This document shows, in pieces, positions 1 through 64,000 of a DNA stretch of 64,000 nt. The notes beneath the pieces were generated by a model. It searched no databases. It was not told where the DNA came from and saw only the letters and a program-made list of their open reading frames with translations. Both the position numbers and the translations under genes were made by a program. The stretch comes from Polynucleobacter sp. JS-JIR-II-b4 (GTDB lineage Bacteria; Pseudomonadota; Gammaproteobacteria; Burkholderiales; Burkholderiaceae), in assembly GCF_018687815.1 (NCBI RefSeq), contig NZ_CP061306.1, forward strand, positions 434,001-498,000. The letters run 5' to 3'. Every line of letters starts with the position of its first letter. The stretch's first letter is position 1.

Positions 1-310
1 GATCAAGTTTGTTTTTAACGTCTTTCCATTCTTCAGCATCTGGAAGAGCAGCTTTGGACTTGGTAATCGATGTCCAAGAAGGAGAGAGATCTGCGTTCAA
101 TTTGATAAATGTCTGTTGATCACCAGGTACGTCGTCTTCAGCATAAATTGCATTTACTGGGCACTCGGGTACACAAACCGCGCAGTCAATACATTCGTCT
201 GGATCAATGACTAAAAAATTGGGGCCTTCGCGAAAGCAGTCAACTGGACAAACATCAACGCAGTCGGTGTATTTGCAACGGATACAAGCTTCGGTAACAA
301 CGTAAGTCAT
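1..310 (-). CDS. fdxA: 7Fe ferredoxin FdxA (C-terminus cut by window edge)
   Basis: Low-potential electron carrier of the Azotobacter ferredoxin I family. The reading frame starts at ATG 310 and runs off the left edge after about 103 codons; the family is about 107 residues, so only a few are missing. Cys9, Cys17 and Cys50 fit the 3Fe-4S ligands, and Cys21, Cys40, Cys43 and Cys46 the 4Fe-4S ligands. The [12 protein letters not shown] and DECIDCAVC motifs are unmistakable, and the C-terminal extension after residue 60 is also family-typical. It is divergent from the dehydrogenase at 430, so the 119-base gap should hold both promoters. Confidence 0.95.
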
Positions 311-429
311 GGCGGTTTTGTTTCAAGAGCCCCAAAAAGCTGGGTGCTAAGTTATAAAAACTCAATTTTAGCTGAAATAGCCTATTTTTCAGGCGAAAGG
401 GTCTATTTAGTTGAGGTAAAGTTCCCACT

Positions 430-1446
430 ATGAATACCCAGTCAAATAAGCACGCTAGCAAGCAAAAACCCAGAATCCTGGTTGCAAGAGCCATTTTCCC
501 AGAGGCTTTGGCTAAATTAGAGGAATCTTATCAGGTTCGGTCCAATCAAGAGGATAGGATTTTTAGTCCCGAAGAGTTGCAAAAAGAACTCTCTGGGGTT
601 GTAGGGGCTTTAGTTGCTGGTAGCGAAAGAATTGATGCAAACGCCTTAATGCATGCCAAAGATCTAAAAATTGTGGCCAATATTTCTGTGGGCTATAACA
701 ATTTTGATGTGCCGGCAATTACTGCTGCAGGTGTGATGGCTACGAATACTCCGGATGTATTAACAGACACTACCGCTGATTTTGGTTTTGCGTTACTCAT
801 GGCAACAGCAAGACGTATTACTGAATCCGAGCATTGGGTGCGTGCAGGTCAGTGGGATAAGTGGTCGATTGTGAATAATCCACTTGGTATGGATTTGCAT
901 CACAGCACAGTGGGCATTATTGGTATGGGGCGTATTGGCCAAGGAATTGCTAAGCGTGCTTTAGGTTTCGGAATGAATGTGATTTATCACAATCGCAGCC
1001 ATTTATCTGAGGCTGATGAAAAGGCCTGTGGCGCTAAATATGTTTCTAAAGAAGAATTACTTCGCACCGCTGATCACGTAGTTCTAGTGTTGCCTTATAG
1101 TGCCCAGAGTCATCATACAATTGGCGCTAAAGAAATTGCACTCATGAAGCCGACTGCAACCCTGATAAACATTGCCCGTGGTGGCATTGTGGATGATGCG
1201 GCGCTGGCTCAAGCTCTCAAGGAGAAGCGAATCTTTGCTGCTGGCTTAGACGTGTTCGAAGGAGAGCCTAAAGTACATCCCGAACTATTGAAATTGAGCA
1301 ACGTTGTGCTTGCTCCACACATTGCTAGCGCCACAGAAAAAACACGTAGAGCAATGGTGGATTTAGCAGTGGATAATTTACGTACAGCGCTTGATGGAAA
1401 AAAACCACCTAGCCTCATTAATGCAGAAGTCTATGCAGTTAAGTAA
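430..1446 (+). CDS. D-2-hydroxyacid dehydrogenase (glyoxylate/hydroxypyruvate reductase-like)
   Basis: NAD(P)H-dependent reductase of the D-isomer-specific 2-hydroxyacid dehydrogenase family, 338 residues, which is normal length. The Rossmann motif GMGRIGQG lies near residues 165-172. Catalytic Arg250 (NIARGG), Glu279 (FEGEP) and His297 (APHIAS) are all present. The overall pattern resembles GhrB and D-glycerate dehydrogenase, which reduce glyoxylate and hydroxypyruvate to glycolate and glycerate, but the exact substrate cannot be read from the sequence. The first 13 residues are polar and outside the fold. It is a single gene followed by a strong hairpin terminator. Confidence 0.9.
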   Translation: MNTQSNKHASKQKPRILVARAIFPEALAKLEESYQVRSNQEDRIFSPEELQKELSGVVGALVAGSERIDANALMHAKDLKIVANISVGYNNFDVPAITAAGVMATNTPDVLTDTTADFGFALLMATARRITESEHWVRAGQWDKWSIVNNPLGMDLHHSTVGIIGMGRIGQGIAKRALGFGMNVIYHNRSHLSEADEKACGAKYVSKEELLRTADHVVLVLPYSAQSHHTIGAKEIALMKPTATLINIARGGIVDDAALAQALKEKRIFAAGLDVFEGEPKVHPELLKLSNVVLAPHIASATEKTRRAMVDLAVDNLRTALDGKKPPSLINAEVYAVK

Positions 1447-1448
1447 AA

Positions 1449-1477
1449 AATAAAGCCGAGTCATACTCGGCTTTATT
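1449..1477. terminator. Bidirectional intrinsic terminator
   Basis: A 13-base inverted repeat (arms 1449-1461 and 1465-1477) with a CAT loop and A/T-rich flanks on both sides. It lies between convergent genes, so it probably ends both the dehydrogenase transcript and the reverse-strand transcript through 1509. Confidence 0.85.
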
Positions 1478-1508
1478 GCTTGAAGGTTAGCTTCGAATCT
1501 TGAGGCGC

Positions 1509-1802
1509 TTATTCAGCGTCAATTTCTTCTGGCAATTCGCGTAACGCTAATTCAATACCGCCAAATTTTCCAGCAACCCAGTTATAGACTTTGCAGGCAA
1601 TCCACAACAACCCAAATCCGAGTAGGGCGTTAAGAATGAGTGCTGACAGCACAGTAAATCCAGGGATTGCGCCGTCACGTATGAAGGCTACAAAGAGGGC
1701 CAGCAACACGATTGGTACAGAGAAGCAGAGGTAAACCAAAACCAAGGTTTTGGCAGTATGCATAGGGTCTAGAAAGACGAGTTCTTTTTTGCTAAGTTTC
1801 AT
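1509..1802 (-). CDS. Small two-helix inner-membrane protein
   Basis: A 97-residue protein of unknown function. Two hydrophobic segments, about residues 18-40 and 48-71, are linked by a short polar turn (FIRDGAIPG). The segment after helix 2, YNWVAGKFGGIELALRE, resembles the tail of the DUF3566 family of small membrane proteins; this is only a pattern resemblance. The ATG at 1802 is 12 bases downstream of the moeA stop, so it is probably the last gene of the reverse-strand molybdenum-cofactor operon. Nothing shows that it takes part in cofactor synthesis. Confidence 0.75.
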   Translation of the reverse strand: MKLSKKELVFLDPMHTAKTLVLVYLCFSVPIVLLALFVAFIRDGAIPGFTVLSALILNALLGFGLLWIACKVYNWVAGKFGGIELALRELPEEIDAE

Positions 1803-1814
1803 GATGACGCAATC

Positions 1815-3131
1815 TTAAAGCAGTCCATCAAAAAGCGCTATATCTACCCAGTCTCCAGCGGCAACATTTCCTTGTTCATGACCTAGGATCACAAAGCAAT
1901 TAGCCTCACTCATCGAGCGCAAAATTCCGGCACCTTGGCTGCCAGTTAGTCGTACTGTTGGCTTGCCATCAGCCCCACGCCCCAGAATAGCGCGTTGAAA
2001 TTCTGTTCGACCTGGCTTTTTCCGAATAGGAGCTTCGGCAATAGCTTGGGTAAGAGGCGGTTCAGTTTGATTGGCGCCATTGAGCTGCAGAAGTGCTGCA
2101 CGGACAAATTGATAGAAGGTCACCATCACTGCTACGGGATTCCCGGGCAGACCAAAGAAAAGGGTTTTACGAGCAGGGGAATTTCCAGCTACTGGCTTAA
2201 GAACTCCAAAGGCCATGGGACGTCCTGGGCGCATGGCGATTTTCCAAAAGCCGACATCGCCCAACTCTTGCATGATCTGTTTCGTGAAATCTGCTTCACC
2301 AACCGAAACGCCCCCAGAAGAAATCAATACATCTGCTTTGCTAGCTGCCTCGATAAAGGCTTGCTTCAAAGAGGCGGGGTCATCGCGCACAATGCCGCAG
2401 TCAATGATTTCTAAATTCAGGCGATTGAGTAAACCAGTAAGGCTGTAGCGGTTGCTGTCATATATGCTGCCTGCATCCAATGCTTGACCAAGCGCACGCA
2501 ACTCATCACCTGAAGACAGAATAGCCACCTTAAGTTTGCGCCTTACGGGTAAGGGGGTAATACCCAGTGACGCGGCTAAGCCCAGATCAGAAGGGCGCAG
2601 TAAGCGTCCAGCGGCGATTGCAGGCTTACCTTTTTGAAGATCTTCGCCACGCAGACGACGATTCTCGCCAGGCTTTAATTGATCTTGCCTAAACTCAATC
2701 GTAAGCTCATCTTTTGTGGCTGTGAATTCTTGTGGAATGACGGTATCGCAACCAGTAGGCATCAGAGCGCCGGTCATGATCTTCAGGCATTCTCCAGCTC
2801 CAATACTGCCGTCATAAGGCTTGCCTGCAAGCGCTGTGCCAACCACTCTTAATGAAATAGATGGATTGCTTGTATCGAGGCATTTGCCATCAAATGCATA
2901 ACCATCCATCGCAGAATTGTCGGCAGCCGGAACATCGATGGGTGAAAGTAAGTCAGCCGCCAATATCCGATTAATCGCCTGATCCAATGGAGCGGTTTCA
3001 ATATCTGCGGAATCATTCATTGCTGCAGCTTCTTGAATGAGATCCTCTACTAATGCAGCAATTGCCTTACGCGCATCATCAACATGCAGCGACGAGGTCA
3101 AAAGAATTGGTTGGTTTGGGGAGCGACTCAT
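1815..3131 (-). CDS. moeA: Molybdopterin molybdenumtransferase MoeA (copy 1)
   Basis: Inserts molybdate into adenylylated molybdopterin in the last common step of molybdenum-cofactor synthesis. At 438 residues it is slightly longer than the roughly 410 of E. coli MoeA. Visible motifs are PAADNSAMDGYA (69-79), the GENRRLRGEDL loop (155-165), the cofactor-binding SGGVSVGE (272-279) and GLPGNPVA (327-334). Its ATG overlaps the mobA stop by four bases (ATGA), which indicates translational coupling. A second, divergent MoeA lies at 56775. Confidence 0.95.
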   Translation of the reverse strand: MSRSPNQPILLTSSLHVDDARKAIAALVEDLIQEAAAMNDSADIETAPLDQAINRILAADLLSPIDVPAADNSAMDGYAFDGKCLDTSNPSISLRVVGTALAGKPYDGSIGAGECLKIMTGALMPTGCDTVIPQEFTATKDELTIEFRQDQLKPGENRRLRGEDLQKGKPAIAAGRLLRPSDLGLAASLGITPLPVRRKLKVAILSSGDELRALGQALDAGSIYDSNRYSLTGLLNRLNLEIIDCGIVRDDPASLKQAFIEAASKADVLISSGGVSVGEADFTKQIMQELGDVGFWKIAMRPGRPMAFGVLKPVAGNSPARKTLFFGLPGNPVAVMVTFYQFVRAALLQLNGANQTEPPLTQAIAEAPIRKKPGRTEFQRAILGRGADGKPTVRLTGSQGAGILRSMSEANCFVILGHEQGNVAAGDWVDIALFDGLL

Positions 3132-3733
3132 GCCGATACTTCTTCTAAGGACTTTAGCTCTTCAGGTGTATTTACATTGGCAAAAGCTTGAGAGTCATCA
3201 AATATAACGGTGCTGCTCCGTAACTCTTTAAACCAGCGATCAATTTTGAGATCTTCTTTTTGGAGAAATTGATTCAATGCATCCTGTAAGTTACTCTGCA
3301 TGAGGCAAAAAACAGGCTGCGCCCATACCTTGCCATTGATCTCTTTGGTGGAGGCGTACACCAACTGAAAATCACCCCGCTCCATCTCGGCAATTAATGA
3401 CTCTGCGAGATGATTGGGTAGCAAAGGTGAGTCGCAAGGCGAGGTAAGGAGGTAAGATGTCTTGCAGGCCTTCAGGCCTGCGGAGAAGCCTGCTAGCGGC
3501 CCTGAAAAATCTGGCGTCTCATCCATGATCACTGGGTATCCATAGCTCGCATACTTTGTGATGTTGCGATTGGCATTAATCACAATGGTTTGCACCTGTG
3601 GCTTAAGCTTTGCAATAGCTGACTCAATGAGTGGTTTGCCGTGAAAAGGAATCAGTCCCTTATCAATGCCACCCATACGTTGCGCACGTCCGCCAGCAAG
3701 TATGAGTGCAGTGATGTCTTTAGTGGAAATCAT
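3128..3733 (-). CDS. mobA: Molybdenum cofactor guanylyltransferase MobA
   Basis: Attaches GMP from GTP to Mo-molybdopterin to give the guanine dinucleotide cofactor used by DMSO-reductase-family enzymes. It has 201 residues, the usual size. The nucleotidyltransferase signature LAGG (12-15), RMGG (19-22), then D24-K25 is at the N-terminus, and the metal-binding PCDSPLLP motif has Asp101. The start ATG overlaps the moaA stop by one base (TAATG). Its presence implies at least one bis-MGD enzyme in the genome; none is in this window. Confidence 0.95.
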   Translation of the reverse strand: MISTKDITALILAGGRAQRMGGIDKGLIPFHGKPLIESAIAKLKPQVQTIVINANRNITKYASYGYPVIMDETPDFSGPLAGFSAGLKACKTSYLLTSPCDSPLLPNHLAESLIAEMERGDFQLVYASTKEINGKVWAQPVFCLMQSNLQDALNQFLQKEDLKIDRWFKELRSSTVIFDDSQAFANVNTPEELKSLEEVSA

Positions 3734-4860
3734 TAACCACCAATATAAGACATTTCAACCTTGCGGTTGCCGGATAACAGATTCGCGGTATGTGAACCCC
3801 GAATTTCGGAATAGTGATCGTCGCGAGTGGACCAGGTATTCATTACCGCGTTGGCAATTTCTAAATCACTCATGCCAGAGCGTAATAAGGTTTTGAAATC
3901 AAAACCTTCATTGGCAAAGAGGCAGAGATACATTTGTCCATCAGTCGAGATACGAGCTCTAGAGCATTCATGACAGAAAGTTTGGGTAACGCTGGAGATC
4001 ACGCCAATCTCACCTGAGCCATCGACATAACGCCAGCGCTGTGCGACTTCACCGGTGTAGTTAGCCTCTACTGGCTCTAAAGGAAAAGCTTCATGAATTC
4101 TGGCAATCACTTCTTTAGACGGAAGTACCTGTTCCATATTCCAGCCATTAGAGCTGCCCACATCCATAAATTCAATAAAACGCAGAATGACGCCACTGCC
4201 TTTAAAGTGCTTAGCCATCGCAACAATCTCATGATCGTTGGTACCTTTTTTCACCACCATATTGACTTTGATATTTTGGAAGCCCGCTTCTTGGGCTGCG
4301 GCAATGCCATCGAGCACATCGGCAACTGGGAAGTCAACATCATTCATTTTTTTGAAGATGGCGTCATCTAGACCATCGAGACTGACTGTCAATCTTTGCA
4401 GGCCGGCAGTTTTTAGTGCAGCAGCTTTCTTGCGCAAGATGCTGCCGTTAGTAGTGAGGGTGAGGTCGAGTGCTTTATCTTCTGGAGTGCGCACTTTGGC
4501 CAACATCTCAATAAGTACCTCTAAGTTCTTGCGCAGCAAAGGCTCGCCACCAGTCAGTCTAATTTTTTCAACGCCCAAAGCAGCGAAGATAGAGGTGAGG
4601 CGAGTAATTTCTTCAAAGCTCAGTAATTCTTTATGAGCTAGGTAGGGATAGTTTTGATCGAATACTTCCTTAGGCATGCAATAGGTGCAGCGAAAGTTGC
4701 AGCGATCGGTCACGGAGATACGCAGATCTCTTAGGGTGCGCCCCCGAGTATCTTTGGTATGACTATGCGGCGTGATGAGTTGGGCGCCAATAGATGGCGT
4801 CAGGCCTTTGCCTTCATCAATGCGTATCGGAATTACTTTAGGGTTTACTTTTTCAACCAT
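3733..4860 (-). CDS. moaA: GTP 3',8-cyclase MoaA (radical SAM)
   Basis: First enzyme of molybdenum-cofactor synthesis; converts GTP to 3',8-cyclo-GTP by radical chemistry. With the start chosen here it has 375 residues. The SAM-cluster motif is C54-x3-C58-x2-C61, the SAM-binding LTGGEPLLR is at 102-110, and the second cluster is C296-x2-C299-x13-C313. The protein ends in Gly-Gly, which MoaA enzymes need for activity. I chose ATG 4860, which has GAGAG upstream, over an in-frame TTG at 4905 that adds 15 residues. It is the first gene of a moaA-mobA-moeA operon; moaC is not in the window. Confidence 0.93.
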
Positions 4861-4953
4861 GCTCTCAATTATGGCTGTGAAACGGGGTTTCTGCCAAACC
4901 GCCAAATATCCTTTTGGGATAAATGGCGGTCTGGAGAAAAGCTTAAATAAGCG

Positions 4954-7578
4954 TTAAACCGTTTTTTCTTGGCCGCCGGTTTCAACTAAAACCATTGGGC
5001 CATCAGGAAGGCTTGCAGCCGGTTTAGGTGCTCTGCCCAAGTTATGAGCAACAGGCTCTGCCTGAATCTGGCTTTGAGCGTCAGCATGCTTTGAAGAGTC
5101 GGTAGCGACCCAAATCATGCCGGCTGATTGCACAACGCTATGCAACGAAGTTTCTTCAAGCGCCTGGAAGGCAACTTTAGGAAGTTCTGGTGCAGGTTTA
5201 GCGATGACCTCTAACGGAGCAGCCGCAACAGCGACTGGAGCTGGAGCAGATGCAGGAGCAGAGTTTTGTGCGGGACGATTTGATTGACGTGGAGCACGTG
5301 GTGCGCGCTCTGGCCTTTCTTGTTTCTCTACTGCAGGTTTTGCGTTGCCAAAGCTGTTCGCGATGTTCTGAATTGGCATGCTTGCTGATGCGCCAGCCAT
5401 TCCTACAGGAGGGCCTGCAAATGGACTTGCGGACACAGCAGTTGCAGGTGTGTTGGTAACATCATTGCCGCCTTCTGTGCGTTCACCACGTTGACCGCGA
5501 CCACGACCGCGACGATTGCGACCACGACCGCGACGCTCTTCACCATCGGTGCCTGGAGTAGTTTCGCTACCAGGAGCGGCTTCAGTTGCAGGAGTTACTG
5601 CTGCTGGATTGGCTTGATTGCGGTTCCCATCTTGACGTTCTGGCTTTGGACCATTTTGATTGCCTTGATTGCGGTTGCCGTTTCGATTGTTGCGGTTACG
5701 GTTGTTGTTAGCGCCTTCTGCCGGAGCACCTTCGGCTGCAGCAACTGCTGGGCGCTCAGTACGCTCACCACGGCGGTTGCGACCGCGATTGCGATCGTTG
5801 CCATTACGACCTTGATTACGGCCACGTGGATTGCTTGGCGCGGGCTTTTCTTCAACTGCTGGAGCTGAGGCGAAAAGCTTCTTAATAAATCCAAAGAAGC
5901 CGCCAGAACTTTCAGTCGCCACTTTTTCAGTACGTGCAGGACGTGGCTGGCTAACTGGCGCAGGTTGTGTTGGCGTGATTCCCTTGACCGCTGCTTCTGG
6001 ACGTACTTTTACATCGGCATCTTTTTTGCTAACTGTCGTGTCTGTCTCGAGTTCGCGAGCAGCCTCTTCCGCCATCACATAACTAGCTTTTTGATCGTCA
6101 AGACGAGGATCGTCATGGCGCAAACGCTCAAGCTTGTAATGTGGAGTTTCTAAATGCTTGTTAGGAACCATCAAGACGTTCACTTTGAAGCGAGTCTCGA
6201 TCTTGATGACTTCAGCACGTTTTTCATTCAAAAGGAAGGCAGCCACTTCGACTGGTACCTGTGTATGAATCGCTGCTGTGTTTTCCTTCATTGCTTCTTC
6301 TTGGATGATGCGCAGAACTTGCAATGCAGAAGATTCAGTATCGCGAATGTGACCAGTGCCGTTACAACGTGGGCAGGTTACATGGCTACCTTCAGACAAT
6401 GCAGGGCGCAAACGCTGACGTGACATTTCCATCAAGCCAAACTTGGAGATCTTGCCCATCTGAACGCGCGCACGGTCATGACGCAGAGCATCACGCAAAC
6501 GATTCTCAACATCTTTCTGTGCTTTGCTCGATTCCATATCAATGAAGTCGATCACGATCAAGCCACCCAAGTCACGTAAACGTGCTTGACGAGCGATTTC
6601 ATCGGCAGCTTCTAAGTTGGTACGAGTAGCAGTCTCTTCAATATCAGAGCCACGGGTTGCGCGTGCCGAGTTAACGTCCACTGAAACCAAGGCTTCAGTG
6701 TGGTCGATCACGATTGCGCCGCCAGATGGCAGTGGCACAGTGCGTGAGTAAGCAGTTTCAATTTGATGCTCAATTTGGAAGCGAGAGAACAAAGGCACAT
6801 CATCTTGATAGCGCTTTACTCGTGGCAAATTGTCAGGCATCACTACAGACATAAATGCTGCAGCTTGTTCGTAGATGTCATCGGTATCGATGAGGATCTC
6901 ACCAATATCAGGCTGGAAGTAATCGCGAATTGCGCGAATCACCAAGCTGGATTCGAGGTATATCAATAGTGGAGCAGAGTTGCCTTTGGCAGCTTCATCA
7001 ATCGCTGTCCACAACTGCATGAGATAGCTTAAATCCCATTGCAATTCAGTAGCGTCGCGACCAATACCGGCTGTACGAGCAATGATGCTCATGCCATCTG
7101 GTACTTGTAATTGGGACATTGCTTCACGGAGTTCTTGACGGTCTTCACCTTCAATACGGCGGGAAACACCACCTCCACGTGGGTTATTTGGCATTAATAC
7201 CAAATAACGGCCCGCTAAGGAGACAAAAGAGGTGAGGGCAGCGCCTTTTTGGCCGCGCTCTTCTTTTTCTACCTGAACAATGATTTCTTGGCCTTCGCGC
7301 AAAGCATCCTTGATGGAAGCATTGCGAACGTCAACACCTTCTTTAAAGTAGGTACGGGCAACTTCTTTAAATGGCAGGAAGCCATGGCGTTCTTCGCCGT
7401 AATTTACAAAGCAAGCTTCGAGCGAGGGCTCAATGCGAGTAATAACACCTTTGTAAATATTGCCTTTGCGTTGTTCACGACCGGCAGCTTCGATATCAAT
7501 ATCGATGAGTTTTTGACCATCGACGATGGCAACTCGCAACTCTTCTTGTTGAGTTGCATTAAACAACATGCGTTTCAT
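4954..7578 (-). CDS. rne: Ribonuclease E
   Basis: Essential endoribonuclease for mRNA decay and rRNA/tRNA maturation, and scaffold of the RNA degradosome; 874 residues. The S1 RNA-binding domain is near 38-120. The metal-binding aspartates are Asp301 (SVDVNSAR) and Asp344 (VIDFIDM). The zinc-link C402PRC405 bridges subunits. After about residue 530 the protein becomes a disordered, basic, Asn/Arg/Gly-rich tail (runs of NRNRN and RRGRGR), typical of the poorly conserved scaffold half. The divergent neighbour is rluC, as in E. coli. The long untranslated leader suggests RNase E controls its own mRNA. Confidence 0.97.
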   Translation of the reverse strand: MKRMLFNATQQEELRVAIVDGQKLIDIDIEAAGREQRKGNIYKGVITRIEPSLEACFVNYGEERHGFLPFKEVARTYFKEGVDVRNASIKDALREGQEIIVQVEKEERGQKGAALTSFVSLAGRYLVLMPNNPRGGGVSRRIEGEDRQELREAMSQLQVPDGMSIIARTAGIGRDATELQWDLSYLMQLWTAIDEAAKGNSAPLLIYLESSLVIRAIRDYFQPDIGEILIDTDDIYEQAAAFMSVVMPDNLPRVKRYQDDVPLFSRFQIEHQIETAYSRTVPLPSGGAIVIDHTEALVSVDVNSARATRGSDIEETATRTNLEAADEIARQARLRDLGGLIVIDFIDMESSKAQKDVENRLRDALRHDRARVQMGKISKFGLMEMSRQRLRPALSEGSHVTCPRCNGTGHIRDTESSALQVLRIIQEEAMKENTAAIHTQVPVEVAAFLLNEKRAEVIKIETRFKVNVLMVPNKHLETPHYKLERLRHDDPRLDDQKASYVMAEEAARELETDTTVSKKDADVKVRPEAAVKGITPTQPAPVSQPRPARTEKVATESSGGFFGFIKKLFASAPAVEEKPAPSNPRGRNQGRNGNDRNRGRNRRGERTERPAVAAAEGAPAEGANNNRNRNNRNGNRNQGNQNGPKPERQDGNRNQANPAAVTPATEAAPGSETTPGTDGEERRGRGRNRRGRGRGQRGERTEGGNDVTNTPATAVSASPFAGPPVGMAGASASMPIQNIANSFGNAKPAVEKQERPERAPRAPRQSNRPAQNSAPASAPAPVAVAAAPLEVIAKPAPELPKVAFQALEETSLHSVVQSAGMIWVATDSSKHADAQSQIQAEPVAHNLGRAPKPAASLPDGPMVLVETGGQEKTV

Positions 7579-7953
7579 AACACTCTCCTATGGGGGAGGG
7601 CGTCGTTGCGCGCTGCGTTAGGGGACAAGTTAGATGCCGCTTAGGACTAAGCCCAAGGCGGTATATGAGTGTGGATCATGCAAATCTAGGCATTTTTTGC
7701 CTAGTTCACCAGCTTAACTGTTGGTTAATTTGGTGCCACACTTGACGATCGCCGCAGAGACCTCCTTTAGGTCATCAATGCAGGCGCGCGCCTGAAAACT
7801 GTCTTCTAATCGCGGGTCGCGGCATACGGCACACCAACCCTGCGCCTCATTACAACGGGGGAGGGGCAACCCCGGGAGTCTTTTAAAGGGCGACTCCAAG
7901 CTCCACGATTCAAACCTGACTTCAGGTTGGTCTCGGGCCAATAAATTGGCTAG
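7579..7953 (-). promoter_or_regulatory. Structured 5' leader of rne (probable autoregulatory UTR)
   Basis: This stretch has no convincing gene. From the -10 candidate just upstream, transcription would begin near 7953 and give a leader of about 375 nt. E. coli rne has a 361-nt leader in the same rne/rluC arrangement that RNase E uses for feedback control. Visible hairpins are CTAGGCA/TGCCTAG (7686-7704), GACCT/AGGTC (7759-7773) and a perfect 14-base palindrome of alternating GC (7781-7794). The structure is seen in the sequence; the regulatory role is inferred from the E. coli precedent. Confidence 0.6.
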
Positions 7954-7960
7954 AGCGTTG

Positions 7961-7986
7961 ATTATACGGCACAAGTTGCGTGACAA
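7961..7986 (-). promoter_or_regulatory. Candidate rne promoter
   Basis: On the reverse strand a perfect TATAAT lies at 7966-7961. TTGTCA at 7986-7981 is the best nearby -35 match, but the spacer is only 14 bases, so the -35 assignment is weak. The remaining bases up to rluC at 8043 would carry the divergent rluC promoter. Confidence 0.45.
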
Positions 7987-8042
7987 TGGGGTATTGTTGA
8001 GTCCCTTGTCATCCCCTGGTGGGGTCACAAGAGAGATAAATC

Positions 8043-9059
8043 ATGAAATCCGAACCCATTTCCAAGCCTTTAATGGTAAAAACGCCCTCTACTTCAGTGC
8101 CTGCTGCAGTGCATCTTCAGACCATTGGTCCCGAAGAGGCCGGTCAGCGCTTGGATAACTATCTATTACGCTGGGCCAAAGGGGTTCCTAAAAGCCACGT
8201 TTATCGAATCATTCGATCTGGCGAGGTTCGGGTCAATAAAAAGCGGGCTGAGCCAACCACCCGTCTGATTGAGGGTGATGTGGTCCGCCTCCCCCCAGTT
8301 CGAATTGCTGAACCAGCCCAAATGGCTGCGGTCAATAGTGCTCAAACTAAATCTCGGGCGCATGGCTATTCAGACAAAATGCCCATCCTTTTTGAGGACG
8401 AAGCCCTCTTAATAGTGAATAAGCCAGCAGGTTTAGCAGTGCATGGTGGCTCAGGTATCGCCCTTGGGGTAATTGAGACTCTGCGCATTACCCGCCCCGA
8501 ACTCAAGTTTTTGGAATTGGTTCATCGTTTGGATCGTGATACGTCAGGAGTTTTACTCTTGGCTAAAAAACGGAGCGCTTTAGTGGAATTGCACCGTCAA
8601 ATTCGTGAGGGACAAACTGACAAGCGCTATTACTTACTTGCACATGGCGAAATCGTGCAAGGCGCTCAAACCATGCAACTCAAATATCCATTGCATAAAT
8701 ACCTGCTGCCTAACGGCGAGCGCCGCGTTCGGGTTGATCCAGATGGCATACCAAGTCACACTTCTTTAAGGGTGACTAAAGCGCTCAAGCGTGAGGGCGC
8801 GTCAATCACGCTGGCTGAGGCGCAACTGAAGACAGGGCGCACTCACCAAATCCGAGTTCATTTGCAAAAGCTGGGTCACGCAATTTTGGGTGATGATAAA
8901 TATGGCTTTGAGGATTTGGATAAGGTGGTTAAATCCAAACGCTTATATCTACACGCTCATTTGGCTGGTTTTACACACCCACGTACTGGCGAAAAGATGC
9001 GGATTGAATCGCCATTACCTGCAGAATTTGCGGCCATGATAAAAACCTTTGAGCAGTAA
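8043..9059 (+). CDS. rluC: 23S rRNA pseudouridine synthase RluC
   Basis: Isomerises uridines in 23S rRNA (positions 955, 2504 and 2580 in the E. coli enzyme). It has 338 residues. An N-terminal S4 RNA-binding domain (about 34-90, RLDNYLLRWAKG) precedes the RluA-type catalytic domain. The active-site motif HRLDRDTSG has catalytic Asp164. Later motifs LKTGRTHQIRVHLQ and GDDKYG are also typical. The divergent rne neighbour and the motifs together support RluC rather than RluD. The gene starts a forward operon with the HAD phosphatase eight bases downstream. Confidence 0.93.
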   Translation: MKSEPISKPLMVKTPSTSVPAAVHLQTIGPEEAGQRLDNYLLRWAKGVPKSHVYRIIRSGEVRVNKKRAEPTTRLIEGDVVRLPPVRIAEPAQMAAVNSAQTKSRAHGYSDKMPILFEDEALLIVNKPAGLAVHGGSGIALGVIETLRITRPELKFLELVHRLDRDTSGVLLLAKKRSALVELHRQIREGQTDKRYYLLAHGEIVQGAQTMQLKYPLHKYLLPNGERRVRVDPDGIPSHTSLRVTKALKREGASITLAEAQLKTGRTHQIRVHLQKLGHAILGDDKYGFEDLDKVVKSKRLYLHAHLAGFTHPRTGEKMRIESPLPAEFAAMIKTFEQ

Positions 9060-9067
9060 ATATCAGA

Positions 9068-9748
9068 ATGTCTCAAGTAAATAAATCAAATCGACCTTAT
9101 GACCTGATTGTGTGGGATTGGGATGGAACCATCATGGATTCCACGCCAACCATCGTGCATTGTATTCAGCAAGCCTGTCGCGATTTAGGATTTAAGGCTC
9201 CTGATGACACGTTAGCCAGTTCAGTAATTGGTTTAGGAATTCAGGATTCATTGCGCAGAGCAGTGCCATGGATAGAGCCGGCCCATTTTCCAAAACTGAC
9301 AGAGCGTTTTCGTTATCACTACTTAGCAAAAGATCATGAGCTTGATTTATTTGTTGGCATTCGAGAGCTCTTAGAAGAGCTGCATGCTAAACAATATTTA
9401 TTGGCTGTTGCCACTGGGAAGTCGCGCGTCGGATTAGATCGCTCGCTCGGGCATCATCAGATCGGCCATCTCTTTCATGAGACTCGTACGGCTGACGAAT
9501 CTTTTTCTAAGCCTCATCCAGCAATGTTGTTGGAGCTATCGGATGTCACCCAGGTGCCGACCCGTCGTATGCTCATGATTGGCGATACGACCCATGACTT
9601 AGATATGGCAGCGAATGCTGGAGTAGATGCGGTAGCGGTAACTTATGGTGCCCACCCGCCCGATACTTTAAAAGCCTCGCCATCATTGGCGCATGTGGAT
9701 GATGTCGCGCAACTTTCTCAATGGCTTAAAAATAACCTGCAACACTAA
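9068..9748 (+). CDS. HAD-superfamily phosphatase (phosphoglycolate phosphatase-like)
   Basis: A 226-residue haloacid-dehalogenase hydrolase. Motif I is WDWDGT with Asp17 as nucleophile and Asp19 as acid/base. The helical cap follows motif I, the motif III lysine is near SKPHP, and motif IV is GDTTHDLDMAANAG. Similar proteins are annotated as phosphoglycolate or pyrophosphate-type phosphatases; the true substrate cannot be told. Position eight bases after rluC and twelve before the S49 peptidase suggests co-transcription. Such a gene next to rluC is common in Burkholderiales. Confidence 0.88.
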   Translation: MSQVNKSNRPYDLIVWDWDGTIMDSTPTIVHCIQQACRDLGFKAPDDTLASSVIGLGIQDSLRRAVPWIEPAHFPKLTERFRYHYLAKDHELDLFVGIRELLEELHAKQYLLAVATGKSRVGLDRSLGHHQIGHLFHETRTADESFSKPHPAMLLELSDVTQVPTRRMLMIGDTTHDLDMAANAGVDAVAVTYGAHPPDTLKASPSLAHVDDVAQLSQWLKNNLQH

Positions 9749-9760
9749 GAAAGTAAAAAG

Positions 9761-10708
9761 ATGGAAAACAACCCAAATCCCAATTGGGAACGTCAAGCTC
9801 TCGAACATCTCTTATTGGAGAATTTAAAAGAGACCCGTAAGGCACGTCGTTGGAAGGCGGTATTGCGAGTACTTACTTTGCTAGTCATTGTTGGTGCACT
9901 ACTTTCAATATTTGACTTTCATCTTCCAGGCAAGGGCATGGGGGTTGAAAAACACACCGCCTTAGTAACTCTTGAGGGGGAAATTTCTTCCAGCTCGATG
10001 GCTAATGCGATGGATATCAATTCATCCCTACTATCTGCATTTGAAAATGAACATAGTGCCGGAGTTGTATTGCGCATCAATAGTCCTGGGGGCTCTCCAG
10101 TTCAAGCCGGCATGATCAATGATGAGATTCACCGCTTACGCAAGCTTTATCCCAAGAAGCCGTTTTATGTCGTAGTTGAAGACATTTGCGCGTCTGGAGG
10201 TTACTACGTTGCAGTAGCTGCAGACCAAATCTTGGTTGATAAAGCCAGTCTGGTGGGTTCGATTGGCGTGATTATGGAAGGCTTTGGTTTTACAGGCCTA
10301 ATGGATAAGTTGGGTGTGACTCGTCGCATGATTACTTCGGGCTCTAATAAAGGCATGATGGATCCGTTTAGCAAAGAAAACCCAAAGCAGGTTGAAATGG
10401 TCAAGACCATGATTGATGAGATTCACCAGCAATTTATTGCGGTTGTGAAAGAGGGTCGTGGCGATCGCTTAAAAGACGTGCCGGATTTATTTTCTGGTCG
10501 CATCTGGAATGGCGAGCAAGCTGTGAAAATTGGCTTGGCCGATGGTTACGGTACTGTCGATACAGTTGCGCGCGATATCTTTAAAGCGCCCGATATTCTG
10601 GACTACACCATGAAAGAGAATTTCGCGGAGCGTGTTGCTAAACGCTTTGGTGCGGAGGCTGGTGCAGCTGCTGGTAAAGCTTTAGTGAAGACACCAGACT
10701 TAAAGTAA
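9761..10708 (+). CDS. sppA: S49-family signal peptide peptidase, short form
   Basis: Membrane-anchored serine protease that degrades signal peptides left in the inner membrane. It has 315 residues, the single-domain (Bacillus-like) form, about half of E. coli SppA. A cytoplasmic basic N-terminus is followed by one membrane helix at about 34-53. The Ser/Lys dyad is probably Ser145 (CASGGYY) and Lys197 (SGSNKG), almost the same spacing as Ser147/Lys199 in B. subtilis SppA. The oxyanion region is RINSPGGSP. It closes the rluC operon and converges with the methylase gene. Confidence 0.9.
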   Translation: MENNPNPNWERQALEHLLLENLKETRKARRWKAVLRVLTLLVIVGALLSIFDFHLPGKGMGVEKHTALVTLEGEISSSSMANAMDINSSLLSAFENEHSAGVVLRINSPGGSPVQAGMINDEIHRLRKLYPKKPFYVVVEDICASGGYYVAVAADQILVDKASLVGSIGVIMEGFGFTGLMDKLGVTRRMITSGSNKGMMDPFSKENPKQVEMVKTMIDEIHQQFIAVVKEGRGDRLKDVPDLFSGRIWNGEQAVKIGLADGYGTVDTVARDIFKAPDILDYTMKENFAERVAKRFGAEAGAAAGKALVKTPDLK

Positions 10709-10726
10709 AAATAAAGTATTGAAAAG

Positions 10727-11497
10727 CTAGGCTAATAGTAGAAATACTGTTGGCCTATTTTGTAGTGAGGCACAAGCAGCTTCATTCGGGTAGCGTTTGC
10801 GCCAATCCGCAATCGAAAGGGTGACAATCATTTCTGATGGCAGACTAAGATCCACTCCAAGACAGAGCAGGCTTTGTGGCGCTAACGAATTGATACAAGC
10901 CATGAGCATGGCAGTATTTCGATAGGGCGTCTCAATCCAAATTTGAGTTTGTTGTAATTTACGAGACTCAATTTCGAGTTGCTTAAGTTTGGCAGTGCGC
11001 TCATGGGTGTCATGAGGCAAGTACCCCTGAAATGCAAAACGCTGACCATTGAGTCCACTTGCCATTAGGCCTAACAAGATCGAGCTCGGTCCAACGAGTG
11101 GCTTCACTTGGGCGCCTAGTTTGTGAGCTGCCAGCACCAACTCAGCGCCAGGATCCGCAACGCCTGGGACTCCTGCTTCAGACATCAAGCCCATATCATT
11201 TCCAGCAAGCAAAGGTTTGAGTAAATCAGCCGGTTTGACAGCATCGCCATACTTTGCATTGCGTGCAGCACCACGCCATTCACTCATTTGCATTTCTTGA
11301 ATAGTGCATGCCAATGGAGAAGCAGAATCGATTGCTTTTAATAGTGCGCGCGCTGTTTTGGCGTCTTCCACAATCCAGTGCTTTAGCTTGGCTGTTTGCG
11401 CAATCGTTTCGGATGGAAGAACCCAAGGCAATTGCTCAGCGCGACCATCATCACCGAGAGTGTTTGGAACTAAATAAAGAGTACCGAGTTTGCTCAT
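10727..11497 (-). CDS. SAM-dependent methyltransferase, RsmI-like tetrapyrrole-methylase fold
   Basis: A 256-residue member of the tetrapyrrole-methylase superfamily related to RsmI, which 2'-O-methylates C1402 of 16S rRNA. The N-terminal LYLVPNTLGD and the SAM-binding EAGVPGVADPG (107-117) are clear. It is shorter than RsmI (about 280) and its N-terminus differs from the RsmI LYVVATPIGN pattern, so it is probably a paralogue with a related but unproven RNA substrate. It is convergent with sppA and followed on the same strand, upstream, by the maf gene. Confidence 0.8.
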   Translation of the reverse strand: MSKLGTLYLVPNTLGDDGRAEQLPWVLPSETIAQTAKLKHWIVEDAKTARALLKAIDSASPLACTIQEMQMSEWRGAARNAKYGDAVKPADLLKPLLAGNDMGLMSEAGVPGVADPGAELVLAAHKLGAQVKPLVGPSSILLGLMASGLNGQRFAFQGYLPHDTHERTAKLKQLEIESRKLQQTQIWIETPYRNTAMLMACINSLAPQSLLCLGVDLSLPSEMIVTLSIADWRKRYPNEAACASLQNRPTVFLLLA

Positions 11498-11538
11498 GAA
11501 TTATTTTTTTCTAATGATGCTAGTTATTAATTTTCGTT

Positions 11539-12147
11539 TTATGTTTTTGCTGGAATTACAAACCCAGCATCGCGCAGTAAGCCGGCTAATGCAATGAGTG
11601 GTAAGCCAATTAAAGCGGTTGGGTCATTACTCTGGATGGACTCTAGTAGGCTAATACCAAGGCCTTCAGACTTAGCGCTGCCGGCACAGTCATAAGGCTC
11701 TTCGGCAAGTAAATAGGCCTCTAATGCGCTGTCTGGAAGTTTGCGAAAGGTGACTTCAGTGGGAACGCATAAAGTGGTTTGGGTGTCACCCTTCATCAAG
11801 CACAGTGCCGTTTGAAAAGTCACTATTTGACCGCGCATCAGTTGTAGTTGCACTAATGCCCTTTCAAAATTACCTGGCTTACCAATCGCTGCACCACAAA
11901 GATCGGCAACTTGATCAGAGCCAATGACCCAAGCATCAGGATGTTGTTTGGCAACTGCAGCTGCTTTGGCTTGAGCAAGTCGAAGCGCTAAAGCAAGAGT
12001 GCTCTCGCCGGTGAGTGGGGTTTCATCTACCTTTGGTGAGATGACTTCAAAGGGGATGCGTAGGCGCTCTAAAAGTTCACGGCGGTATACCGAAGTGGAT
12101 GCCAAGATGAGTCTTGGATTTTGAGGTGTATTTGTGGAGGTACTCAT
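11539..12147 (-). CDS. maf: Maf/YceF-type nucleotide pyrophosphatase
   Basis: House-cleaning enzyme that hydrolyses modified nucleoside triphosphates; the YceF subgroup acts on 7-methyl-GTP. With the start at ATG 12147 it has 202 residues. Motifs are LASTSVYRRELL (15-26), the metal/substrate region VDETP (40-44) and GSDQ with Asp78. A longer frame from 12204 would overlap the divergent yceD start at 12190, so the shorter start is preferred. The yceF-yceD-rpmF-plsX-fabH order is the same as in E. coli. Confidence 0.9.
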   Translation of the reverse strand: MSTSTNTPQNPRLILASTSVYRRELLERLRIPFEVISPKVDETPLTGESTLALALRLAQAKAAAVAKQHPDAWVIGSDQVADLCGAAIGKPGNFERALVQLQLMRGQIVTFQTALCLMKGDTQTTLCVPTEVTFRKLPDSALEAYLLAEEPYDCAGSAKSEGLGISLLESIQSNDPTALIGLPLIALAGLLRDAGFVIPAKT

Positions 12148-12189
12148 TTTTGCTGTGCTTTCTAAGGCGCCTTCATTTAGACTGATGCC

Positions 12190-12765
12190 ATGAATCGTAA
12201 TCAAGTTTTACCTCAAGTCGAACTATCTTCCGAGCCTAGCGCCTTAAAGAGGGTAGATTTTTGTGCCCCCCAATCTTATGCGGGGTCTGGTTTTTTAAGC
12301 ATGTCAGATATGCCAAGGGTGGCCGAGGAGGCTTCAACCGTTAACCCAGCCGATGGCTTTAATTGGTCTGTGAGAACCTATTTTGAGGATTCCCCAGGTA
12401 GTGAGCCTCATCAAATCCTCGAATTGGGTCTAAAGGGTCGTTTGCACCTGGTATGCCAACGCTGTTTACAAGATTGCGCGGTAGATTTGGATGAAAAACG
12501 CCGATTTATTCTGGTTTTGACGGATTTTGAGGCTGATGAATACCCTGTTGAGGATGAGGAGCAAGAGCCCCTGGTCGTAAATCAGCATTTCAACCTCTTA
12601 GAAACCATTGAGGATGAGGTTCTATTGTCTTTACCCCTGATTCCAAAGCATCCAGATGGGTTTTGTGAACCCCATGCATCTACCTTTGGGGATGGCGGTG
12701 ATGAGGAGCCATCAAATGAGCGGGAAAATCCCTTTAACGTATTGAAAAATATGAAGAAAAACTGA
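12190..12765 (+). CDS. yceD: DUF177 protein YceD (23S rRNA accumulation factor)
   Basis: A 191-residue DUF177 protein. In E. coli, YceD is linked to 23S rRNA accumulation, and the family nearly always precedes rpmF. The conserved C89QRC92 motif is followed by an acidic region. The C-terminus is Asp/Glu-rich and ends in a short basic stretch. Only 42 bases separate its start from the divergent maf start. The identification rests on the Cys motif, length and the rpmF neighbourhood. Confidence 0.88.
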   Translation: MNRNQVLPQVELSSEPSALKRVDFCAPQSYAGSGFLSMSDMPRVAEEASTVNPADGFNWSVRTYFEDSPGSEPHQILELGLKGRLHLVCQRCLQDCAVDLDEKRRFILVLTDFEADEYPVEDEEQEPLVVNQHFNLLETIEDEVLLSLPLIPKHPDGFCEPHASTFGDGGDEEPSNERENPFNVLKNMKKN

Positions 12766-12841
12766 AATTAGGGGTCTGATTTCAGTTGTTGTTTTATGTA
12801 TCTTCTGTCAATAAATCAAGCATTTAGGTGCATTTCCATGC

Positions 12842-12870
12842 TAGAATATTGCCTTGCTTAGGAGTTCAAT
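12842..12870 (+). promoter_or_regulatory. Candidate extended -10 promoter and RBS for rpmF
   Basis: TGCTAGAAT (-10 at 12842-12847, with the TG extension just before) stands 24 bases before the rpmF start, and GGAG at 12861-12864 is the ribosome site. No good -35 is visible. Transcription could equally arrive from yceD. Confidence 0.35.
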
Positions 12871-13050
12871 ATGGCCGTTCAACAAAACAAAAAATCACCT
12901 TCCAAACGTGGCATGCACCGTGCGCACGACTTCTTGACCGCACCTGCTACGGCTGTTGAAGCCACAACTGGTGAGGCTCATTTGCGCCACCACATTTCAC
13001 CTAACGGCTACTATCGTGGTCGTAAAGTTGTTAAAACTAAAAACGACTAA
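12871..13050 (+). CDS. rpmF: 50S ribosomal protein L32
   Basis: A 59-residue ribosomal protein of the large subunit. The start ATG 12871 has GGAG six bases upstream. The N-terminus [20 protein letters not shown] is the classic L32 signature, and the C-terminus [10 protein letters not shown] is also typical. The zinc-binding cysteines of some L32 proteins are absent, as in most proteobacteria. It sits between yceD and plsX, the conserved arrangement that ties ribosome synthesis to membrane lipid synthesis. Confidence 0.97.
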
Positions 13051-13071
13051 TTTTTTAGTCTAAACAGATAG

Positions 13072-13100
13072 AAGCGGCTCCAGTAAAAGCCGCTTTTTTC
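13072..13100 (+). terminator. Terminator or attenuator between rpmF and plsX
   Basis: AAGCGGCT/AGCCGCTT arms (13072-13079 and 13088-13095) followed by a run of six T. It lies only 34 bases before the plsX ATG, so some read-through or a promoter within the short gap is needed for the fatty-acid genes. Confidence 0.75.
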
Positions 13101-13133
13101 TTGGATAAATCACTTGCAGCAATCAATGAGCTT

Positions 13134-14147
13134 ATGAGCGTTACTCTTGCTATTGATGCCATGGGCGGAGATCATGGAGTCGTCGTGACGGTTCCGGCTG
13201 CCTGCGATTTTTTAGAAAAACATGCTGATGTGAAGATCACCCTTGTTGGTGATTCTGATTTAATCAAGCAAGCATTGAGTAAATCTCCCAAAGCTCCGAT
13301 GGAGCGAATTCAAATTATTCCCGCTAGTGAAGTTGTCTTGATGGATGATCCCATTGAGATTGCTTTGCGTCGTAAAAAAGATTCATCTATGCGTGTTGCT
13401 ATTGAGCAGGTTAAAGAAGGCGCTGCTGATGCTGTAGTTTCTTCTGGCAATACTGGCGCACTCATGGCGATCTCTCGCTATATTCTCAAAACGCTTGATG
13501 GCGTTGATCGCCCTGCGATTGCTACCGCCATACCCAATGAATTAGGGCGCGGGACAACTATGCTAGACCTCGGTGCAAATGCCGACTGCGAGCCAATGCA
13601 CTTAGTTCAGTTTGCCCAAATGGCAAACGTGATGGTGCAAGTGGTTGATGGCAAGGAAAACCCTTCAATTGGCCTTCTCAATATTGGTGAGGAAGTGATT
13701 AAAGGTAATGAGGTTGTTAAGCAAACCAGCGAGTTACTTCGCCAAACCTCTTTAAACTTTTACGGCAACGTAGAAGGTAATGATATTTTTAAGGGCACTA
13801 CGGATATCGTGGTGTGCGATGGTTTTGTTGGCAACGTCGTTCTGAAAGCCAGTGAAGGTTTAGCAAAAATGATGAGTGGTTTGATTCGTCAAGAATTTAA
13901 TCGCTCATGGCTTACCAAGTTGATGGCGATCTGTGCAATGGTGCCGTTGCTAAGAGTTCGTAAGCGGGTTGATCATCGTCGTTATAACGGTGCAGTATTG
14001 TTGGGTTTACGTGGTTGTGTAATTAAGAGTCATGGTTCTGCTGATCGCTTTGCTTTTGGCTTTGCCTTGGATCGCGCCTATGAGGCAGCTAAGAACCGCA
14101 TGGTAGAGCGCATTGCTGCAGCCTTTGTGGTGGAGACAAAAGTATGA
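13134..14147 (+). CDS. plsX: Phosphate acyltransferase PlsX
   Basis: Makes acyl-phosphate from acyl-ACP at the start of phospholipid synthesis, for use by PlsY. It has 337 residues from ATG 13134. The N-terminal [11 protein letters not shown] is the family hallmark, and SSGNTGALM and [12 protein letters not shown] are further conserved blocks. An in-frame TTG at 13101 would add 11 residues lying on the terminator hairpin, so it was rejected. The stop overlaps the fabH start by four bases. Confidence 0.96.
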
Positions 14148-15130
14148 GTATTTTTGCAAGAGTAGCGGGTACCGGAAGTTATCTTCCTGAGTTGCGCTTA
14201 ACTAATCAAGACTTAGTGGAGCGTCTGGCTAAAACTGGCCTGGAGACCAGTGATGAGTGGATTAAAACGCGTAGCGGTATTTCTGCGCGCCACTTTGCTG
14301 CTGAGAACGAATTAACTAGTGATCTAGCAGTGAAGGCTGCACAAGCTGCTTTAACTAGCGCCGGTATTACCTCTGAAGATTTGGACCTCATCATTTTGGC
14401 CACTTCTACCCCAGATCATTTGGGCGGCTTTCCAAGTACTGCTTGCGTAGTACAAGACAAATTAGGCGCGCACACTGCTTGTGCGGCTTTTGATGTGCAA
14501 GCAGTGTGCGCTGGCTTTACTTATGCACTTGCCATTGCAGATGCATTTATTCGTTCTGGTTCATACAAAAAAGTATTGGTCATCGGTGCAGAAACATTCT
14601 CCCGTATTCTGAATTTCCAAGACCGTGGCACTTGTGTCTTGTTTGGCGATGGTGCTGGAGCTGTTGTGCTGGAGGCTTCTCAAGAGGCGGGCATTCTCTC
14701 TACTGCATTACATGCTGATGGTAGTCAACGCGATATTTTGTGTGTTCCTGGGCGTGCTGGTAATGGCGAAGTGCATGGTTCCCCATTTATGACCATGGAT
14801 GGTCCAGCTGTCTTTAAGCTTGCTGTGAAGGTTTTAGAACAAGTAGCTCACGAGGCACTCGAAAAAGCAAACCTCAAGGCTGAGCAAATCGACTGGCTAG
14901 TACCGCATCAAGCCAATATTCGCATTATGGAAGGCACGGCTAAGAAGATGGGTATGTCCATGGATAAAGTCATTGTTACTGTGCATGAGCATGGCAATAC
15001 TTCGGCTGCATCCATTCCGTTGGCATTAGATGCTGGCGTGCGCTCTGGGCAGATTCAGCGTGGACAACATCTCTTGCTAGAGGGTGTTGGCGGCGGGTTC
15101 GCTTGGGGTGCGGTCACTATAAAGTATTAA
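14144..15130 (+). CDS. fabH: Beta-ketoacyl-ACP synthase III FabH
   Basis: Starts fatty-acid synthesis by condensing acetyl-CoA with malonyl-ACP; 328 residues. The catalytic triad is Cys122 (AVCAGFTYA), His255 (PHQANIR) and Asn285 (HGNTSAAS). Translation is coupled to plsX through the ATGA overlap. Eighty-two bases of AT-rich DNA follow before fabD. It belongs to the fabH-fabD-fabG-acpP-fabF cluster, where all the core elongation enzymes except the dehydratase and enoyl reductase are encoded together. Confidence 0.97.
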
Positions 15131-15212
15131 CGACGGGTAGAAATACGCCTCACAAAATCGATTCACTATTTCTATTCATTTCTTTAATTATTTAAATTAG
15201 CGAATTAATCAC

Positions 15213-16148
15213 ATGACATTTGCATTTGTATTTCCAGGTCAAGGCTCTCAATCCGTTGGCATGCTCAATTCCATTTCTGAGCGCCCGGAAGTGCGTGCAA
15301 CATTGCAAGAGGCTTCTGAGGCATTAGGTGAGGACGTTGCAAAGCTGATTTCTGAAGGCCCTGCAGAGGCGCTGTCATTAACCACGAATACTCAGCCTGT
15401 GATGTTGACTGCGGGCGTTGCCTTTTATCGAGCCTGGTTGGCAGCAGGTGGATCTGCGCCCAAGGTAATGGCAGGTCATAGCCTTGGTGAGTACTCTGCC
15501 TTGGTTGCGTCTGGCGTTATTTCTTTTAAAGATGCTGTTCCATTGGTGCGCTTTCGTGCTGAAGCAATGCAAACTGCTGTACCGGTAGGTACAGGCGGTA
15601 TGGCTGCGATTCTCGGCTTGGATGATGCAATCGTGATTCAGGTTTGTGCTGAAGCAAGCGCTGCTTCTGGCGGTGTTGTTGAGGCCGTCAACTTCAATGC
15701 CCCTGGTCAAGTAGTGATTGCTGGTGCAAGTGATGCCGTTACTAAAGCATGTGAATTATTGAAGGCTGCTGGCGCTAAGCGTGCCTTGCCGTTGCCAGTA
15801 TCTGCACCATTCCATTCTTCTTTACTGCAACCAGCCTCTGAAAAACTCAAAGGCTACTTAGCCAATATTGAATTTAAAGCGCCAACCATTTCCGTTATCA
15901 ATAATGTGGATGTTGAGGTATTGAATGACCCTGCAGCTATTAAAGATGCCTTAGTGCGTCAAGCTGCCAAGCCTGTTCGTTGGCAGGAAACCATTCAGGC
16001 TATCGCTTCTCAAGGTATTACTCAGGTAGTGGAGTGTGGTCCTGGCAAAGTATTAGCAGGCCTTACCAAGCGTATTAACGATCAAGTGACTGGTGTACCA
16101 GTATTTGACGAAGCTAGCTTGAATGAAGTTCTAGCAAGCCTGAAATAA
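15213..16148 (+). CDS. fabD: Malonyl-CoA:ACP transacylase FabD
   Basis: Moves malonyl groups from CoA to acyl carrier protein; 311 residues. The N-terminal FPGQGSQ gives the oxyanion-hole Gln. The nucleophile elbow GHSLGEYSAL has Ser90 and the partner is His201 (SAPFHSS). All are in the usual places, and length is standard. The gene is 50 bases upstream of fabG. Confidence 0.97.
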   Translation: MTFAFVFPGQGSQSVGMLNSISERPEVRATLQEASEALGEDVAKLISEGPAEALSLTTNTQPVMLTAGVAFYRAWLAAGGSAPKVMAGHSLGEYSALVASGVISFKDAVPLVRFRAEAMQTAVPVGTGGMAAILGLDDAIVIQVCAEASAASGGVVEAVNFNAPGQVVIAGASDAVTKACELLKAAGAKRALPLPVSAPFHSSLLQPASEKLKGYLANIEFKAPTISVINNVDVEVLNDPAAIKDALVRQAAKPVRWQETIQAIASQGITQVVECGPGKVLAGLTKRINDQVTGVPVFDEASLNEVLASLK

Positions 16149-16198
16149 AATCCAGATTAAATAAAATTAAGAAGTACTCAAAACAGCGGAAGACAAAT

Positions 16199-16942
16199 AT
16201 GAATCTCGACTTAAGCGGACAAATTGCTTTAGTAACTGGCGCCTCACGCGGTATTGGTCAGGCAATCGCGGATGAGCTAGTTAAGTGTGGCGCCAAGGTA
16301 ATTGGAACGGCTACATCCGAGAGTGGAGCTAAAGCGATTGATGAGCGTTTAAAAGCTTCAGGCGGTGCTGGCAAAGTATTGAATGTGACTGCCCCAAATG
16401 CTTGTGAAGAAATTATTGATCTGATCGTCAAAGAGTATGGCGGCATCAATATCTTGGTGAATAACGCTGGCATCACTCGTGACAATTTAGCAATGCGCAT
16501 GAAGTCTGAAGAGTGGACTGATGTGATTGATACCAACCTGAGTTCAGTCTTCCGTCTTTCTCAAGCAGTGATGCGTCCCATGATGAAGGCTCGTGGTGGC
16601 CGCATTATTAATATCACTTCAATTGTCGGCCATATGGGTAATCCTGGTCAGGCAAATTACGCTGCTGCAAAGGCGGGGGTTTCAGGTATGACTCGTGCTT
16701 TAGCCCGTGAGATCGGTAGCCGTAATATCACTGTGAATTGCGTAGCTCCTGGATTTATTGATACTGATATGACCCGTGCCTTGAGCGAAGAACAGCAAAA
16801 TGCCCTAAAAGTGAACATTCCTTTGGCGCGTTTGGGTAGTCCTGAGGATGTCGCCCAAGCGGTGGCCTTTTTGGCCTCTCCAGCTGCTGGTTATATTACG
16901 GGTAATACCCTCCACGTCAATGGCGGACTCTATTTAGCCTAA
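16199..16942 (+). CDS. fabG: 3-oxoacyl-ACP reductase FabG
   Basis: NADPH-dependent short-chain dehydrogenase that reduces beta-ketoacyl-ACP; 247 residues. The cofactor motif TGASRGIG is at 13-20 and NNAG at 88-91. The catalytic residues are Ser141, Tyr154 and Lys158 (YAAAK). The C-terminus GNTLHVNGGLYLA is typical FabG. Position between fabD and acpP separates it from other short-chain dehydrogenases. Confidence 0.97.
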   Translation: MNLDLSGQIALVTGASRGIGQAIADELVKCGAKVIGTATSESGAKAIDERLKASGGAGKVLNVTAPNACEEIIDLIVKEYGGINILVNNAGITRDNLAMRMKSEEWTDVIDTNLSSVFRLSQAVMRPMMKARGGRIINITSIVGHMGNPGQANYAAAKAGVSGMTRALAREIGSRNITVNCVAPGFIDTDMTRALSEEQQNALKVNIPLARLGSPEDVAQAVAFLASPAAGYITGNTLHVNGGLYLA

Positions 16943-17043
16943 CGGCAAAGCCAGGATTTGGTCATTTTTAGGCGAATTTGCTAATTCGGTCCGCCAAACT
17001 GATAAAATCCTCTCATCGTTTTTTACAACCCCTGGGGAAATTA

Positions 17044-17283
17044 ATGGACAACATCGAACAACGCGTTAAGAAAATCGTCGCCGAGCAATTGGGCGTCGCT
17101 GAAGGAGACATCAAGAATGAATCTTCTTTTGTGAACGACTTGGGCGCTGACTCTCTTGACACTGTTGAGCTGGTTATGGCTTTGGAAGATGAATTCGGCA
17201 TCGAAATTCCTGATGAGGAAGCTGAAAAGATCACCACAGTTCAGCTCGCGATCGACTTCGCTACATCAAAAGCTCAGGGTTAA
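17044..17283 (+). CDS. acpP: Acyl carrier protein
   Basis: Carries growing acyl chains on a 4'-phosphopantetheine arm added by AcpS, whose gene is at 26060. It has 79 residues from ATG 17044 with GGGGAAATTA upstream. The attachment residue is Ser37 in GADSLD, and helix II/III acidic residues are as expected. A longer in-frame open region upstream (from 16978) overlaps the leader and was rejected because acyl carrier proteins begin at MDNIE-type sequences. The gap from fabG is 101 bases and could hold its own promoter. Confidence 0.97.
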
Positions 17284-17304
17284 TTCCCTAGCCTAGGTAT
17301 TACT

Positions 17305-18552
17305 GTGTCAGCATCAAATGGCCGACGCCGGGTAGTAGTTACCGGCCTTGGTCTTATCTCACCTGTTGGTAATTCGGTTGATGTAGCTTGGTCTAATTTG
17401 CTTGCGGGCAAATCAGGTATTGCTACCATCACCAAGTTTGACCACACTCCGCTTAGCGTTCATTTCGCTGGAGAGGTGAAAGATTTCAATGTCGAGGAAT
17501 ATGTTTCTGCCAAAGAGGCGCGCCATATGGATACCTTTATCCATTACGGCATTGCCGCTGGTACGCAAGCCATTCGCGACAGTGGTTTAGAGATTACCGA
17601 ACAAAACGCTGAGCGCATTGGCGTCATGGTTGGCTCCGGTATCGGTGGCTTGCCAATGATTGAGGCAACGGGTGCTGAGTTGTTGGCTCGCGGCCCCCGT
17701 CGTATTTCACCGTTCTTTGTTCCAGGCTCCATCATCAATATGATTTCTGGGCACCTCAGTATTTTGTTTGGCCTTAAAGGTCCAAACGTTGCTGCGGTAA
17801 CTGCGTGTACTACTGGATTGCACAGCATCGGTTTAGCTGCTCGCTTAATTCAGTATGGCGACGCGGATGTGATGGTTGCTGGTGGTGCTGAATCAACTAT
17901 CTCTGCATTAGGCGTTGGCGGCTTTGCTTCTGCAAGAGCGCTTTCTACCCGCAACGATGATCCTGCTACTGCGTCACGCCCTTGGGATAAAGACCGCGAT
18001 GGTTTTGTTCTGGGTGAGGGCGCAGGTGTTGTTGTGATTGAAGAGTATGAGCACGCTAAAGCTCGCGGAGCAAAAATCTATTGCGAATTACTGGGCTTTG
18101 GTATGAGTGGTGATGCTTATCATATGACTGCACCAAATATGGATGGCCCCCGTCGTTGCATGGTGAATGCAATGCGTGATGCCAAACTCAATCCAGATCA
18201 AATTCAGTATTTAAATGCTCACGGAACTTCTACGCCTTTGGGCGACAAGAATGAAACCGAAGCGATTAAAGCGGCTTTGGGCGATCATGCCAAAAAGGCT
18301 TTAATAAACTCTACCAAGTCGATGACTGGCCACCTTTTGGGCGGCGCCGGTGGCTTGGAGTCTGTTTTCACGATTTTGGCCCTTCATAACCAAAAATCAC
18401 CACCTACTATCAATATCTTCAATCAAGATCCTGAGTGCGACCTGGACTACTGCGCCAATACCGCTAGGGATGTGAAGATTGACCATGCAGTCAAAAACAA
18501 TTTTGGCTTTGGGGGTACTAACGGTACCTTGATTTTTGGCAAACTGACCTAA
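17305..18552 (+). CDS. fabF: Beta-ketoacyl-ACP synthase II FabF
   Basis: Elongating condensing enzyme; 415 residues. It begins with GTG at 17305, as no nearer ATG would keep the N-terminal RRVVVTGLG strand. The catalytic residues are Cys168 (TACTTG), His306 (NAHGTST) and His343 (TGHLLG). It ends 50 bases before the mucD gene. In many betaproteobacteria rpoE, rseA and rseB lie in this gap, and here they are absent. Confidence 0.96.
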
Positions 18553-18602
18553 TATTCTTAATATCTTCTTTGTTGGTTTTCACCAAGTAGGTCTATAGCA
18601 TT

Positions 18603-20051
18603 ATGAAAAAGTATTTAATTGCGCTCTTGGCTATCTTTGGTCTGGGGCAAGTTGCGTTTATTCCACCTGCGTTAGCTCAAAATCCTCGAGTCACCATTCC
18701 TGACTTTGCGGATTTGGTTGAACGCGCTAGTCCTGCGGTCGTCAATATTCGTACTACTGAAAAAGTAGTAGTGCAGCAAGTGCAAGGTGGCATACCTGGG
18801 ATGCCAGAAGATCAGGCGGAATTTTTCCGCCGTTTCTTTGGCGTACCTATTCCGGGAATTCCAAACGGACCTAAACCAGCGCAACCTAATCCAGGCAAGC
18901 CGCAAGAAGCAGATCGTGGCGTAGGCTCTGGTTTCATTATTGAATCCAATGGTTTGATTTTGACTAATGCTCATGTTGTTGAGGGCGCCACCACTATTTA
19001 TGTAACCCTGACTGATAAGCGCGAGTTCAAAGCAAAGTTACTTGGCATGGATAAGCGTACCGATGTTGCAGTCGTCAAAATTGAAGCGCGTGATTTACCA
19101 AAGCTACCTTTAGGTGACTCATCCAAGGTGCGAGTAGGTGAGTGGGTCCTGGCAATTGGCTCCCCGTTCGGCCTTGAGAATACGGTGACTGCAGGTATTG
19201 TGTCGGCGAAGAGTCGCGATACAGGTGACTACTTACCCTTTATTCAGACTGACGTAGCTGTGAATCCTGGAAACTCTGGTGGCCCACTTTTAAATACTGC
19301 TGGTCAAGTGATTGGTATCAACTCACAAATATTTAGTCGCTCTGGTGGCTATATGGGGATCTCTTTTGCAATTCCGATTGATGAGGCAATGCGTGTTGCA
19401 GATCAATTGCGTACATCCGGAAAGATTTCTCGCGGGCGCATTGGTGTTGCTTTGGGTGAGATGACGAAAGAGGTAGCTGAGAGTTTAGGCTTAGGCAAAC
19501 CACGTGGTGCTTATGTTCGTAACGTTGAACCAGGTGGCCCTGCAGCCGCCGGTGGAATTGAGGCGGGCGATGTGATTCTGAGCTTCAATGGCAAAGATAT
19601 TTCTAAGTCCACCGATTTGCCTAGAGTCGTAGGTGAAACCAAGCCAGGCACTTCTGTGCCAGTACAAGTTTGGCGTAAAGGCGGAGCCCGTGATTTAACG
19701 GTCACTGTAACTGATACCGAATCTACTCAGGCGGCTAATAAAAAGGCAGATGCCCCTGCGGCAAATGGCAATAGCGCCAATACCCTGGGAGTTGTTGTTG
19801 GTGAACTATCGGATGCCAAAAAGAAGGATTTGAATATCAAGGGCGGGGTTGAAGTGACCGGGTTAGGGGATGGCCCTTTGGCAAAAGCGGGGATTCGACC
19901 AGGTGACGTCATTATTCGGGTGGCAGATGCCGATATTACGAGCGTTAAGCAGTTTGAGGCTCTAGTTAAGGGTTTGGACGCTAATAAGGCTGTACCGGTC
20001 TTTATCCGCCGCGCTGACAGCACTTTAGTCGTTCCTGTAAGGCCTAAATAA
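18603..20051 (+). CDS. mucD: Periplasmic Do-type serine protease (MucD/DegQ)
   Basis: Envelope quality-control protease and chaperone; 482 residues. A signal peptide (about 1-25, ending PALAQ) is followed by a protease domain with His124 (TNAHVV), Asp154 (RTDVAV) and Ser225 (NPGNSGGP). Two PDZ domains follow, about 280-370 and 390-480. A Pro/Asn-rich segment near 85-100 lies in the LA loop region. It sits directly after fabF and before lepA, the place taken by mucD in the rpoE-rseA-rseB-mucD cluster of related bacteria. Confidence 0.93.
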   Translation: MKKYLIALLAIFGLGQVAFIPPALAQNPRVTIPDFADLVERASPAVVNIRTTEKVVVQQVQGGIPGMPEDQAEFFRRFFGVPIPGIPNGPKPAQPNPGKPQEADRGVGSGFIIESNGLILTNAHVVEGATTIYVTLTDKREFKAKLLGMDKRTDVAVVKIEARDLPKLPLGDSSKVRVGEWVLAIGSPFGLENTVTAGIVSAKSRDTGDYLPFIQTDVAVNPGNSGGPLLNTAGQVIGINSQIFSRSGGYMGISFAIPIDEAMRVADQLRTSGKISRGRIGVALGEMTKEVAESLGLGKPRGAYVRNVEPGGPAAAGGIEAGDVILSFNGKDISKSTDLPRVVGETKPGTSVPVQVWRKGGARDLTVTVTDTESTQAANKKADAPAANGNSANTLGVVVGELSDAKKKDLNIKGGVEVTGLGDGPLAKAGIRPGDVIIRVADADITSVKQFEALVKGLDANKAVPVFIRRADSTLVVPVRPK

Positions 20052-20096
20052 CCCCATTTTGGGCCTAAAAAAGGGGTTTGGCGCCTTTTAGGCGCC
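20051..20096 (+). other. Two hairpins between mucD and lepA
   Basis: Just after the mucD stop, CCCC/GGGG arms enclose TTTTGGGCCTAAAA. This is followed by GGCGCC/GGCGCC arms (20080-20085 and 20091-20096) around TTTTA. Neither is followed by a long T-run, so they may stabilise the mucD 3' end or reduce read-through into lepA rather than terminate fully. About 90 further bases before lepA show no clear feature. Confidence 0.5.
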
Positions 20097-20187
20097 ACCC
20101 ATTACAATCACTTTAAGACGACTTTTTGCAGCGCATCATCGTGGTGCGTTCTGACAAGGCGTTTTTTGAATGACCTATTAAGACGCT

Positions 20188-21993
20188 ATGGATTTAATCC
20201 GCAATTTTTCTATCATCGCCCATATCGATCACGGCAAATCGACGCTTGCTGATCGCATTATTCAACTCTGCGGCGGTCTCTCTGATCGTGAAATGGAAGC
20301 ACAAGTTCTAGACTCAATGGATATTGAGCGTGAGCGCGGCATCACTATTAAGGCGCAAACCGCAGCGTTAAATTACAAAGCCAAAGACGGCAAGATTTAC
20401 CACATCAACCTGATTGACACCCCAGGACACGTTGACTTCTCTTATGAGGTCAGTCGCTCTTTGTCTGCCTGTGAAGGTGCCTTGTTAGTCGTAGATGCCA
20501 GTCAAGGTGTTGAAGCGCAAACAGTTGCCAACTGTTACATGGCGCTTGAGTTAGGTGTTGAGGTTGTACCAGTACTCAACAAGATAGACTTGCCGCAAGC
20601 CGATCCTGAGCGCGCCAAAAAAGAAATTGAAGACGTCATTGGTATCGATGCTTCTGAGGCCGTCACCTGCTCAGCCAAAACAGGTTTGGGTGTTGCGGAT
20701 GTCATCGAGGAAATGATCGCCAGAGTGCCGCCGCCAAAGGGTAATGCAGAAGATCCATTGCAAGCCTTGATTATTGACTCCTGGTTTGACAATTACGTAG
20801 GCGTTGTCATGTTGGTGCGCGTTGTGAATGGCACTCTAAAACCAAAAGAAAAAATTACCTTGATGGCCAATGGTTCAAGCCATTTAGTCGAGCATGTAGG
20901 TGTGTTTAGTCCGAAGTCAGTAGATCGTCCAGAGTTATCTGCTGGTCAAGTGGGCTTTGTGATTGCCGGCATTAAAGAATTAAAAGCTGCCAAGGTTGGC
21001 GACACCGTGACACATACTCCCGGGCAGCAAGGGCGCGTTCCTGCGGCTGAGCCACTACCTGGTTTTAAAGAAGTGAAGCCCCAAGTTTTTGCTGGCCTAT
21101 ATCCAGTAGAAGCGAGTGAATACGATCAGTTGCGCGAATCCCTTGAGAAGCTCAAGCTAAATGATGCTTCACTCTTGTATGAGCCAGAGGTATCTCAGGC
21201 TCTTGGTTTTGGATTCCGCTGCGGCTTCTTAGGTTTGTTGCACATGGAGATTGTGCAAGAGCGTTTAGAGCGTCAGTACGGCATGAATCTCATCACGACT
21301 GCTCCAACGGTGGTGTATCAAGTGGAGCAGTCTGATGGCACGCTCATGATGGTGGATAACCCGTCGAAGATGCCTGAGGCCAGCAAGATCAATACGATTC
21401 TTGAGCCTATCGTGACCGTTAATTTATACATGCCGCAAGAGTATGTAGGGGCGATGATTACCTTGTGCGTAGGTAAGCGTGGTATTCAGATGGATATGAA
21501 CTACTTAGGTCGTCAGGTCAAACTCACTTACGAGTTGCCGATGGCCGAGATTGTTTTGGACTTCTTTGACAAAATGAAATCCATCTCACGCGGATATGCC
21601 TCAATGGATTACGAGTTCAAAGAATATCGCCCAGCAGATGTTGTTAAGGTCGATATCCTGATTAATAGTGAGCGGGTAGATGCCCTCTCTGTGATTGTTC
21701 ACCGCAGTAATAGTCAACATCGTGGGCGCGAAGTGGTGGCCAAGATGCGCGGCATTATTCCTCGTCAAATGTTCGATGTGGCTATTCAGGCAGCGATTGG
21801 TAGCAATATTGTTGCGCGTGAAAACGTCAAGGCATTGCGCAAGAACGTGTTGGCAAAGTGCTACGGCGGTGACATCTCCCGTAAGCGTAAGTTATTAGAG
21901 AAGCAAAAAGAAGGTAAGAAACGTATGAAGCAAGTAGGTAACGTGGAAATTCCACAAGAAGCCTTCTTGGCTATTCTGCAGGTGGAGGATTAA
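20188..21993 (+). CDS. lepA: Elongation factor 4 (LepA)
   Basis: Ribosome-associated translational GTPase that affects initiation and back-translocation; 601 residues, standard. The P-loop is AHIDHGKST near 11-19, the G3 motif is DTPGHVDF and G4 is NKID. The LepA-specific C-terminal domain ends with [15 protein letters not shown]. Its stop codon overlaps the lepB start by one base (TAATG), the conserved lepA-lepB coupling. Confidence 0.98.
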
Positions 21994-22799
21994 TGAACTT
22001 TGCTCTAGTCCTTTTTATTTTGGTGATTGTTTCTGGAATCGCTTGGGTTGCTGACAAATTGCACTTTGCCCCGCAAAGACGTTTGGCTGGTATTGACCGT
22101 ATGCCTTTGTGGCTTGAATACACCGCAGGCTTCTTCCCAGTTATTTGTGCAGTATTTGTATTGCGCTCTTTTATTGCTGAGCCTTTCAAGATTCCTTCCG
22201 GCTCAATGATTCCTACATTACAAATCGGTGACTTCATTTTGGTAAATAAATTTACCTATGGAATTCGTTTGCCGGTGCTCAATCAAAAAGTCGTTGATTT
22301 GGGTTCGCCTAAGCGTGGCGATGTTGTCGTATTTCGCTACCCCCGTGATGAATCGGTGGATTACATCAAGCGTGTAGTGGCATTGCCAGGCGATGAAATC
22401 ACTTATGAAAATAAGCGCTTGATTATTAATGGGCAGCCCTTGCAATATAGTGGCGGTGAGCCGTATCTCGATCCTGAGAATATGCGCTATGCCAAACGTT
22501 TCACAGAAACCTACCCGGCAGATTTAGGTGGCAATCGTCATGACATCCTCAATGACCCAGATCGTCCAGCCACCGTATTTCCGACTGAGCGTTTTCCGGG
22601 TTCTGAGTTCTGCCAGTACCAACAGTCAGGCGTGACTTGCAAGGTGCCCGCAGGGCATTACTTTGCGATGGGTGATAACCGTGATAACAGCGCAGACTCA
22701 CGTTACTGGGGCTTTGTACCGGATAAAAACATTGTTGGCAAAGCCTTCTTTGTTTGGCTTAATCTAGGCAATCTTGGCCGCATAGGCGGATTCGAGTAA
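21993..22799 (+). CDS. lepB: Signal peptidase I
   Basis: Removes signal peptides from exported proteins; 268 residues. Two membrane helices, about 3-21 and 43-61, anchor it with the catalytic domain in the periplasm. The Ser/Lys dyad is Ser71 ([10 protein letters not shown]) and Lys126 ([13 protein letters not shown]). The box E motif [14 protein letters not shown] is near the C-terminus. It is co-transcribed with lepA and rnc. Confidence 0.97.
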
Positions 22800-22804
22800 A
22801 TATT

Positions 22805-23596
22805 ATGAATGCGCGCGCCGTTATCGAAACTGGACCGCTGCAAGAGCGCCTTGGCTACACCTTCAAGAAGTCGGAGCTACTAAATCAAGCATTGACTCAT
22901 CGCAGTCATAGCAAGAAAAATAACGAGCGCTTGGAGTTTCTGGGTGACTCTATTCTGAATTGCGTTGTTGCGGAAATGCTCTATGAGCGTTATTCGGACC
23001 TGGATGAGGGCGACCTCTCTCGCGTACGTGCAAACTTAGTAAAGCAACAAGCTTTATACGAAATTGCCCAAACTTTATCCTTGTCTGATTACTTGCGCCT
23101 GGGCGAAGGTGAGTTGAAGAGCGGTGGCTTCCGTCGTCCCTCTATTCTTGCTGATACCTTAGAGGCAGTAACTGGTGCGATCTTTATGGATGGTGGTTTT
23201 GAAGCAGCTAAGGCCAGCTTACGTAAGCTGTATTCCATTATCTTGGCACACGTTGATCCTAAAACCTTAGGTAAGGACGACAAAACTTTATTGCAAGAAT
23301 GCTTGCAAGGCTATCAATTGCCATTGCCGACCTATAACGTTACTGGCACTACTGGCGCTGCACACAACCAGCAGTTTGAAGTGGAGTGTTTGATCCCTAG
23401 CCATAAAGTGGCAGTCAAGGGTGAGGGTGCCTCGCGTCGTGCTGCTGAGCAAGCCGCAGCAAAGTTGGCTTTGATTGCAATGCTCAAGGCTTTGCCGCAA
23501 GAATCTCGTAAACCCAAGAAGACTCGGTCGGCCAAGAAGAAGGCGGCTAAAAAAGAAGTGACTGAAGAGCAGTTCAATCTTAAGCTGAAGGGCTAA
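22805..23596 (+). CDS. rnc: Ribonuclease III
   Basis: Double-strand-specific endoribonuclease for rRNA processing and antisense control. It has 263 residues, longer than the 226 of E. coli because of a Lys-rich tail after about 230. The signature ERLEFLGDS is at 41-49, and the acidic [15 protein letters not shown] completes the catalytic site. The double-stranded RNA-binding domain is about 155-225. The basic tail ([14 protein letters not shown]) could add RNA or ribosome affinity. It is followed two bases later by era. Confidence 0.96.
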
Positions 23597-23598
23597 TC

Positions 23599-24534
23599 GT
23601 GTTTAGATGCGGCACCATCGCCATTGTTGGGCGTCCTAATATGGGTAAATCAACTCTTCTGAATGCATTGGTTGGTCAGAAGATCAGTATTACCTCTCGC
23701 AAGGCGCAAACTACGCGTCATCGTATTTTGGGAATTCAGAATCGCGAAGAAGCGCAGTTCATCTTTATTGATACCCCAGGCTTTCAGACGCGTTTAATGA
23801 ACACCTTAAATAAAGCGCTGAATCGTACTGTCACCACTGCCTTACAGGACGTGAATGTCGCTTGCTTCGTGGTTGAGGCTGGGTACTTTGGTGAAGATGA
23901 TAAAAAGGTATTAAAGCTACTGCCAGATGACTTGCCGGTTGTACTGGTTTTAAATAAATTAGATTTGTTTAATAGTCGCTTTCAGACTCCATCAGAGCGT
24001 GACCAAGCACTTCTTAGCTTCATTAAAGATATGGCTCGCCCTTGGTGCGAACTAGGTGGCCATGAAGATCAGAAGTGTGAGTTTGCTGAGATCGTGCCAA
24101 TGAGCGCTAAGAGTCCTGGCGATATTGAAAGATTACTGGATGTACTTGAGGGCTATTTACCTGAGGCGCCAGCTGTCTACGATGGTGATACCATCACTGA
24201 CCGTAGTGAACGCTTCCTGGCTGCTGAGATTCTGCGTGAAAAAGTATTCCGCTTTACTGGTGAAGAACTGCCTTACACCAGCACGGTAGTCATCGACCAG
24301 TTCAAGATGGATGGCAAGATGCGTCGCATTGCCGCAACCATTTTGGTTGATCGCGATAGTCACAAGGCAATGATCATTGGTCAAAAGGGTGAGCGTCTCA
24401 AGAAGATTTCAACTGATGCTCGCATCGATATGGAAAAGCTCTTCGATGGCAAAGTTTTTTTAGAGACTTGGGTGAAAGTCAAACGTGGCTGGGCAGACGA
24501 TCGTGCCGAACTTCGGGCCCAAGGACTGGAATAA
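23599..24534 (+). CDS. era: GTPase Era
   Basis: Essential GTPase that helps mature the 30S subunit by binding the 3' end of 16S rRNA; 311 residues. It starts with GTG 23599, two bases after rnc. The P-loop is GRPNMGKS (11-18), G3 is DTPGFQ and G4 is NKLD. The C-terminal KH domain contains [12 protein letters not shown]. The rnc-era pairing is near universal in proteobacteria. Confidence 0.97.
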
Positions 24535-24540
24535 GTTCCG

Positions 24541-25275
24541 ATGGCCTCGATTCGCATTGCTGACGAGCCTGCTTTTGTATTGCATAGCATTCCCTATAAA
24601 GAGACCAGCTTAATTCTGGATGTCTTTACTCGGCAATATGGTCGTATGGCTTTGATTGCCAAGGGCGCCAAGCGTCCACACTCCACACTAAGACCAGTAT
24701 TGCAGCGCTTTCAACCGCTGCTAGTCTCTTGGAGCGGTAAATCAGAGTTGCGTACCTTAACGAAGTCGGAGTGGGTGGGGGGTATGCCTTCTTTGGTTGG
24801 CGATGCTTTGCTCTGCGGCTTCTATCTCAATGAATTACTCGTCAAGTTTTTAGCGCGTGAAGATGATTACGAAAGGCTTTACGATCGCTATTCCGAGACT
24901 ATTAATGCTTTATCAAATCTGGAGTTCGAGTCTAAGGGCTTAGAAGAGATTTTGCGTCCATTTGAATTGGCACTCTTGCAAGAGACGGGTTATGCGGCTG
25001 CCTTGGATCGCTGCGTTGAAACCAATGAAGCGCCCCTGGCTCAAGAGCAATACATCTATCAACCAGAGCGGGGTGTTCGCCCAGTTCAAGTGGATGATCC
25101 AGGACATTGGCCCGTTCTCACTGGGAAATCTCTTTTAGCGATTGCGGCGGGGGATTTCTCTGATCCCGAGACATTGTCTGAGAGTAAGCAATTGATGCGC
25201 TTTCTGCTTGGCCTGCATTTACAGGATCAAGTCTTAACAACCCGCCAAATTTTGATTGATTTGAAGAAAATCTAG
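24541..25275 (+). CDS. recO: DNA repair protein RecO
   Basis: Loads RecA onto single-stranded DNA with RecR in the RecFOR pathway; 244 residues. The N-terminal OB fold contains FVLHSIPYKETSLILDVFT and GRMALIAKGAKRP, both conserved. The C-terminal half is helical and lacks zinc-binding cysteine clusters, as in many proteobacterial RecO. The identification is strengthened by position between era and pdxJ. Confidence 0.93.
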   Translation: MASIRIADEPAFVLHSIPYKETSLILDVFTRQYGRMALIAKGAKRPHSTLRPVLQRFQPLLVSWSGKSELRTLTKSEWVGGMPSLVGDALLCGFYLNELLVKFLAREDDYERLYDRYSETINALSNLEFESKGLEEILRPFELALLQETGYAAALDRCVETNEAPLAQEQYIYQPERGVRPVQVDDPGHWPVLTGKSLLAIAAGDFSDPETLSESKQLMRFLLGLHLQDQVLTTRQILIDLKKI

Positions 25276-25287
25276 TAATCTACAGAG

Positions 25288-26031
25288 ATGAGCAGCCATC
25301 CAAGCCTTGAACTGGGTATCAATATCGATCACGTTGCCACTTTGCGTAATGCACGCGGCACCGTCTATCCTGATCCATTAAGGGCGGCAGCTCTGGCTGA
25401 GGAGGCGGGAGCAGATCTCATTACCCTGCATTTACGAGAAGATCGTCGACATATTAAAGATGCGGATTTATTAGCACTGCGTCCACTAATTAAAACGCGC
25501 ATGAACTTAGAGTGTGCGGTAACGCCCGAGATGATTGATATCGCATGTAAGGTTAAGCCACACGATGTTTGCTTAGTTCCGGAGAAACGGGAAGAGGTCA
25601 CAACGGAAGGTGGACTGGATGTCTTGGGACATTTTGAGGCAGTGAAATCCGCTACAAAAAAATTAGTTGATGCTGGTATTCGGGTATCTCTATTTATTGA
25701 TCCAGAAGAAAAACAAATCCAAGCAGCTAAAGAAGTTGGTGCAACCGTAGTGGAATTGCATACAGGTCGTTACGCCGATTTGTCTGGAGCTGAGCAAGCA
25801 AAAGAGTTGGAGCGTATTCGTAAGGCTGCGATATTTGGAAAAAGTATCGGCCTGAGAGTGAATGCGGGTCATGGCTTACATGAAGGTAATGTCAAACTAG
25901 TAGCTGCCATTACTGAATTATCTGAACTCAATATTGGCCATGCGATTGTTGCTGAGGCCTTATTTAAGGGCTGGCAAAAAGCAATCATCGACATGAAAGC
26001 CTTGATGGCTCAGGGCAGAGCCATCACTTAA
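25288..26031 (+). CDS. pdxJ: Pyridoxine 5'-phosphate synthase PdxJ
   Basis: Condenses 3-amino-2-oxopropyl phosphate with deoxyxylulose 5-phosphate in vitamin B6 synthesis; 247 residues. Typical motifs are [16 protein letters not shown] near the N-terminus, HLREDRRHI, and NAGHGL near the phosphate site. The gene lies in the recO-pdxJ-acpS order known from E. coli. Confidence 0.97.
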
Positions 26032-26059
26032 GAGTCAATAATAAAAACTACTGACATCC

Positions 26060-26452
26060 ATGATCATCGGCATCGGCACAGATATTCTGCAGATTGAGCG
26101 CTTACAAGCAGCTTACGATCGCACCAATGGCCGTCTAGCTGAAAAAATTCTGGGACCAGATGAAATGCTGGTATTTAAACATCGCCTTGCCAGAAATCAT
26201 AAGCGCGGGATTGCATTCTTAGCTACGCGTTTTGCCGCTAAGGAGGCCTTTTCAAAAGCGATTGGGCTTGGTATGAGAATGCCGATGACCTGGCGTTCAC
26301 TTCAAACCCTAAATGAGCCTAGTGGCAAACCAATCACTTCTTACTTAGGAGCTTTGGCACTATTTATGAAAGAAAAAAATTGGGAAGCTCACGTTACTGT
26401 GAGCGATGAACAAGATATGGCAATTGCGCATGTCATCGTTACTCAAAAGTAA
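26060..26452 (+). CDS. acpS: Holo-ACP synthase
   Basis: Transfers phosphopantetheine from CoA to Ser37 of the acyl carrier protein encoded at 17044; 130 residues. The N-terminal [14 protein letters not shown] contains the metal-binding Asp, and [13 protein letters not shown] is the second signature. The length is typical. Confidence 0.96.
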
Positions 26453-26482
26453 GTAAAAAATACAGTTGAAATAGAGGAATAA

Positions 26483-27559
26483 ATGAGTACTTTAACCATG
26501 GTCCCTGGCCCAGTCACCCTGGATGTTGTTGGTCTGGAATTAAATGTCGAGGATCGTCGACGCATCTTGCATCCCCTGACTGGCGGCGTCATTTTATTTG
26601 GTAGAAACTTCGCCAATCGTCAGCAACTCACCAAATTAACCGCTGCCATTAAGAAGCTGCGCCCCGATGTGCTTATATCCATTGATCATGAGGGCGGTCG
26701 AGTACAGCGCGCTAAATCCGATGGCTTTACCCATTTACCAGCAATGCGCAAATTGGGTGAATTGTGGGGAGCCAAAAATAAATCCACTCACGCTGCAGAA
26801 TCTGCTGCTATCGCAATGGCTGCAGCAACAGCCTGTGGGTATGTGCTTGCCGCTGAGTTGCGTGCCTGTGGTGTTGACTTTAGTTTTACCCCGGTACTGG
26901 ATTTAGATTTTGGTCGCAGTGGAGTGATTGGCGATCGATCTTTTAGTCGTGATCCACAAATAGTCTTTGCTCTAGCAAAAAGTTTAAATGAAGGTTTGCG
27001 TCTTGCTGGCATGGCCAACTGTGGCAAGCACTTCCCTGGACATGGCTGGGCTGAGGCGGATTCGCATGTAGCCATTCCGGTAGACGAGCGCTCCTTAAAA
27101 GAAATCTTGAATGATGATGCTAAGCCGTATGAGTGGTTGGATTTGAGTTTGGCTTCAGTCATGCCGGCACATGTGATTTATCCGAAGGTGGATAAGAACC
27201 CAGCAGGATTTTCAAAGATCTGGCTCCACTCCATTCTGCGTCAAGAATTAGGCTTTGAAGGTGTGATCTTTAGCGACGACCTATCCATGGAAGGCGCTAG
27301 TGTTGCTGGATCGGTAGTGAAGGGCGCAGAGATGGCGCTAGAGGCTGGTTGCGATGCGGTATTAATTTGTAATCGTCCTGATTTGGCAGATCAGCTACTC
27401 TCTAAATTGAAGGTATCAAAAGCCAAGCTCAGCGAATCTAAAGCTCGTTTAAATCGCTTGATGCCAACTGCTGTAGCGCCTAATTGGGAAGTCCTTCAAG
27501 GCGAAGTTGAATATCAACATGCAAAAGGCTTGCTTGAGCAGTTAAAGCTGATTGCATAA
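26483..27559 (+). CDS. nagZ: Beta-N-acetylhexosaminidase NagZ
   Basis: Cytosolic glycoside hydrolase family 3 enzyme that removes N-acetylglucosamine from anhydromuropeptides during cell-wall recycling; 358 residues. No signal peptide is present. The general acid/base loop K182HFPGHG188 followed by D193-S-H195 is characteristic, and the nucleophile region is FSDDLSMEGA. It ends the long forward block and is followed by a strong terminator. Confidence 0.95.
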   Translation: MSTLTMVPGPVTLDVVGLELNVEDRRRILHPLTGGVILFGRNFANRQQLTKLTAAIKKLRPDVLISIDHEGGRVQRAKSDGFTHLPAMRKLGELWGAKNKSTHAAESAAIAMAAATACGYVLAAELRACGVDFSFTPVLDLDFGRSGVIGDRSFSRDPQIVFALAKSLNEGLRLAGMANCGKHFPGHGWAEADSHVAIPVDERSLKEILNDDAKPYEWLDLSLASVMPAHVIYPKVDKNPAGFSKIWLHSILRQELGFEGVIFSDDLSMEGASVAGSVVKGAEMALEAGCDAVLICNRPDLADQLLSKLKVSKAKLSESKARLNRLMPTAVAPNWEVLQGEVEYQHAKGLLEQLKLIA

Positions 27560-27573
27560 AATAATTGCTGCGA

Positions 27574-27605
27574 TAAAAAAAGCCCGGCATGCCGGGCTTT
27601 TTAAC
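27574..27605. terminator. Bidirectional terminator between nagZ and efp
   Basis: An almost perfect AAAAAGCCCGGCATGCCGGGCTTTTT palindrome-like hairpin with A and T runs on both sides, placed between convergent genes. Confidence 0.9.
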
Positions 27606-27621
27606 TTTCGTAGTTCGCTAA

Positions 27622-28182
27622 TTAGTTAGCGCGGCTACGGTATTCACCAGTGCGAGTATCGATCTCGATTTTGTCGCCAGTGTTGCAGAACAATGGAACT
27701 TGCAATTCATAGCCGGTAGCTAATTTTGCGTTCTTCAATACCTTGCCTGAGCTGGTATCACCTTTAACTGCTGGCTCTGTGTAAATGATTTCACGAACCA
27801 ATGAGTTAGGCATTGCTACTGAGAGTGCTTTACCTTCGTAGAACACTACTTCGCATGGCATGCTTTCTTCGAGGTAGTTCAATGCATCACCCATGAACTC
27901 AGCTTCAACTTCGTACTGGTTGTATTCAGTATCCATAAATACATACATTGGATCTGCGAAGTAAGAGTAAGTACATTCTTTCTTATCGAGAATCACAACA
28001 TCAAACTTGTCATCCGCTTTGTAAACGCCTTCGTTTGGCGCACCAGTTAACAAATTCTTAAATTTCATTTTCACAACAGAGGAGTTGCGGCCAGAGCGGC
28101 TGTATTCGGCCTTTAAAACGACCTGGGCATCAGTACCAATCATGACTACGTTACCAACGCGGAGTTCTTGTGCTGTTTTCAT
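27622..28182 (-). CDS. efp: Elongation factor P, Arg32 type
   Basis: Relieves ribosome stalling at polyproline stretches; 186 residues with the usual three beta-barrel domains. The tip of domain I reads [10 protein letters not shown], with Arg at position 32 in place of the lysine found in E. coli. EF-P proteins with Arg32 are activated by rhamnosylation by EarP, whose gene is adjacent upstream on the same strand. The distal [13 protein letters not shown] end is typical. Confidence 0.97.
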
Positions 28183-28269
28183 CTTGCTATTCCTGGGGGC
28201 AGAGCTAATTTTCTGCGGTTTTTATCAAAAACAAGATTGTAACCGCCCGCAAGCCTTTATTGCTTGGGA

Positions 28270-29340
28270 TTAGGCGACAAAGCGGATTAAACGCGCTGGC
28301 AAGCCGCCATCCGCGTGTTTTTCCAGTAAATGGGTGCGCCAGTGCTTGGCATGTGTATTCCAACTGTTTAGGTCCTTAAACCATTCGCTGGGCATTGCCC
28401 AGGTCATGGCGGCAATCGTAGCTAGCCTTAACCCTTGGCTAGCCTCCTCCAGGTAGAGGTCCAGAAAAGCCGCTAATTTCACCTCATGGGCACGATCTTC
28501 TTGTGGGTAGATATGCCAAATGAATGGTTTTCCCGCAAGCTGAGCACGTACAAAAGAATCTTCTCCCCGCACAATGTTGAAGTCGCATTGCGATAGCACC
28601 CAGTCATATTCATCCTGAGATACGAATGGCATCGAGAGCAACTGGATATTGTTGGGCAGAGAGATCGGTTGCTCCCCATAAAGGCTGAGTTGCTCAGCAT
28701 GACCATGGGCAAGCAAGACATCAACATCTTCACCAAGACGTCCTAAGTCAGCTAGCCATTTTTTGAGAGGAGCGCCGGGGTAGCAAAAGATGCTGATCCG
28801 TTTTGCACCAGGACGCAACTTGGACCATGTAGCCTTCAGGTCGCCAGGAATATTTTTTGCCACAAGATGATCTTCTGGTGGGATGGGATCCAGTAATAGC
28901 CCACCCACCTCATTCTGAAAGCCGGGAAAGAAAAAATATTTCGGAATGCCGTGTGACTGGGGTGACGCTTTGCCATGAAAATCAATTACCCAGGGCTCTG
29001 CGCTCAAGTATTCCAAGTTAATGATGATGGGTTTGATTGGAGCAATGAATAGGCCTGCCAAGTAACGTTCTGGCAATTCACAGCCAAAAGCCTCAATCAC
29101 AACATCGGGCATTTGTACTGGGTGACGAGCGTTAGCGTAGCTAGCTTCCCATGGCTGGAAATCAATTTTTTGCTTTATGGATGGATCTACTCCTGATGCG
29201 AGTAAATTAAGGGTTGGCAGGTCATCGCAAAAAATACGGACCTCTTGCCCATGAATGCTTGATAAGCTTCGGGCTAGACGCCAGCAAACACCGGCATCAC
29301 CATAGTTATCAACGATTTGGCAGAAAATATCCCAACGCAT
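28270..29340 (-). CDS. earP: EF-P arginine rhamnosyltransferase EarP
   Basis: Transfers rhamnose from dTDP-beta-L-rhamnose to Arg32 of EF-P, an inverting N-glycosylation of arginine; 356 residues (formerly DUF2331). The N-terminal [21 protein letters not shown] carries the conserved Asp11 and Asp15. The nucleotide-sugar region [19 protein letters not shown] is near residue 260-280. It lies 87 bases upstream of efp in the same direction. Its ATG overlaps the uvrC ATG on the other strand by two bases. Confidence 0.96.
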
Positions 29341-31249
29341 GAGTAATTCGCTTTTCGAAACCCTTCAGCAGGATGTTAAACGGCTACCCGGATTGCCGGG
29401 GGTATATCGCTTTTTTGATGAAGCGGGGCATATTCTGTATGTAGGCAAAGCTCGCAACCTCAAAAAGCGTGTCTCAAGTTATTTTCAGCGTACCCAGTTA
29501 TCACCACGTATCGAACTGATGGTGGGCAAAATTGCCCGCTATGAGACAACGGTAACACGGACTGAAACTGAAGCTCTTATTCTAGAGAACAATCTCATTA
29601 AAGAGTTGGCTCCACCATTTAATATTTTGTTTCGTGATGACAAGTCTTATCCGTATGTCATGTTAACGGGGCACCAGTTCCCAAGATTGGCTTCATATCG
29701 CGGTAAGGTGGATAAGCGCAATCATTATTTTGGGCCATTTCCGAATAGTTGGGCAGTGCGCAATAGTGTGCAGATTCTTCAAAAAGTATTCCGCTTAAGA
29801 ACTTGTGAGGATTCTGTATTTAAGAATCGCAGCCGTCCTTGCCTCTTGCATCAAATTCATCGCTGCAGTGCCCCATGCGTCGGTCGCCTTAGTGTTGAAC
29901 AGTATGGACAAGATGTTGCTCAAGCTACTCGATTTTTAGAGGGTGATCACAGCCGAGTCTTGTCTGAGCTTGAAAAAGATATGCACAAGCATAGCGAAGC
30001 AATGGAGTTTGAGATGGCTGCGGTATTACGCGATCGCATCGCTGACTTATCTAGTGTGTTACAGCAACAGTCGATGGATACCGTTGCTGAGGGTGAGGGT
30101 GATGTGGATGTGATTGCAGTAGCGCAAATGGAAGGTATGGTTTGCGTGAACTTAGCAATGATTCGTGGTGGTCGTCATTTGGGTGATAGGGCGTATTTCC
30201 CCAAAGGTTTGCGCTCCACTTCCGGTGAGTTGCCATCCCCAGCAGAAATACTAGAAGCCTTCATTACTCAGCATTATTTAGAAGAGCATGCCGATGAGAC
30301 TGCTGCGAATTTAATTCCACCGGTTCTCGTTCTAAATCATGCCCTGCAATCAGCAAGCGACGACCTTGCTCAGCTTAATGAATCTCCCCCAGAAGATTTA
30401 CACGAGTTATTAAATGCACAAGCTGGCAGAAAAATTACTTTCTTGCATCAACCTCAAGGTCAAAGACGTCACTGGCTTGGGATGGCGGAGGGAAATGCGA
30501 AGATTGCACTTACTAAACGCTTAGTTGAGACGGGTGGGCAGTTAGCTAGGGCACGTGCATTGGCTGATATCTTGAGCCTCGAATTGGAAAGTCTTGAGCA
30601 GTTGCGCATCGAATGTTTTGATATTAGCCACACCTCTGGTGAAGCAACCCAAGCATCTTGTGTGGTGTATGCCAAAAACGCAATGCAATCGAGTGAGTAT
30701 CGACGGTTCAATATTAATGACATCACACCAGGTGATGATTACGCAGCTATGCGCCAGGTCTTGCAGAGACGCTATGCCAATTTTCAAGAGCTGCCTGTTG
30801 AAAAGATTCCTCAAGTGATTTTGATTGACGGCGGCAAAGGCCAGGTAGAAATGGCAAGACAAGTTCTTTCTGAATTTGGCATGGACGTTGGATTGATTGT
30901 GGGCGTTGCTAAGGGCGAAGGTCGCAAGGTTGGACTGGAAACACTCATTTTTGCAGATGGACGTAAGGCGTTGGAGTTGGGTATTGATAGTGCGGCATTG
31001 CTATTGGTAGCCCAAATACGGGATGAGGCGCACCGCTTCGCCATTACTGGTATGCGCGCTAAACGCGCTAAGGCTAGGACTATCTCCCGTCTAGAGGAGA
31101 TTGAGGGCATTGGTGCCAAGCGTCGTCAAAAGTTGTTGGCTCGTTTTGGTGGCTTAAAGGGTGTCTCCAATGCCAGCATCGAAGAGATCGCCAGTGTTGA
31201 AGGCGTCTCCTTAACACTCGCTGAACAAATATATCGTCAGCTTCATTAG
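29339..31249 (+). CDS. uvrC: UvrABC system protein C
   Basis: Makes both incisions in nucleotide-excision repair; 636 residues. The N-terminal GIY-YIG domain has LPGVYRFF and [18 protein letters not shown]. The UVR domain near 200-235 binds UvrB, the RNase H-like 5'-incision domain contains ECFDISHT and LIDGGKGQ, and tandem helix-hairpin-helix motifs close the protein. There is no alternative start before the catalytic domain, so the overlap with the earP start is real. Confidence 0.97.
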
Positions 31250-31282
31250 GAGCAATGACCGTTCTTGGTTTATGCTTATCCA

Positions 31283-31858
31283 ATGCCTTTCAATCTACCG
31301 ATCGCCCTAACCTGGTTGCGTGTTGCAGCGATTCCGCTGTTGGTAGCTATTTTTTATCTTCCTAATTCCTGGCTTACTCCGTTTGATAAGAATCTGATTG
31401 CAGCAATCATCTTTATCTCTGCCGCTATTACTGATTGGTTAGATGGTTTCTTGGCCCGCCGTTTAAAGCAAGAATCTGCATTTGGTCAGTTCTTGGATCC
31501 TGTTGCAGACAAGCTGATTGTTGCTGCCGCTTTATTGGTTTTATTAAACATGGATCGCGTCCAAGTTTGGGTTGCACTCATCATCATTGGTCGTGAAATC
31601 ACGATCTCCGCCCTGAGAGAGTGGATGGCTTTATTGGGAGCCGGAAAAAGCGTGGCAGTTCATATGGTTGGCAAGCTCAAAACAACTGCTCAACTCGTGG
31701 CCATTCCCTTCTTATTGCTCAATGACACCTTATTTGGTTGGTTAAATTGTGCGCAAGTAGGTACCTGGTTAATTTGGATTGCCTCATTTTTAACGCTTTG
31801 GTCGATGTTCTATTACATGAAAAAGGCTTTGCCGCAGTTGGCTGGAAAAATCGATTAA
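31283..31858 (+). CDS. pgsA: CDP-diacylglycerol-glycerol-3-phosphate phosphatidyltransferase
   Basis: Makes phosphatidylglycerol phosphate in the inner membrane; 191 residues from ATG 31283. The CDP-alcohol phosphatidyltransferase motif runs from DWLDG through ARRLKQES to GQFLDPVADK, matching D-x2-DG-x2-AR-x8-G-x3-D-x3-D. Several hydrophobic helices flank it. A TTG at 31265 could add six residues but offers no better ribosome site. The uvrC-pgsA order, followed by tRNA genes, resembles E. coli. Confidence 0.95.
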   Translation: MPFNLPIALTWLRVAAIPLLVAIFYLPNSWLTPFDKNLIAAIIFISAAITDWLDGFLARRLKQESAFGQFLDPVADKLIVAAALLVLLNMDRVQVWVALIIIGREITISALREWMALLGAGKSVAVHMVGKLKTTAQLVAIPFLLLNDTLFGWLNCAQVGTWLIWIASFLTLWSMFYYMKKALPQLAGKID

Positions 31859-31974
31859 GCGTTATAAAGCCCAGCCAGTTAAGCCTCTAGGGGCAATTGG
31901 ATTCCCTCCATTTTTATGTTTTACAAGGAATAATGCTTTCTTCCCGATTGTTTGTTAAACTACTGCCCTGTTAT

Positions 31975-32050
31975 GCGGGAATAGCTCAGCTGGTAGAGCG
32001 ATACCTTGCCAAGGTATAGGTCGGGAGTTCGAACCTCCTTTCCCGCTCCA
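31975..32050 (+). tRNA. tRNA-Gly (GCC)
   Basis: A 76-base cloverleaf read by hand: acceptor GCGGGAA/TTCCCGC, D-arm GCTC/GAGC, anticodon stem ATACC/GGTAT with loop TTGCCAA (anticodon GCC), T-arm with TTCGAAC, and an encoded CCA end. All stems pair; one G-T pair closes the T stem. Confidence 0.97.
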
Positions 32051-32056
32051 AGTTCG

Positions 32057-32087
32057 ATGGGAAGCCCTCAAAAGCTTCCCATTTTTG
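32057..32087 (+). terminator. Terminator-like hairpin between two tRNA genes
   Basis: ATGGGAAGC (32057-32065) and GCTTCCCAT (32074-32082) pair around an eight-base loop, followed by TTTTT. It could end the tRNA-Gly transcript, or form a processing signal in a joint precursor with tRNA-Cys. Confidence 0.6.
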
Positions 32088-32099
32088 ATTCAAAAGTAT

Positions 32100-32173
32100 G
32101 GCGCGTTGGCCGAGTGGTTAGGCAGGAGCCTGCAAAGCTTCGTACGGGGGTTCGATTCCCTCACGCGCCTCCA
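32100..32173 (+). tRNA. tRNA-Cys (GCA)
   Basis: A 74-base cloverleaf: acceptor GGCGCGT/ACGCGCC, D-arm GCC/GGC, anticodon stem GGAGC/GCTTC with loop CTGCAAA (anticodon GCA), T-loop TTCGATT with a GGGGG/CCCTC stem, and an encoded CCA. It is probably the only Cys tRNA type needed by the cell, but that cannot be checked here. Confidence 0.96.
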
Positions 32174-32266
32174 GTAATTTGTCTTGACGAATTAGGTGCA
32201 TCACCTAAAATACTTTTAACTATCGTAAGTAAAAAGCGTCAACTACCTTAATCAAATGCTACACAC

Positions 32267-32728
32267 ATGATCACAATTCAAACTTTAAAAGTTAGTGCCC
32301 TCGCATTATTTTTAACAGCGCTCTTGGGTGCATGTGCCAGTTCAGGAGATTCTCCTACCGGTACAGCAGAAGAGATTCAGGAAGTGCAATCACAACTTTT
32401 GGGTGATATGCCTTTGCCGCAAGGTGCACGTCTGTCTGGTGGCGATTCCATCATTATTGGTCGTGGCAATGAGTGGGTTGGTAGAGCGGTTGTGAATGCA
32501 CTGCAAGGCGCAACGGATGTCTACGCATTTTTCCAGTCAGAATATCCAAAGGGTGGCTGGACTACTGTTACTGCAGTGAAAGCAAAAACAAGTATTTTGG
32601 TTTTCACTAAAGGCGATAGAACTGCTACTGTTGAAATCGTTGATGGATCTCTCGGCGGTCCTAAGTCAGTCATCATCGTGACTTCTTCACCAAAGAATGC
32701 AAACGTAGTTGCCCCAACTCGTAAATAA
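32267..32728 (+). CDS. Small lipoprotein of unknown function
   Basis: A 153-residue predicted lipoprotein. The N-terminal hydrophobic segment ends in the lipobox LLGAC, so Cys23 would be lipidated, and Ala24-Ser25 after it suggests outer-membrane sorting. The mature part is a mixed alpha/beta domain with PLPQGARL and VYAFFQSEYPKGGW blocks, and no cysteine. No catalytic motif is visible. It stands alone between tRNA-Cys and a strong terminator. Confidence 0.8.
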   Translation: MITIQTLKVSALALFLTALLGACASSGDSPTGTAEEIQEVQSQLLGDMPLPQGARLSGGDSIIIGRGNEWVGRAVVNALQGATDVYAFFQSEYPKGGWTTVTAVKAKTSILVFTKGDRTATVEIVDGSLGGPKSVIIVTSSPKNANVVAPTRK

Positions 32729-32752
32729 GGTTACTGAGTAAAGTGGTAAATA

Positions 32753-32780
32753 AAAAAGGCCTCTAACAAGAGGCCTTTTG
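32753..32780. terminator. Bidirectional terminator between lipoprotein gene and lexA
   Basis: AAAAAGGCCTCT and AGAGGCCTTTT arms with an AACA loop, between convergent genes. Confidence 0.88.
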
Positions 32781-32796
32781 CTTGGGCGGCTCTAGA

Positions 32797-33516
32797 CTAG
32801 AGCCCTTCAGCCCTGATCAAGCCAACTGCCTGGCCTTCAATTGCAAAGTTGGGTTGACGATCATCCACCAAAATGTTTTTGAAGTCTGGGTTCTCTGCTT
32901 GGAGTTCGATGACCATACCGCTCGCAGTTTTCTTTTGCTGCCAACGCTTCACAGTCACCTCATCATCAAGGCGAGCAACAACAATGTCACCGTTGCGAAC
33001 TTCGGTTGTCTTTCTGACGGCTAAATAATCACCATCCAGGATGCCGGCATCGCGCATGCTCATGCCTTTTACTTTTAATAAGTAATCGGCACCTTTACTA
33101 AATAAATTGGGGTCAACCGGAACATGCTTTTCAATATGCTCCACTGCCATGATCGGAGATCCGGCGGCAACGCGACCAATCAATGGCAATGTGAGTTGTT
33201 GTAAGGCGCCTGACGGTAAAGATAGTTGGCGATATTTATTACTGTTGTGTGATTGATTGAATCTTTGTGGAATGCGAATGCCGCGTGAAGTGCCAGGCGT
33301 TAATTCGATATAACCTTTTTTGGCAAGTGCGCGCAAATGTTCTTCGGCGGCGTTGGCAGAAGCAAATCCGAGTTGGTTAGCGATCTCTGCACGAGTTGGC
33401 GGCAGGCCACTCTCATCGATGGCTTTAGTAATCAACTCCAAAATCTCATTCTGGCGTGGAGTGAGCTTGGGGAGGGCAGTCAGCTCCTCTGGAAAATCGA
33501 CTGTGTTTATGTCCAT
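32797..33516 (-). CDS. lexA: SOS repressor LexA
   Basis: Represses DNA-damage genes and cleaves itself when RecA is activated; 239 residues, longer than E. coli LexA (202). The N-terminal winged helix contains [12 protein letters not shown] and [13 protein letters not shown]. The cleavage site is Ala118-Gly119 (VAAGSP). The Ser/Lys dyad is Ser153 (GMSMRD) and Lys190 (TVKRW). The extra length is mainly in the linker around residues 80-110. The likely LexA box lies immediately upstream of the start. Confidence 0.97.
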
Positions 33517-33517
33517 A

Positions 33518-33533
33518 CTGGGATTGTATACAG
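33518..33533. promoter_or_regulatory. Candidate LexA operator (SOS box)
   Basis: The 16-mer CTGGGATTGTATACAG fits CTGT-N8-ACAG with one mismatch. It lies one base upstream of the lexA ATG and 43 bases before the divergent asparaginase start. Its place agrees with LexA autoregulation; it could also affect the neighbour. Confidence 0.55.
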
Positions 33534-33575
33534 CAGTATTTGATAGATCAAGCTATTTAAGGGGGATAATGGGGT

Positions 33576-34652
33576 ATGAGCTCTCAACAAAATACTCCTG
33601 AAACTTCACCCCATATCTTGGTGTTGGGTATGGGTGGCACGATTGCCGGTTTGGCGCCGAGCCCAGCTGAAAATCCTATGCAATATGAAGCTGGCCAGGT
33701 CGAAGTGGCCTCGTTGCTTGCCCATATTCAGTCCGCCGTTCCAGAAGGTATTCGCTTAGTTTCAAGGCAGGTTGCCAATATCAATAGCCGCAACCTGACA
33801 GAATCTTTATTGACCTTACTGGGCGAGACTGTAAGAGAGGCCCTTGCTAATTCCTTGGTCAAAGGAGTAGTGGTCACTCACGGAACTGACACGATTGAAG
33901 AAACGGGTGTCTTTTTGCAGTTGACTTGTGGCAAATATGCTCAAAATTTAGGCAAAAGAGTCATCTTGACTGGCGCTATGTTGCCGTCCAATGCCCCTAA
34001 GGCGGATGGCCCATCGAACTTGCTAGATGCCATTCGTTGGGCATCTACCCCGATAGATAACTGCCCGGGTGGCGTTTATGCGGTCATGGATGGCAGAGGC
34101 TGTTTGGCTATGGATCTGGCAAAACGCCATGGTAGCGCCCTCAATGCACCCATCCAAGCCTCTCCTAGTAGCTCAGTTGGGTTGATTAATCCATCTTGGC
34201 TGTCAGGTGTTAAGGCGGTTCAGGCCCTTTGGAGTGAAGATTTGCCCATTCCCAAAGAGGGTGAGTGGCCTTGGGTAGAGATATTGACTAGCCATGCTGG
34301 CGCTCGCTCAGAAACGATTACCCATTGGCTGAACTCCAAAGTAAAGGGCTTGGTCCTTGCGGGCTCTGGCATGGGAGGCTTTCATGATGCCTGGAGGGAT
34401 TCTCTGGGTGCAGCGGTAAAGCATGGAATTGCCTTGGTCAGAACCACCAGAACCGGCGCGGGTGAAACCTTGCCCGATTTGCCTGAAAAGGACATTGGCG
34501 GTTGTTTAGCATCAGGCAGCCTTACTGCTCCTAGGGCAAGAATTGCACTCCAGCTAGCGCTGAATGCCGAAAAACAGTCTCAAATAGCTGGTAAATCCCT
34601 GACTTGGCAGGATTTTTTTGCTAGAATAGCGGTCTTACCTGTAATCCGGTAA
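33576..34652 (+). CDS. L-asparaginase (type I/II family)
   Basis: Hydrolyses asparagine to aspartate and ammonia; 358 residues. The first catalytic motif is GMGGTIAG with Thr22 as nucleophile, and the second is VTHGTDTIEET with Thr104-Asp105. A later DLAKRHG block carries the probable catalytic Lys. No signal peptide is visible, so it is probably cytosolic. Start ATG 33576 has GGGG seven bases upstream. The gene is divergent from lexA, and its 3' end overlaps a candidate promoter for the rpsF operon. Confidence 0.92.
   Translation: MSSQQNTPETSPHILVLGMGGTIAGLAPSPAENPMQYEAGQVEVASLLAHIQSAVPEGIRLVSRQVANINSRNLTESLLTLLGETVREALANSLVKGVVVTHGTDTIEETGVFLQLTCGKYAQNLGKRVILTGAMLPSNAPKADGPSNLLDAIRWASTPIDNCPGGVYAVMDGRGCLAMDLAKRHGSALNAPIQASPSSSVGLINPSWLSGVKAVQALWSEDLPIPKEGEWPWVEILTSHAGARSETITHWLNSKVKGLVLAGSGMGGFHDAWRDSLGAAVKHGIALVRTTRTGAGETLPDLPEKDIGGCLASGSLTAPRARIALQLALNAEKQSQIAGKSLTWQDFFARIAVLPVIR
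34599..34627 (+). promoter_or_regulatory. Candidate promoter for the rpsF operon
   Basis: CTGACT (34599-34604), a 17-base spacer and TAGAAT (34622-34627) lie inside the last codons of the asparaginase gene. Transcription would start near 34634 and give a leader of about 150 nt before rpsF. Confidence 0.5.
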
Positions 34653-34653
34653 G
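34634..34653 (+). promoter_or_regulatory. Candidate S6:S18-type leader hairpin
   Basis: CTTACC and GGTAAG pair around an eight-base loop ending in CC, giving a CCGG context at the 3' arm. Leaders of rpsF operons in many bacteria hold an S6:S18 binding element with a conserved CCG. The location fits; the detailed secondary structure has not been tested. Confidence 0.35.
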
Positions 34654-34786
34654 TGCTGAAAAGCAGCTGTAAAAGTGTTGTAAGCAGTACCTACAATTTG
34701 TTACTACCTTGTCACACTGGCGCTGAGTTCACAACCATCAGAACTTAGCAAGACGCCCAGGTGACTTAATCCTTAAGGAGTGTTAG

Positions 34787-35161
34787 ATGCGTCATTATGA
34801 AATCGTCTTTATCGTCCATCCGGACCAAAGCGAGCAAGTGCCAGCGATGATCGATCGTTACAAAGCTACATTAGCAGCTGCGGGCGGCAAAATTCATCGT
34901 ATGGAAGACTGGGGTCGTCGTCAGATGGCTTACATGATCGACAAGCTTGCTAAAGCCCATTACGTTTGCATGAACATTGAGTGCGACCAGAAAACTCTGG
35001 AAGAGCTTGAGCATGCGTTCAAATTTAACGATGCTGTTTTGCGTCACCTCATTATCAAGACTAAGAAAGCTGAAACAGAGCCTTCTATCATGATGAAAGA
35101 AGTGCAACGTGAAGAAGCGCGTAAATCTGCTCAAGCCGACGCTCCTGTAGCGACAGCCTAA
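34787..35161 (+). CDS. rpsF: 30S ribosomal protein S6
   Basis: A 124-residue small-subunit protein. [20 protein letters not shown] at the N-terminus and [12 protein letters not shown] are the family signature. AAGGAG is seven bases before the ATG. It is the first gene of the rpsF-priB-rpsR-rplI operon, as in E. coli. The tail after residue 100 is Glu/Ala-rich, resembling S6 proteins whose ends are glutamylated, but it has no poly-Glu run. Confidence 0.98.
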
Positions 35162-35220
35162 GTTAGAAATTTGAAGAGGAATACACAGACTAGAAAACGT
35201 ATCAGAGAAGCGGAGCGGCG

Positions 35221-35514
35221 TTGAATCATTTCACCCTCACTGCAATCTTGGTATCTAAAGACGCGATTCGATTTACACCAGCAGGAATACCGGTGATGCA
35301 TTGTCAGCTAGAGCATAGCGGCCAAGCAAACGAGGTAGGAGTGGCAAGGAAAATTCAGATGAACGTTGAAGCCATCACAATCGGTCCGATACAAAAGGAC
35401 TTAGAGCGAATGGATTTAGGAACTGAGGCAGTGTTTGAGGGATTCTTAGCACCCAAGACTCTACGTAATCAAAGACTTGTTTTCCATATTACCCATATTC
35501 AATTGAAAAATTAA
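35221..35514 (+). CDS. priB: Primosomal replication protein PriB
   Basis: Single-stranded-DNA binding OB-fold protein that works with PriA in restarting replication forks; 97 residues. It starts with TTG at 35221, with GGAGCGG upstream; no ATG lies early enough to keep the first beta strand. [24 protein letters not shown] is split across the first strands as expected. Its location between rpsF and rpsR is diagnostic. In related bacteria it acts together with DnaB-loading factors, and dnaB follows in this region. Confidence 0.93.
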
Positions 35515-35527
35515 AGAGGAAATCATC

Positions 35528-35800
35528 ATGGCGTTTGGAAAGAAACCCGATTTCAAAAAGAAACCAGCTCAGAACCCATTGTTCAAGCGTAAGCGTTATT
35601 GCCGTTTCACTGTTGCTGGCGTAGAACAGATTGATTACAAAGATGTAGATACATTGAAGGACTTCATTGGCGAGAACGCCAAGATCACTCCTGCTCGTTT
35701 GACAGGCACAAAAGCAAAGTATCAGCGTCAATTAGACACTGCTATCAAGCGTGCTCGTTACTTGGCTTTATTGCCATTCTCCGATCAACATAAGAAATAA
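35528..35800 (+). CDS. rpsR: 30S ribosomal protein S18
   Basis: A 90-residue protein that forms a dimer with S6 on the ribosome platform. The conserved core is [24 protein letters not shown], read here as [12 protein letters not shown] followed by [26 protein letters not shown] provides the ribosome site. It sits 13 bases after priB and 13 before rplI. Confidence 0.98.
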
Positions 35801-35813
35801 TTGGGAGCCCTCA

Positions 35814-36266
35814 ATGCAAATCATTCTTTTAGAAAAAGTAACTAACCTGGGCAACCTTGGCGACGTAGTTCGCGTTAAAGACGGTTTCGCTCGTAACTTT
35901 TTAATCCCACAACGCAAAGCCCGTCGTGCAACTGAAGCAGCGATTGCTGACTTCGCAGTTCGTCGTGCTGAGTTGGAAAAATTGGCTGCTGAGAAATTGG
36001 CTGCTGCTGAAGTAGTTGGCGCAAAGCTTAAGGACTTGGTTCTCGAAATCGGTCAAAAAGCGGGTGTTGACGGTCGTTTGTTTGGTTCTGTAACCAACCA
36101 TGACATCGCTGATGCTTTGAAAGCTAAAGGCTTCACAATTGAGAAGTCTTCAGTTCGTATGCCTACTGGCCCATTGAAAATGGTTGGTGATCACCCTGTA
36201 GCGGTTGCTGTTCATACCGACGTAGTTGCAGACATCACTATTCGTGTAGTTGGCGAGCAAGCTTAA
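35814..36266 (+). CDS. rplI: 50S ribosomal protein L9
   Basis: A 150-residue large-subunit protein with two globular domains joined by a long helix. The N-terminus [19 protein letters not shown] and GYARNFLIP-like [11 protein letters not shown] are diagnostic. The ATG 35814 has GGGAG upstream; an open frame reaching back to 35751 overlaps rpsR and was trimmed. It ends 24 bases before dnaB, so dnaB may be part of the operon. Confidence 0.98.
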
Positions 36267-36290
36267 GTTTTAGATCTGTAAACTAGCCAC

Positions 36291-38786
36291 ATGGCTGAAT
36301 CCCGTTCACGTTCCGTTACGCTGAATCCCGGCATGATGGGTTCTGGGGATGCAGTCGTGCAGGCTTTAAAAGTCCCGCCGCATTCTGTAGAAGCCGAGCA
36401 ATCTTTGCTCGGCGGTCTACTGATCGATAACTCTTCTTGGGATAACCTGGGTGGAGTATTAAACGATAAAGATTTCTATCGCCCCGAACATGCTTTGATC
36501 TACAAAGCGATTGCCCGTTTGGTTGGCGACAATCATCCCGCTGACGTTATTACCGTTCATGATGCAATTAAATCAGAGCAAGGTGGCGACTTAGTTGGTA
36601 TTGATTACCTAAATTCATTAGCGCAAAACACTCCCAGTGCAGCGAACATTAAAGGCTATGCTGATATTGTTCGTGACCGCAGTATTTTGCGTCGCTTGAT
36701 TGAAGTGTCAGACAGCATTGTTAATTCTGCATTCGTTCCTGAGGGACGCACTGTTAGAACGCTGTTGGATGAAGCTGAGTCACGCATTCTTCAGATTGGT
36801 GAAGAAGGTAGTCGCAAAGCTGACTATCTTGAGATTGAGCCTTTGCTGAAAGCTGTTGTTGCCCGTATTGATGAGCTCTATAACCGCCAAGGCGGTAGCG
36901 ACATCACTGGTATTGCAACTGGCTTCATAGATTTAGATAAGCAAACTAGTGGTCTGCAAAAAGGTGACTTAGTGATTGTTGCGGGAAGACCCTCGATGGG
37001 TAAGGCGCAACCACTGGATGCAAAAGTGAAAACGGTTGATGGCTGGAAGTTGATGGGTGATCTTAAGTTTGGTGATCGCCTGGCTTCCGTTGATGGCCAG
37101 CATTCAATGGTGACTGGCATTTATCCGCAAGGTCTTAAGCAGATATACAAAGTTACCTTTTCCGATGGCCGTCAAGCTGAGTGCTGTGATGAGCATCTCT
37201 GGCGGGTGATGTATCGCGATTGGTCCGAGCCACGCGTTATTAATACAACTCGCTTGATGGAAATGTTGCAGTGTGTGCGATATAAAAATAGGCTTTGGAT
37301 TGAACCAGTAAGTGGAGAATTTGGACATTCAAAAGAACTGCCCATTCATCCTTGGGTTCTTGGTGCTTTGTTAGGTGATGGAACTCTGGCGCTATCTCAC
37401 AGTAGTGTGATGTTTTCGACTAAATCACCTGAGTTTATAGATCGCATGAATATGCTTGCAGGCTATGAGATGGAGTTGGCTCATGCTAATGCATACGACT
37501 GGAGAGTAGTCTCTAAAGCTAGAATCGCAGCCAATGGCGCACGTCAAGCAGTTCCAACGAATTATTTCAGGTCTGCATTGCAGGATTTAGGTGTTCTTGG
37601 CTGCAGAAGTTTTGATAAATACATTCCCTCTACTTATCTAGAGGCGAATAAGAATTCTCGTCTTGCATTGTTCCAGGGTTTGATGGATACGGATGGATGG
37701 ATTGAGAAGTGGGGCTCTATTCGCTTTTGTACAGCAAGCAAACAATTATCTGAAGATGTTGCAACTTTAGCCAGATCTTTGGGTGGTTTTTGCTCAATAG
37801 CGCATAAGCAGACAAGCTATACCTACAAGGGTGAAAAGAAGCAAGGTCGCCTAAGTTATGTTTTAAATATGAGTTTTGGCCCTGGTTTTCAAGCTTTTAC
37901 TCTGCCTGAAAAGACTGAAAGGTTAAGAGCCAACTGGGATCGACAGCGTAGGTTGACCTTTACGAGCATTGAGTCATCCAGAGTGACTGAAGCGCAATGT
38001 ATTTCAGTTAGCCATCCTCAAAGAACTTACGTAACGAATGATTATGTCGTTACTCACAACACTGCATTTGCCTTAAATATTGCCGAGAACGTTGCCTTAG
38101 CAGAAGGTTTGCCTGTTGTTGTGTTCTCCATGGAGATGTCAGGCGAACAATTGGCTGCCCGTTTATTGGGTTCGGTGGGGCGCGTAGACCAAGGTCGTAT
38201 GCGTACTGGTAAGTTGCAGGACGATGAGTGGCCGCGTGTCACTGATGCCATTGCACGTTTAAGTAATACCCAAATTTTGATTGATGAGACTGGTTCTTTA
38301 TCCAGCTTAGAGTTGCGCGCACGCGCACGTCGTATCGCCAGAAACTTTGGCGGCACACTTGGCTTGGTGGTGATTGACTACTTACAGTTGATGAGTGGTT
38401 CTGGTTCTGAAAACCGCGCAACCGAGATTTCTGAAATCTCACGCTCACTCAAATCACTTGCAAAAGAATTGCAGTGCCCTGTAGTGGCGCTCTCTCAGTT
38501 AAACCGTGGTCTTGAGCAACGCCCTAATAAGCGTCCGATCATGTCTGACTTGCGTGAGTCAGGCGCTATTGAGCAAGATGCCGACTTAATTATGTTCATC
38601 TATCGTGATGAGGTGTATCACCCTGATACCACTACCGATAAAGGTGTGGCAGAAATCATCATCGGTAAGCAGCGTAACGGTCCAATCGGTACAGTGCGCT
38701 TAAGCTGGCAAGGTCCATATACCAAGTTTGATAACTTAGCGATGGGCTCTGTTGGATATTCATCTGGTGGATACGAGCCGTTCTAA
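36291..38786 (+). CDS. dnaB: Replicative DNA helicase DnaB with in-frame intein
   Basis: Hexameric 5'-3' helicase of the replication fork. The translated protein has 831 residues; removal of the 352-residue intein (residues 239-590) leaves 479, the normal DnaB size. The N-terminal domain (about 25-140) contains PHSVEAEQSLLGGLL. The Walker A motif is split exactly after its lysine, GRPSMGK before the intein and Thr591 after it. Walker B region VIDYLQLM and the arginine-finger region SQLNRGLEQRPNKRP follow. Activity of the host protein therefore depends on splicing. Confidence 0.97.
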   Translation: MAESRSRSVTLNPGMMGSGDAVVQALKVPPHSVEAEQSLLGGLLIDNSSWDNLGGVLNDKDFYRPEHALIYKAIARLVGDNHPADVITVHDAIKSEQGGDLVGIDYLNSLAQNTPSAANIKGYADIVRDRSILRRLIEVSDSIVNSAFVPEGRTVRTLLDEAESRILQIGEEGSRKADYLEIEPLLKAVVARIDELYNRQGGSDITGIATGFIDLDKQTSGLQKGDLVIVAGRPSMGKAQPLDAKVKTVDGWKLMGDLKFGDRLASVDGQHSMVTGIYPQGLKQIYKVTFSDGRQAECCDEHLWRVMYRDWSEPRVINTTRLMEMLQCVRYKNRLWIEPVSGEFGHSKELPIHPWVLGALLGDGTLALSHSSVMFSTKSPEFIDRMNMLAGYEMELAHANAYDWRVVSKARIAANGARQAVPTNYFRSALQDLGVLGCRSFDKYIPSTYLEANKNSRLALFQGLMDTDGWIEKWGSIRFCTASKQLSEDVATLARSLGGFCSIAHKQTSYTYKGEKKQGRLSYVLNMSFGPGFQAFTLPEKTERLRANWDRQRRLTFTSIESSRVTEAQCISVSHPQRTYVTNDYVVTHNTAFALNIAENVALAEGLPVVVFSMEMSGEQLAARLLGSVGRVDQGRMRTGKLQDDEWPRVTDAIARLSNTQILIDETGSLSSLELRARARRIARNFGGTLGLVVIDYLQLMSGSGSENRATEISEISRSLKSLAKELQCPVVALSQLNRGLEQRPNKRPIMSDLRESGAIEQDADLIMFIYRDEVYHPDTTTDKGVAEIIIGKQRNGPIGTVRLSWQGPYTKFDNLAMGSVGYSSGGYEPF
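37005..38060 (+). mobile_element. Class 3-type intein with LAGLIDADG homing endonuclease (DnaB Walker A site)
   Basis: A 352-residue protein intron. Its first residue is Ala, not the usual Cys or Ser. Block B has H64-L-W66, block F has Cys332 (QCISV), and block G is T350-H351-N352 followed by extein Thr. Trp, Cys and Thr in these places form the WCT signature of class 3 inteins, which splice through the block F Cys. Two LAGLIDADG motifs are intact: LGALLGDGT (119-127) and FQGLMDTDGWI (223-233). The frame is open throughout, so splicing and homing could both still work. Class 3 inteins are thought to have spread through phages. Confidence 0.93.
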
Positions 38787-38808
38787 ATAAAACAATAAAC
38801 AGATAAAG

Positions 38809-38836
38809 AAAAAGCCTCACACTGTGAGGCTTTTTT
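38809..38836. terminator. Terminator after dnaB
   Basis: AAAAAGCCTCACA pairs with TGTGAGGCTTTTTT; A and T runs on both sides suit termination of dnaB and of the reverse-strand repeat-protein gene. Confidence 0.9.
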
Positions 38837-38880
38837 AATGCAGAAAATTTATCGGATCAAAACAGAGGAAATAACTAATC

Positions 38881-39147
38881 TTATTTACCGCCTTCACATT
38901 TCTTAATTGAGGCTGCTTTAGCTGCACCATACAGTGGCTTACCATCTTTGCTAATTGCTTTAGCTTCACAATCGTTCGGCTTGGCATCACCCATGCACTT
39001 CTTAATGGAAGCATCTTTAGCTGCGCCATACAGCGGCTTTCCTTCTTTGCTCACTGCCTTGGCTTCACAGGCTGCTTGATCAGCAAAAGCGTAAGTAGGA
39101 AGCGCAAAGCTCAGGGCAATACTTAAAGCGATGATGATTTTTTTCAT
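38881..39147 (-). CDS. Small secreted protein with two Cys-bounded repeats (PsiF-like)
   Basis: An 88-residue protein with a signal peptide, cleavage likely after AFA (about residue 22). The mature part has two 25-residue repeats, C27-C51 and C60-C84, differing at only three positions; each starts CEAKA, holds GKPLYGAAK and ends ASIKKC. The layout resembles the PsiF repeat family of periplasmic proteins, but I cannot confirm it. Two disulfide bonds are plausible. ATG 39147 is preferred over ATG 39153, since GGAG lies at better distance. Function is unknown. Confidence 0.8.
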   Translation of the reverse strand: MKKIIIALSIALSFALPTYAFADQAACEAKAVSKEGKPLYGAAKDASIKKCMGDAKPNDCEAKAISKDGKPLYGAAKAASIKKCEGGK

Positions 39148-39338
39148 GCTCATTCTCCAGGTGGGTGATTAGGCTCAAGCTTACTTTAGTTCTCAAAACA
39201 ATTATTGATGATTATGTAAGTTGGAAGTATTAGCCCTAAGGTTAATAGATATTAACTATATGGGTAATTATTATTAACCCTATTAATATCAGTGGCTTAG
39301 CCACTTCTTTTATATCTAAATCCGCTAGAGCAAGCCCA

Positions 39339-42300
39339 ATGAAAAGCAAGATTCTGTTTCGCAGCCTATTAAGTTTTGGAGTTACTTACATGCTCCTAGG
39401 TTTCTCATCATTCTCGATCGCAGCAGGTAGCTGTGATAACTACACTCCGGATATAAACGGAACTGTAGTGACGTGTACTGGAGTCGGTAGCACATCAGCA
39501 GGCGTTATTTCGACCCAGTCAAATACAACAGTGGGCAATAGCGTTACTGTAAACATTAACTCTGGTACTTCATTAATCATCAATGGCTCTACAGTGGGCA
39601 TTGGTAGTGCAGCCACAGTAGTTAATGATGGAAATTTAAATACCAGTGCATTTTATTTTGGCTATGGTATTTCATCAGGAGTTAACGGAAGATCTCAGGC
39701 AGGTGGCAGCAGCATTACTAACAACGGCACTATTTACACGGGTGGTACGAGCGCATCAGGCATTTACATCAGTGCAACTAATGCTGGTTCTGCGGCTAAT
39801 ACGATCATCAATACTGGCTCCATCACAACAGCGGGCTCTGGTGCAAATGGTATTCAGGTTGTTAATGGTGGAGCAATCACTGCCATTAATAACTCGGGAG
39901 TAATTTCTGCTCAAGGGGCTAATTCAAATGGAATTCAAGTAACGGGCGCAGCAAATATCACTAACTCAGGAACCATATGCCCATCAACGGTTGTTGGCAG
40001 CAATTGCGCTGCAAGTGGCGCGGGTAGTGGCAACGGCATCCAAATTGATAACAATGCCAATGCCAATCGCACTACCATCACCAATACATCATCCGGCTTA
40101 ATAGGTGCTCCTACAGCAGCAAATTACGCAATCTACAGCGCTCAGCAACCTGGGGTGGATGTATATAACTACGGAAAAATTATTGCTGCAAGTGCTGCCG
40201 CTACTGCAATTAATTTTGCTGGCTCGACAACGGGCGGATCTAATAACACTGTTACTTTATATGGCGGCTCTACTTTGTTAGGCGGCATTAGTTTTAATAA
40301 GGGCAACACACAAGAAACCCTGAGCTTTAACGGGCTTTCAAATACAAACTTCAGTAATGCCGTAACTGGTCTGAATATCATCAACGCCACTAATAACTCT
40401 AACGTAGTGATGAATAGCTCCTCCGGATATGAATTAGTGTCTGGAAAAGTTGCTGTAGATAGTACTTCCAGCTTAGCTATTTCTGGAGTAATTCAGGATC
40501 AAACTAGCCCAAGTGCTGCTGCTTCTAGCATTGAGAAAAGTGGGGCTGGAACTTTAGTTTTATCCGGTGCTAATACTTACACGGGTGGCACAGTGTTGAA
40601 TGCGGGAACCATTGCGGTTGCCAATAATACAGCCCTCGGTACTGGTTCTGTAACGATGGCAGGTGGCACAACCCTGCAAGCAAACTCTTCAGTAAATCTT
40701 GCTAATAATGTTGCTTTATCTGGTGCGAGCACTATCAACACCAATGGAAATAACATGGGCCTGTCAGGGAATATGGCGGGATCTGGTGGATTTACAAAAA
40801 TAGGTGCTGGCACCTTAACCCTCTCCGGTACCAATACCTATAGTGGTGGTACTACCGTTTCAGCAGGCACGTTGGCCGGTAATACCTCAAGTATTCAAGG
40901 TAACGTAGTTAACAATGCAATCCTTAATTTCAATCAGTCTGCCAATGGCGCATATGCTGGCGTGATGAGTGGATCAGGTAGTCTGGTTAAAGATGGCTCT
41001 GGCACCGTAACAATTTCTAAGGTCAATACTTACACCGGCGATACAAACATTAATGCGGGTAGTCTCATAATAACTGGCTCGACTACATCAAATACTTCTA
41101 TTGCTGCCAGTGCTAACTTGCAAGGCAGTGGTGTTATTAATGGCAACGTAACTAACTCAGGAACAATTACCCCATCATTTAACGGTACTGCAACCAACCT
41201 GACAGTTAACGGAAACTACGTTGGTAATAATGCTGCCTTTGTTGGTGGTGTATACGCTCCAGTTGCTTCACCTGTTGCAGATACCTTGACTGTAACTGGC
41301 AACACCACAGGTTCTACTGGACTCACTATTACTGATAAGGGTGGTCTCGGTAATCGCACAACTGGCAATGGTATTCCGGTAGTGATTGTGAATGGAGCTT
41401 CCGCATCCAATGCATTTGCATTAACTCAGCGTGTTGCAGCTGGTGCCTATGAATACCAGTTATACAAAGGTGGTACATCTGGAGTGGGAAATTCTTGGTA
41501 CCTGTTTACTCAAGCACCAGCTCCAGCATCCACACCTGGCTCTGGCGGCTCAACGCCAGCTCCTGTTACTCCAGCCGTTCCTGCAGCCCCAGTCATCACT
41601 CCAGCGGCTGGTGAGCGTATCGAGGTTGCTGTTTATCCAGCCGTACCTTCATTAGTGCAGTTGTATGCGCAGACAGCCGTAGATACACTAGATCAACGCC
41701 GTGGAGATCTTAATTTGGTTGATCCGCAGGGTGGCGCCAAGAAGAGCTCTAACGATTGGGCTCGTATTATTGGTAAGGCAGGCACATCAACTCCATCTTC
41801 AGCGAATGATGGCCCGAAGATGAGCTTTAATGCTTATGCTTTGCAGTTGGGTGTAGACGTGTATCAGAATGAAGAGCAGAGTGGATCAAGATCATATGTC
41901 GGCCCTTATGTAACGATTGGTAGCGCTAATGCCAATACCTCTAGTCAGACTGGTGGGATCTCTACCGGTAGCATTAATGGCATGCAGGCCTACTCTCTAG
42001 GCTTATACGGGACCCACTTTGCTGCTAATGGCCTGTATGTTGATGCTCTTGCACAAGGTACTCGCTACCTCAATGCGGGGGCCAGTTCTGCACAAGGTGC
42101 GCAGCTCAGAACACAAGGATCTGGCTTTACTGGATCCCTTGAGGGTGGCGGTCGCTGGAACTTCGATAAGTTCTTAATTTCTCCGCAAGCTCAAATCGTG
42201 TATGACGCCATTGGCATGAATAATGCTACTGATGCCTACGGTCAAGTGAACTTTAATAAAAGTGAGATGACTCGTGGCCGTTTAGGTTTATTAGCTGGTC

Positions 42301-42581
42301 ATAAGGATGTTGTTGGTAGCACTCCCATCTTTGCGTATTTGCGTGCCAGCTATTGGAGTATCTTTAATGCAGGCACCAGCACGACTATGGCTTCGCTCTA
42401 TGGTGTTAATCCGATCACTTTTCAGTCGCAAGCAAACTCACGCTGGATGACTGTAGATGCTGAATTAAATGCACGCATCACAAAAGACACTAATCTGTTT
42501 CTGAACTTAGCTGTTGATAACTCCTTAGTGGGAACTTATCAGGCTTACTCCGGAAGAATTGGTCTGCAGACTCGTTTCTAA
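39339..42581 (+). CDS. Type V autotransporter with beta-strand passenger repeats
   Basis: A 1080-residue surface protein. A signal peptide (about 1-29, ending SIAAG) leads into a Ser/Thr/Asn/Gly-rich beta-helical passenger. Three autotransporter-associated repeats (GAGTLxLSGxNTYxGGT type) occur near residues 404, 487 and 553. A Pro/Ala linker (about 727-755) precedes the C-terminal beta-barrel (about 800-1080), which ends in Phe as outer-membrane barrels do. No protease or lipase motif is seen, so adhesion is the likeliest role, by inference. The 185 bases upstream are AT-rich and probably hold its promoter. Confidence 0.92.
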   Translation: MKSKILFRSLLSFGVTYMLLGFSSFSIAAGSCDNYTPDINGTVVTCTGVGSTSAGVISTQSNTTVGNSVTVNINSGTSLIINGSTVGIGSAATVVNDGNLNTSAFYFGYGISSGVNGRSQAGGSSITNNGTIYTGGTSASGIYISATNAGSAANTIINTGSITTAGSGANGIQVVNGGAITAINNSGVISAQGANSNGIQVTGAANITNSGTICPSTVVGSNCAASGAGSGNGIQIDNNANANRTTITNTSSGLIGAPTAANYAIYSAQQPGVDVYNYGKIIAASAAATAINFAGSTTGGSNNTVTLYGGSTLLGGISFNKGNTQETLSFNGLSNTNFSNAVTGLNIINATNNSNVVMNSSSGYELVSGKVAVDSTSSLAISGVIQDQTSPSAAASSIEKSGAGTLVLSGANTYTGGTVLNAGTIAVANNTALGTGSVTMAGGTTLQANSSVNLANNVALSGASTINTNGNNMGLSGNMAGSGGFTKIGAGTLTLSGTNTYSGGTTVSAGTLAGNTSSIQGNVVNNAILNFNQSANGAYAGVMSGSGSLVKDGSGTVTISKVNTYTGDTNINAGSLIITGSTTSNTSIAASANLQGSGVINGNVTNSGTITPSFNGTATNLTVNGNYVGNNAAFVGGVYAPVASPVADTLTVTGNTTGSTGLTITDKGGLGNRTTGNGIPVVIVNGASASNAFALTQRVAAGAYEYQLYKGGTSGVGNSWYLFTQAPAPASTPGSGGSTPAPVTPAVPAAPVITPAAGERIEVAVYPAVPSLVQLYAQTAVDTLDQRRGDLNLVDPQGGAKKSSNDWARIIGKAGTSTPSSANDGPKMSFNAYALQLGVDVYQNEEQSGSRSYVGPYVTIGSANANTSSQTGGISTGSINGMQAYSLGLYGTHFAANGLYVDALAQGTRYLNAGASSAQGAQLRTQGSGFTGSLEGGGRWNFDKFLISPQAQIVYDAIGMNNATDAYGQVNFNKSEMTRGRLGLLAGHKDVVGSTPIFAYLRASYWSIFNAGTSTTMASLYGVNPITFQSQANSRWMTVDAELNARITKDTNLFLNLAVDNSLVGTYQAYSGRIGLQTRF

Positions 42582-42608
42582 AGCAGACCTGATATAACCC
42601 TTGCGCGA

Positions 42609-43145
42609 TTACTGAGGTACTACGCGACGTGCTTCAGTAAACTTTGCCGCCCAATAGGGTGAAGTGATGTAATCGAGACGCACCGTTCCGCCTGCACTCG
42701 GGGCATGCACAAATCTGCCTTGCCCCACATAGATTCCAGCATGAGAATATTTCTCACCAGTGGTATTGAAGAATACTAAATCACCTGGTGCGGGAGGTTG
42801 CCCTTCAATGCTTCTACCTTTGGTGCTCATTAATTGAATAGTGCGCGGTAGTTTTACCCCGGCCGCTTTGTTATAGACATACATAATCAGCCCACTGCAA
42901 TCAAAACCACCTTTTGGGGTATTGCCACCATATCGATAGGGCACGTCCACTAAGCCTACGGCTGCAATGGAGATATCTTCAGTGCCAACACTAGTATCTT
43001 GTTTGAATTGAGAAACTTTTGAAGAGGATCCTGATTTACCGCTGAATGTGCTGCATCCGCTTAGGATGAGTAAGCTACAAATAAAAATGCCGCACCCAAG
43101 AAGAGTGCGGCATGAGAGGGATTGCTTAGAGTGCGTCAGCAGCAT
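42609..43145 (-). CDS. NlpC/P60-family lipoprotein (probable murein endopeptidase)
   Basis: A 178-residue lipoprotein of the cysteine-peptidase family that cuts peptidoglycan stem peptides (like Spr/MepS). The lipobox LILSGC puts lipidation at Cys31. The catalytic Cys83 (FDCSGLI), His135 (YSHAGIYVG) and His147 (FVHAPS) are all present. ATG 43145 falls inside the end of the phoH-like gene, which stops at 43126, so the two overlap by 20 bases; an upstream in-frame ATG at 43169 would overlap more. Confidence 0.9.
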   Translation of the reverse strand: MLLTHSKQSLSCRTLLGCGIFICSLLILSGCSTFSGKSGSSSKVSQFKQDTSVGTEDISIAAVGLVDVPYRYGGNTPKGGFDCSGLIMYVYNKAAGVKLPRTIQLMSTKGRSIEGQPPAPGDLVFFNTTGEKYSHAGIYVGQGRFVHAPSAGGTVRLDYITSPYWAAKFTEARRVVPQ

Positions 43146-44787
43146 GATCCGCAAGGCGTGAGCGCTCACCGCGAGCCAATGTCACATGACCGCCGTGACG
43201 CCAGCCTTTGAAGCGATCCACCACATAAGTTAAACCAGAGGAGCCTTCTGTTAGGTAAGGCGTATCAATCTGAGCGATATTACCCAAGCAAATGATTTTG
43301 GTTCCAGGACCTGCACGGGTTACCAAAGTCTTCATTTGTTTAGGGGTTAAGTTTTGCGCCTCATCAATGATGACAAACTTGCTGACAAAAGTTCTGCCGC
43401 GCATGAAGTTCATGCTCTTTACTTTAATACGGGAGCGAATCAACTCTTGGGTTGCAGCGCGACCCCATTCACCGGGACCGCCATCTTCGTTGCGCTGTAA
43501 TACCTCGAGATTGTCGTCAAATGCACCCATCCAAGGTTGCATCTTTTCTTCTTCGGTACCAGGTAGGAAGCCAATATCTTCGCCTACAGGCACTGTGGCA
43601 CGAGTAATGATGATTTCGTTATAGCGTTTGCTATCGAGAACCTGCTCAAGTCCGGCAGCCAATGCTAACAAGGTTTTACCAGTTCCTGCCTGACCCAATA
43701 AAGTCACAAAATCCACATCCGGATTCATGAGCAGATTCATGGCAAAGTTCTGCTCTCGGTTGCGTGCAGTAACACTCCAAACATTGTTCTTTTGGTGCGA
43801 GAAGTCTCTTAAAGTTTGCAGGAGAGCAGTCTTGCCATTAATTTCTCTAACCTGTGCGTAGAAAGGCGTGGAGCCATCAGGATTTTCTTGATAGACAAAC
43901 TGATTGACCAGCATGCTTTGTACGGATGGCCCGGTAACTCGATAAAACATCGTGCCGGATTTAGAATCAGCCCAGCTTTCCATATCCTTGCCATGTTTAG
44001 GCCAGAAGTCTGCATTCAGTTGCATGACTCCGGCATACATCAAGTCACGATCTTCTAAAACTTGGTCATTGAAATAGTCTTCAGCCGGTAAGCCAAGTGC
44101 GCGGGCTTTGATGCGCATATTGATATCTTTCGATACCAACACTACTTCTTGCCCTTTGCGAGTTTTTTGCAGCTCACTGACTACTGCCAAAATCATGTTG
44201 TCGCCCTTACCTTCGGGCAAGCCCTCCGGTAATGCTTGTGTGGAGAATTTAGTTTGGAAGAAGAGGCGACCGGTGACATCTTGGTTGCCTAACTTATTCA
44301 GTGGAATGCCTTCATCTAATGTGCCACTTGTTCCGGCAATCAGTTGATCCAATGATCTACTAACTGTACGAGCATTGCGGGCTACCTCGGTCATACCTTT
44401 TTTGTGATTGTCCAGCTCTTCAAGAGTGGTCATTGGCAGATAGAGATCGTGCTCGGAGAAACGGAATAGCGAGCTTGGATCATGCATCAATACGTTGGTA
44501 TCGAGAACAAATAAGCTCGGCGGTCCAGTACGAATTACACGTTTAGGTTTTGCGGGTGTAGGTGCTTTACTTTCGTTTCGTGCGCTCGAAGTGGGGCGAT
44601 GATCCGCTTTGATCTTTTCAAGAGCTACTTCTGCAGCAGATAAATCTTCCTCTGCGTCATTAGTCCAATCAACGGCTTCCACTACCACTGGTTTTGCTTG
44701 AGCAGGGCGTTTCTTTAAGTCGGGAGTATCTTTGCGACTGAGTTTGACTTGATCAGCAATTTGAGTGGGGATTGGGGGCAGTGGCAT
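43126..44787 (-). CDS. PIN-PhoH ATPase (YlaK-type)
   Basis: A 553-residue protein joining an N-terminal PIN ribonuclease domain (FVLDTNVLMHD, Asp96, about 91-240) to a C-terminal PhoH ATPase domain. Walker A is GQAGTGKT (365-372) and Walker B is VIIDEAQN. Related PhoH2 proteins act as RNA helicases and ribonucleases. The start ATG 44787 has GGAG seven bases upstream; an in-frame extension from 44826 overlaps the leader hairpin and was rejected. The 230 bases before it are gene-free and structured. Confidence 0.93.
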   Translation of the reverse strand: MPLPPIPTQIADQVKLSRKDTPDLKKRPAQAKPVVVEAVDWTNDAEEDLSAAEVALEKIKADHRPTSSARNESKAPTPAKPKRVIRTGPPSLFVLDTNVLMHDPSSLFRFSEHDLYLPMTTLEELDNHKKGMTEVARNARTVSRSLDQLIAGTSGTLDEGIPLNKLGNQDVTGRLFFQTKFSTQALPEGLPEGKGDNMILAVVSELQKTRKGQEVVLVSKDINMRIKARALGLPAEDYFNDQVLEDRDLMYAGVMQLNADFWPKHGKDMESWADSKSGTMFYRVTGPSVQSMLVNQFVYQENPDGSTPFYAQVREINGKTALLQTLRDFSHQKNNVWSVTARNREQNFAMNLLMNPDVDFVTLLGQAGTGKTLLALAAGLEQVLDSKRYNEIIITRATVPVGEDIGFLPGTEEEKMQPWMGAFDDNLEVLQRNEDGGPGEWGRAATQELIRSRIKVKSMNFMRGRTFVSKFVIIDEAQNLTPKQMKTLVTRAGPGTKIICLGNIAQIDTPYLTEGSSGLTYVVDRFKGWRHGGHVTLARGERSRLADHAADAL

Positions 44788-44796
44788 GGACTCTCC

Positions 44797-44910
44797 TAAA
44801 AGAAAAAACCGCCAAGCGGATTGCATTGACGGTTTATTACGAAACTGGTTGTATTAAGGTCTGAAAAACGGAGGGGGTTGCTCCCCGTACCTGATCTGAG
44901 ATATTCAGGT
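44797..44910 (-). promoter_or_regulatory. Structured leader of the phoH-like gene with terminator-like hairpin
   Basis: Reading on the reverse strand: an ACCTGA/TCAGGT hairpin (44910-44889), a GGGG-AGCAA-CCCC hairpin within 44887-44869, then an AAACCGTC/GGCGGTTT hairpin (44835-44806) followed by a six-T run ending about 16 bases before the ATG. The last has the form of an intrinsic terminator in front of the gene it would shut off, so this may be an attenuator. The hairpins are seen; the control is inferred. Confidence 0.55.
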
Positions 44911-44969
44911 TTCTGATTCAAACGGATTGTCAGACTTTCCCGTCGTTTACGGTGCATATGAATCACTTT

Positions 44970-44988
44970 ACCCCAAATTTTGGGGTTT
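44970..44988. other. CCCC/GGGG inverted repeat after bcp
   Basis: ACCCCAAATTTTGGGGT-like inverted repeat about 30 bases downstream of the peroxiredoxin stop on the reverse strand. It lacks a T-run, so it is a weak terminator candidate or an operator-like site at the start of the phoH leader. Confidence 0.4.
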
Positions 44989-45019
44989 GCAAGCACCTCA
45001 GATCAAATTGTTGTAAAAA

Positions 45020-45487
45020 TTATTTAGTGGCTTGAGCAGCTTGTAATACCTCTGTCACATGACCCGGAACCTTCAGGCCGCGCCACTCTTTTGCGAGTTT
45101 GCCGGCGGAGTCAAATAGGAAGGTGCTGCGCTCGACGCCACGGACTTGTTTGCCATACATATTCTTCATCTTCATAACGCCAAAGATCTGGCAAAGCTTT
45201 TCTTCCGTGTCAGCAACTAGCTCAAACGGGAGTTCTAGTTTGCTCCGGAAATTGTCATGTGACTTGAGGCTATCTCGGGATACACCTACCACCAGAGTAT
45301 TGGCTTTAGTGAATGCTTCAATGTTGTCTCTAAATTCTCCGGACTCAGCTGTGCAGCCTGGGGTCATATCTTTAGGGTAGAAGTAGAGGACCAGCTTTTT
45401 ACCTTTTGCAGACGCAGGTGAAAACATTAATCCAGAAGTTGCTGGAATCGCGCACTGTGGCATAGGTTGACCGATGGCTACTGTCAT
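45020..45487 (-). CDS. bcp: Thiol peroxidase of the BCP/PrxQ family
   Basis: Reduces hydrogen peroxide and organic peroxides with thioredoxin; 155 residues. The peroxidatic Cys45 sits in MTPGCTAES. E. coli BCP has a resolving Cys at 50; here that residue is Gly, so it is either a one-Cys form or uses another Cys such as that in KLCQIFGV. FYPKD and RSTFLFD are other family blocks. It is downstream of arnD on the same strand, 32 bases away. Confidence 0.92.
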   Translation of the reverse strand: MTVAIGQPMPQCAIPATSGLMFSPASAKGKKLVLYFYPKDMTPGCTAESGEFRDNIEAFTKANTLVVGVSRDSLKSHDNFRSKLELPFELVADTEEKLCQIFGVMKMKNMYGKQVRGVERSTFLFDSAGKLAKEWRGLKVPGHVTEVLQAAQATK

Positions 45488-45519
45488 GATGATCCTTTGT
45501 TGGTTATTGTCTCTGAGGT

Positions 45520-46437
45520 CTAGTTATTTTGAATGATTAAGTCGCCGCTGCGATTGGGTATTTCACCCCAGGTCAGCGGTAGTACAGCTATTTTATCGAG
45601 TTGCTTGGTGGCTTCCCAGGATTTGTGAAGCTCACCCATGGTGACGAGGTCGTGGCCTTGATTTAGCCATCCAGCTAGGAGTTGCTCGAACGCAGGCAAT
45701 AGCTTTTGTCCCTCTAGTTCAGCATGGAGCGTGAAGACTTGGTCATTTGGATTGCTTTGGGTGATCTCTAATAACTTTTTGACTACGCCAAATTCATCTG
45801 CGCCATCGATGCCAATAAGTTCATCAAAGGTCGGGAGTGTTGTTGGGTACTGAACATGCTTCGCTTTTCCTGAAGGCAGTGCAAGGCGATAAGGCATGAG
45901 ATTGGGTTCAGCTCTACCGTCAGAGGAGTAAGCAATGCCCCATTGATCGAGTTGCTCAAAGGCGGCATCGTTCATTTGCCAACCAGCAGCACCATAAGTT
46001 ACTGGCGCATGCCCAAAGATTTCTACAAAACGATCCCAACTTTTTTGCATCATCGTTTTTGTCCAAGGTGCATCTTGATTACGAACTGCGTCTTGCCAGG
46101 CAACGTGATCCCAAGTATGAATACCTGTTTCATGACCTGCTTTGTCAATTGCACGCATTTCTGCTGCAGCTTTCTTGCCAATATCGGGGCCCGGAAGAAG
46201 CACTCCGTACAAGAGCGTCTTAATGCCGTAGTGCTCAACGACTGAAGTACGACTGACTTTCTTTAGAAAGCCCGGACGAAAGACGCGCTTTAAGGCCCAG
46301 CCGGTATGGTCAGGACCAAGGCTAAATAAGAAGGTGGCTTTAAGACCAAAACGCTCTAGAGTACGAGCAAGATTGGGTACGCCTTCTTTAGTCCCGCGTA
46401 AGGTATCAACATCAACCTTGAGAGCAATCTTAGCCAT
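45520..46437 (-). CDS. arnD: ArnD-like deformylase (polysaccharide deacetylase family)
   Basis: Removes the formyl group from undecaprenyl-phosphate 4-formamido-arabinose in the inner membrane, giving undecaprenyl-phosphate-L-Ara4N; 305 residues. The NodB-type fold shows LKVDVDTLRGT with metal-binding Asp residues, HTWDHVAW and YGAAGWQ. Its place just after both ArnA halves makes ArnD the best call. It is the last arn gene of the cluster. Confidence 0.93.
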   Translation of the reverse strand: MAKIALKVDVDTLRGTKEGVPNLARTLERFGLKATFLFSLGPDHTGWALKRVFRPGFLKKVSRTSVVEHYGIKTLLYGVLLPGPDIGKKAAAEMRAIDKAGHETGIHTWDHVAWQDAVRNQDAPWTKTMMQKSWDRFVEIFGHAPVTYGAAGWQMNDAAFEQLDQWGIAYSSDGRAEPNLMPYRLALPSGKAKHVQYPTTLPTFDELIGIDGADEFGVVKKLLEITQSNPNDQVFTLHAELEGQKLLPAFEQLLAGWLNQGHDLVTMGELHKSWEATKQLDKIAVLPLTWGEIPNRSGDLIIQNN

Positions 46438-46459
46438 GTACCTTTGAATTTACTTTCGC

Positions 46460-47506
46460 TTATTCTTTGTCTACTAAAGTGCGGGCTTTTTCTACATCTT
46501 CGCGATAGGCTTCAAAAATATTCTTGAGCGCATCAGACATCGTAGTAGTTGGTTTCCAGCCTAGTTCGCTCATCGTGTTATCAATTGCTGGAACACGATT
46601 TTGAACGTCTTGATAGCCTTCGCCATAGTAAGCGCCAGAAGTAGTTTCTACAATCTTCACTTCATTCGCATTCTTTGCATACTCAGGAATGCTGCGAGCG
46701 ATTTCCAACATCTGATTAGCAAGTTCGCGAATAGAGTGATTGTTCTTTGGGTTGCCGATGTTGTAGATTTTGCCGTTGGCAACACCATCTTTGTTGTCGA
46801 TGATGCGCATTAAAGCATCGATGCCATCGTCAATATAAGTAAAGGCGCGTTTCTGGGCGCCACCGTCAACAACGTTAATGGATTCACCACGAACGATGTG
46901 ACCTAAGAACTGAGTCACAACGCGGGAAGAGCCTTCTTTTGGTGTGTAGATGCTATCTAAGCCAGGGCCAATCCAGTTAAATGGGCGGAAGAGGGTAAAG
47001 CGTAAGCCTTCCATGCCATAGCCCCAGATCACACGGTCCATCAATTGTTTAGAACAGGCGTAGATCCAGCGTGGCTTGTTGATTGGGCCATAAACCATAT
47101 TGGATTTAGCGGGATCAAATTCGCCATCCTCACACATTCCATACACTTCAGAAGTTGATGGGAATACCAAATGCTTTTTGTACTTAACGGCAGAGCGCAC
47201 GATTGGGAGATTGGCTTCGAAGTCAAGCTCAAATACTTTGAGTGGCTGTTGAACATAGGTTGCCGGAGTTGCAATGGCCACTAAGGGCAAGATGACATCG
47301 CATTTGCGAATGTGATATTCGACCCACTCTTTATTGATCGTGATGTCACCTTCAAAGAAGTGCATGCGCGGATGATTAACTAAGTCACCAAGACGATCGT
47401 TTTGCATATCCATGCCGTAGACATCCCAGTCTGTTGTCTCAAGAATGCGCTTGGAAAGGTGGTGACCAATAAAACCGTTAACACCAAGAATGAGTACTTT
47501 TTTCAT
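46460..47506 (-). CDS. arnA: UDP-glucuronate decarboxylase (ArnA C-terminal domain as separate gene)
   Basis: Oxidises and decarboxylates UDP-glucuronate to UDP-4-keto-arabinose; 348 residues. The Rossmann motif is GVNGFIGHHL (8-17). The active site has Ser119-Glu120 (STSEVYG), matching Ser433-Glu434 of E. coli ArnA, and Tyr149-x3-Lys153 (YACSK). In E. coli this is the C-terminal half of a fused protein; here the formyltransferase half is the preceding gene, 25 bases upstream. Confidence 0.94.
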   Translation of the reverse strand: MKKVLILGVNGFIGHHLSKRILETTDWDVYGMDMQNDRLGDLVNHPRMHFFEGDITINKEWVEYHIRKCDVILPLVAIATPATYVQQPLKVFELDFEANLPIVRSAVKYKKHLVFPSTSEVYGMCEDGEFDPAKSNMVYGPINKPRWIYACSKQLMDRVIWGYGMEGLRFTLFRPFNWIGPGLDSIYTPKEGSSRVVTQFLGHIVRGESINVVDGGAQKRAFTYIDDGIDALMRIIDNKDGVANGKIYNIGNPKNNHSIRELANQMLEIARSIPEYAKNANEVKIVETTSGAYYGEGYQDVQNRVPAIDNTMSELGWKPTTTMSDALKNIFEAYREDVEKARTLVDKE

Positions 47507-47531
47507 CTCTACTGCCTCGTTTTAATCTAAT

Positions 47532-48401
47532 TTATTTGCTTGCTGGAAACCATTCCAATACTTCAACTACTTGATGGTCGCCACAAATGCCGAATACCCG
47601 ATTATCAACCACTTGGATGCCGCAAACCCCAAGATTGAGCTTGCTCGGAAATGGACCGTTTAAGCTGGTACGGGCCACAATCATGGCCTTCCCCTCGTGA
47701 ACAGTAAAGGCGCCTGGATAAGGGGGTGCAACAGCCCTAACCAGGTCATGGACCTGTTTGGCGGTCTGATTCCAGTGAATTTGGCCATCTGCAGGCTTTC
47801 TACCGCCAAAATAGCTCCCTTTTTGGAGCTGATTTGCCTTGCGGGGAACAGTTCCCATTAAAAGGCTTGGCAAGACTTGATCGATTACGCTGACGGCAGC
47901 CTGACTGACCTTGCCAAATACATCCGTAGCGGTTTCATCTGGGCCGATGCTGACGGCTGCTTGCCCAACAATATCTCCCGCATCCGGTTTTGCTTCCATA
48001 ACGTGTAAAGTTGCGCCGGTCTCTGTTTCGCCATGCAGGATGGCCCAATTCACTGGCGCACGCCCACGATATTTTGGGAGTAGTGAGCCATGCATATTAA
48101 GTGCGGCAATTTTGGCGCAAGCCAAAATCTGTTCCGGAATCATGAAGCGATAGTAGAAAGAAAAAATATAGTCAGGCGCTAAAGCTTGAAGCTTGGGAAC
48201 TAAATCTATTAATTCATTAGCGCTTGGAGTGATGCAAGAAATATTTTTTTCTTGACAGAGTTTTGCAACGCTCCCAAACCAAACATTCTCATTAGGGTCA
48301 TCTTGATGAGTTACTACTAGATCGACTTTTATACCCGCATTGAGAAGTGCTTTGAGGCAGTTGACGCCAACATCATGATAGGCAAAGACGACTGCGTGCA
48401 A
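47532..48401 (-). CDS. UDP-L-Ara4N formyltransferase (ArnA N-terminal domain as separate gene)
   Basis: Formylates UDP-L-Ara4N with 10-formyl-tetrahydrofolate; 289 residues. The catalytic residues Asn102, His104 (LNMHGSLLPKYRG) and Asp140 (KPDAGDIVG) fall at exactly the E. coli ArnA positions. The protein stops where the E. coli linker to the decarboxylase would begin, so this is a split rather than a truncated ArnA. Its ATG directly follows the arnC stop with no gap. Confidence 0.94.
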   Translation of the reverse strand: MHAVVFAYHDVGVNCLKALLNAGIKVDLVVTHQDDPNENVWFGSVAKLCQEKNISCITPSANELIDLVPKLQALAPDYIFSFYYRFMIPEQILACAKIAALNMHGSLLPKYRGRAPVNWAILHGETETGATLHVMEAKPDAGDIVGQAAVSIGPDETATDVFGKVSQAAVSVIDQVLPSLLMGTVPRKANQLQKGSYFGGRKPADGQIHWNQTAKQVHDLVRAVAPPYPGAFTVHEGKAMIVARTSLNGPFPSKLNLGVCGIQVVDNRVFGICGDHQVVEVLEWFPASK

Positions 48402-49364
48402 TTATTTTTTCTCTAAAACGGTTTGCACCACATAGCGTGGACGTTTGCGGATTTGCTGGTAGATGCGGCCAATGTATTCACCTAAAAGTCCGAGCCCAAA
48501 GAGCATCACACCAATTAGGAAGAAGGTCAGGGCGAAGAGGGTAAATACACCCTCAACCTCAGCGCCTAGAACGAAGCGGCGAACTAGCAGGTAGGCAAAC
48601 AAGCTGCCAGCAGCAAGGGAGAGAAGCATGCCCAGTATTGAGAAAATCTGCAGCGGCATGACAGAGAACCCAGTGACTAAGTCAAAATTTAAACGAATGA
48701 GTTGATACAAGCTGTATTTGGACTCACCCGCAAAACGCTCTTCGTGTTTGACGGTAATTTCAACTGGATTTGCGGAGAAGGTATAAGCCAGTGCCGGGAT
48801 AAAGGTATTGCTTTCATCACATTGGCGGACTAAGTCAACAATGCGACGGCTATATCCACGCAACATACAACCTTGATCAGTCATCGTGATGCGCGTAATA
48901 TTTTCACGCAAGCGATTCATAGCCCGTGAAGCAAATTTTCTAAAGAAGCTATCCCGACGATCGGCGCGAATAGTGCCCACGTAATCATGACCTTTTAATA
49001 ACTGCTCAGTCAATGCATCAATTTCTTCAGGAGGATTTTGTAGGTCTGCATCCAAAGTAATGATGTGTTCACCTTTGGTGTATTCAAATCCAGCCATGAT
49101 GGCCATATGTTGGCCAAAGTTACTGTGAAATAAAACTGCACGAGTTACATCAGGACGTAACTCCACTTGCTTGGAAAGAATGCCGGCAGAACGATCTTTG
49201 CTGCCGTCATTCACAAATACGATCTCGTAGGTGACCTTGCGTTTGGCAGCCAGGGCATCCAATGCCGGATAAAGGCGATCAAATAGAGCCTGAAGACCAT
49301 CTTCCTCGTTGTAAACGGGAATAACAATGCTGAGTGTTGGGTTGGCAACTAAATTTGCAGTCAT
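48402..49364 (-). CDS. arnC: Undecaprenyl-phosphate 4-formamido-L-arabinose transferase ArnC
   Basis: Family 2 glycosyltransferase that moves the formylated arabinose onto undecaprenyl phosphate; 320 residues. Motifs are IVIPVYNEEDGL, the metal-binding ITLDADLQNPPEEI and MTDQGCMLRGYSR. Two C-terminal membrane helices (about 235-260 and 270-295) are typical. It is tightly coupled to the formyltransferase gene that follows. Confidence 0.94.
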   Translation of the reverse strand: MTANLVANPTLSIVIPVYNEEDGLQALFDRLYPALDALAAKRKVTYEIVFVNDGSKDRSAGILSKQVELRPDVTRAVLFHSNFGQHMAIMAGFEYTKGEHIITLDADLQNPPEEIDALTEQLLKGHDYVGTIRADRRDSFFRKFASRAMNRLRENITRITMTDQGCMLRGYSRRIVDLVRQCDESNTFIPALAYTFSANPVEITVKHEERFAGESKYSLYQLIRLNFDLVTGFSVMPLQIFSILGMLLSLAAGSLFAYLLVRRFVLGAEVEGVFTLFALTFFLIGVMLFGLGLLGEYIGRIYQQIRKRPRYVVQTVLEKK

Positions 49365-49405
49365 GCTGCAATTTTGCCTGATTCTTTGGGTTTAACCCAG
49401 GAACG

Positions 49406-50560
49406 CTAGTTTTTGCGGTATTTCTGCAGAATTCCGACCAATCCACTGGCTATACGGCCAATATCTTCATCTGCCATTGCCGGAAATAAGGGGAGAGTCA
49501 GAATGGATCGACCAATGCGTTCGGCTATCGGAGTGTCTGAAGTTTTGTAGCCCTGGTTTTTATAGAGAGTGAACCCAGTGATTGCGGGGTAATGAACGCC
49601 AGTGCCAATACCCAGGTCTTTTAACTCGGTCATCACTTGGGCGCGATTAGTGTTGAGCTGCTCAAGTGGCAGAACAACTTGAAACATATGCCAGTTACTA
49701 TCAGTGAAATTTTCTACTGGAAGTTCTAAATGTAGGCTTTCCAATCCAGCTGATTTCAATTTCGCACGAAGTACATCAAAGTATTGGCGCGCGAGTTCAG
49801 CGCGACGTGTTTGATAAGAGGGAAGTTGCTTGAGCTGTTCAAGGCCGATAGCTGCATTCACATCGGTCAAGTTATCTTTGCCACCCAATACGTCTACATC
49901 CATGCCATCCATGCCTTGACGAGTTAATCCTTGGAGGCGGAATTTCTCAGCCAGTTTTGCTTCATCGAAATTATTGAGAACAAGGCAGCCACCCTCAACA
50001 GTGGTGAGGTTCTTGTTGGCCTGGAAGCTAAAGCTCACCAGGTCACCAAAGCTACCAATCTTCTTGCCTTGCCACTGTGAGCCAAAAGCCTGGGCTGCAT
50101 CCTCAATCACGCGAAGTTTGTATTGTTTGGCTAATGCGTAGAGCTGATTCATATCAACGGGCAGACCTGCCAAATAGACAGGCATGATCGCGCGCGCCTT
50201 AGGTGTGATTGCGGCAGCAACTTTATTGAGATCAATATTGCGTGTAACGGGATCGATATCCACAAATACTGGTTTTGCACCAACACCCAAAATCACATTA
50301 GAAGTTGCCACCCAAGAAATTGGGGTGGTGATGACTTCGTCACCATTGCCAATGCCAGCAACTTGTAGGGCGATTTTCATGGTTGCGGTGCCATTGGCAA
50401 AACAGCGTACCGGACGACCGCCAAAGTATTGGCTTAAAGCAGCTTCAAACTCGGCCAATTTCGGTCCAGATGTCACCCATCCTGAACGCAATACCTCTGA
50501 AACAGCATCAATGGTTTCTTGATTGAAGCTAGGGCGTGTGAAGGGGATGAAGTTTGACAT
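49406..50560 (-). CDS. arnB: UDP-4-amino-4-deoxy-L-arabinose aminotransferase ArnB
   Basis: PLP-dependent aminotransferase that makes UDP-L-Ara4N from the 4-keto sugar with glutamate; 384 residues. The PLP lysine is Lys183 (FQANKNLTTVEGG), with the phosphate-binding NGTATM near 57 and IEDAAQAFGS at 152-161. The DegT/DnrJ fold is clear, and the arn neighbourhood settles the substrate. Confidence 0.94.
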   Translation of the reverse strand: MSNFIPFTRPSFNQETIDAVSEVLRSGWVTSGPKLAEFEAALSQYFGGRPVRCFANGTATMKIALQVAGIGNGDEVITTPISWVATSNVILGVGAKPVFVDIDPVTRNIDLNKVAAAITPKARAIMPVYLAGLPVDMNQLYALAKQYKLRVIEDAAQAFGSQWQGKKIGSFGDLVSFSFQANKNLTTVEGGCLVLNNFDEAKLAEKFRLQGLTRQGMDGMDVDVLGGKDNLTDVNAAIGLEQLKQLPSYQTRRAELARQYFDVLRAKLKSAGLESLHLELPVENFTDSNWHMFQVVLPLEQLNTNRAQVMTELKDLGIGTGVHYPAITGFTLYKNQGYKTSDTPIAERIGRSILTLPLFPAMADEDIGRIASGLVGILQKYRKN

Positions 50561-50571
50561 GGTGTCCTATA

Positions 50572-52254
50572 TTACTGCGAGATATCTGGGTGCTTGACAA
50601 TGACCCTGCGTGAATCACGATCGACTTCCTGCATTGGGAAGCCCTGAGTCTTAAGCGCATCAAACTGCTCTGGAACCATGATGGCGTAAGCCGTTTGATC
50701 TTCTTGCCAGCGGGTAATAAAGGCGTCTAATGTCGGCATCCAAAGTTCTGGCTCTTGATGAACCCCAAACTCAAGCTCATCGGGTGATTCAACCATGATC
50801 ATCGTTCTGCTTAAATAGAAAGGCACGGTGTGATCTAAAAGACGCACTGAATAAAAGTTCACTTTTTCTGGAATAGAGGCTTTGACTCGCTCTACTAGAT
50901 CGATACCAGAAACTGCGCGACCCAATGTCTCGTGACCTGTTCCCGCGATGATCGCACAGAGAAAGAACCCACAAGCAAAACTGACAATACTTTGAATACC
51001 ATTGCGCTTGCTTTGCCATGCAGCGTAAGCGCTAAAACTGACAAGTGCTACTATTGCAGCAATCACCCAATAGGTATATTGCGCATAAGCTTCAATCTCA
51101 TCAGGTCTTGCTTGTTTACCGATGGCGTCTAAAAAGAAAAATCCAATACACCCTAAAATTGCAAAGCAAAGTGTCTGTAATTTCCATGGCAATGCCATGG
51201 TGTTGGTGTGACCAAGTAAGCGATCTAAACGATTGCCAATAATTAAAGCGAGCGCTGGGAAAATGGGGATGATGTAACCCGGTAGCTTGGAGTGCGATAC
51301 GCTAAAGAATGCAAAGATCACGGCAAACCAGCAAACTAATAACCAGCCTGCTGAGAACTCACGACGGCGCTCGCTCCATGCTTGTGCAATGGCCCCGGGG
51401 ACCTGTAGAAACCAGGGGAGTAAGCCAATCAGGAGTAACGGTACAAAGTAGTAAATCGGGCCAGTTCTGCTGTGATCATCTTGTGTGAAGCGCTGCAGAT
51501 GTTCGTGAATAAAGAAGAACTCTAGAAACTCGGGATTGCGTTGCGCAACCAATACAAACCAAGGGGCAGTGATAGCTAAGAAAAAAATAGTTCCGCTAAA
51601 TAAACGTAAGCGCGCCCAGATTTTCCAGTCCCATGTACTGATGGAATAAGCAATAAAAACCATTGCAGGAATCGCTGCACCAATAACGCCTTTGGATAGC
51701 GTTGCTAGCGCCATAAAAATCCAGCAAGCCCACATCCAGTTGCGACAATTAATTTTGTTATGAGAAGTTTGTGCAAGCAAGAGACTACATAGGGCTCCCA
51801 CTAAAAATGAGGACAAACCCATGTCGAGCGAATTGAGGTGACCACTGATAATCCACATTGGGCTCGATGCCAATACAACAGCAGCCAACCATCCTGCTCT
51901 CGGGTTGAAGATGCGCGCACCAGTAAAGCCGACCAAAAGAATAGTTAGGAAACCCGTTAGCGCTGTCCAAAGGCGCGCTTGCCAATCGCCAATACCAAAT
52001 GCCTGAAATGCGGCGGCAGTTGCCCAAGCCTGAAGAGGGGGTTTTTCAAAATACTTGTAACCGTTGTAACGCGGAGTAATCCAATCACCGGTAAACAGCA
52101 TTTCTCGGGCTATTTCTGCATAGCGGCCTTCATCGGATGGGATGAGGTGGCGGTAATTGAGGGTGCCAAACCAAAGCAAGCCGTAAATAATGACCAGCAG
52201 CAAAATCTTTCCTGGGTGCAGGGCTGATGACTGCCGAATTTGGCCAAATTGCAT
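50572..52254 (-). CDS. arnT: Lipid A 4-amino-4-deoxy-L-arabinose transferase ArnT
   Basis: Polytopic GT83/PMT-type enzyme that places L-Ara4N on lipid A phosphates at the periplasmic face; 560 residues. The first periplasmic loop after helix 1 holds the conserved SDEGRYAEIAREM acidic motif, followed by YFEKPPLQAW. About twelve hydrophobic helices precede a periplasmic C-terminal domain. Its ATG overlaps the stop of the upstream Mth938-type gene by one base (TAATG). It is the first arn gene in transcription order. Confidence 0.93.
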   Translation of the reverse strand: MQFGQIRQSSALHPGKILLLVIIYGLLWFGTLNYRHLIPSDEGRYAEIAREMLFTGDWITPRYNGYKYFEKPPLQAWATAAAFQAFGIGDWQARLWTALTGFLTILLVGFTGARIFNPRAGWLAAVVLASSPMWIISGHLNSLDMGLSSFLVGALCSLLLAQTSHNKINCRNWMWACWIFMALATLSKGVIGAAIPAMVFIAYSISTWDWKIWARLRLFSGTIFFLAITAPWFVLVAQRNPEFLEFFFIHEHLQRFTQDDHSRTGPIYYFVPLLLIGLLPWFLQVPGAIAQAWSERRREFSAGWLLVCWFAVIFAFFSVSHSKLPGYIIPIFPALALIIGNRLDRLLGHTNTMALPWKLQTLCFAILGCIGFFFLDAIGKQARPDEIEAYAQYTYWVIAAIVALVSFSAYAAWQSKRNGIQSIVSFACGFFLCAIIAGTGHETLGRAVSGIDLVERVKASIPEKVNFYSVRLLDHTVPFYLSRTMIMVESPDELEFGVHQEPELWMPTLDAFITRWQEDQTAYAIMVPEQFDALKTQGFPMQEVDRDSRRVIVKHPDISQ

Positions 52255-52631
52255 TAAGTAGGTTCCACAATCAGGGCAAGCACGACCTGACGACCCTCGC
52301 CGACTAGGATGTTGTAGGTGCGGCAGGCGGCTTGAGAATCCATGATTTCAAAGCCAATTTTGGCCTCAATCAAGGATTTAAGGAGTTCTGGCTTGGGAAA
52401 GCGCTGACGGCTACCGGTCCCGATGAGGATTAATTCTGGTTTTAAATCAACCATTTGCGCGAAATGACTGGCTTCTAAGCTATCAAATGTTTGCGCAGAC
52501 CAGTTAGAGATGGCGCCGTCCGAGCTGAGTAGGACTGCATGGTCGTAAGGGATCTTATTGATCTCTACGTAGCCATCGCCATAGCCAGTGATCGTATTCG
52601 CTCCGGAATGGGGGTCAGATTGAAGCTTCAA
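52254..52631 (-). CDS. Mth938/NDUFAF3-domain protein
   Basis: A 125-residue member of the DUF498 family, which includes human complex I assembly factor NDUFAF3 and archaeal Mth938. ELILIGTGSRQRFP is the family core. The bacterial function is unknown. The start is TTG 52631 with GAGAG upstream; an in-frame stop just before it rules out a longer form. It is translationally coupled to arnT, which could be regulatory convenience rather than a shared function. Confidence 0.87.
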   Translation of the reverse strand: MKLQSDPHSGANTITGYGDGYVEINKIPYDHAVLLSSDGAISNWSAQTFDSLEASHFAQMVDLKPELILIGTGSRQRFPKPELLKSLIEAKIGFEIMDSQAACRTYNILVGEGRQVVLALIVEPT

Positions 52632-52710
52632 GTGGACTCTCTGTCATAATTATGTGGATTATAGCTAGCTGTTTTTTCTCATATTTCAAGAACTTACCCT
52701 TAAATTTATT

Positions 52711-53967
52711 GTGAAACCGATCCTAAAGTCCCAAAAGCTCGATAACGTCTGTTATGACATACGTGGGCCGGTGCTTGAGCTTGCTCAGCGCATGGAGGAA
52801 GAGGGCCACAAAATCATCAAATTAAACATCGGAAACGTAGGGGTTTTCGGTTTTGATCCCCCTGAAGAGATTCAGTTGGACATGATTCGCAATTTAAGCA
52901 ACGCGTCAGCTTATTCGGATTCCAAGGGAATCTTTGCTGCTCGCAAAGCCATCATGCAGTATTGCCAAGAAAAGGGCATTCAAGGCGTGACCTTGGATGA
53001 TGTCTATACCGGCAATGGTGTTTCTGAACTCATCGTTCTGTCGATGAATGCACTCTTAAATGATGGTGATGAGGTATTGGTCCCAACACCAGATTACCCG
53101 CTTTGGACTGCTGCAGTCAGTTTGTCGAGTGGCACACCAGTGCACTATCTTTGTGATGAATCCAAAGAGTGGGCGCCAGATTTAAGCGATCTTCGTAAAA
53201 AAATTACACCGCGTACCAAAGCGATTGTGGTGATTAATCCAAACAATCCTACTGGTGCGATTTACTCTAAAGAAGTATTGCTTGAGTTAACTCAAATTGC
53301 TCGTGAGCATGGTTTGATTTTGTTTGCGGATGAGATTTACGACAAGATGCTGTACGACGGCGAGAAGCATCTCTCATTAGCTTCTTTGTCTACCGATGTA
53401 GTCATTATTACCTTCAATGGCCTTTCTAAAAATTACCGTTCCTGCGGCTACCGTGCTGGCTGGATGGTGGTTTCAGGCGATAAAGAAATGGTCCGTGACT
53501 ATATCGAGGGCCTCAATATGTTGGCCTCAATGCGCTTGTGTGCGAACGTGCCAGGTCAGTATGCGATTCAAACAGCATTGGGTGGTTACCAAAGTATTAA
53601 TGATTTAGTGGGTGAGGGCGGTCGCCTTGCAAAGCAACGTGATCTTGCATGGAAACTCATAACTGATATTCCAGGCGTGACTTGCGTGAAACCAAAATCT
53701 GCTTTGTATTTATTTCCAAAGCTAGATCCTGAGGTTTATCCAATTGAAGATGATCAACAATTTGTTGCTGATCTTTTAAAAGAAGAAAAAGTATTGTTAG
53801 TGCAGGGCTCCGGTTTTAACTGGGGCAAACCTGATCACTTCCGTGTAGTGTTCTTGCCTCACGAAGATGTGCTCAAGGAGGCTATTAGCCGCCTTGCTCG
53901 TTTTCTGGAGCGTTATCGTAATAAGCACAGCCGTAAGGCTTCTTCAACTGCAGCAAAGGCATCATGA
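52711..53967 (+). CDS. alaA: Alanine aminotransferase, AlaA-type (class I/II)
   Basis: PLP enzyme making alanine from pyruvate and glutamate; 418 residues. It starts with GTG 52711. NPNNPTG is at 176-182, the PLP lysine is Lys240 (NGLSKNYRSCGYRAGW), and the N-terminal SQKLDNVCYDIRGPVLE is AlaA-like. The C-terminus has a short basic Ser/Ala tail. Its stop overlaps the hom start by four bases, so it belongs to the threonine operon, a grouping seen in other betaproteobacteria. Confidence 0.92.
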   Translation: MKPILKSQKLDNVCYDIRGPVLELAQRMEEEGHKIIKLNIGNVGVFGFDPPEEIQLDMIRNLSNASAYSDSKGIFAARKAIMQYCQEKGIQGVTLDDVYTGNGVSELIVLSMNALLNDGDEVLVPTPDYPLWTAAVSLSSGTPVHYLCDESKEWAPDLSDLRKKITPRTKAIVVINPNNPTGAIYSKEVLLELTQIAREHGLILFADEIYDKMLYDGEKHLSLASLSTDVVIITFNGLSKNYRSCGYRAGWMVVSGDKEMVRDYIEGLNMLASMRLCANVPGQYAIQTALGGYQSINDLVGEGGRLAKQRDLAWKLITDIPGVTCVKPKSALYLFPKLDPEVYPIEDDQQFVADLLKEEKVLLVQGSGFNWGKPDHFRVVFLPHEDVLKEAISRLARFLERYRNKHSRKASSTAAKAS

Positions 53968-55274
53968 AACCGATTCAAGTAGGTCTGTTAGGTATTGGCA
54001 CTGTTGGTGGTGGCGTATTCACTGTTCTCGAGCGTAACCAAGATGAAATTACTCGTCGTGCTGGGCGCGGCATTCGCATTAATACAGTTGCTGATTTAAA
54101 TGTAGAACGTGCCAAAGAATTAGTTAAAGACCGCGCACAAGTGGTAAGTGATGCCCGTGCCGTGATCAATAACCCAGAGATCGACATCGTTGTTGAGCTT
54201 ATTGGTGGTTATGGCATCGCTAAAGACTTGGTTCTTGAGGCAATTGCCGCAGGTAAGCATGTAGTTACAGCTAATAAAGCATTGATTGCTGTTCACGGTA
54301 ACGAAATCTTTAAGGCGGCGCATGCTAAAGGCGTGATGGTTGCCTTTGAAGCCGCTGTAGCTGGTGGCATTCCCATTATTAAAGCCTTGCGTGAAGGCTT
54401 AACAGCAAACCGTATCGAATGGATTGCCGGCATCATTAACGGCACAACCAATTTCATCTTGTCAGAGATGCGCGACAAAGGTTTGGATTTCGCAACAGTA
54501 CTTAAAGAAGCCCAACGCCTAGGCTATGCAGAAGCGGATCCGACTTTTGATATTGAAGGTGTTGATGCTGCTCATAAAGCGACCATCATGAGTGCGATTG
54601 CGTTTGGTATTCCAATGCAGTTTGAAAAAGCACACATCGAAGGCATCACTAAATTAGATGCAATTGATATAAAGTATGCAGAGCAATTAGGCTATCGCAT
54701 TAAGTTGCTTGGTATTGCCAAGAAAACGTCAACTGGTGTTGAGTTGCGTGTTCACCCAACTCTCATTCCTTCGAAGCGTTTGATTGCAAACGTTGAGGGC
54801 GCCATGAATGCTGTGCAAGTATTTGGCGATGCCGTTGGAACGACTTTGTATTACGGCAAAGGCGCAGGCTCTGAGCCAACCGCTTCTGCAGTGATTGCTG
54901 ACTTAGTGGATATCACTCGTTTGCTAAGCGCTGACGCTGAACATCGCGTACCTTACTTGGCCTTCCAGCCAGATGCTGTTCATGACACACCAGTGCTCCC
55001 TATTGGCGAGATCACTACTAGTTACTATCTGCGCTTGCGTGTAGCTGATCAAGCTGGCGTATTAGCTGATATCACTAAGATTTTGGCATCGCATGGCGTT
55101 TCCATTGACGCACTCTTGCAAAAAGAAGCTGATGAGGGTGAAAGTCAAACTGATTTGGTGGCTTTAACTCACGAGACTAAAGAAAAGAACATGCTTGCCG
55201 CGATTAAAGAGATTCAGAATCTCAAGACAGTTGCTGGCGAAGTGGTGAAGATCCGTTTAGAAAATCTGTCTTAA
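53964..55274 (+). CDS. hom: Homoserine dehydrogenase
   Basis: Reduces aspartate semialdehyde to homoserine for threonine and methionine synthesis; 436 residues. The cofactor motif is GLLGIGTVGGGV near 8-19, the substrate region includes GIINGTTNFIL and the catalytic Lys lies in DIKYAEQLGYRIKLLG. A C-terminal ACT domain (about 350-425, YYLRLRVADQAGVLADI) implies feedback control by threonine. The thrC gene follows after 19 bases. Confidence 0.96.
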   Translation: MKPIQVGLLGIGTVGGGVFTVLERNQDEITRRAGRGIRINTVADLNVERAKELVKDRAQVVSDARAVINNPEIDIVVELIGGYGIAKDLVLEAIAAGKHVVTANKALIAVHGNEIFKAAHAKGVMVAFEAAVAGGIPIIKALREGLTANRIEWIAGIINGTTNFILSEMRDKGLDFATVLKEAQRLGYAEADPTFDIEGVDAAHKATIMSAIAFGIPMQFEKAHIEGITKLDAIDIKYAEQLGYRIKLLGIAKKTSTGVELRVHPTLIPSKRLIANVEGAMNAVQVFGDAVGTTLYYGKGAGSEPTASAVIADLVDITRLLSADAEHRVPYLAFQPDAVHDTPVLPIGEITTSYYLRLRVADQAGVLADITKILASHGVSIDALLQKEADEGESQTDLVALTHETKEKNMLAAIKEIQNLKTVAGEVVKIRLENLS

Positions 55275-55293
55275 GTAAAACTCAGCAAAATAT

Positions 55294-56736
55294 ATGCGTT
55301 ACCAATCTACTCGTGGCAATAGTCCACAACAATCCTTCTTAGAAATTTTGTTGGGTGGATTGGCGCCTGATGGCGGCTTGTATTTACCTACTCAATACCC
55401 GCAAGTCACTGCAGCGCAACTAGATTCTTGGCGTGGCTTGTCATATGCAGATCTCGCTTATGAAGTATTGAGTCTGTATTGCGACGATATTCCCGAAGCA
55501 GATTTGCGTGCAATCTTGCGTAAAACGTATACCGAGCAGGTCTACTGCAATGGCCGTGCACAAGATGACGCTAAAGACATCACGCCTTTGCATTGGCTTG
55601 GCGAAGAGCAGGGAGCACGCATTGGGCTATTGAGTCTTTCAAATGGCCCAACGTTGGCTTTTAAAGACATGGCTATGCAATTGCTGGGTAATCTTTTTGA
55701 GTACGCCTTAAAGAAAAAAGGGCAGCAGCTCAATATTTTGGGTGCTACTTCTGGTGATACGGGTAGTGCTGCTGAGTATGCAATGCGTGGTAAAGAGGGT
55801 GTGAAAGTATTTATGCTGTCACCGCTTGGCAAGATGAGCGCCTTTCAGTCGGCGCAAATGTATTCCTTGCAAGACCCCAATATTTTTAACTTAGCAGTAG
55901 CTGGCGTCTTCGATGACTGCCAGGATATTGTTAAGGCAGTCAGCAATGACCATGCCTTTAAAGCGAAGAACCAAATCGGTACAGTGAACTCTATTAATTG
56001 GGGTCGTGTTGTGGCTCAGGTGGTGTACTACTTCCAAGGCCATCTATTGGCTACTAAGTCCAGCTCTGAAAAAGTCTCATTCACGGTGCCTTCCGGCAAC
56101 TTCGGTAATGTCTGTGCTGGCCATATCGCCCGCATGATGGGTTTACCTATCGAGCATCTTATTGTTGCCACCAACGAAAATAATGTGTTGGATGAATTCT
56201 TCTCCACAGGCGTTTATCGTGCCCGCAAGTCCGCTGAGACATTGCATACTTCCAGCCCTTCGATGGACATCTCTAAAGCTAGTAACTTCGAGCGCTTCGT
56301 ATTTGATTTCATGGGTCAAGATGGTAAAGCGACTGCTGCTATGTTTAAGCAGGTTGATGAGGCGGGTGGGTTTGATATCTCGAAAGAATCCATCTTTAAA
56401 GAGCTTGGTAAATACGGGTTCCAATCTGGTCGTAGCACGCATGAGAATCGCCTAGAAACGATTCGTGATATTGACAAGCGCTACGGTGTAATGATTGATA
56501 CCCATACCGCTGATGGCGTAAAAGTGGCTCGTGAGCATTTGCAAGCCGGAATCCCGATGATCGTGCTCGAGACAGCGCTCCCCATAAAGTTCGAAGAAAC
56601 GATTGAAATTGCCTTAGGCCGACCAGCTGAATGCCCACCAGCATTTAAAGATATCAAATCAAAGCCACAGCGCGTAGAGAATATCGATGCCGATGTAAAT
56701 CAAGTTAAAGCTTTTATTACTAAACATCTAAGTTAA
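55294..56736 (+). CDS. thrC: Threonine synthase
   Basis: PLP-dependent lyase converting O-phosphohomoserine to threonine; 480 residues, the long fungal/gammaproteobacterial-like class. The PLP lysine is Lys124 (TLAFKDMAMQ), and GATSGDTGSAA binds phosphate. The N-terminal MRYQSTRG is typical. It completes alaA-hom-thrC. Confidence 0.96.
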   Translation: MRYQSTRGNSPQQSFLEILLGGLAPDGGLYLPTQYPQVTAAQLDSWRGLSYADLAYEVLSLYCDDIPEADLRAILRKTYTEQVYCNGRAQDDAKDITPLHWLGEEQGARIGLLSLSNGPTLAFKDMAMQLLGNLFEYALKKKGQQLNILGATSGDTGSAAEYAMRGKEGVKVFMLSPLGKMSAFQSAQMYSLQDPNIFNLAVAGVFDDCQDIVKAVSNDHAFKAKNQIGTVNSINWGRVVAQVVYYFQGHLLATKSSSEKVSFTVPSGNFGNVCAGHIARMMGLPIEHLIVATNENNVLDEFFSTGVYRARKSAETLHTSSPSMDISKASNFERFVFDFMGQDGKATAAMFKQVDEAGGFDISKESIFKELGKYGFQSGRSTHENRLETIRDIDKRYGVMIDTHTADGVKVAREHLQAGIPMIVLETALPIKFEETIEIALGRPAECPPAFKDIKSKPQRVENIDADVNQVKAFITKHLS

Positions 56737-56774
56737 TTTTTAACCTAGAAAATTCAGGCATTAAAAATAATCTT

Positions 56775-58013
56775 ATGACAAAGCCACCAATGTTGACTGC
56801 GCAGCAGGCTTTAGATCATTTACTCTCGCATGCTCAAACTGTTGGTGAGAGTGAGAAGGTTGCCATGCAGGCTGCATTGGGCCGAGTGCTCGCTGAAAAC
56901 GTCAATAGCCTAGTGGATGTACCTCCGCTCGATAACACTGCGATGGATGGATATGCGGTTCGCTCTGCTGATACCGCCACTCCAGGGAAAACACTCAAGA
57001 TTGCTCAACGTATTCCGGCTGGATCGATGGGAGCCCCGTTGGAGTCCGGCACTGCTGCCAGAATTTTTACGGGAGCCCCTGTGCCTCCAGGTGCTGATGC
57101 AGTCGTGATGCAAGAGGATTGTTCGCTAGAGGGTGAAGGCGGTCAAGTGATTATCAATATTACTCCAACAGCAGGTCAGTGGATTCGTCGCAAAGGCGAA
57201 GATCTCACGGCTGGAAAAACTGCTCTCACTGCAGGTGCTTTCTTGCGCCCACAGGAGTTGGGTGTGGCTGCTTCAGCAGGTTTGACTCACTTAAGCGTTA
57301 AACGTCGCGTTAAGGTGGCTGCCTTTTTTACGGGTGACGAGTTAGCTCTTCCGGGCGAGCCTCTAAAGCCAGGTGGCATTTACAACTCGAATCGAGATAC
57401 CTTGTTGGCTTGCCTAAAATCCTTGGGATGCGATGCGACTGATTTAGGTATTGTCCCGGATCGCCTGGATGCGACACGTGATGCATTGCGTAAAGCTAGC
57501 AAAGATCACGATTTAATCATCACTTCTGGTGGTGTATCGGTTGGCGAAGAAGACCACATCAAGCCTGCAGTGACAGCTGAAGGAAGATTAGATTTATGGC
57601 AGATCGCTATCAAGCCTGGTAAGCCGCTCGCCTTTGGTGCGGTACGTAAATCAGATGACCCTAAAGATGGTGAGGCCTGGTTTATTGGTTTGCCAGGCAA
57701 TCCTGTATCCAGCTTTGTCACCTTCTTGTTATTTGTACGCCCTTTTATTCTCAAATTGCAGGGACGCGAAGCCAGGCTTCCACAGTCCTACTTCATGCGA
57801 GCAGATTTTGATTGGTTGAAAGCTGATCGACGCAATGAGTTCTTACGCGTCAAATTGAATAGCAATGGGGGGCTTGATTTATTTCCTAATCAAAGCTCTG
57901 GCGTTCTCACTAGTGCTTCCTGGGGTGATGGCTTGGTGGATTGTCCGCCAAATCAGCCAATTAAAGCTGGTGATCTGGTGAAGTACATCCCTTTTGATGC
58001 ACTCCTCAAATAA
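56775..58013 (+). CDS. moeA: Molybdopterin molybdenumtransferase MoeA (copy 2)
   Basis: Second MoeA of the window, 412 residues, close to E. coli MoeA size. Motifs are PPLDNTAMDGYAV (50-62), RRKGEDLTAG (138-147), SGGVSVGEED (251-260) and GLPGNPVSSFVTF. The latter, with SSF, is nearer to the E. coli sequence than copy 1 (VAVMVTF). The gene leads a forward moeA-moaD-moaE operon. The two copies may differ in metal, timing or partner; that is inference. Confidence 0.95.
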   Translation: MTKPPMLTAQQALDHLLSHAQTVGESEKVAMQAALGRVLAENVNSLVDVPPLDNTAMDGYAVRSADTATPGKTLKIAQRIPAGSMGAPLESGTAARIFTGAPVPPGADAVVMQEDCSLEGEGGQVIINITPTAGQWIRRKGEDLTAGKTALTAGAFLRPQELGVAASAGLTHLSVKRRVKVAAFFTGDELALPGEPLKPGGIYNSNRDTLLACLKSLGCDATDLGIVPDRLDATRDALRKASKDHDLIITSGGVSVGEEDHIKPAVTAEGRLDLWQIAIKPGKPLAFGAVRKSDDPKDGEAWFIGLPGNPVSSFVTFLLFVRPFILKLQGREARLPQSYFMRADFDWLKADRRNEFLRVKLNSNGGLDLFPNQSSGVLTSASWGDGLVDCPPNQPIKAGDLVKYIPFDALLK

Positions 58014-58031
58014 TCGGTTTACGATTAGTTT

Positions 58032-58289
58032 ATGAAACTCGAATTACGATTCTTTGCCTCACTACGTGAAGCGCTTGGCATCTCGCAAGAGAGTATTGCC
58101 ATCCCGGCGACAGTAAAAACCATTGCCGATCTCAGAACACACCTTATTGAACGTGGCAATCCATGGTCTGAAGTCTTGGCGGATGGCAAAGTCTTGCGTT
58201 GCGCCTTGAACCAACACATGGTTGATGCAAATACAGCATTGCAAGATGGTGCAGAAATTGCTTTCTTTCCTCCGGTAACTGGGGGCTGA
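58032..58289 (+). CDS. moaD: Molybdopterin synthase small subunit MoaD
   Basis: Ubiquitin-fold sulfur carrier of molybdopterin synthase; 85 residues. The essential C-terminal Gly-Gly is present (FPPVTGG), to be adenylated and thiocarboxylated. It is followed two bases later by moaE, its partner. Confidence 0.95.
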   Translation: MKLELRFFASLREALGISQESIAIPATVKTIADLRTHLIERGNPWSEVLADGKVLRCALNQHMVDANTALQDGAEIAFFPPVTGG

Positions 58290-58290
58290 T

Positions 58291-58743
58291 ATGCCAATCA
58301 AAATCCAAGAAAGCGATTTTGACCTTAGTGCTGAAATAGCAGCGCTACGCAAGGGTGACCCACGAGTAGGTGCGGTAGTTTCTTTTTTGGGTGCCGTGCG
58401 AGATATGAATGACGGCAGCCAAGTAAAGAGCATGACGCTTGAGCATTACCCCGGCATGACTGAAAAAGCGCTACAGGAAATTCTGGATCAAGCCAAAGCA
58501 CGCTGGGACATTTATCAAACATTAGTGATCCATCGTGTTGGGCCTTTGTTGCCCGAAGATCAAATCGTATTGGTGGCAGTCACTAGCGCACACAGGGGCG
58601 AGGCATTTGCTGCCTGCGAGTTCATCATGGACTACCTCAAGACTGCAGCCCCGTTCTGGAAAAAAGAAGATACCCCCGAAGGTTCTCGCTGGGTTGATGC
58701 TCGGGTTACAGATGAGGTAGCTCTATCTAAATGGAAGAAATAA
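58291..58743 (+). CDS. moaE: Molybdopterin synthase catalytic subunit MoaE
   Basis: Adds two sulfurs to cyclic pyranopterin monophosphate with MoaD; 150 residues. GAVVSFLGAVRDMN and LEHYPGMTEKALQ are conserved, and the active-site Lys lies in FWKKEDTPEGSRWVDA. Its stop TAA shares one base with the ATG of the next gene. Confidence 0.96.
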   Translation: MPIKIQESDFDLSAEIAALRKGDPRVGAVVSFLGAVRDMNDGSQVKSMTLEHYPGMTEKALQEILDQAKARWDIYQTLVIHRVGPLLPEDQIVLVAVTSAHRGEAFAACEFIMDYLKTAAPFWKKEDTPEGSRWVDARVTDEVALSKWKK

Positions 58744-59324
58744 TGAAACATGCCGCAGTCAGTAAGCTCTTATTTTGTATGTCGATACTTTCTGCAGTAG
58801 GTCTATCTGGTTGCGGTGCGGGTGATAGCGTACAGGCGCAATCAACCCCATCTACTTTGGCAACAAAAGATCTTTCTGCTTTTGTGGATACGTATTGGTA
58901 TGTGCCTACTGATTACCTGTTAGCCTATGCATGTAGCTCTTCGGGAAATCCAAAAACTAGTGCGGTAAACGATCAGACTATTTGGCATATCACTTCTGTA
59001 AATCAGGGATTTTTATTAGGCTGCTCTTTTGCTAGCACTAACAATGGTGCCAATTGGTCAGCATCAACAATAGTGGGGTCCGTAACGGCTAATAATTCAG
59101 TATCTATTGGTTTTTATGGATCATCCCTAACCGTAGGCTCTGGGCAGTTAACTACATCTAGCGGTCAACCTACATTTTTGATGCAGATGTCAACTGGCAA
59201 TGGGACGGCTGGCCTCACGCACTGGGCTTATATGCTGCCCGTAACCTCATCTAATCCTGTGTGGTCTAGTTTGCCTGGCACTAATGGTGTGAGCGTTCCC
59301 ACGGCAACTGCTTCCGGATGCTAG
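58743..59324 (+). CDS. Secreted lipoprotein of unknown function, coupled to moaE
   Basis: A 193-residue predicted lipoprotein. Signal sequence MKHAAVSKLLFCMSILSAVG ends in lipobox LSGC. The mature part is Ser/Thr/Asn/Gly-rich with few charges, and has Cys near residues 62, 93 and at the very C-terminus (ASGC), so disulfides are likely. No family is recognised. The ATG overlaps the moaE stop (TAATG), with the moaE end supplying the ribosome site region. Composition resembles that of cell-surface proteins, not of molybdenum enzymes. Confidence 0.78.
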   Translation: MKHAAVSKLLFCMSILSAVGLSGCGAGDSVQAQSTPSTLATKDLSAFVDTYWYVPTDYLLAYACSSSGNPKTSAVNDQTIWHITSVNQGFLLGCSFASTNNGANWSASTIVGSVTANNSVSIGFYGSSLTVGSGQLTTSSGQPTFLMQMSTGNGTAGLTHWAYMLPVTSSNPVWSSLPGTNGVSVPTATASGC

Positions 59325-59367
59325 AACAAACTCGTTTTACATAAGCGGCTTCCTATTTAAAAAGATG

Positions 59368-59396
59368 AACCACCCCTAGGGGTGGTTTTTGTTTTT
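59368..59396 (+). terminator. Terminator after the moeA-moaD-moaE operon
   Basis: AACCACCCC/GGGGTGGTT arms with a short TA loop, followed by two T-runs. The remaining 140 bases up to the transporter at 59537 are AT-rich; I see no gene in them, and they probably contain its promoter. Confidence 0.9.
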
Positions 59397-59536
59397 ATTG
59401 GTGCATCATGCCGCATCAAAATAAACGTTTCTGCACCATCTAAGGGAATTCCTTAGTAATTACCCGCAAATTTAGATCAAAATGCATGTACAAAAGTATT
59501 TAGAAATTTTGATTAAATAATAAATGGGAGATTCAT

Positions 59537-60805
59537 ATGACTTCAGCTGTAATGGGTGCGGAAAGTACCAGTAAGAACCCCCTCAAGTCGAAGTGGGTGC
59601 AATTAGCATTGGGCGTGATTTGCATGATGTCCATTTCTAGTCCGCAATATGTATGGGCTTTATTTACTAAGCCAATCATGGGTCAACTTGGCGTTACTTT
59701 GACCGAATTACAAATCACATTCTCAATCTTAATTGTGTTGCAGACTTTCTTCTCACCATTTCAGGGTTACTTAGTTGATAAATTTGGCCCTCGTCTTTTG
59801 TTGTCCATTGGCACTATTCTGACGGGCGCAAGCTGGGTTCTTTCAGCTAACCTTACTACCGTATCCAATCTTTACCTCACCTACGGCGTTTTGGGTGGAC
59901 TGGGTACCGGCATTGTTTACATCGGCGTTGTAGGTTTGATGGTTCGTTGGTTTCCAAATAATCGTGGATTTGCTGTGGGCATGGTTGCTGCTGGTTATGG
60001 TATCGGCGCATTGCTGACTACTTTTCCAATTTCCGCTAGTTTGACTGAGACGGGTATTCAAGGTACGTTGACATTCTTTGGCTACATTATTGGCGCTGTT
60101 GGACTATTGGCTGCACAAGGTATTCGTGTTCCTCACGCTGATCGTGTGCAAACAGCTGATCAAAAAGAGGCTGCTGCATCGGGAGTTGCGCCAAAGACAA
60201 TGTTAAAGACACCAGTTTTTTGGCTCATGTTTTTGATGATGTCCATGATGTCTACATCAGGTTTGATGGTGATCTCTCAGATGGGTGCATTTGCAAAAGA
60301 CTTTGGTATTACATCGGCCATGGTTTTTGGTATGGCTGCTTTACCTTTAGCCTTAACGATTGATCGTGTTACCAATGGTTTAACTCGTCCAATATTTGGC
60401 TGGGTATCTGATCGTATCGGACGTGAATACACAATGACGATTGCTTTTGGTTTAGAAGCAGTTGCTATGTTTGCTTGGGTAATGACACGCTCAGATCCTG
60501 TTATGTTCGTATTGCTCTCAGGTATTGTGTTCTTTGGTTGGGGTGAGATTTTCTCTTTATTCCCATCTACTTTGACTGATACTTTTGGTCAAAAGCATGC
60601 CACTACAAACTATGGCTTCTTGTACATGGCTCAAGGTGTTGGCTCCATTATCGGCGCTCCAGTTGCAGCCTATATTCATGGTGTCACTGAAAGCTGGATA
60701 CCAGTATTTGCCATCATGATCGTATTGGATGCTACTGCAGCCATCCTAGCGTTCTTCGTACTGCGCCCAATGCGCGCTAAGTATATGAAGACGCGTGCTG
60801 CATAA
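59537..60805 (+). CDS. MFS transporter, OxlT (oxalate/formate antiporter) family
   Basis: A 422-residue major facilitator with about 12 hydrophobic helices and a central cytoplasmic loop near 205-225. DKFGPRLLLSIG between helices 2 and 3 and GWVSDRIGREYTM in the second half are the duplicated MFS loop motifs. WALFTKPI and the YVW segment of helix 1 are seen in oxalate/formate antiporters. No oxalate genes (frc, oxc) are nearby, so the substrate, probably a small monocarboxylate or dicarboxylate, is open. GGGAG lies seven bases before the ATG. Confidence 0.87.
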   Translation: MTSAVMGAESTSKNPLKSKWVQLALGVICMMSISSPQYVWALFTKPIMGQLGVTLTELQITFSILIVLQTFFSPFQGYLVDKFGPRLLLSIGTILTGASWVLSANLTTVSNLYLTYGVLGGLGTGIVYIGVVGLMVRWFPNNRGFAVGMVAAGYGIGALLTTFPISASLTETGIQGTLTFFGYIIGAVGLLAAQGIRVPHADRVQTADQKEAAASGVAPKTMLKTPVFWLMFLMMSMMSTSGLMVISQMGAFAKDFGITSAMVFGMAALPLALTIDRVTNGLTRPIFGWVSDRIGREYTMTIAFGLEAVAMFAWVMTRSDPVMFVLLSGIVFFGWGEIFSLFPSTLTDTFGQKHATTNYGFLYMAQGVGSIIGAPVAAYIHGVTESWIPVFAIMIVLDATAAILAFFVLRPMRAKYMKTRAA

Positions 60806-60824
60806 GTAGTAAAAAATTGTATAG

Positions 60825-60856
60825 AAAAAAGGCTACCAATTCGGTAGCCTTTTTTA
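60825..60856. terminator. Bidirectional terminator between transporter and gamma-glutamyltransferase genes
   Basis: AAAAAAGGCTACC pairs with GGTAGCCTTTTTT around AATTC, between convergent genes. Confidence 0.92.
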
Positions 60857-60880
60857 ATTGCACAAGATCAATACTCACTA

Positions 60881-62479
60881 CTAGAACGAGCTCACAGCGC
60901 CATCGCTTCTGGGATCCCATCCCCCTTGCAATATTCCAGATGGATCACGAATGATGCAGCCTGCATGGCCAACAGTTTCGTCAAAGGCGTCTAGCATTTC
61001 AATTTCATGACCTAAAGCTTGAAGTTTCTTTGCGACTTCTGGACCAAAGCGTGATTCTAGTTTTAAGCTATCACTCGTTTGTCCCCAGGTACGGCCAAGC
61101 AACCAGCGTGGGCGACTAATCGCATCCTGTGGATCAAGGCCATAAGTTGCTGTTCGAGTAAATACTGCGCACTGGGTTTGAGGTTGTCCATCTCCACCCA
61201 TCGTTCCATAAACCATTGAGCGACCATCTTTAAATAAGGCCATCGCTGGGTTAAGGGTATGAAAAGGCTTGCGATAGGGCTCAAGGTGATTGAGTGTATT
61301 TGGGTCAAGAGAAAAGCTGCAACCGCGGTTTTGCCAGTTGACTCCTGAGGTGGGAAGCACAATGCCTGCGCCAAACTCATGATAGATACTTTGAATAAAA
61401 GAAACGCAATTACCGTCACCATCAATTACGCCCATCCAAATGGTATCTGCAGGACCTTTACCCTGGCCCCATGGGAGCGCTTTATTAGGGTCAATATTCT
61501 TGGCTAACTTTTTCAGGAACGCAGGTGATAAGAAAGATTGCGCATTCTTTGTCATGTACGCGGGGTCTGTTACAAACTGATCTCGAATCTTAAATGCTTG
61601 CTTGGTGGCTTCAACGCAGTGGTGAACGTATTCTGGGCTATCCACTTTGAAGCGTTTTAAGTTCAATTGATCCAAGATGCCAATAATCATCAATGAGACA
61701 ACACCTTGTGTAGGTGGAGTCATGTTGTAGACATTGCCCTTGCTATGTTTGAGCTCAAGAGGGTCTATGAGTTTTGCCTCGTGACGGTGTAGGTCGTCTA
61801 ATCTCAGTGGGCTTCCCAGTTCAGTGAGTTCTTCTGCTAGGGATTCAGCTAGTTCGCCACGGTAGTAATCATCCGTCCCTTTTTTGGCAATCTGACGTAA
61901 GGTTTTGGCAAGACGTTCTTGCTTAAAGATGCTACCAACGGCAGGCGCCTTGCCATCCACTAAAAAAGTCTCTGCGAAACCTGGAATTGGACTCAGTTCT
62001 TGACGCTTCTTTTCTGTGAGGCTGGATTGGCTGAAAGTAACTGGTGTCCCGGCCTCTGCATAGTGAATCGCATCAGCTAATAGGCGTGAAAGCGGTAGTT
62101 TTCCACCCAGCCCTTGCTTGGAGAGCTTGTGTGCTGCGCCCCAGCCAGAGATAGTGCCTGCAACCGTATTGGCAGCTACTGGACCGCGAAATGGAATGGC
62201 TTTGGTGATGCCGCGTTCTGCATACCATTGTTTGGTGGCCAAACCAGCAGCTGCGCCGCAGGCGTCAATTCCGCCCATAGCCTTGCCTGGGGAGTGAATC
62301 ACCCAGAACGAGTCGCCGCCTATGGAGTTCATATGGGGGTAGACCACTGCAATAGTTGCAGCAGCCGCAACCATTGCTTCTAAGGCATTGCCGCCTTCTC
62401 GTAAAACAGCTAAAGCAGATTCTGATGCTAGAGAATGTGGCGCTACCGCCATTCCTCTGGTTCCCCATTTTGGTTGCAT
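60881..62479 (-). CDS. Gamma-glutamyltransferase-family Ntn hydrolase
   Basis: A 532-residue enzyme of the gamma-glutamyltranspeptidase superfamily, which self-cleaves to expose an N-terminal threonine. The probable cut is before Thr346 (ADTIW), where classical enzymes have the TTH motif; the substitution and the lack of a signal peptide resemble the cytosolic YwrD-type group. GREGGNALEA-like REGGNALEAMVAAA and the C-terminal GGDGQPQ are family blocks. The substrate could be glutathione or another gamma-glutamyl or acyl amide; not determinable here. Confidence 0.88.
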   Translation of the reverse strand: MQPKWGTRGMAVAPHSLASESALAVLREGGNALEAMVAAAATIAVVYPHMNSIGGDSFWVIHSPGKAMGGIDACGAAAGLATKQWYAERGITKAIPFRGPVAANTVAGTISGWGAAHKLSKQGLGGKLPLSRLLADAIHYAEAGTPVTFSQSSLTEKKRQELSPIPGFAETFLVDGKAPAVGSIFKQERLAKTLRQIAKKGTDDYYRGELAESLAEELTELGSPLRLDDLHRHEAKLIDPLELKHSKGNVYNMTPPTQGVVSLMIIGILDQLNLKRFKVDSPEYVHHCVEATKQAFKIRDQFVTDPAYMTKNAQSFLSPAFLKKLAKNIDPNKALPWGQGKGPADTIWMGVIDGDGNCVSFIQSIYHEFGAGIVLPTSGVNWQNRGCSFSLDPNTLNHLEPYRKPFHTLNPAMALFKDGRSMVYGTMGGDGQPQTQCAVFTRTATYGLDPQDAISRPRWLLGRTWGQTSDSLKLESRFGPEVAKKLQALGHEIEMLDAFDETVGHAGCIIRDPSGILQGGWDPRSDGAVSSF

Positions 62480-62549
62480 GATTGTTGTCCGGTTAAATAA
62501 TTGGTTTTGTTATGGCTATATTGTATTGCTGGCTTAAAGATTGCTCTGG

Positions 62550-62819
62550 CTAAATGTGCCCAGTTTTGGTGGCGATCTCAATCTCAAAAAAAGCGAGTTT
62601 TTTAGACCTTGGTAAACGCTTTAAGCGGAGCTCCGCTTTAGAGGCTTCAGAACGGTCGGGGTGTTCTTGTGTTGCTAAGAGGACAACTGGACTGCGTGAT
62701 CTTGTATAACGAGCGCCTTGCCCCGAATTATGGGCGTCTAGGCGATGCTCTAAACGATTGGTAATACCGGCATAGTAGGTGCCATCTGCACACTCAAGTA
62801 GGTATACAAGCCAGGTCAA
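62550..62819 (-). CDS. GIY-YIG domain protein (UPF0213/YhbQ type)
   Basis: An 89-residue single-domain GIY-YIG nuclease-like protein. VYLLECADGTYYAGITNRLEHRLDAHNSG is split as VYLLEC, then YYAGITNRLEHR; HNSGQGARYTRSR completes the motif. The start appears to be TTG 62819, as an in-frame stop lies two codons farther upstream. E. coli YhbQ cuts DNA in vitro; the biological role is unclear. Confidence 0.87.
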   Translation of the reverse strand: MTWLVYLLECADGTYYAGITNRLEHRLDAHNSGQGARYTRSRSPVVLLATQEHPDRSEASKAELRLKRLPRSKKLAFFEIEIATKTGHI

Positions 62820-62854
62820 AATAGATCAAATTTGGGTTAAAAGTGCGTTGGATG

Positions 62855-62882
62855 CTTGAAATTATCATTAATGCCCTTATAT
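62855..62882 (+). promoter_or_regulatory. Candidate heat-shock (sigma-32) promoter of clpB
   Basis: CTTGAAA (62855-62861), a 12-base spacer and CCCTTATAT (62874-62882) match the RpoH consensus CTTGAAA-N(11-16)-CCCCATNT well. It lies about 30 bases before the clpB ATG. Confidence 0.7.
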
Positions 62883-62910
62883 TCTATAGATAGATATATG
62901 GAGTGCAAAA

Positions 62911-64000
62911 ATGAGAATAGATAAATTAACAACCAAGTTTCAGGAGGCCTTAAGTGAGGCCCAAAGTATCGCTTTAGCTAAAGATAATCAATATATTGAA
63001 CCTGCCCACGTATTGCTGGCAATGTTGCGTGATTCTGATGGTGGCGCCAAGAGTTTGTTGACCCGAGCTGGGGTGAATGTTTCTGGGTTAGAAAAGGGCG
63101 CAGAGAAAATCATCGGCAATCTTCCTGAGGTGCAAGGCACGGGTGGAGAAGTGCAGGTCGGCCGTGATTTAAGTAACTGGCTCAACCTATGTGAAAAAGA
63201 GGCCAATAAGCGCAATGATCAATTTATTGCAGGCGAATTGTTCTTGCTAGTGGTGGCTGATGACAAAGGTGAGCTCGGTAAAGTGGCTCGTGAGAATGGA
63301 TTAAATCGTAAATCGTTAGAAGCGGCTATTGATTTAGTGCGCGGAGGAGAGTCAGTGAATAGTGCGGATGCTGAAGGCCAACGTGAAGCCTTAAAGAAAT
63401 ACACAGTCGATTTAACTGAGCGCGCGCGCATGGGCAAGCTCGATCCAGTCATTGGGCGTGATGATGAGATTCGTCGCACCATTCAAATTTTGCAACGTCG
63501 TGGCAAGAACAATCCGGTACTCATTGGTGAGCCAGGTGTTGGTAAGACTGCTATCGTTGAAGGCTTAGCGCAGCGTATTGTTAATGGTGAAGTTCCTGAG
63601 ACTTTGAAAAATAAGCGTGTCTTGGTCTTGGACATGGCCTTGTTATTGGCTGGTGCCAAGTACCGCGGTGAATTCGAAGAGCGTCTCAAGGCTGTTCTGA
63701 GTGATGTCGCCAAAGATGAAGGTCAAACCATTATCTTTATCGACGAGATTCATACGATGGTAGGTGCTGGTAAAGGTGATGGCGCAATGGATGCTGGAAA
63801 TATGCTCAAGCCTGCCTTGGCCCGCGGTGAATTACATTGCATTGGTGCAACTACCTTAGACGAATATCGTAAGTACATCGAAAAAGATCCAGCGCTGGAA
63901 CGTCGTTTCCAAAAAGTGATGGTGGAAGAGCCTACCGTCGAGGCAACTATTGCCATCTTGCGAGGCCTTAAAGAGCGCTATGAACTACATCATGGTATCG
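62911..64000 (+). CDS. clpB: Disaggregase ClpB (C-terminal part outside window)
   Basis: Hexameric AAA+ chaperone that rescues aggregated proteins with DnaK. The first 363 codons are present, about 42% of the usual 860 residues. The N-terminal repeat domain (about 1-145) starts [14 protein letters not shown]. The first ATPase domain has Walker A GEPGVGKT (206-213), Walker [10 protein letters not shown] and the pore loop [12 protein letters not shown] 62911 has GGAG upstream (62900-62903) and a heat-shock promoter before it. Confidence 0.97.

Follow-up and report, generated by a model that had tools for sequence, protein, structure and literature searches.

A full-length class 3 intein at the P-loop of the DnaB helicase of a Polynucleobacter strain, patchily present across the genus

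The replicative DNA helicase gene of Polynucleobacter sp. JS-JIR-II-b4 is split within its Walker A motif, which raises the questions of what the insert is, to which class of intein it belongs, and how it came to reside there. The window, i.e. the whole 64,000-nucleotide stretch that was analysed, comprises bases 434001-498000 of a genome that is one contig of 2,019,242 bases; coordinates below are window positions, and all features lie on the + strand. The intein-bearing dnaB occupies 36291..38786 (831-aa ORF, coordinates including the stop). Its N-extein (36291..37004) ends in GRPSMGK, i.e. Walker A through its Lys, and its C-extein (38061..38786) begins with the Thr of Walker A, here Thr+1. 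Between them lies an insert of 352 aa at 37005..38060. An earlier note on this DNA had given these borders, named the key residues and placed the split of Walker A after its Lys (GRPSMGK/T), and the translation agrees exactly on every one of these points. Joined computationally, the exteins make a DnaB of 479 aa, the length that had been predicted. A domain search puts the Pfam DnaB N and C domains on the two flanks of the insert and LAGLIDADG_3 within it.

Chance and misassembly can both be dismissed as the source of the insert. The genome assembles into one contig, and in the genus 71 genomes (this one included) carry an insert of this kind while 95 have the gene uninterrupted, which rules out the assembly artefact that the earlier note had considered. 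The junctions GRPSMGK/A ... THN/T occur in 69/69 of the fetched unique genus sequences of the full type. A genome search returned one DnaB match, the intein-bearing dnaB. Upstream lie genes for ribosomal protein S6, a single-strand-binding-like protein, S18 and L9; the neighbourhood is an ordinary chromosomal stretch, and no phage genes were seen in a scan of the eight neighbouring ORFs and two further ORFs of the window. GC content is 0.44 in the insert and 0.475 in the exteins, close enough that composition hints little at recent foreign origin. The genome gave no match to the TIGR01445 model, which misses the dnaB intein as well, so that other inteins are possible.

Class 3 inteins are recognized by a residue 1 that is not the class 1 nucleophile, together with the WCT triplet, made up of a Trp at position 12 of block B, an F4 Cys and a G5 Thr (PMC3196547). 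All of these are found here. The N-terminal part of the splicing domain (residues 1-98, blocks A and B, 37005..37298, approximate borders) starts without a nucleophile, at Ala1 (37005..37007), and contains His64 at block B position 10 (37194..37196) followed two residues later by Trp66 at position 12 (37200..37202); the equivalents in MchDnaB1 are Trp67 and His65. The C-terminal part (residues 318-352, blocks F and G, 37956..38060, borders again approximate) contains Cys332 at block F position 4 (37998..38000), the predicted first nucleophile, and closes with Thr350-His351-Asn352 (38052..38060), where Thr350 is G5 and the C-terminal junction reads THN/T. Residues were parsed in 200 of the 201 fetched loci with a match, the exception being L028, whose N end is cut off by the contig end, and F4 Cys is present in 200/200. 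Across 40 genus loci, 80 loci of named genomes and 79 viral loci, F4 Cys, G5 Thr, His64 and Asn are invariant. B12 is Trp in 40/40, 80/80 and 71/79 of these sets, respectively, the remaining eight viral loci having Phe, and residue 1 is Ala in 40/40, 79/80 and 59/79, with Cys in three viral loci.

A phylogeny against other inteins leads to the same class. We built a maximum-likelihood tree of 89 splicing domains after removing the columns for residue 1, B12, F4 and G5: 71 rows were collected either as class 3 references or for their kinship to the window's intein, and 18, all with Cys1, were gathered via the TIGR01445 model or the DnaB H4 site. A single branch with support 100/99 parts the two sets and leaves the window's intein on the class 3 side, in a tree of 141 usable columns with several long branches and with sets drawn from searches biased to each class. 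Two of the 71 rows have Cys at residue 1 despite WCT, and among the 18 there are single rows with a B12 Trp or a G5 Thr. Modelled with AlphaFold2 (pLDDT 91.7), the intein contains the HINT splicing fold; the model matches PI-SceI, the yeast VMA intein, over its full length, splicing and LAGLIDADG domains alike, and its splicing domain matches the class 3 DnaB intein 6bs8. PI-SceI, a class 1 intein, differs in its host gene and is 19% identical; the mycobacterial class 3 DnaB intein is 29% identical over 123 aligned residues in the structure comparison. Class 1 splicing domains fit the model about equally, so the fold by itself does not assign class. Residues, the tree without class-defining columns and the predicted fold all agree, supporting the class 3 membership that the earlier note had proposed.

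Two other classes were considered and set aside. Class 1 is ruled out by Ala1, since Cys or Ser would be needed there, and by the tree; class 2 is ruled out by the WCT triplet, by the DnaB host (class 2 is found in KlbA) and again by the tree. A related question is whether the intein might take a class 2-like route, with Thr+1 attacking the N-terminal junction directly and Cys332 incidental, given that class 2 inteins also lack the residue 1 nucleophile (PMC3196547). We consider this extremely improbable: Cys F4, Trp B12 and Thr G5 are all there, the class 3 placement was obtained without those columns, and F4 Cys is reported as essential in the class 3 inteins tested (PMC5222942, PMC7891396).

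The insertion point between the Walker A Lys and Thr is site b of DnaB, in the P-loop, a location already termed 'classic' for inteins (PMC5050341) and shared with the DnaB inteins of M. smegmatis and M. leprae. M. smegmatis DnaBi1 is described as a class 3 mini-intein at this very site (PMC6195587). This intein and the DnaB1 inteins of M. leprae and M. chimaera (PDB 6bs8, 6rix) have in common with the window's intein the DnaB host, the missing residue 1 nucleophile, the WCT triplet and the HINT fold, predicted in our case. The M. smegmatis and M. leprae inteins are described as having no endonuclease (PMC6195587), whereas the window's intein keeps its LAGLIDADG domain, and the +1 residue is Ser in M. 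smegmatis DnaBi1 but Thr here.

The earlier note had also held that such an intein in a betaproteobacterium would extend the range of a rare splicing class, and this did not survive. By 2020, 1,701 class 3 inteins had been counted, 82.5% of them with LAGLIDADG motifs (PMC7891396), and a class 3 mini-intein that splices, in IcmO of Burkholderia vietnamiensis, was published in 2016 (PMC5222942). By its published description the IcmO intein is, like the window's intein, a class 3 intein of a betaproteobacterium, but it is plasmid-borne, sits in another host protein, is a mini-intein and is followed by Cys+1. Against the claim stand also DnaB P-loop relatives in many Burkholderiales and in bins that bear the labels of other phyla. 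Among one-genome-per-species contigs 496 relatives were confirmed, and in the best 80, which were kept, the flanks are DnaB P-loops, the insert directly follows Lys in 79 (the N end of L175 is disturbed) and the C-extein begins with Thr in 80/80. Record titles among these best 80 of 496 include Polynucleobacter, Limnobacter, Burkholderia, Paraburkholderia, Trinickia, Ramlibacter, Rhizobacter, Roseateles, Caulobacter and Gallionella, as well as bins labelled Rokuibacteriota, Phycisphaerae, Zixibacteria and Saccharibacteria, labels that can err. The P-loop inteins in DnaB of Limnobacter, Burkholderia, Paraburkholderia, Trinickia, Ramlibacter, Rhizobacter and others (L143, L144, L149-L190) share site and splicing residues with the window's intein, are 346-355 aa long, have the LAGLIDADG acidic residues in nearly all cases, and are 46-71% identical to it over the best segment. 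In an order-level sample of 250 genomes, 238 genomes from outside the genus gave a match, and at least 8 of them have the insert. Relatives are thus widespread, and the single intein is a further example of an already known kind, ordinary when taken alone. The papers searched include none on Polynucleobacter inteins, although an earlier listing in InBase is possible; among the matches listed, no study deals with inteins in the DnaB of Burkholderiales, and the one on IcmO (PMC5222942) comes nearest.

If the intein works as the studied class 3 inteins do, Cys332 would attack the peptide bond between Lys(-1) and Ala1, so that an internal branched thioester forms, the N-extein would pass to Thr+1 in a second branched ester, Asn352 would cyclise and so release the intein, and an acyl shift would yield a native 479-residue DnaB with Walker A intact. 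The LAGLIDADG homing endonuclease domain (residues ~110-310, 37332..37934) is indicated by domain search, selection and predicted fold. It bears Asp125 in the first motif, LGALLGDG (37377..37379), and Asp228-Thr229-Asp230 in the second, FQGLMDTDG (37686..37694), and would presumably cleave dnaB alleles that lack the intein, at the codons of Walker A, whereupon repair would copy the intein in; the gene of the intein probably copies itself between genomes in this way. What the analysis shows is the residues, the insertion site, the class to which the intein belongs, its predicted fold, the purifying selection on it and its patchy occupancy; the last two fit an active homing endonuclease. Splicing and its steps, DNA cutting and homing are inferred. 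Very probably, this is a full-length class 3 intein in the P-loop of a chromosomal, apparently single-copy DnaB, and a self-splicing and homing element.

Class 3 pseudogenes are known (PMC3196547), and the insert might instead be a decayed, non-splicing intein like that of Arthrobacter FB24. This is scarcely credible here, with all catalytic residues intact, dN/dS of 0.04-0.06 in the splicing domain, and no second DnaB match in the genome, such that a non-splicing copy should be lethal. The one DnaB match likewise suggests that splicing is probably obligatory for growth. Median dN/dS, taken over pairs with usable dS (551 to 1,518 of 2,278), is 0.041 in the N part of the splicing domain, 0.065 in the endonuclease and 0.062 in the C part, and for the exteins 0.033 (N-extein) and 0.016 (C-extein). 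The low endonuclease value indicates purifying selection, i.e. that the endonuclease is being kept, and both LAGLIDADG motifs, with the acidic Asp125 and Asp228/Asp230, are present in 40/40 genus loci.

Four genus loci (L239-L242) retain the splicing residues A1, His, Trp, Cys, Thr, His and Asn, and have destroyed endonuclease motifs: in place of LLGDGT they read LLGSIE or the like, and in place of LMDTDG, LMASFA or the like. When L239 and L240 are compared with L242, a fraction of 0.40-0.41 of the nonsynonymous sites differs in the endonuclease and 0.09-0.13 in the splicing parts; in the intact set, median dN is 0.095 in the endonuclease vs 0.078 and 0.085 in the splicing parts. Judging from these three sequences, constraint is relaxed on the endonuclease only. 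As a separate observation, the H4 motif of L239 and L242 holds a further mini-intein, of class 1 type and ~140 residues long (DLRE/C...HN/SGAIEQ); it is also found in L240 (144 residues), and L241 begins the same insert. Two inteins in one DnaB is the layout described for M. smegmatis (PMC6195587).

How the intein is distributed bears on homing. Each of 186 Polynucleobacter genomes was searched with two queries, the complete 831-residue protein and the joined exteins, and 14 gave no match. The insert is present in 75 of the 172 with a dnaB match; the site is empty in 95, where a continuous match spans the insertion point, and two (G028, G185) could be given neither label; the carrier and empty lists are disjoint and complete. 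Carriers comprise 71 of the full kind, three of them with dnaB cut by a contig end (G153, G105, G179), and four of the ruined-endonuclease version (G093, G177, G188, G076). Occupied, empty and ruined-endonuclease sites within one genus are as a homing cycle predicts.

On a quick extein tree of 143 sequences (many unresolved forks; identical loci entered once, L238 omitted as too short), the occupied/empty label changes 35 times, 19 of these changes being forced by well-supported branches; such counts cannot separate gain from loss, and dnaB itself may recombine. Close sisters often differ in occupancy (e.g. L085/L277, L094/L290, L106/L298). Occupancy is clustered on this tree, shuffled labels averaging 47.9 changes with 0/500 as low as observed, and so is partly inherited. 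An independent tree of the 900 bases upstream of dnaB (66 loci, few supported branches) requires 19 changes vs 18 for the extein tree on the same rows, with 154/500 shuffles as low, and neither backs nor contradicts the extein tree.

Movement of the intein can be traced in one group. Among L199, L204, L207 and L212, four-fold sites differ by 9-12% in the intein vs 37-46% in the exteins in 5/6 pairs, and identity falls at the intein borders, which suggests recent movement of the intein among them. Recent transfer was significant in 7/2,211 locus pairs, all within these four loci plus L201, and 2/2,211 pairs went in the opposite direction. The five loci are also neighbours in the extein tree (support 88), so the movement is between close relatives. 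Over all copies, the median four-fold difference is larger in the intein (0.595) than in the exteins (0.524), indicating that most copies are old. Out of 33 well-supported intein branches, 10 are well supported in the extein tree and 12 are in conflict with it. The picture suggested by these comparisons is of an old resident with turnover of presence and absence, not of a recent sweep. A recent transfer into the window's genome was hinted at by the pair L081/L298 (dS 0.66 in the intein, 2.1 and 1.5 in the exteins) and by the intein tree. We dropped it, because at four-fold sites, after correction, the window's own intein had no significant transfer pair and its topology tests were marginal or negative (p 0.04, 0.22, 0.22).

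Could the intein have come from a phage? Phage descent is possible, and many phage relatives are located in P-loops. Phage class 3 inteins, e.g. that in DnaB of Xanthomonas phage LucasX and those in helicases and terminases of mycobacteriophages, have the class 3 residues and mostly lie right after the P-loop Lys, and in the class tree the LucasX DnaB copy (L355) adjoins the cellular group from outside. Those phage inteins, however, are mostly in other host proteins and are 30-45% identical to the window's intein. A direct, recent arrival from a phage is very unlikely: the nearest viral relative is 45% identical over the best segment, with no copy above this among the best 80 of 111 confirmed viral loci, whereas the genus inteins are 76-92% identical, and those of Limnobacter and a gammaproteobacterial bin, at 70-71%, are also far above the viral copies. 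Moreover, in the class tree the cellular DnaB inteins group together (support 99/91), with the phage inteins outside. The best 60 of 579 phage records held no copy above 40.1% identity, and 40 listed of 41 plasmid records held none above 37.2%. The PHROGs matches of the insert are to phage helicase, primase and terminase families, presumably intein-containing ones, and are not taken as a clue to function.

The earlier note had raised the idea that splicing could gate replication. M. smegmatis DnaBi1 is likewise of class 3 and shares the P-loop site, and oxidants are reported to inhibit its splicing via a Cys48-Cys118 disulfide (PMC6195587). We think it unlikely that the Polynucleobacter intein is kept mainly as a regulatory switch of this sort, with oxidants or metals slowing splicing and so gating DnaB maturation and replication. 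M. smegmatis Cys48 aligns with Ile47 here, a position that is Ile in 40/40 genus loci and Cys in 0/40 genus, 0/80 named-genome and 2/79 viral loci. The M. smegmatis-type redox lock, i.e. a Cys at position 48 able to pair with the F4 Cys, is thus absent, and gating of that style would need another partner. With the site empty in 95/172 genus genomes with a match, a switch would at best be optional.

On the side of a switch are Cys60 and Cys61 (37182..37187) in block B, near the catalytic His64 in sequence and invariant in 40/40 genus loci. Numbered from His64 as B10, Cys61 is block B position 7, where class 1 inteins have the Thr of TxxH and M. smegmatis has Asp. Cys occupies B7 in 40/40 genus, 75/80 named-genome and 55/79 viral loci, whereas class 3 inteins are generally described as having no conserved B7 residue, with Gly or Asp in characterized cases and Ser in a studied one (PMC7891396). 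In the AceL NrdHF structure, the B7 Ser and a modelled C2:4 Cys are both reported to be near the N-scissile bond (PMC7891396), and by analogy Cys61 would be expected beside the N-terminal scissile bond. Perhaps Cys61 and Cys332 form an active-site pair that closes into a disulfide, a redox switch unlike that of M. smegmatis; we hold the idea to be quite unlikely. If true, the Cys61-Cys332 switch would be common to most DnaB P-loop class 3 inteins and would make replication in freshwater bacteria depend on their oxidative state.

The intein of the window, predicted to splice itself out and to home, is a full-length, endonuclease-bearing counterpart to the redox-sensing DnaB intein of mycobacteria, without its partner Cys. 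In a single genus whose genomes are small, one position in a gene presumed essential is variously empty, filled by an intact-looking homing intein, or filled by a copy that keeps its splicing residues and has a ruined endonuclease. With this set, one can test directly how a class 3 intein is gained, lost and degraded in a cellular gene of organisms other than mycobacteria and phages, and the patchy presence across Polynucleobacter offers a good natural system for the study of such elements.

The adjacent cysteines Cys60-Cys61 lie in block B of the window's intein (37182-37187), and they are nearly fixed among the cellular DnaB P-loop inteins: at the named loci Cys is found in 78 of 80 at the Cys60 column and in 75 of 80 at the Cys61 column. 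DnaBi1 of M. smegmatis, a class 3 mini-intein at the same DnaB site, differs from these cellular relatives in lacking Cys at both columns.

Further observations concern genomes of the genus: (i) Four DnaB genes (L239, L240, L241 and L242; ORFs of 966-971 aa) carry two inteins each: in the P-loop a class 3 intein whose endonuclease motifs are destroyed, and at the H4 site a mini-intein of class 1 type, roughly 140 aa long. (ii) The H4-site class 1-type mini-intein is the sole DnaB intein at L244, L245 and L246 (genomes G024, G003 and G103, respectively), where the ORFs are 631 aa and the P-loop is empty. (iii) Genome G005, 99% complete in 50 contigs, gave no DnaB match at E 0.001 with either the whole protein or the joined exteins, reflecting either a missing contig or a real oddity. 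(iv) A class 3-type intein at L261 (G008:C6:8665-9753) lies in a 957-aa open frame, inserted after GK and followed by a Ser; the only Pfam match in this frame is to the LAGLIDADG part, leaving the host protein without a Pfam name. Also among the fetched loci, the DnaB frames of L158, L161 and L162, which bear a P-loop intein, span 1227-1281 aa from stop to stop, long enough for one more insert.

Downstream of dnaB in the window lies an autotransporter gene with PATR repeats (39339-42581, + strand). A neighbouring 90-aa ORF (38881-39153, - strand) has an internal repeat around CEAKAxSKxGKPLYGAAKxASIKKC, and a Pfam search found no match for it.

Insertion of inteins into P-loops is, as such, already known (PMC5050341). 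The residue before the intein in the parsed viral relatives (L001-L080) is Lys in 77 of 79 and Arg in the other two; their ORF lengths and flanks vary widely, and most of the sites are P-loops of the GK type. As a group, these inteins favour the P-loops of many ATPases.
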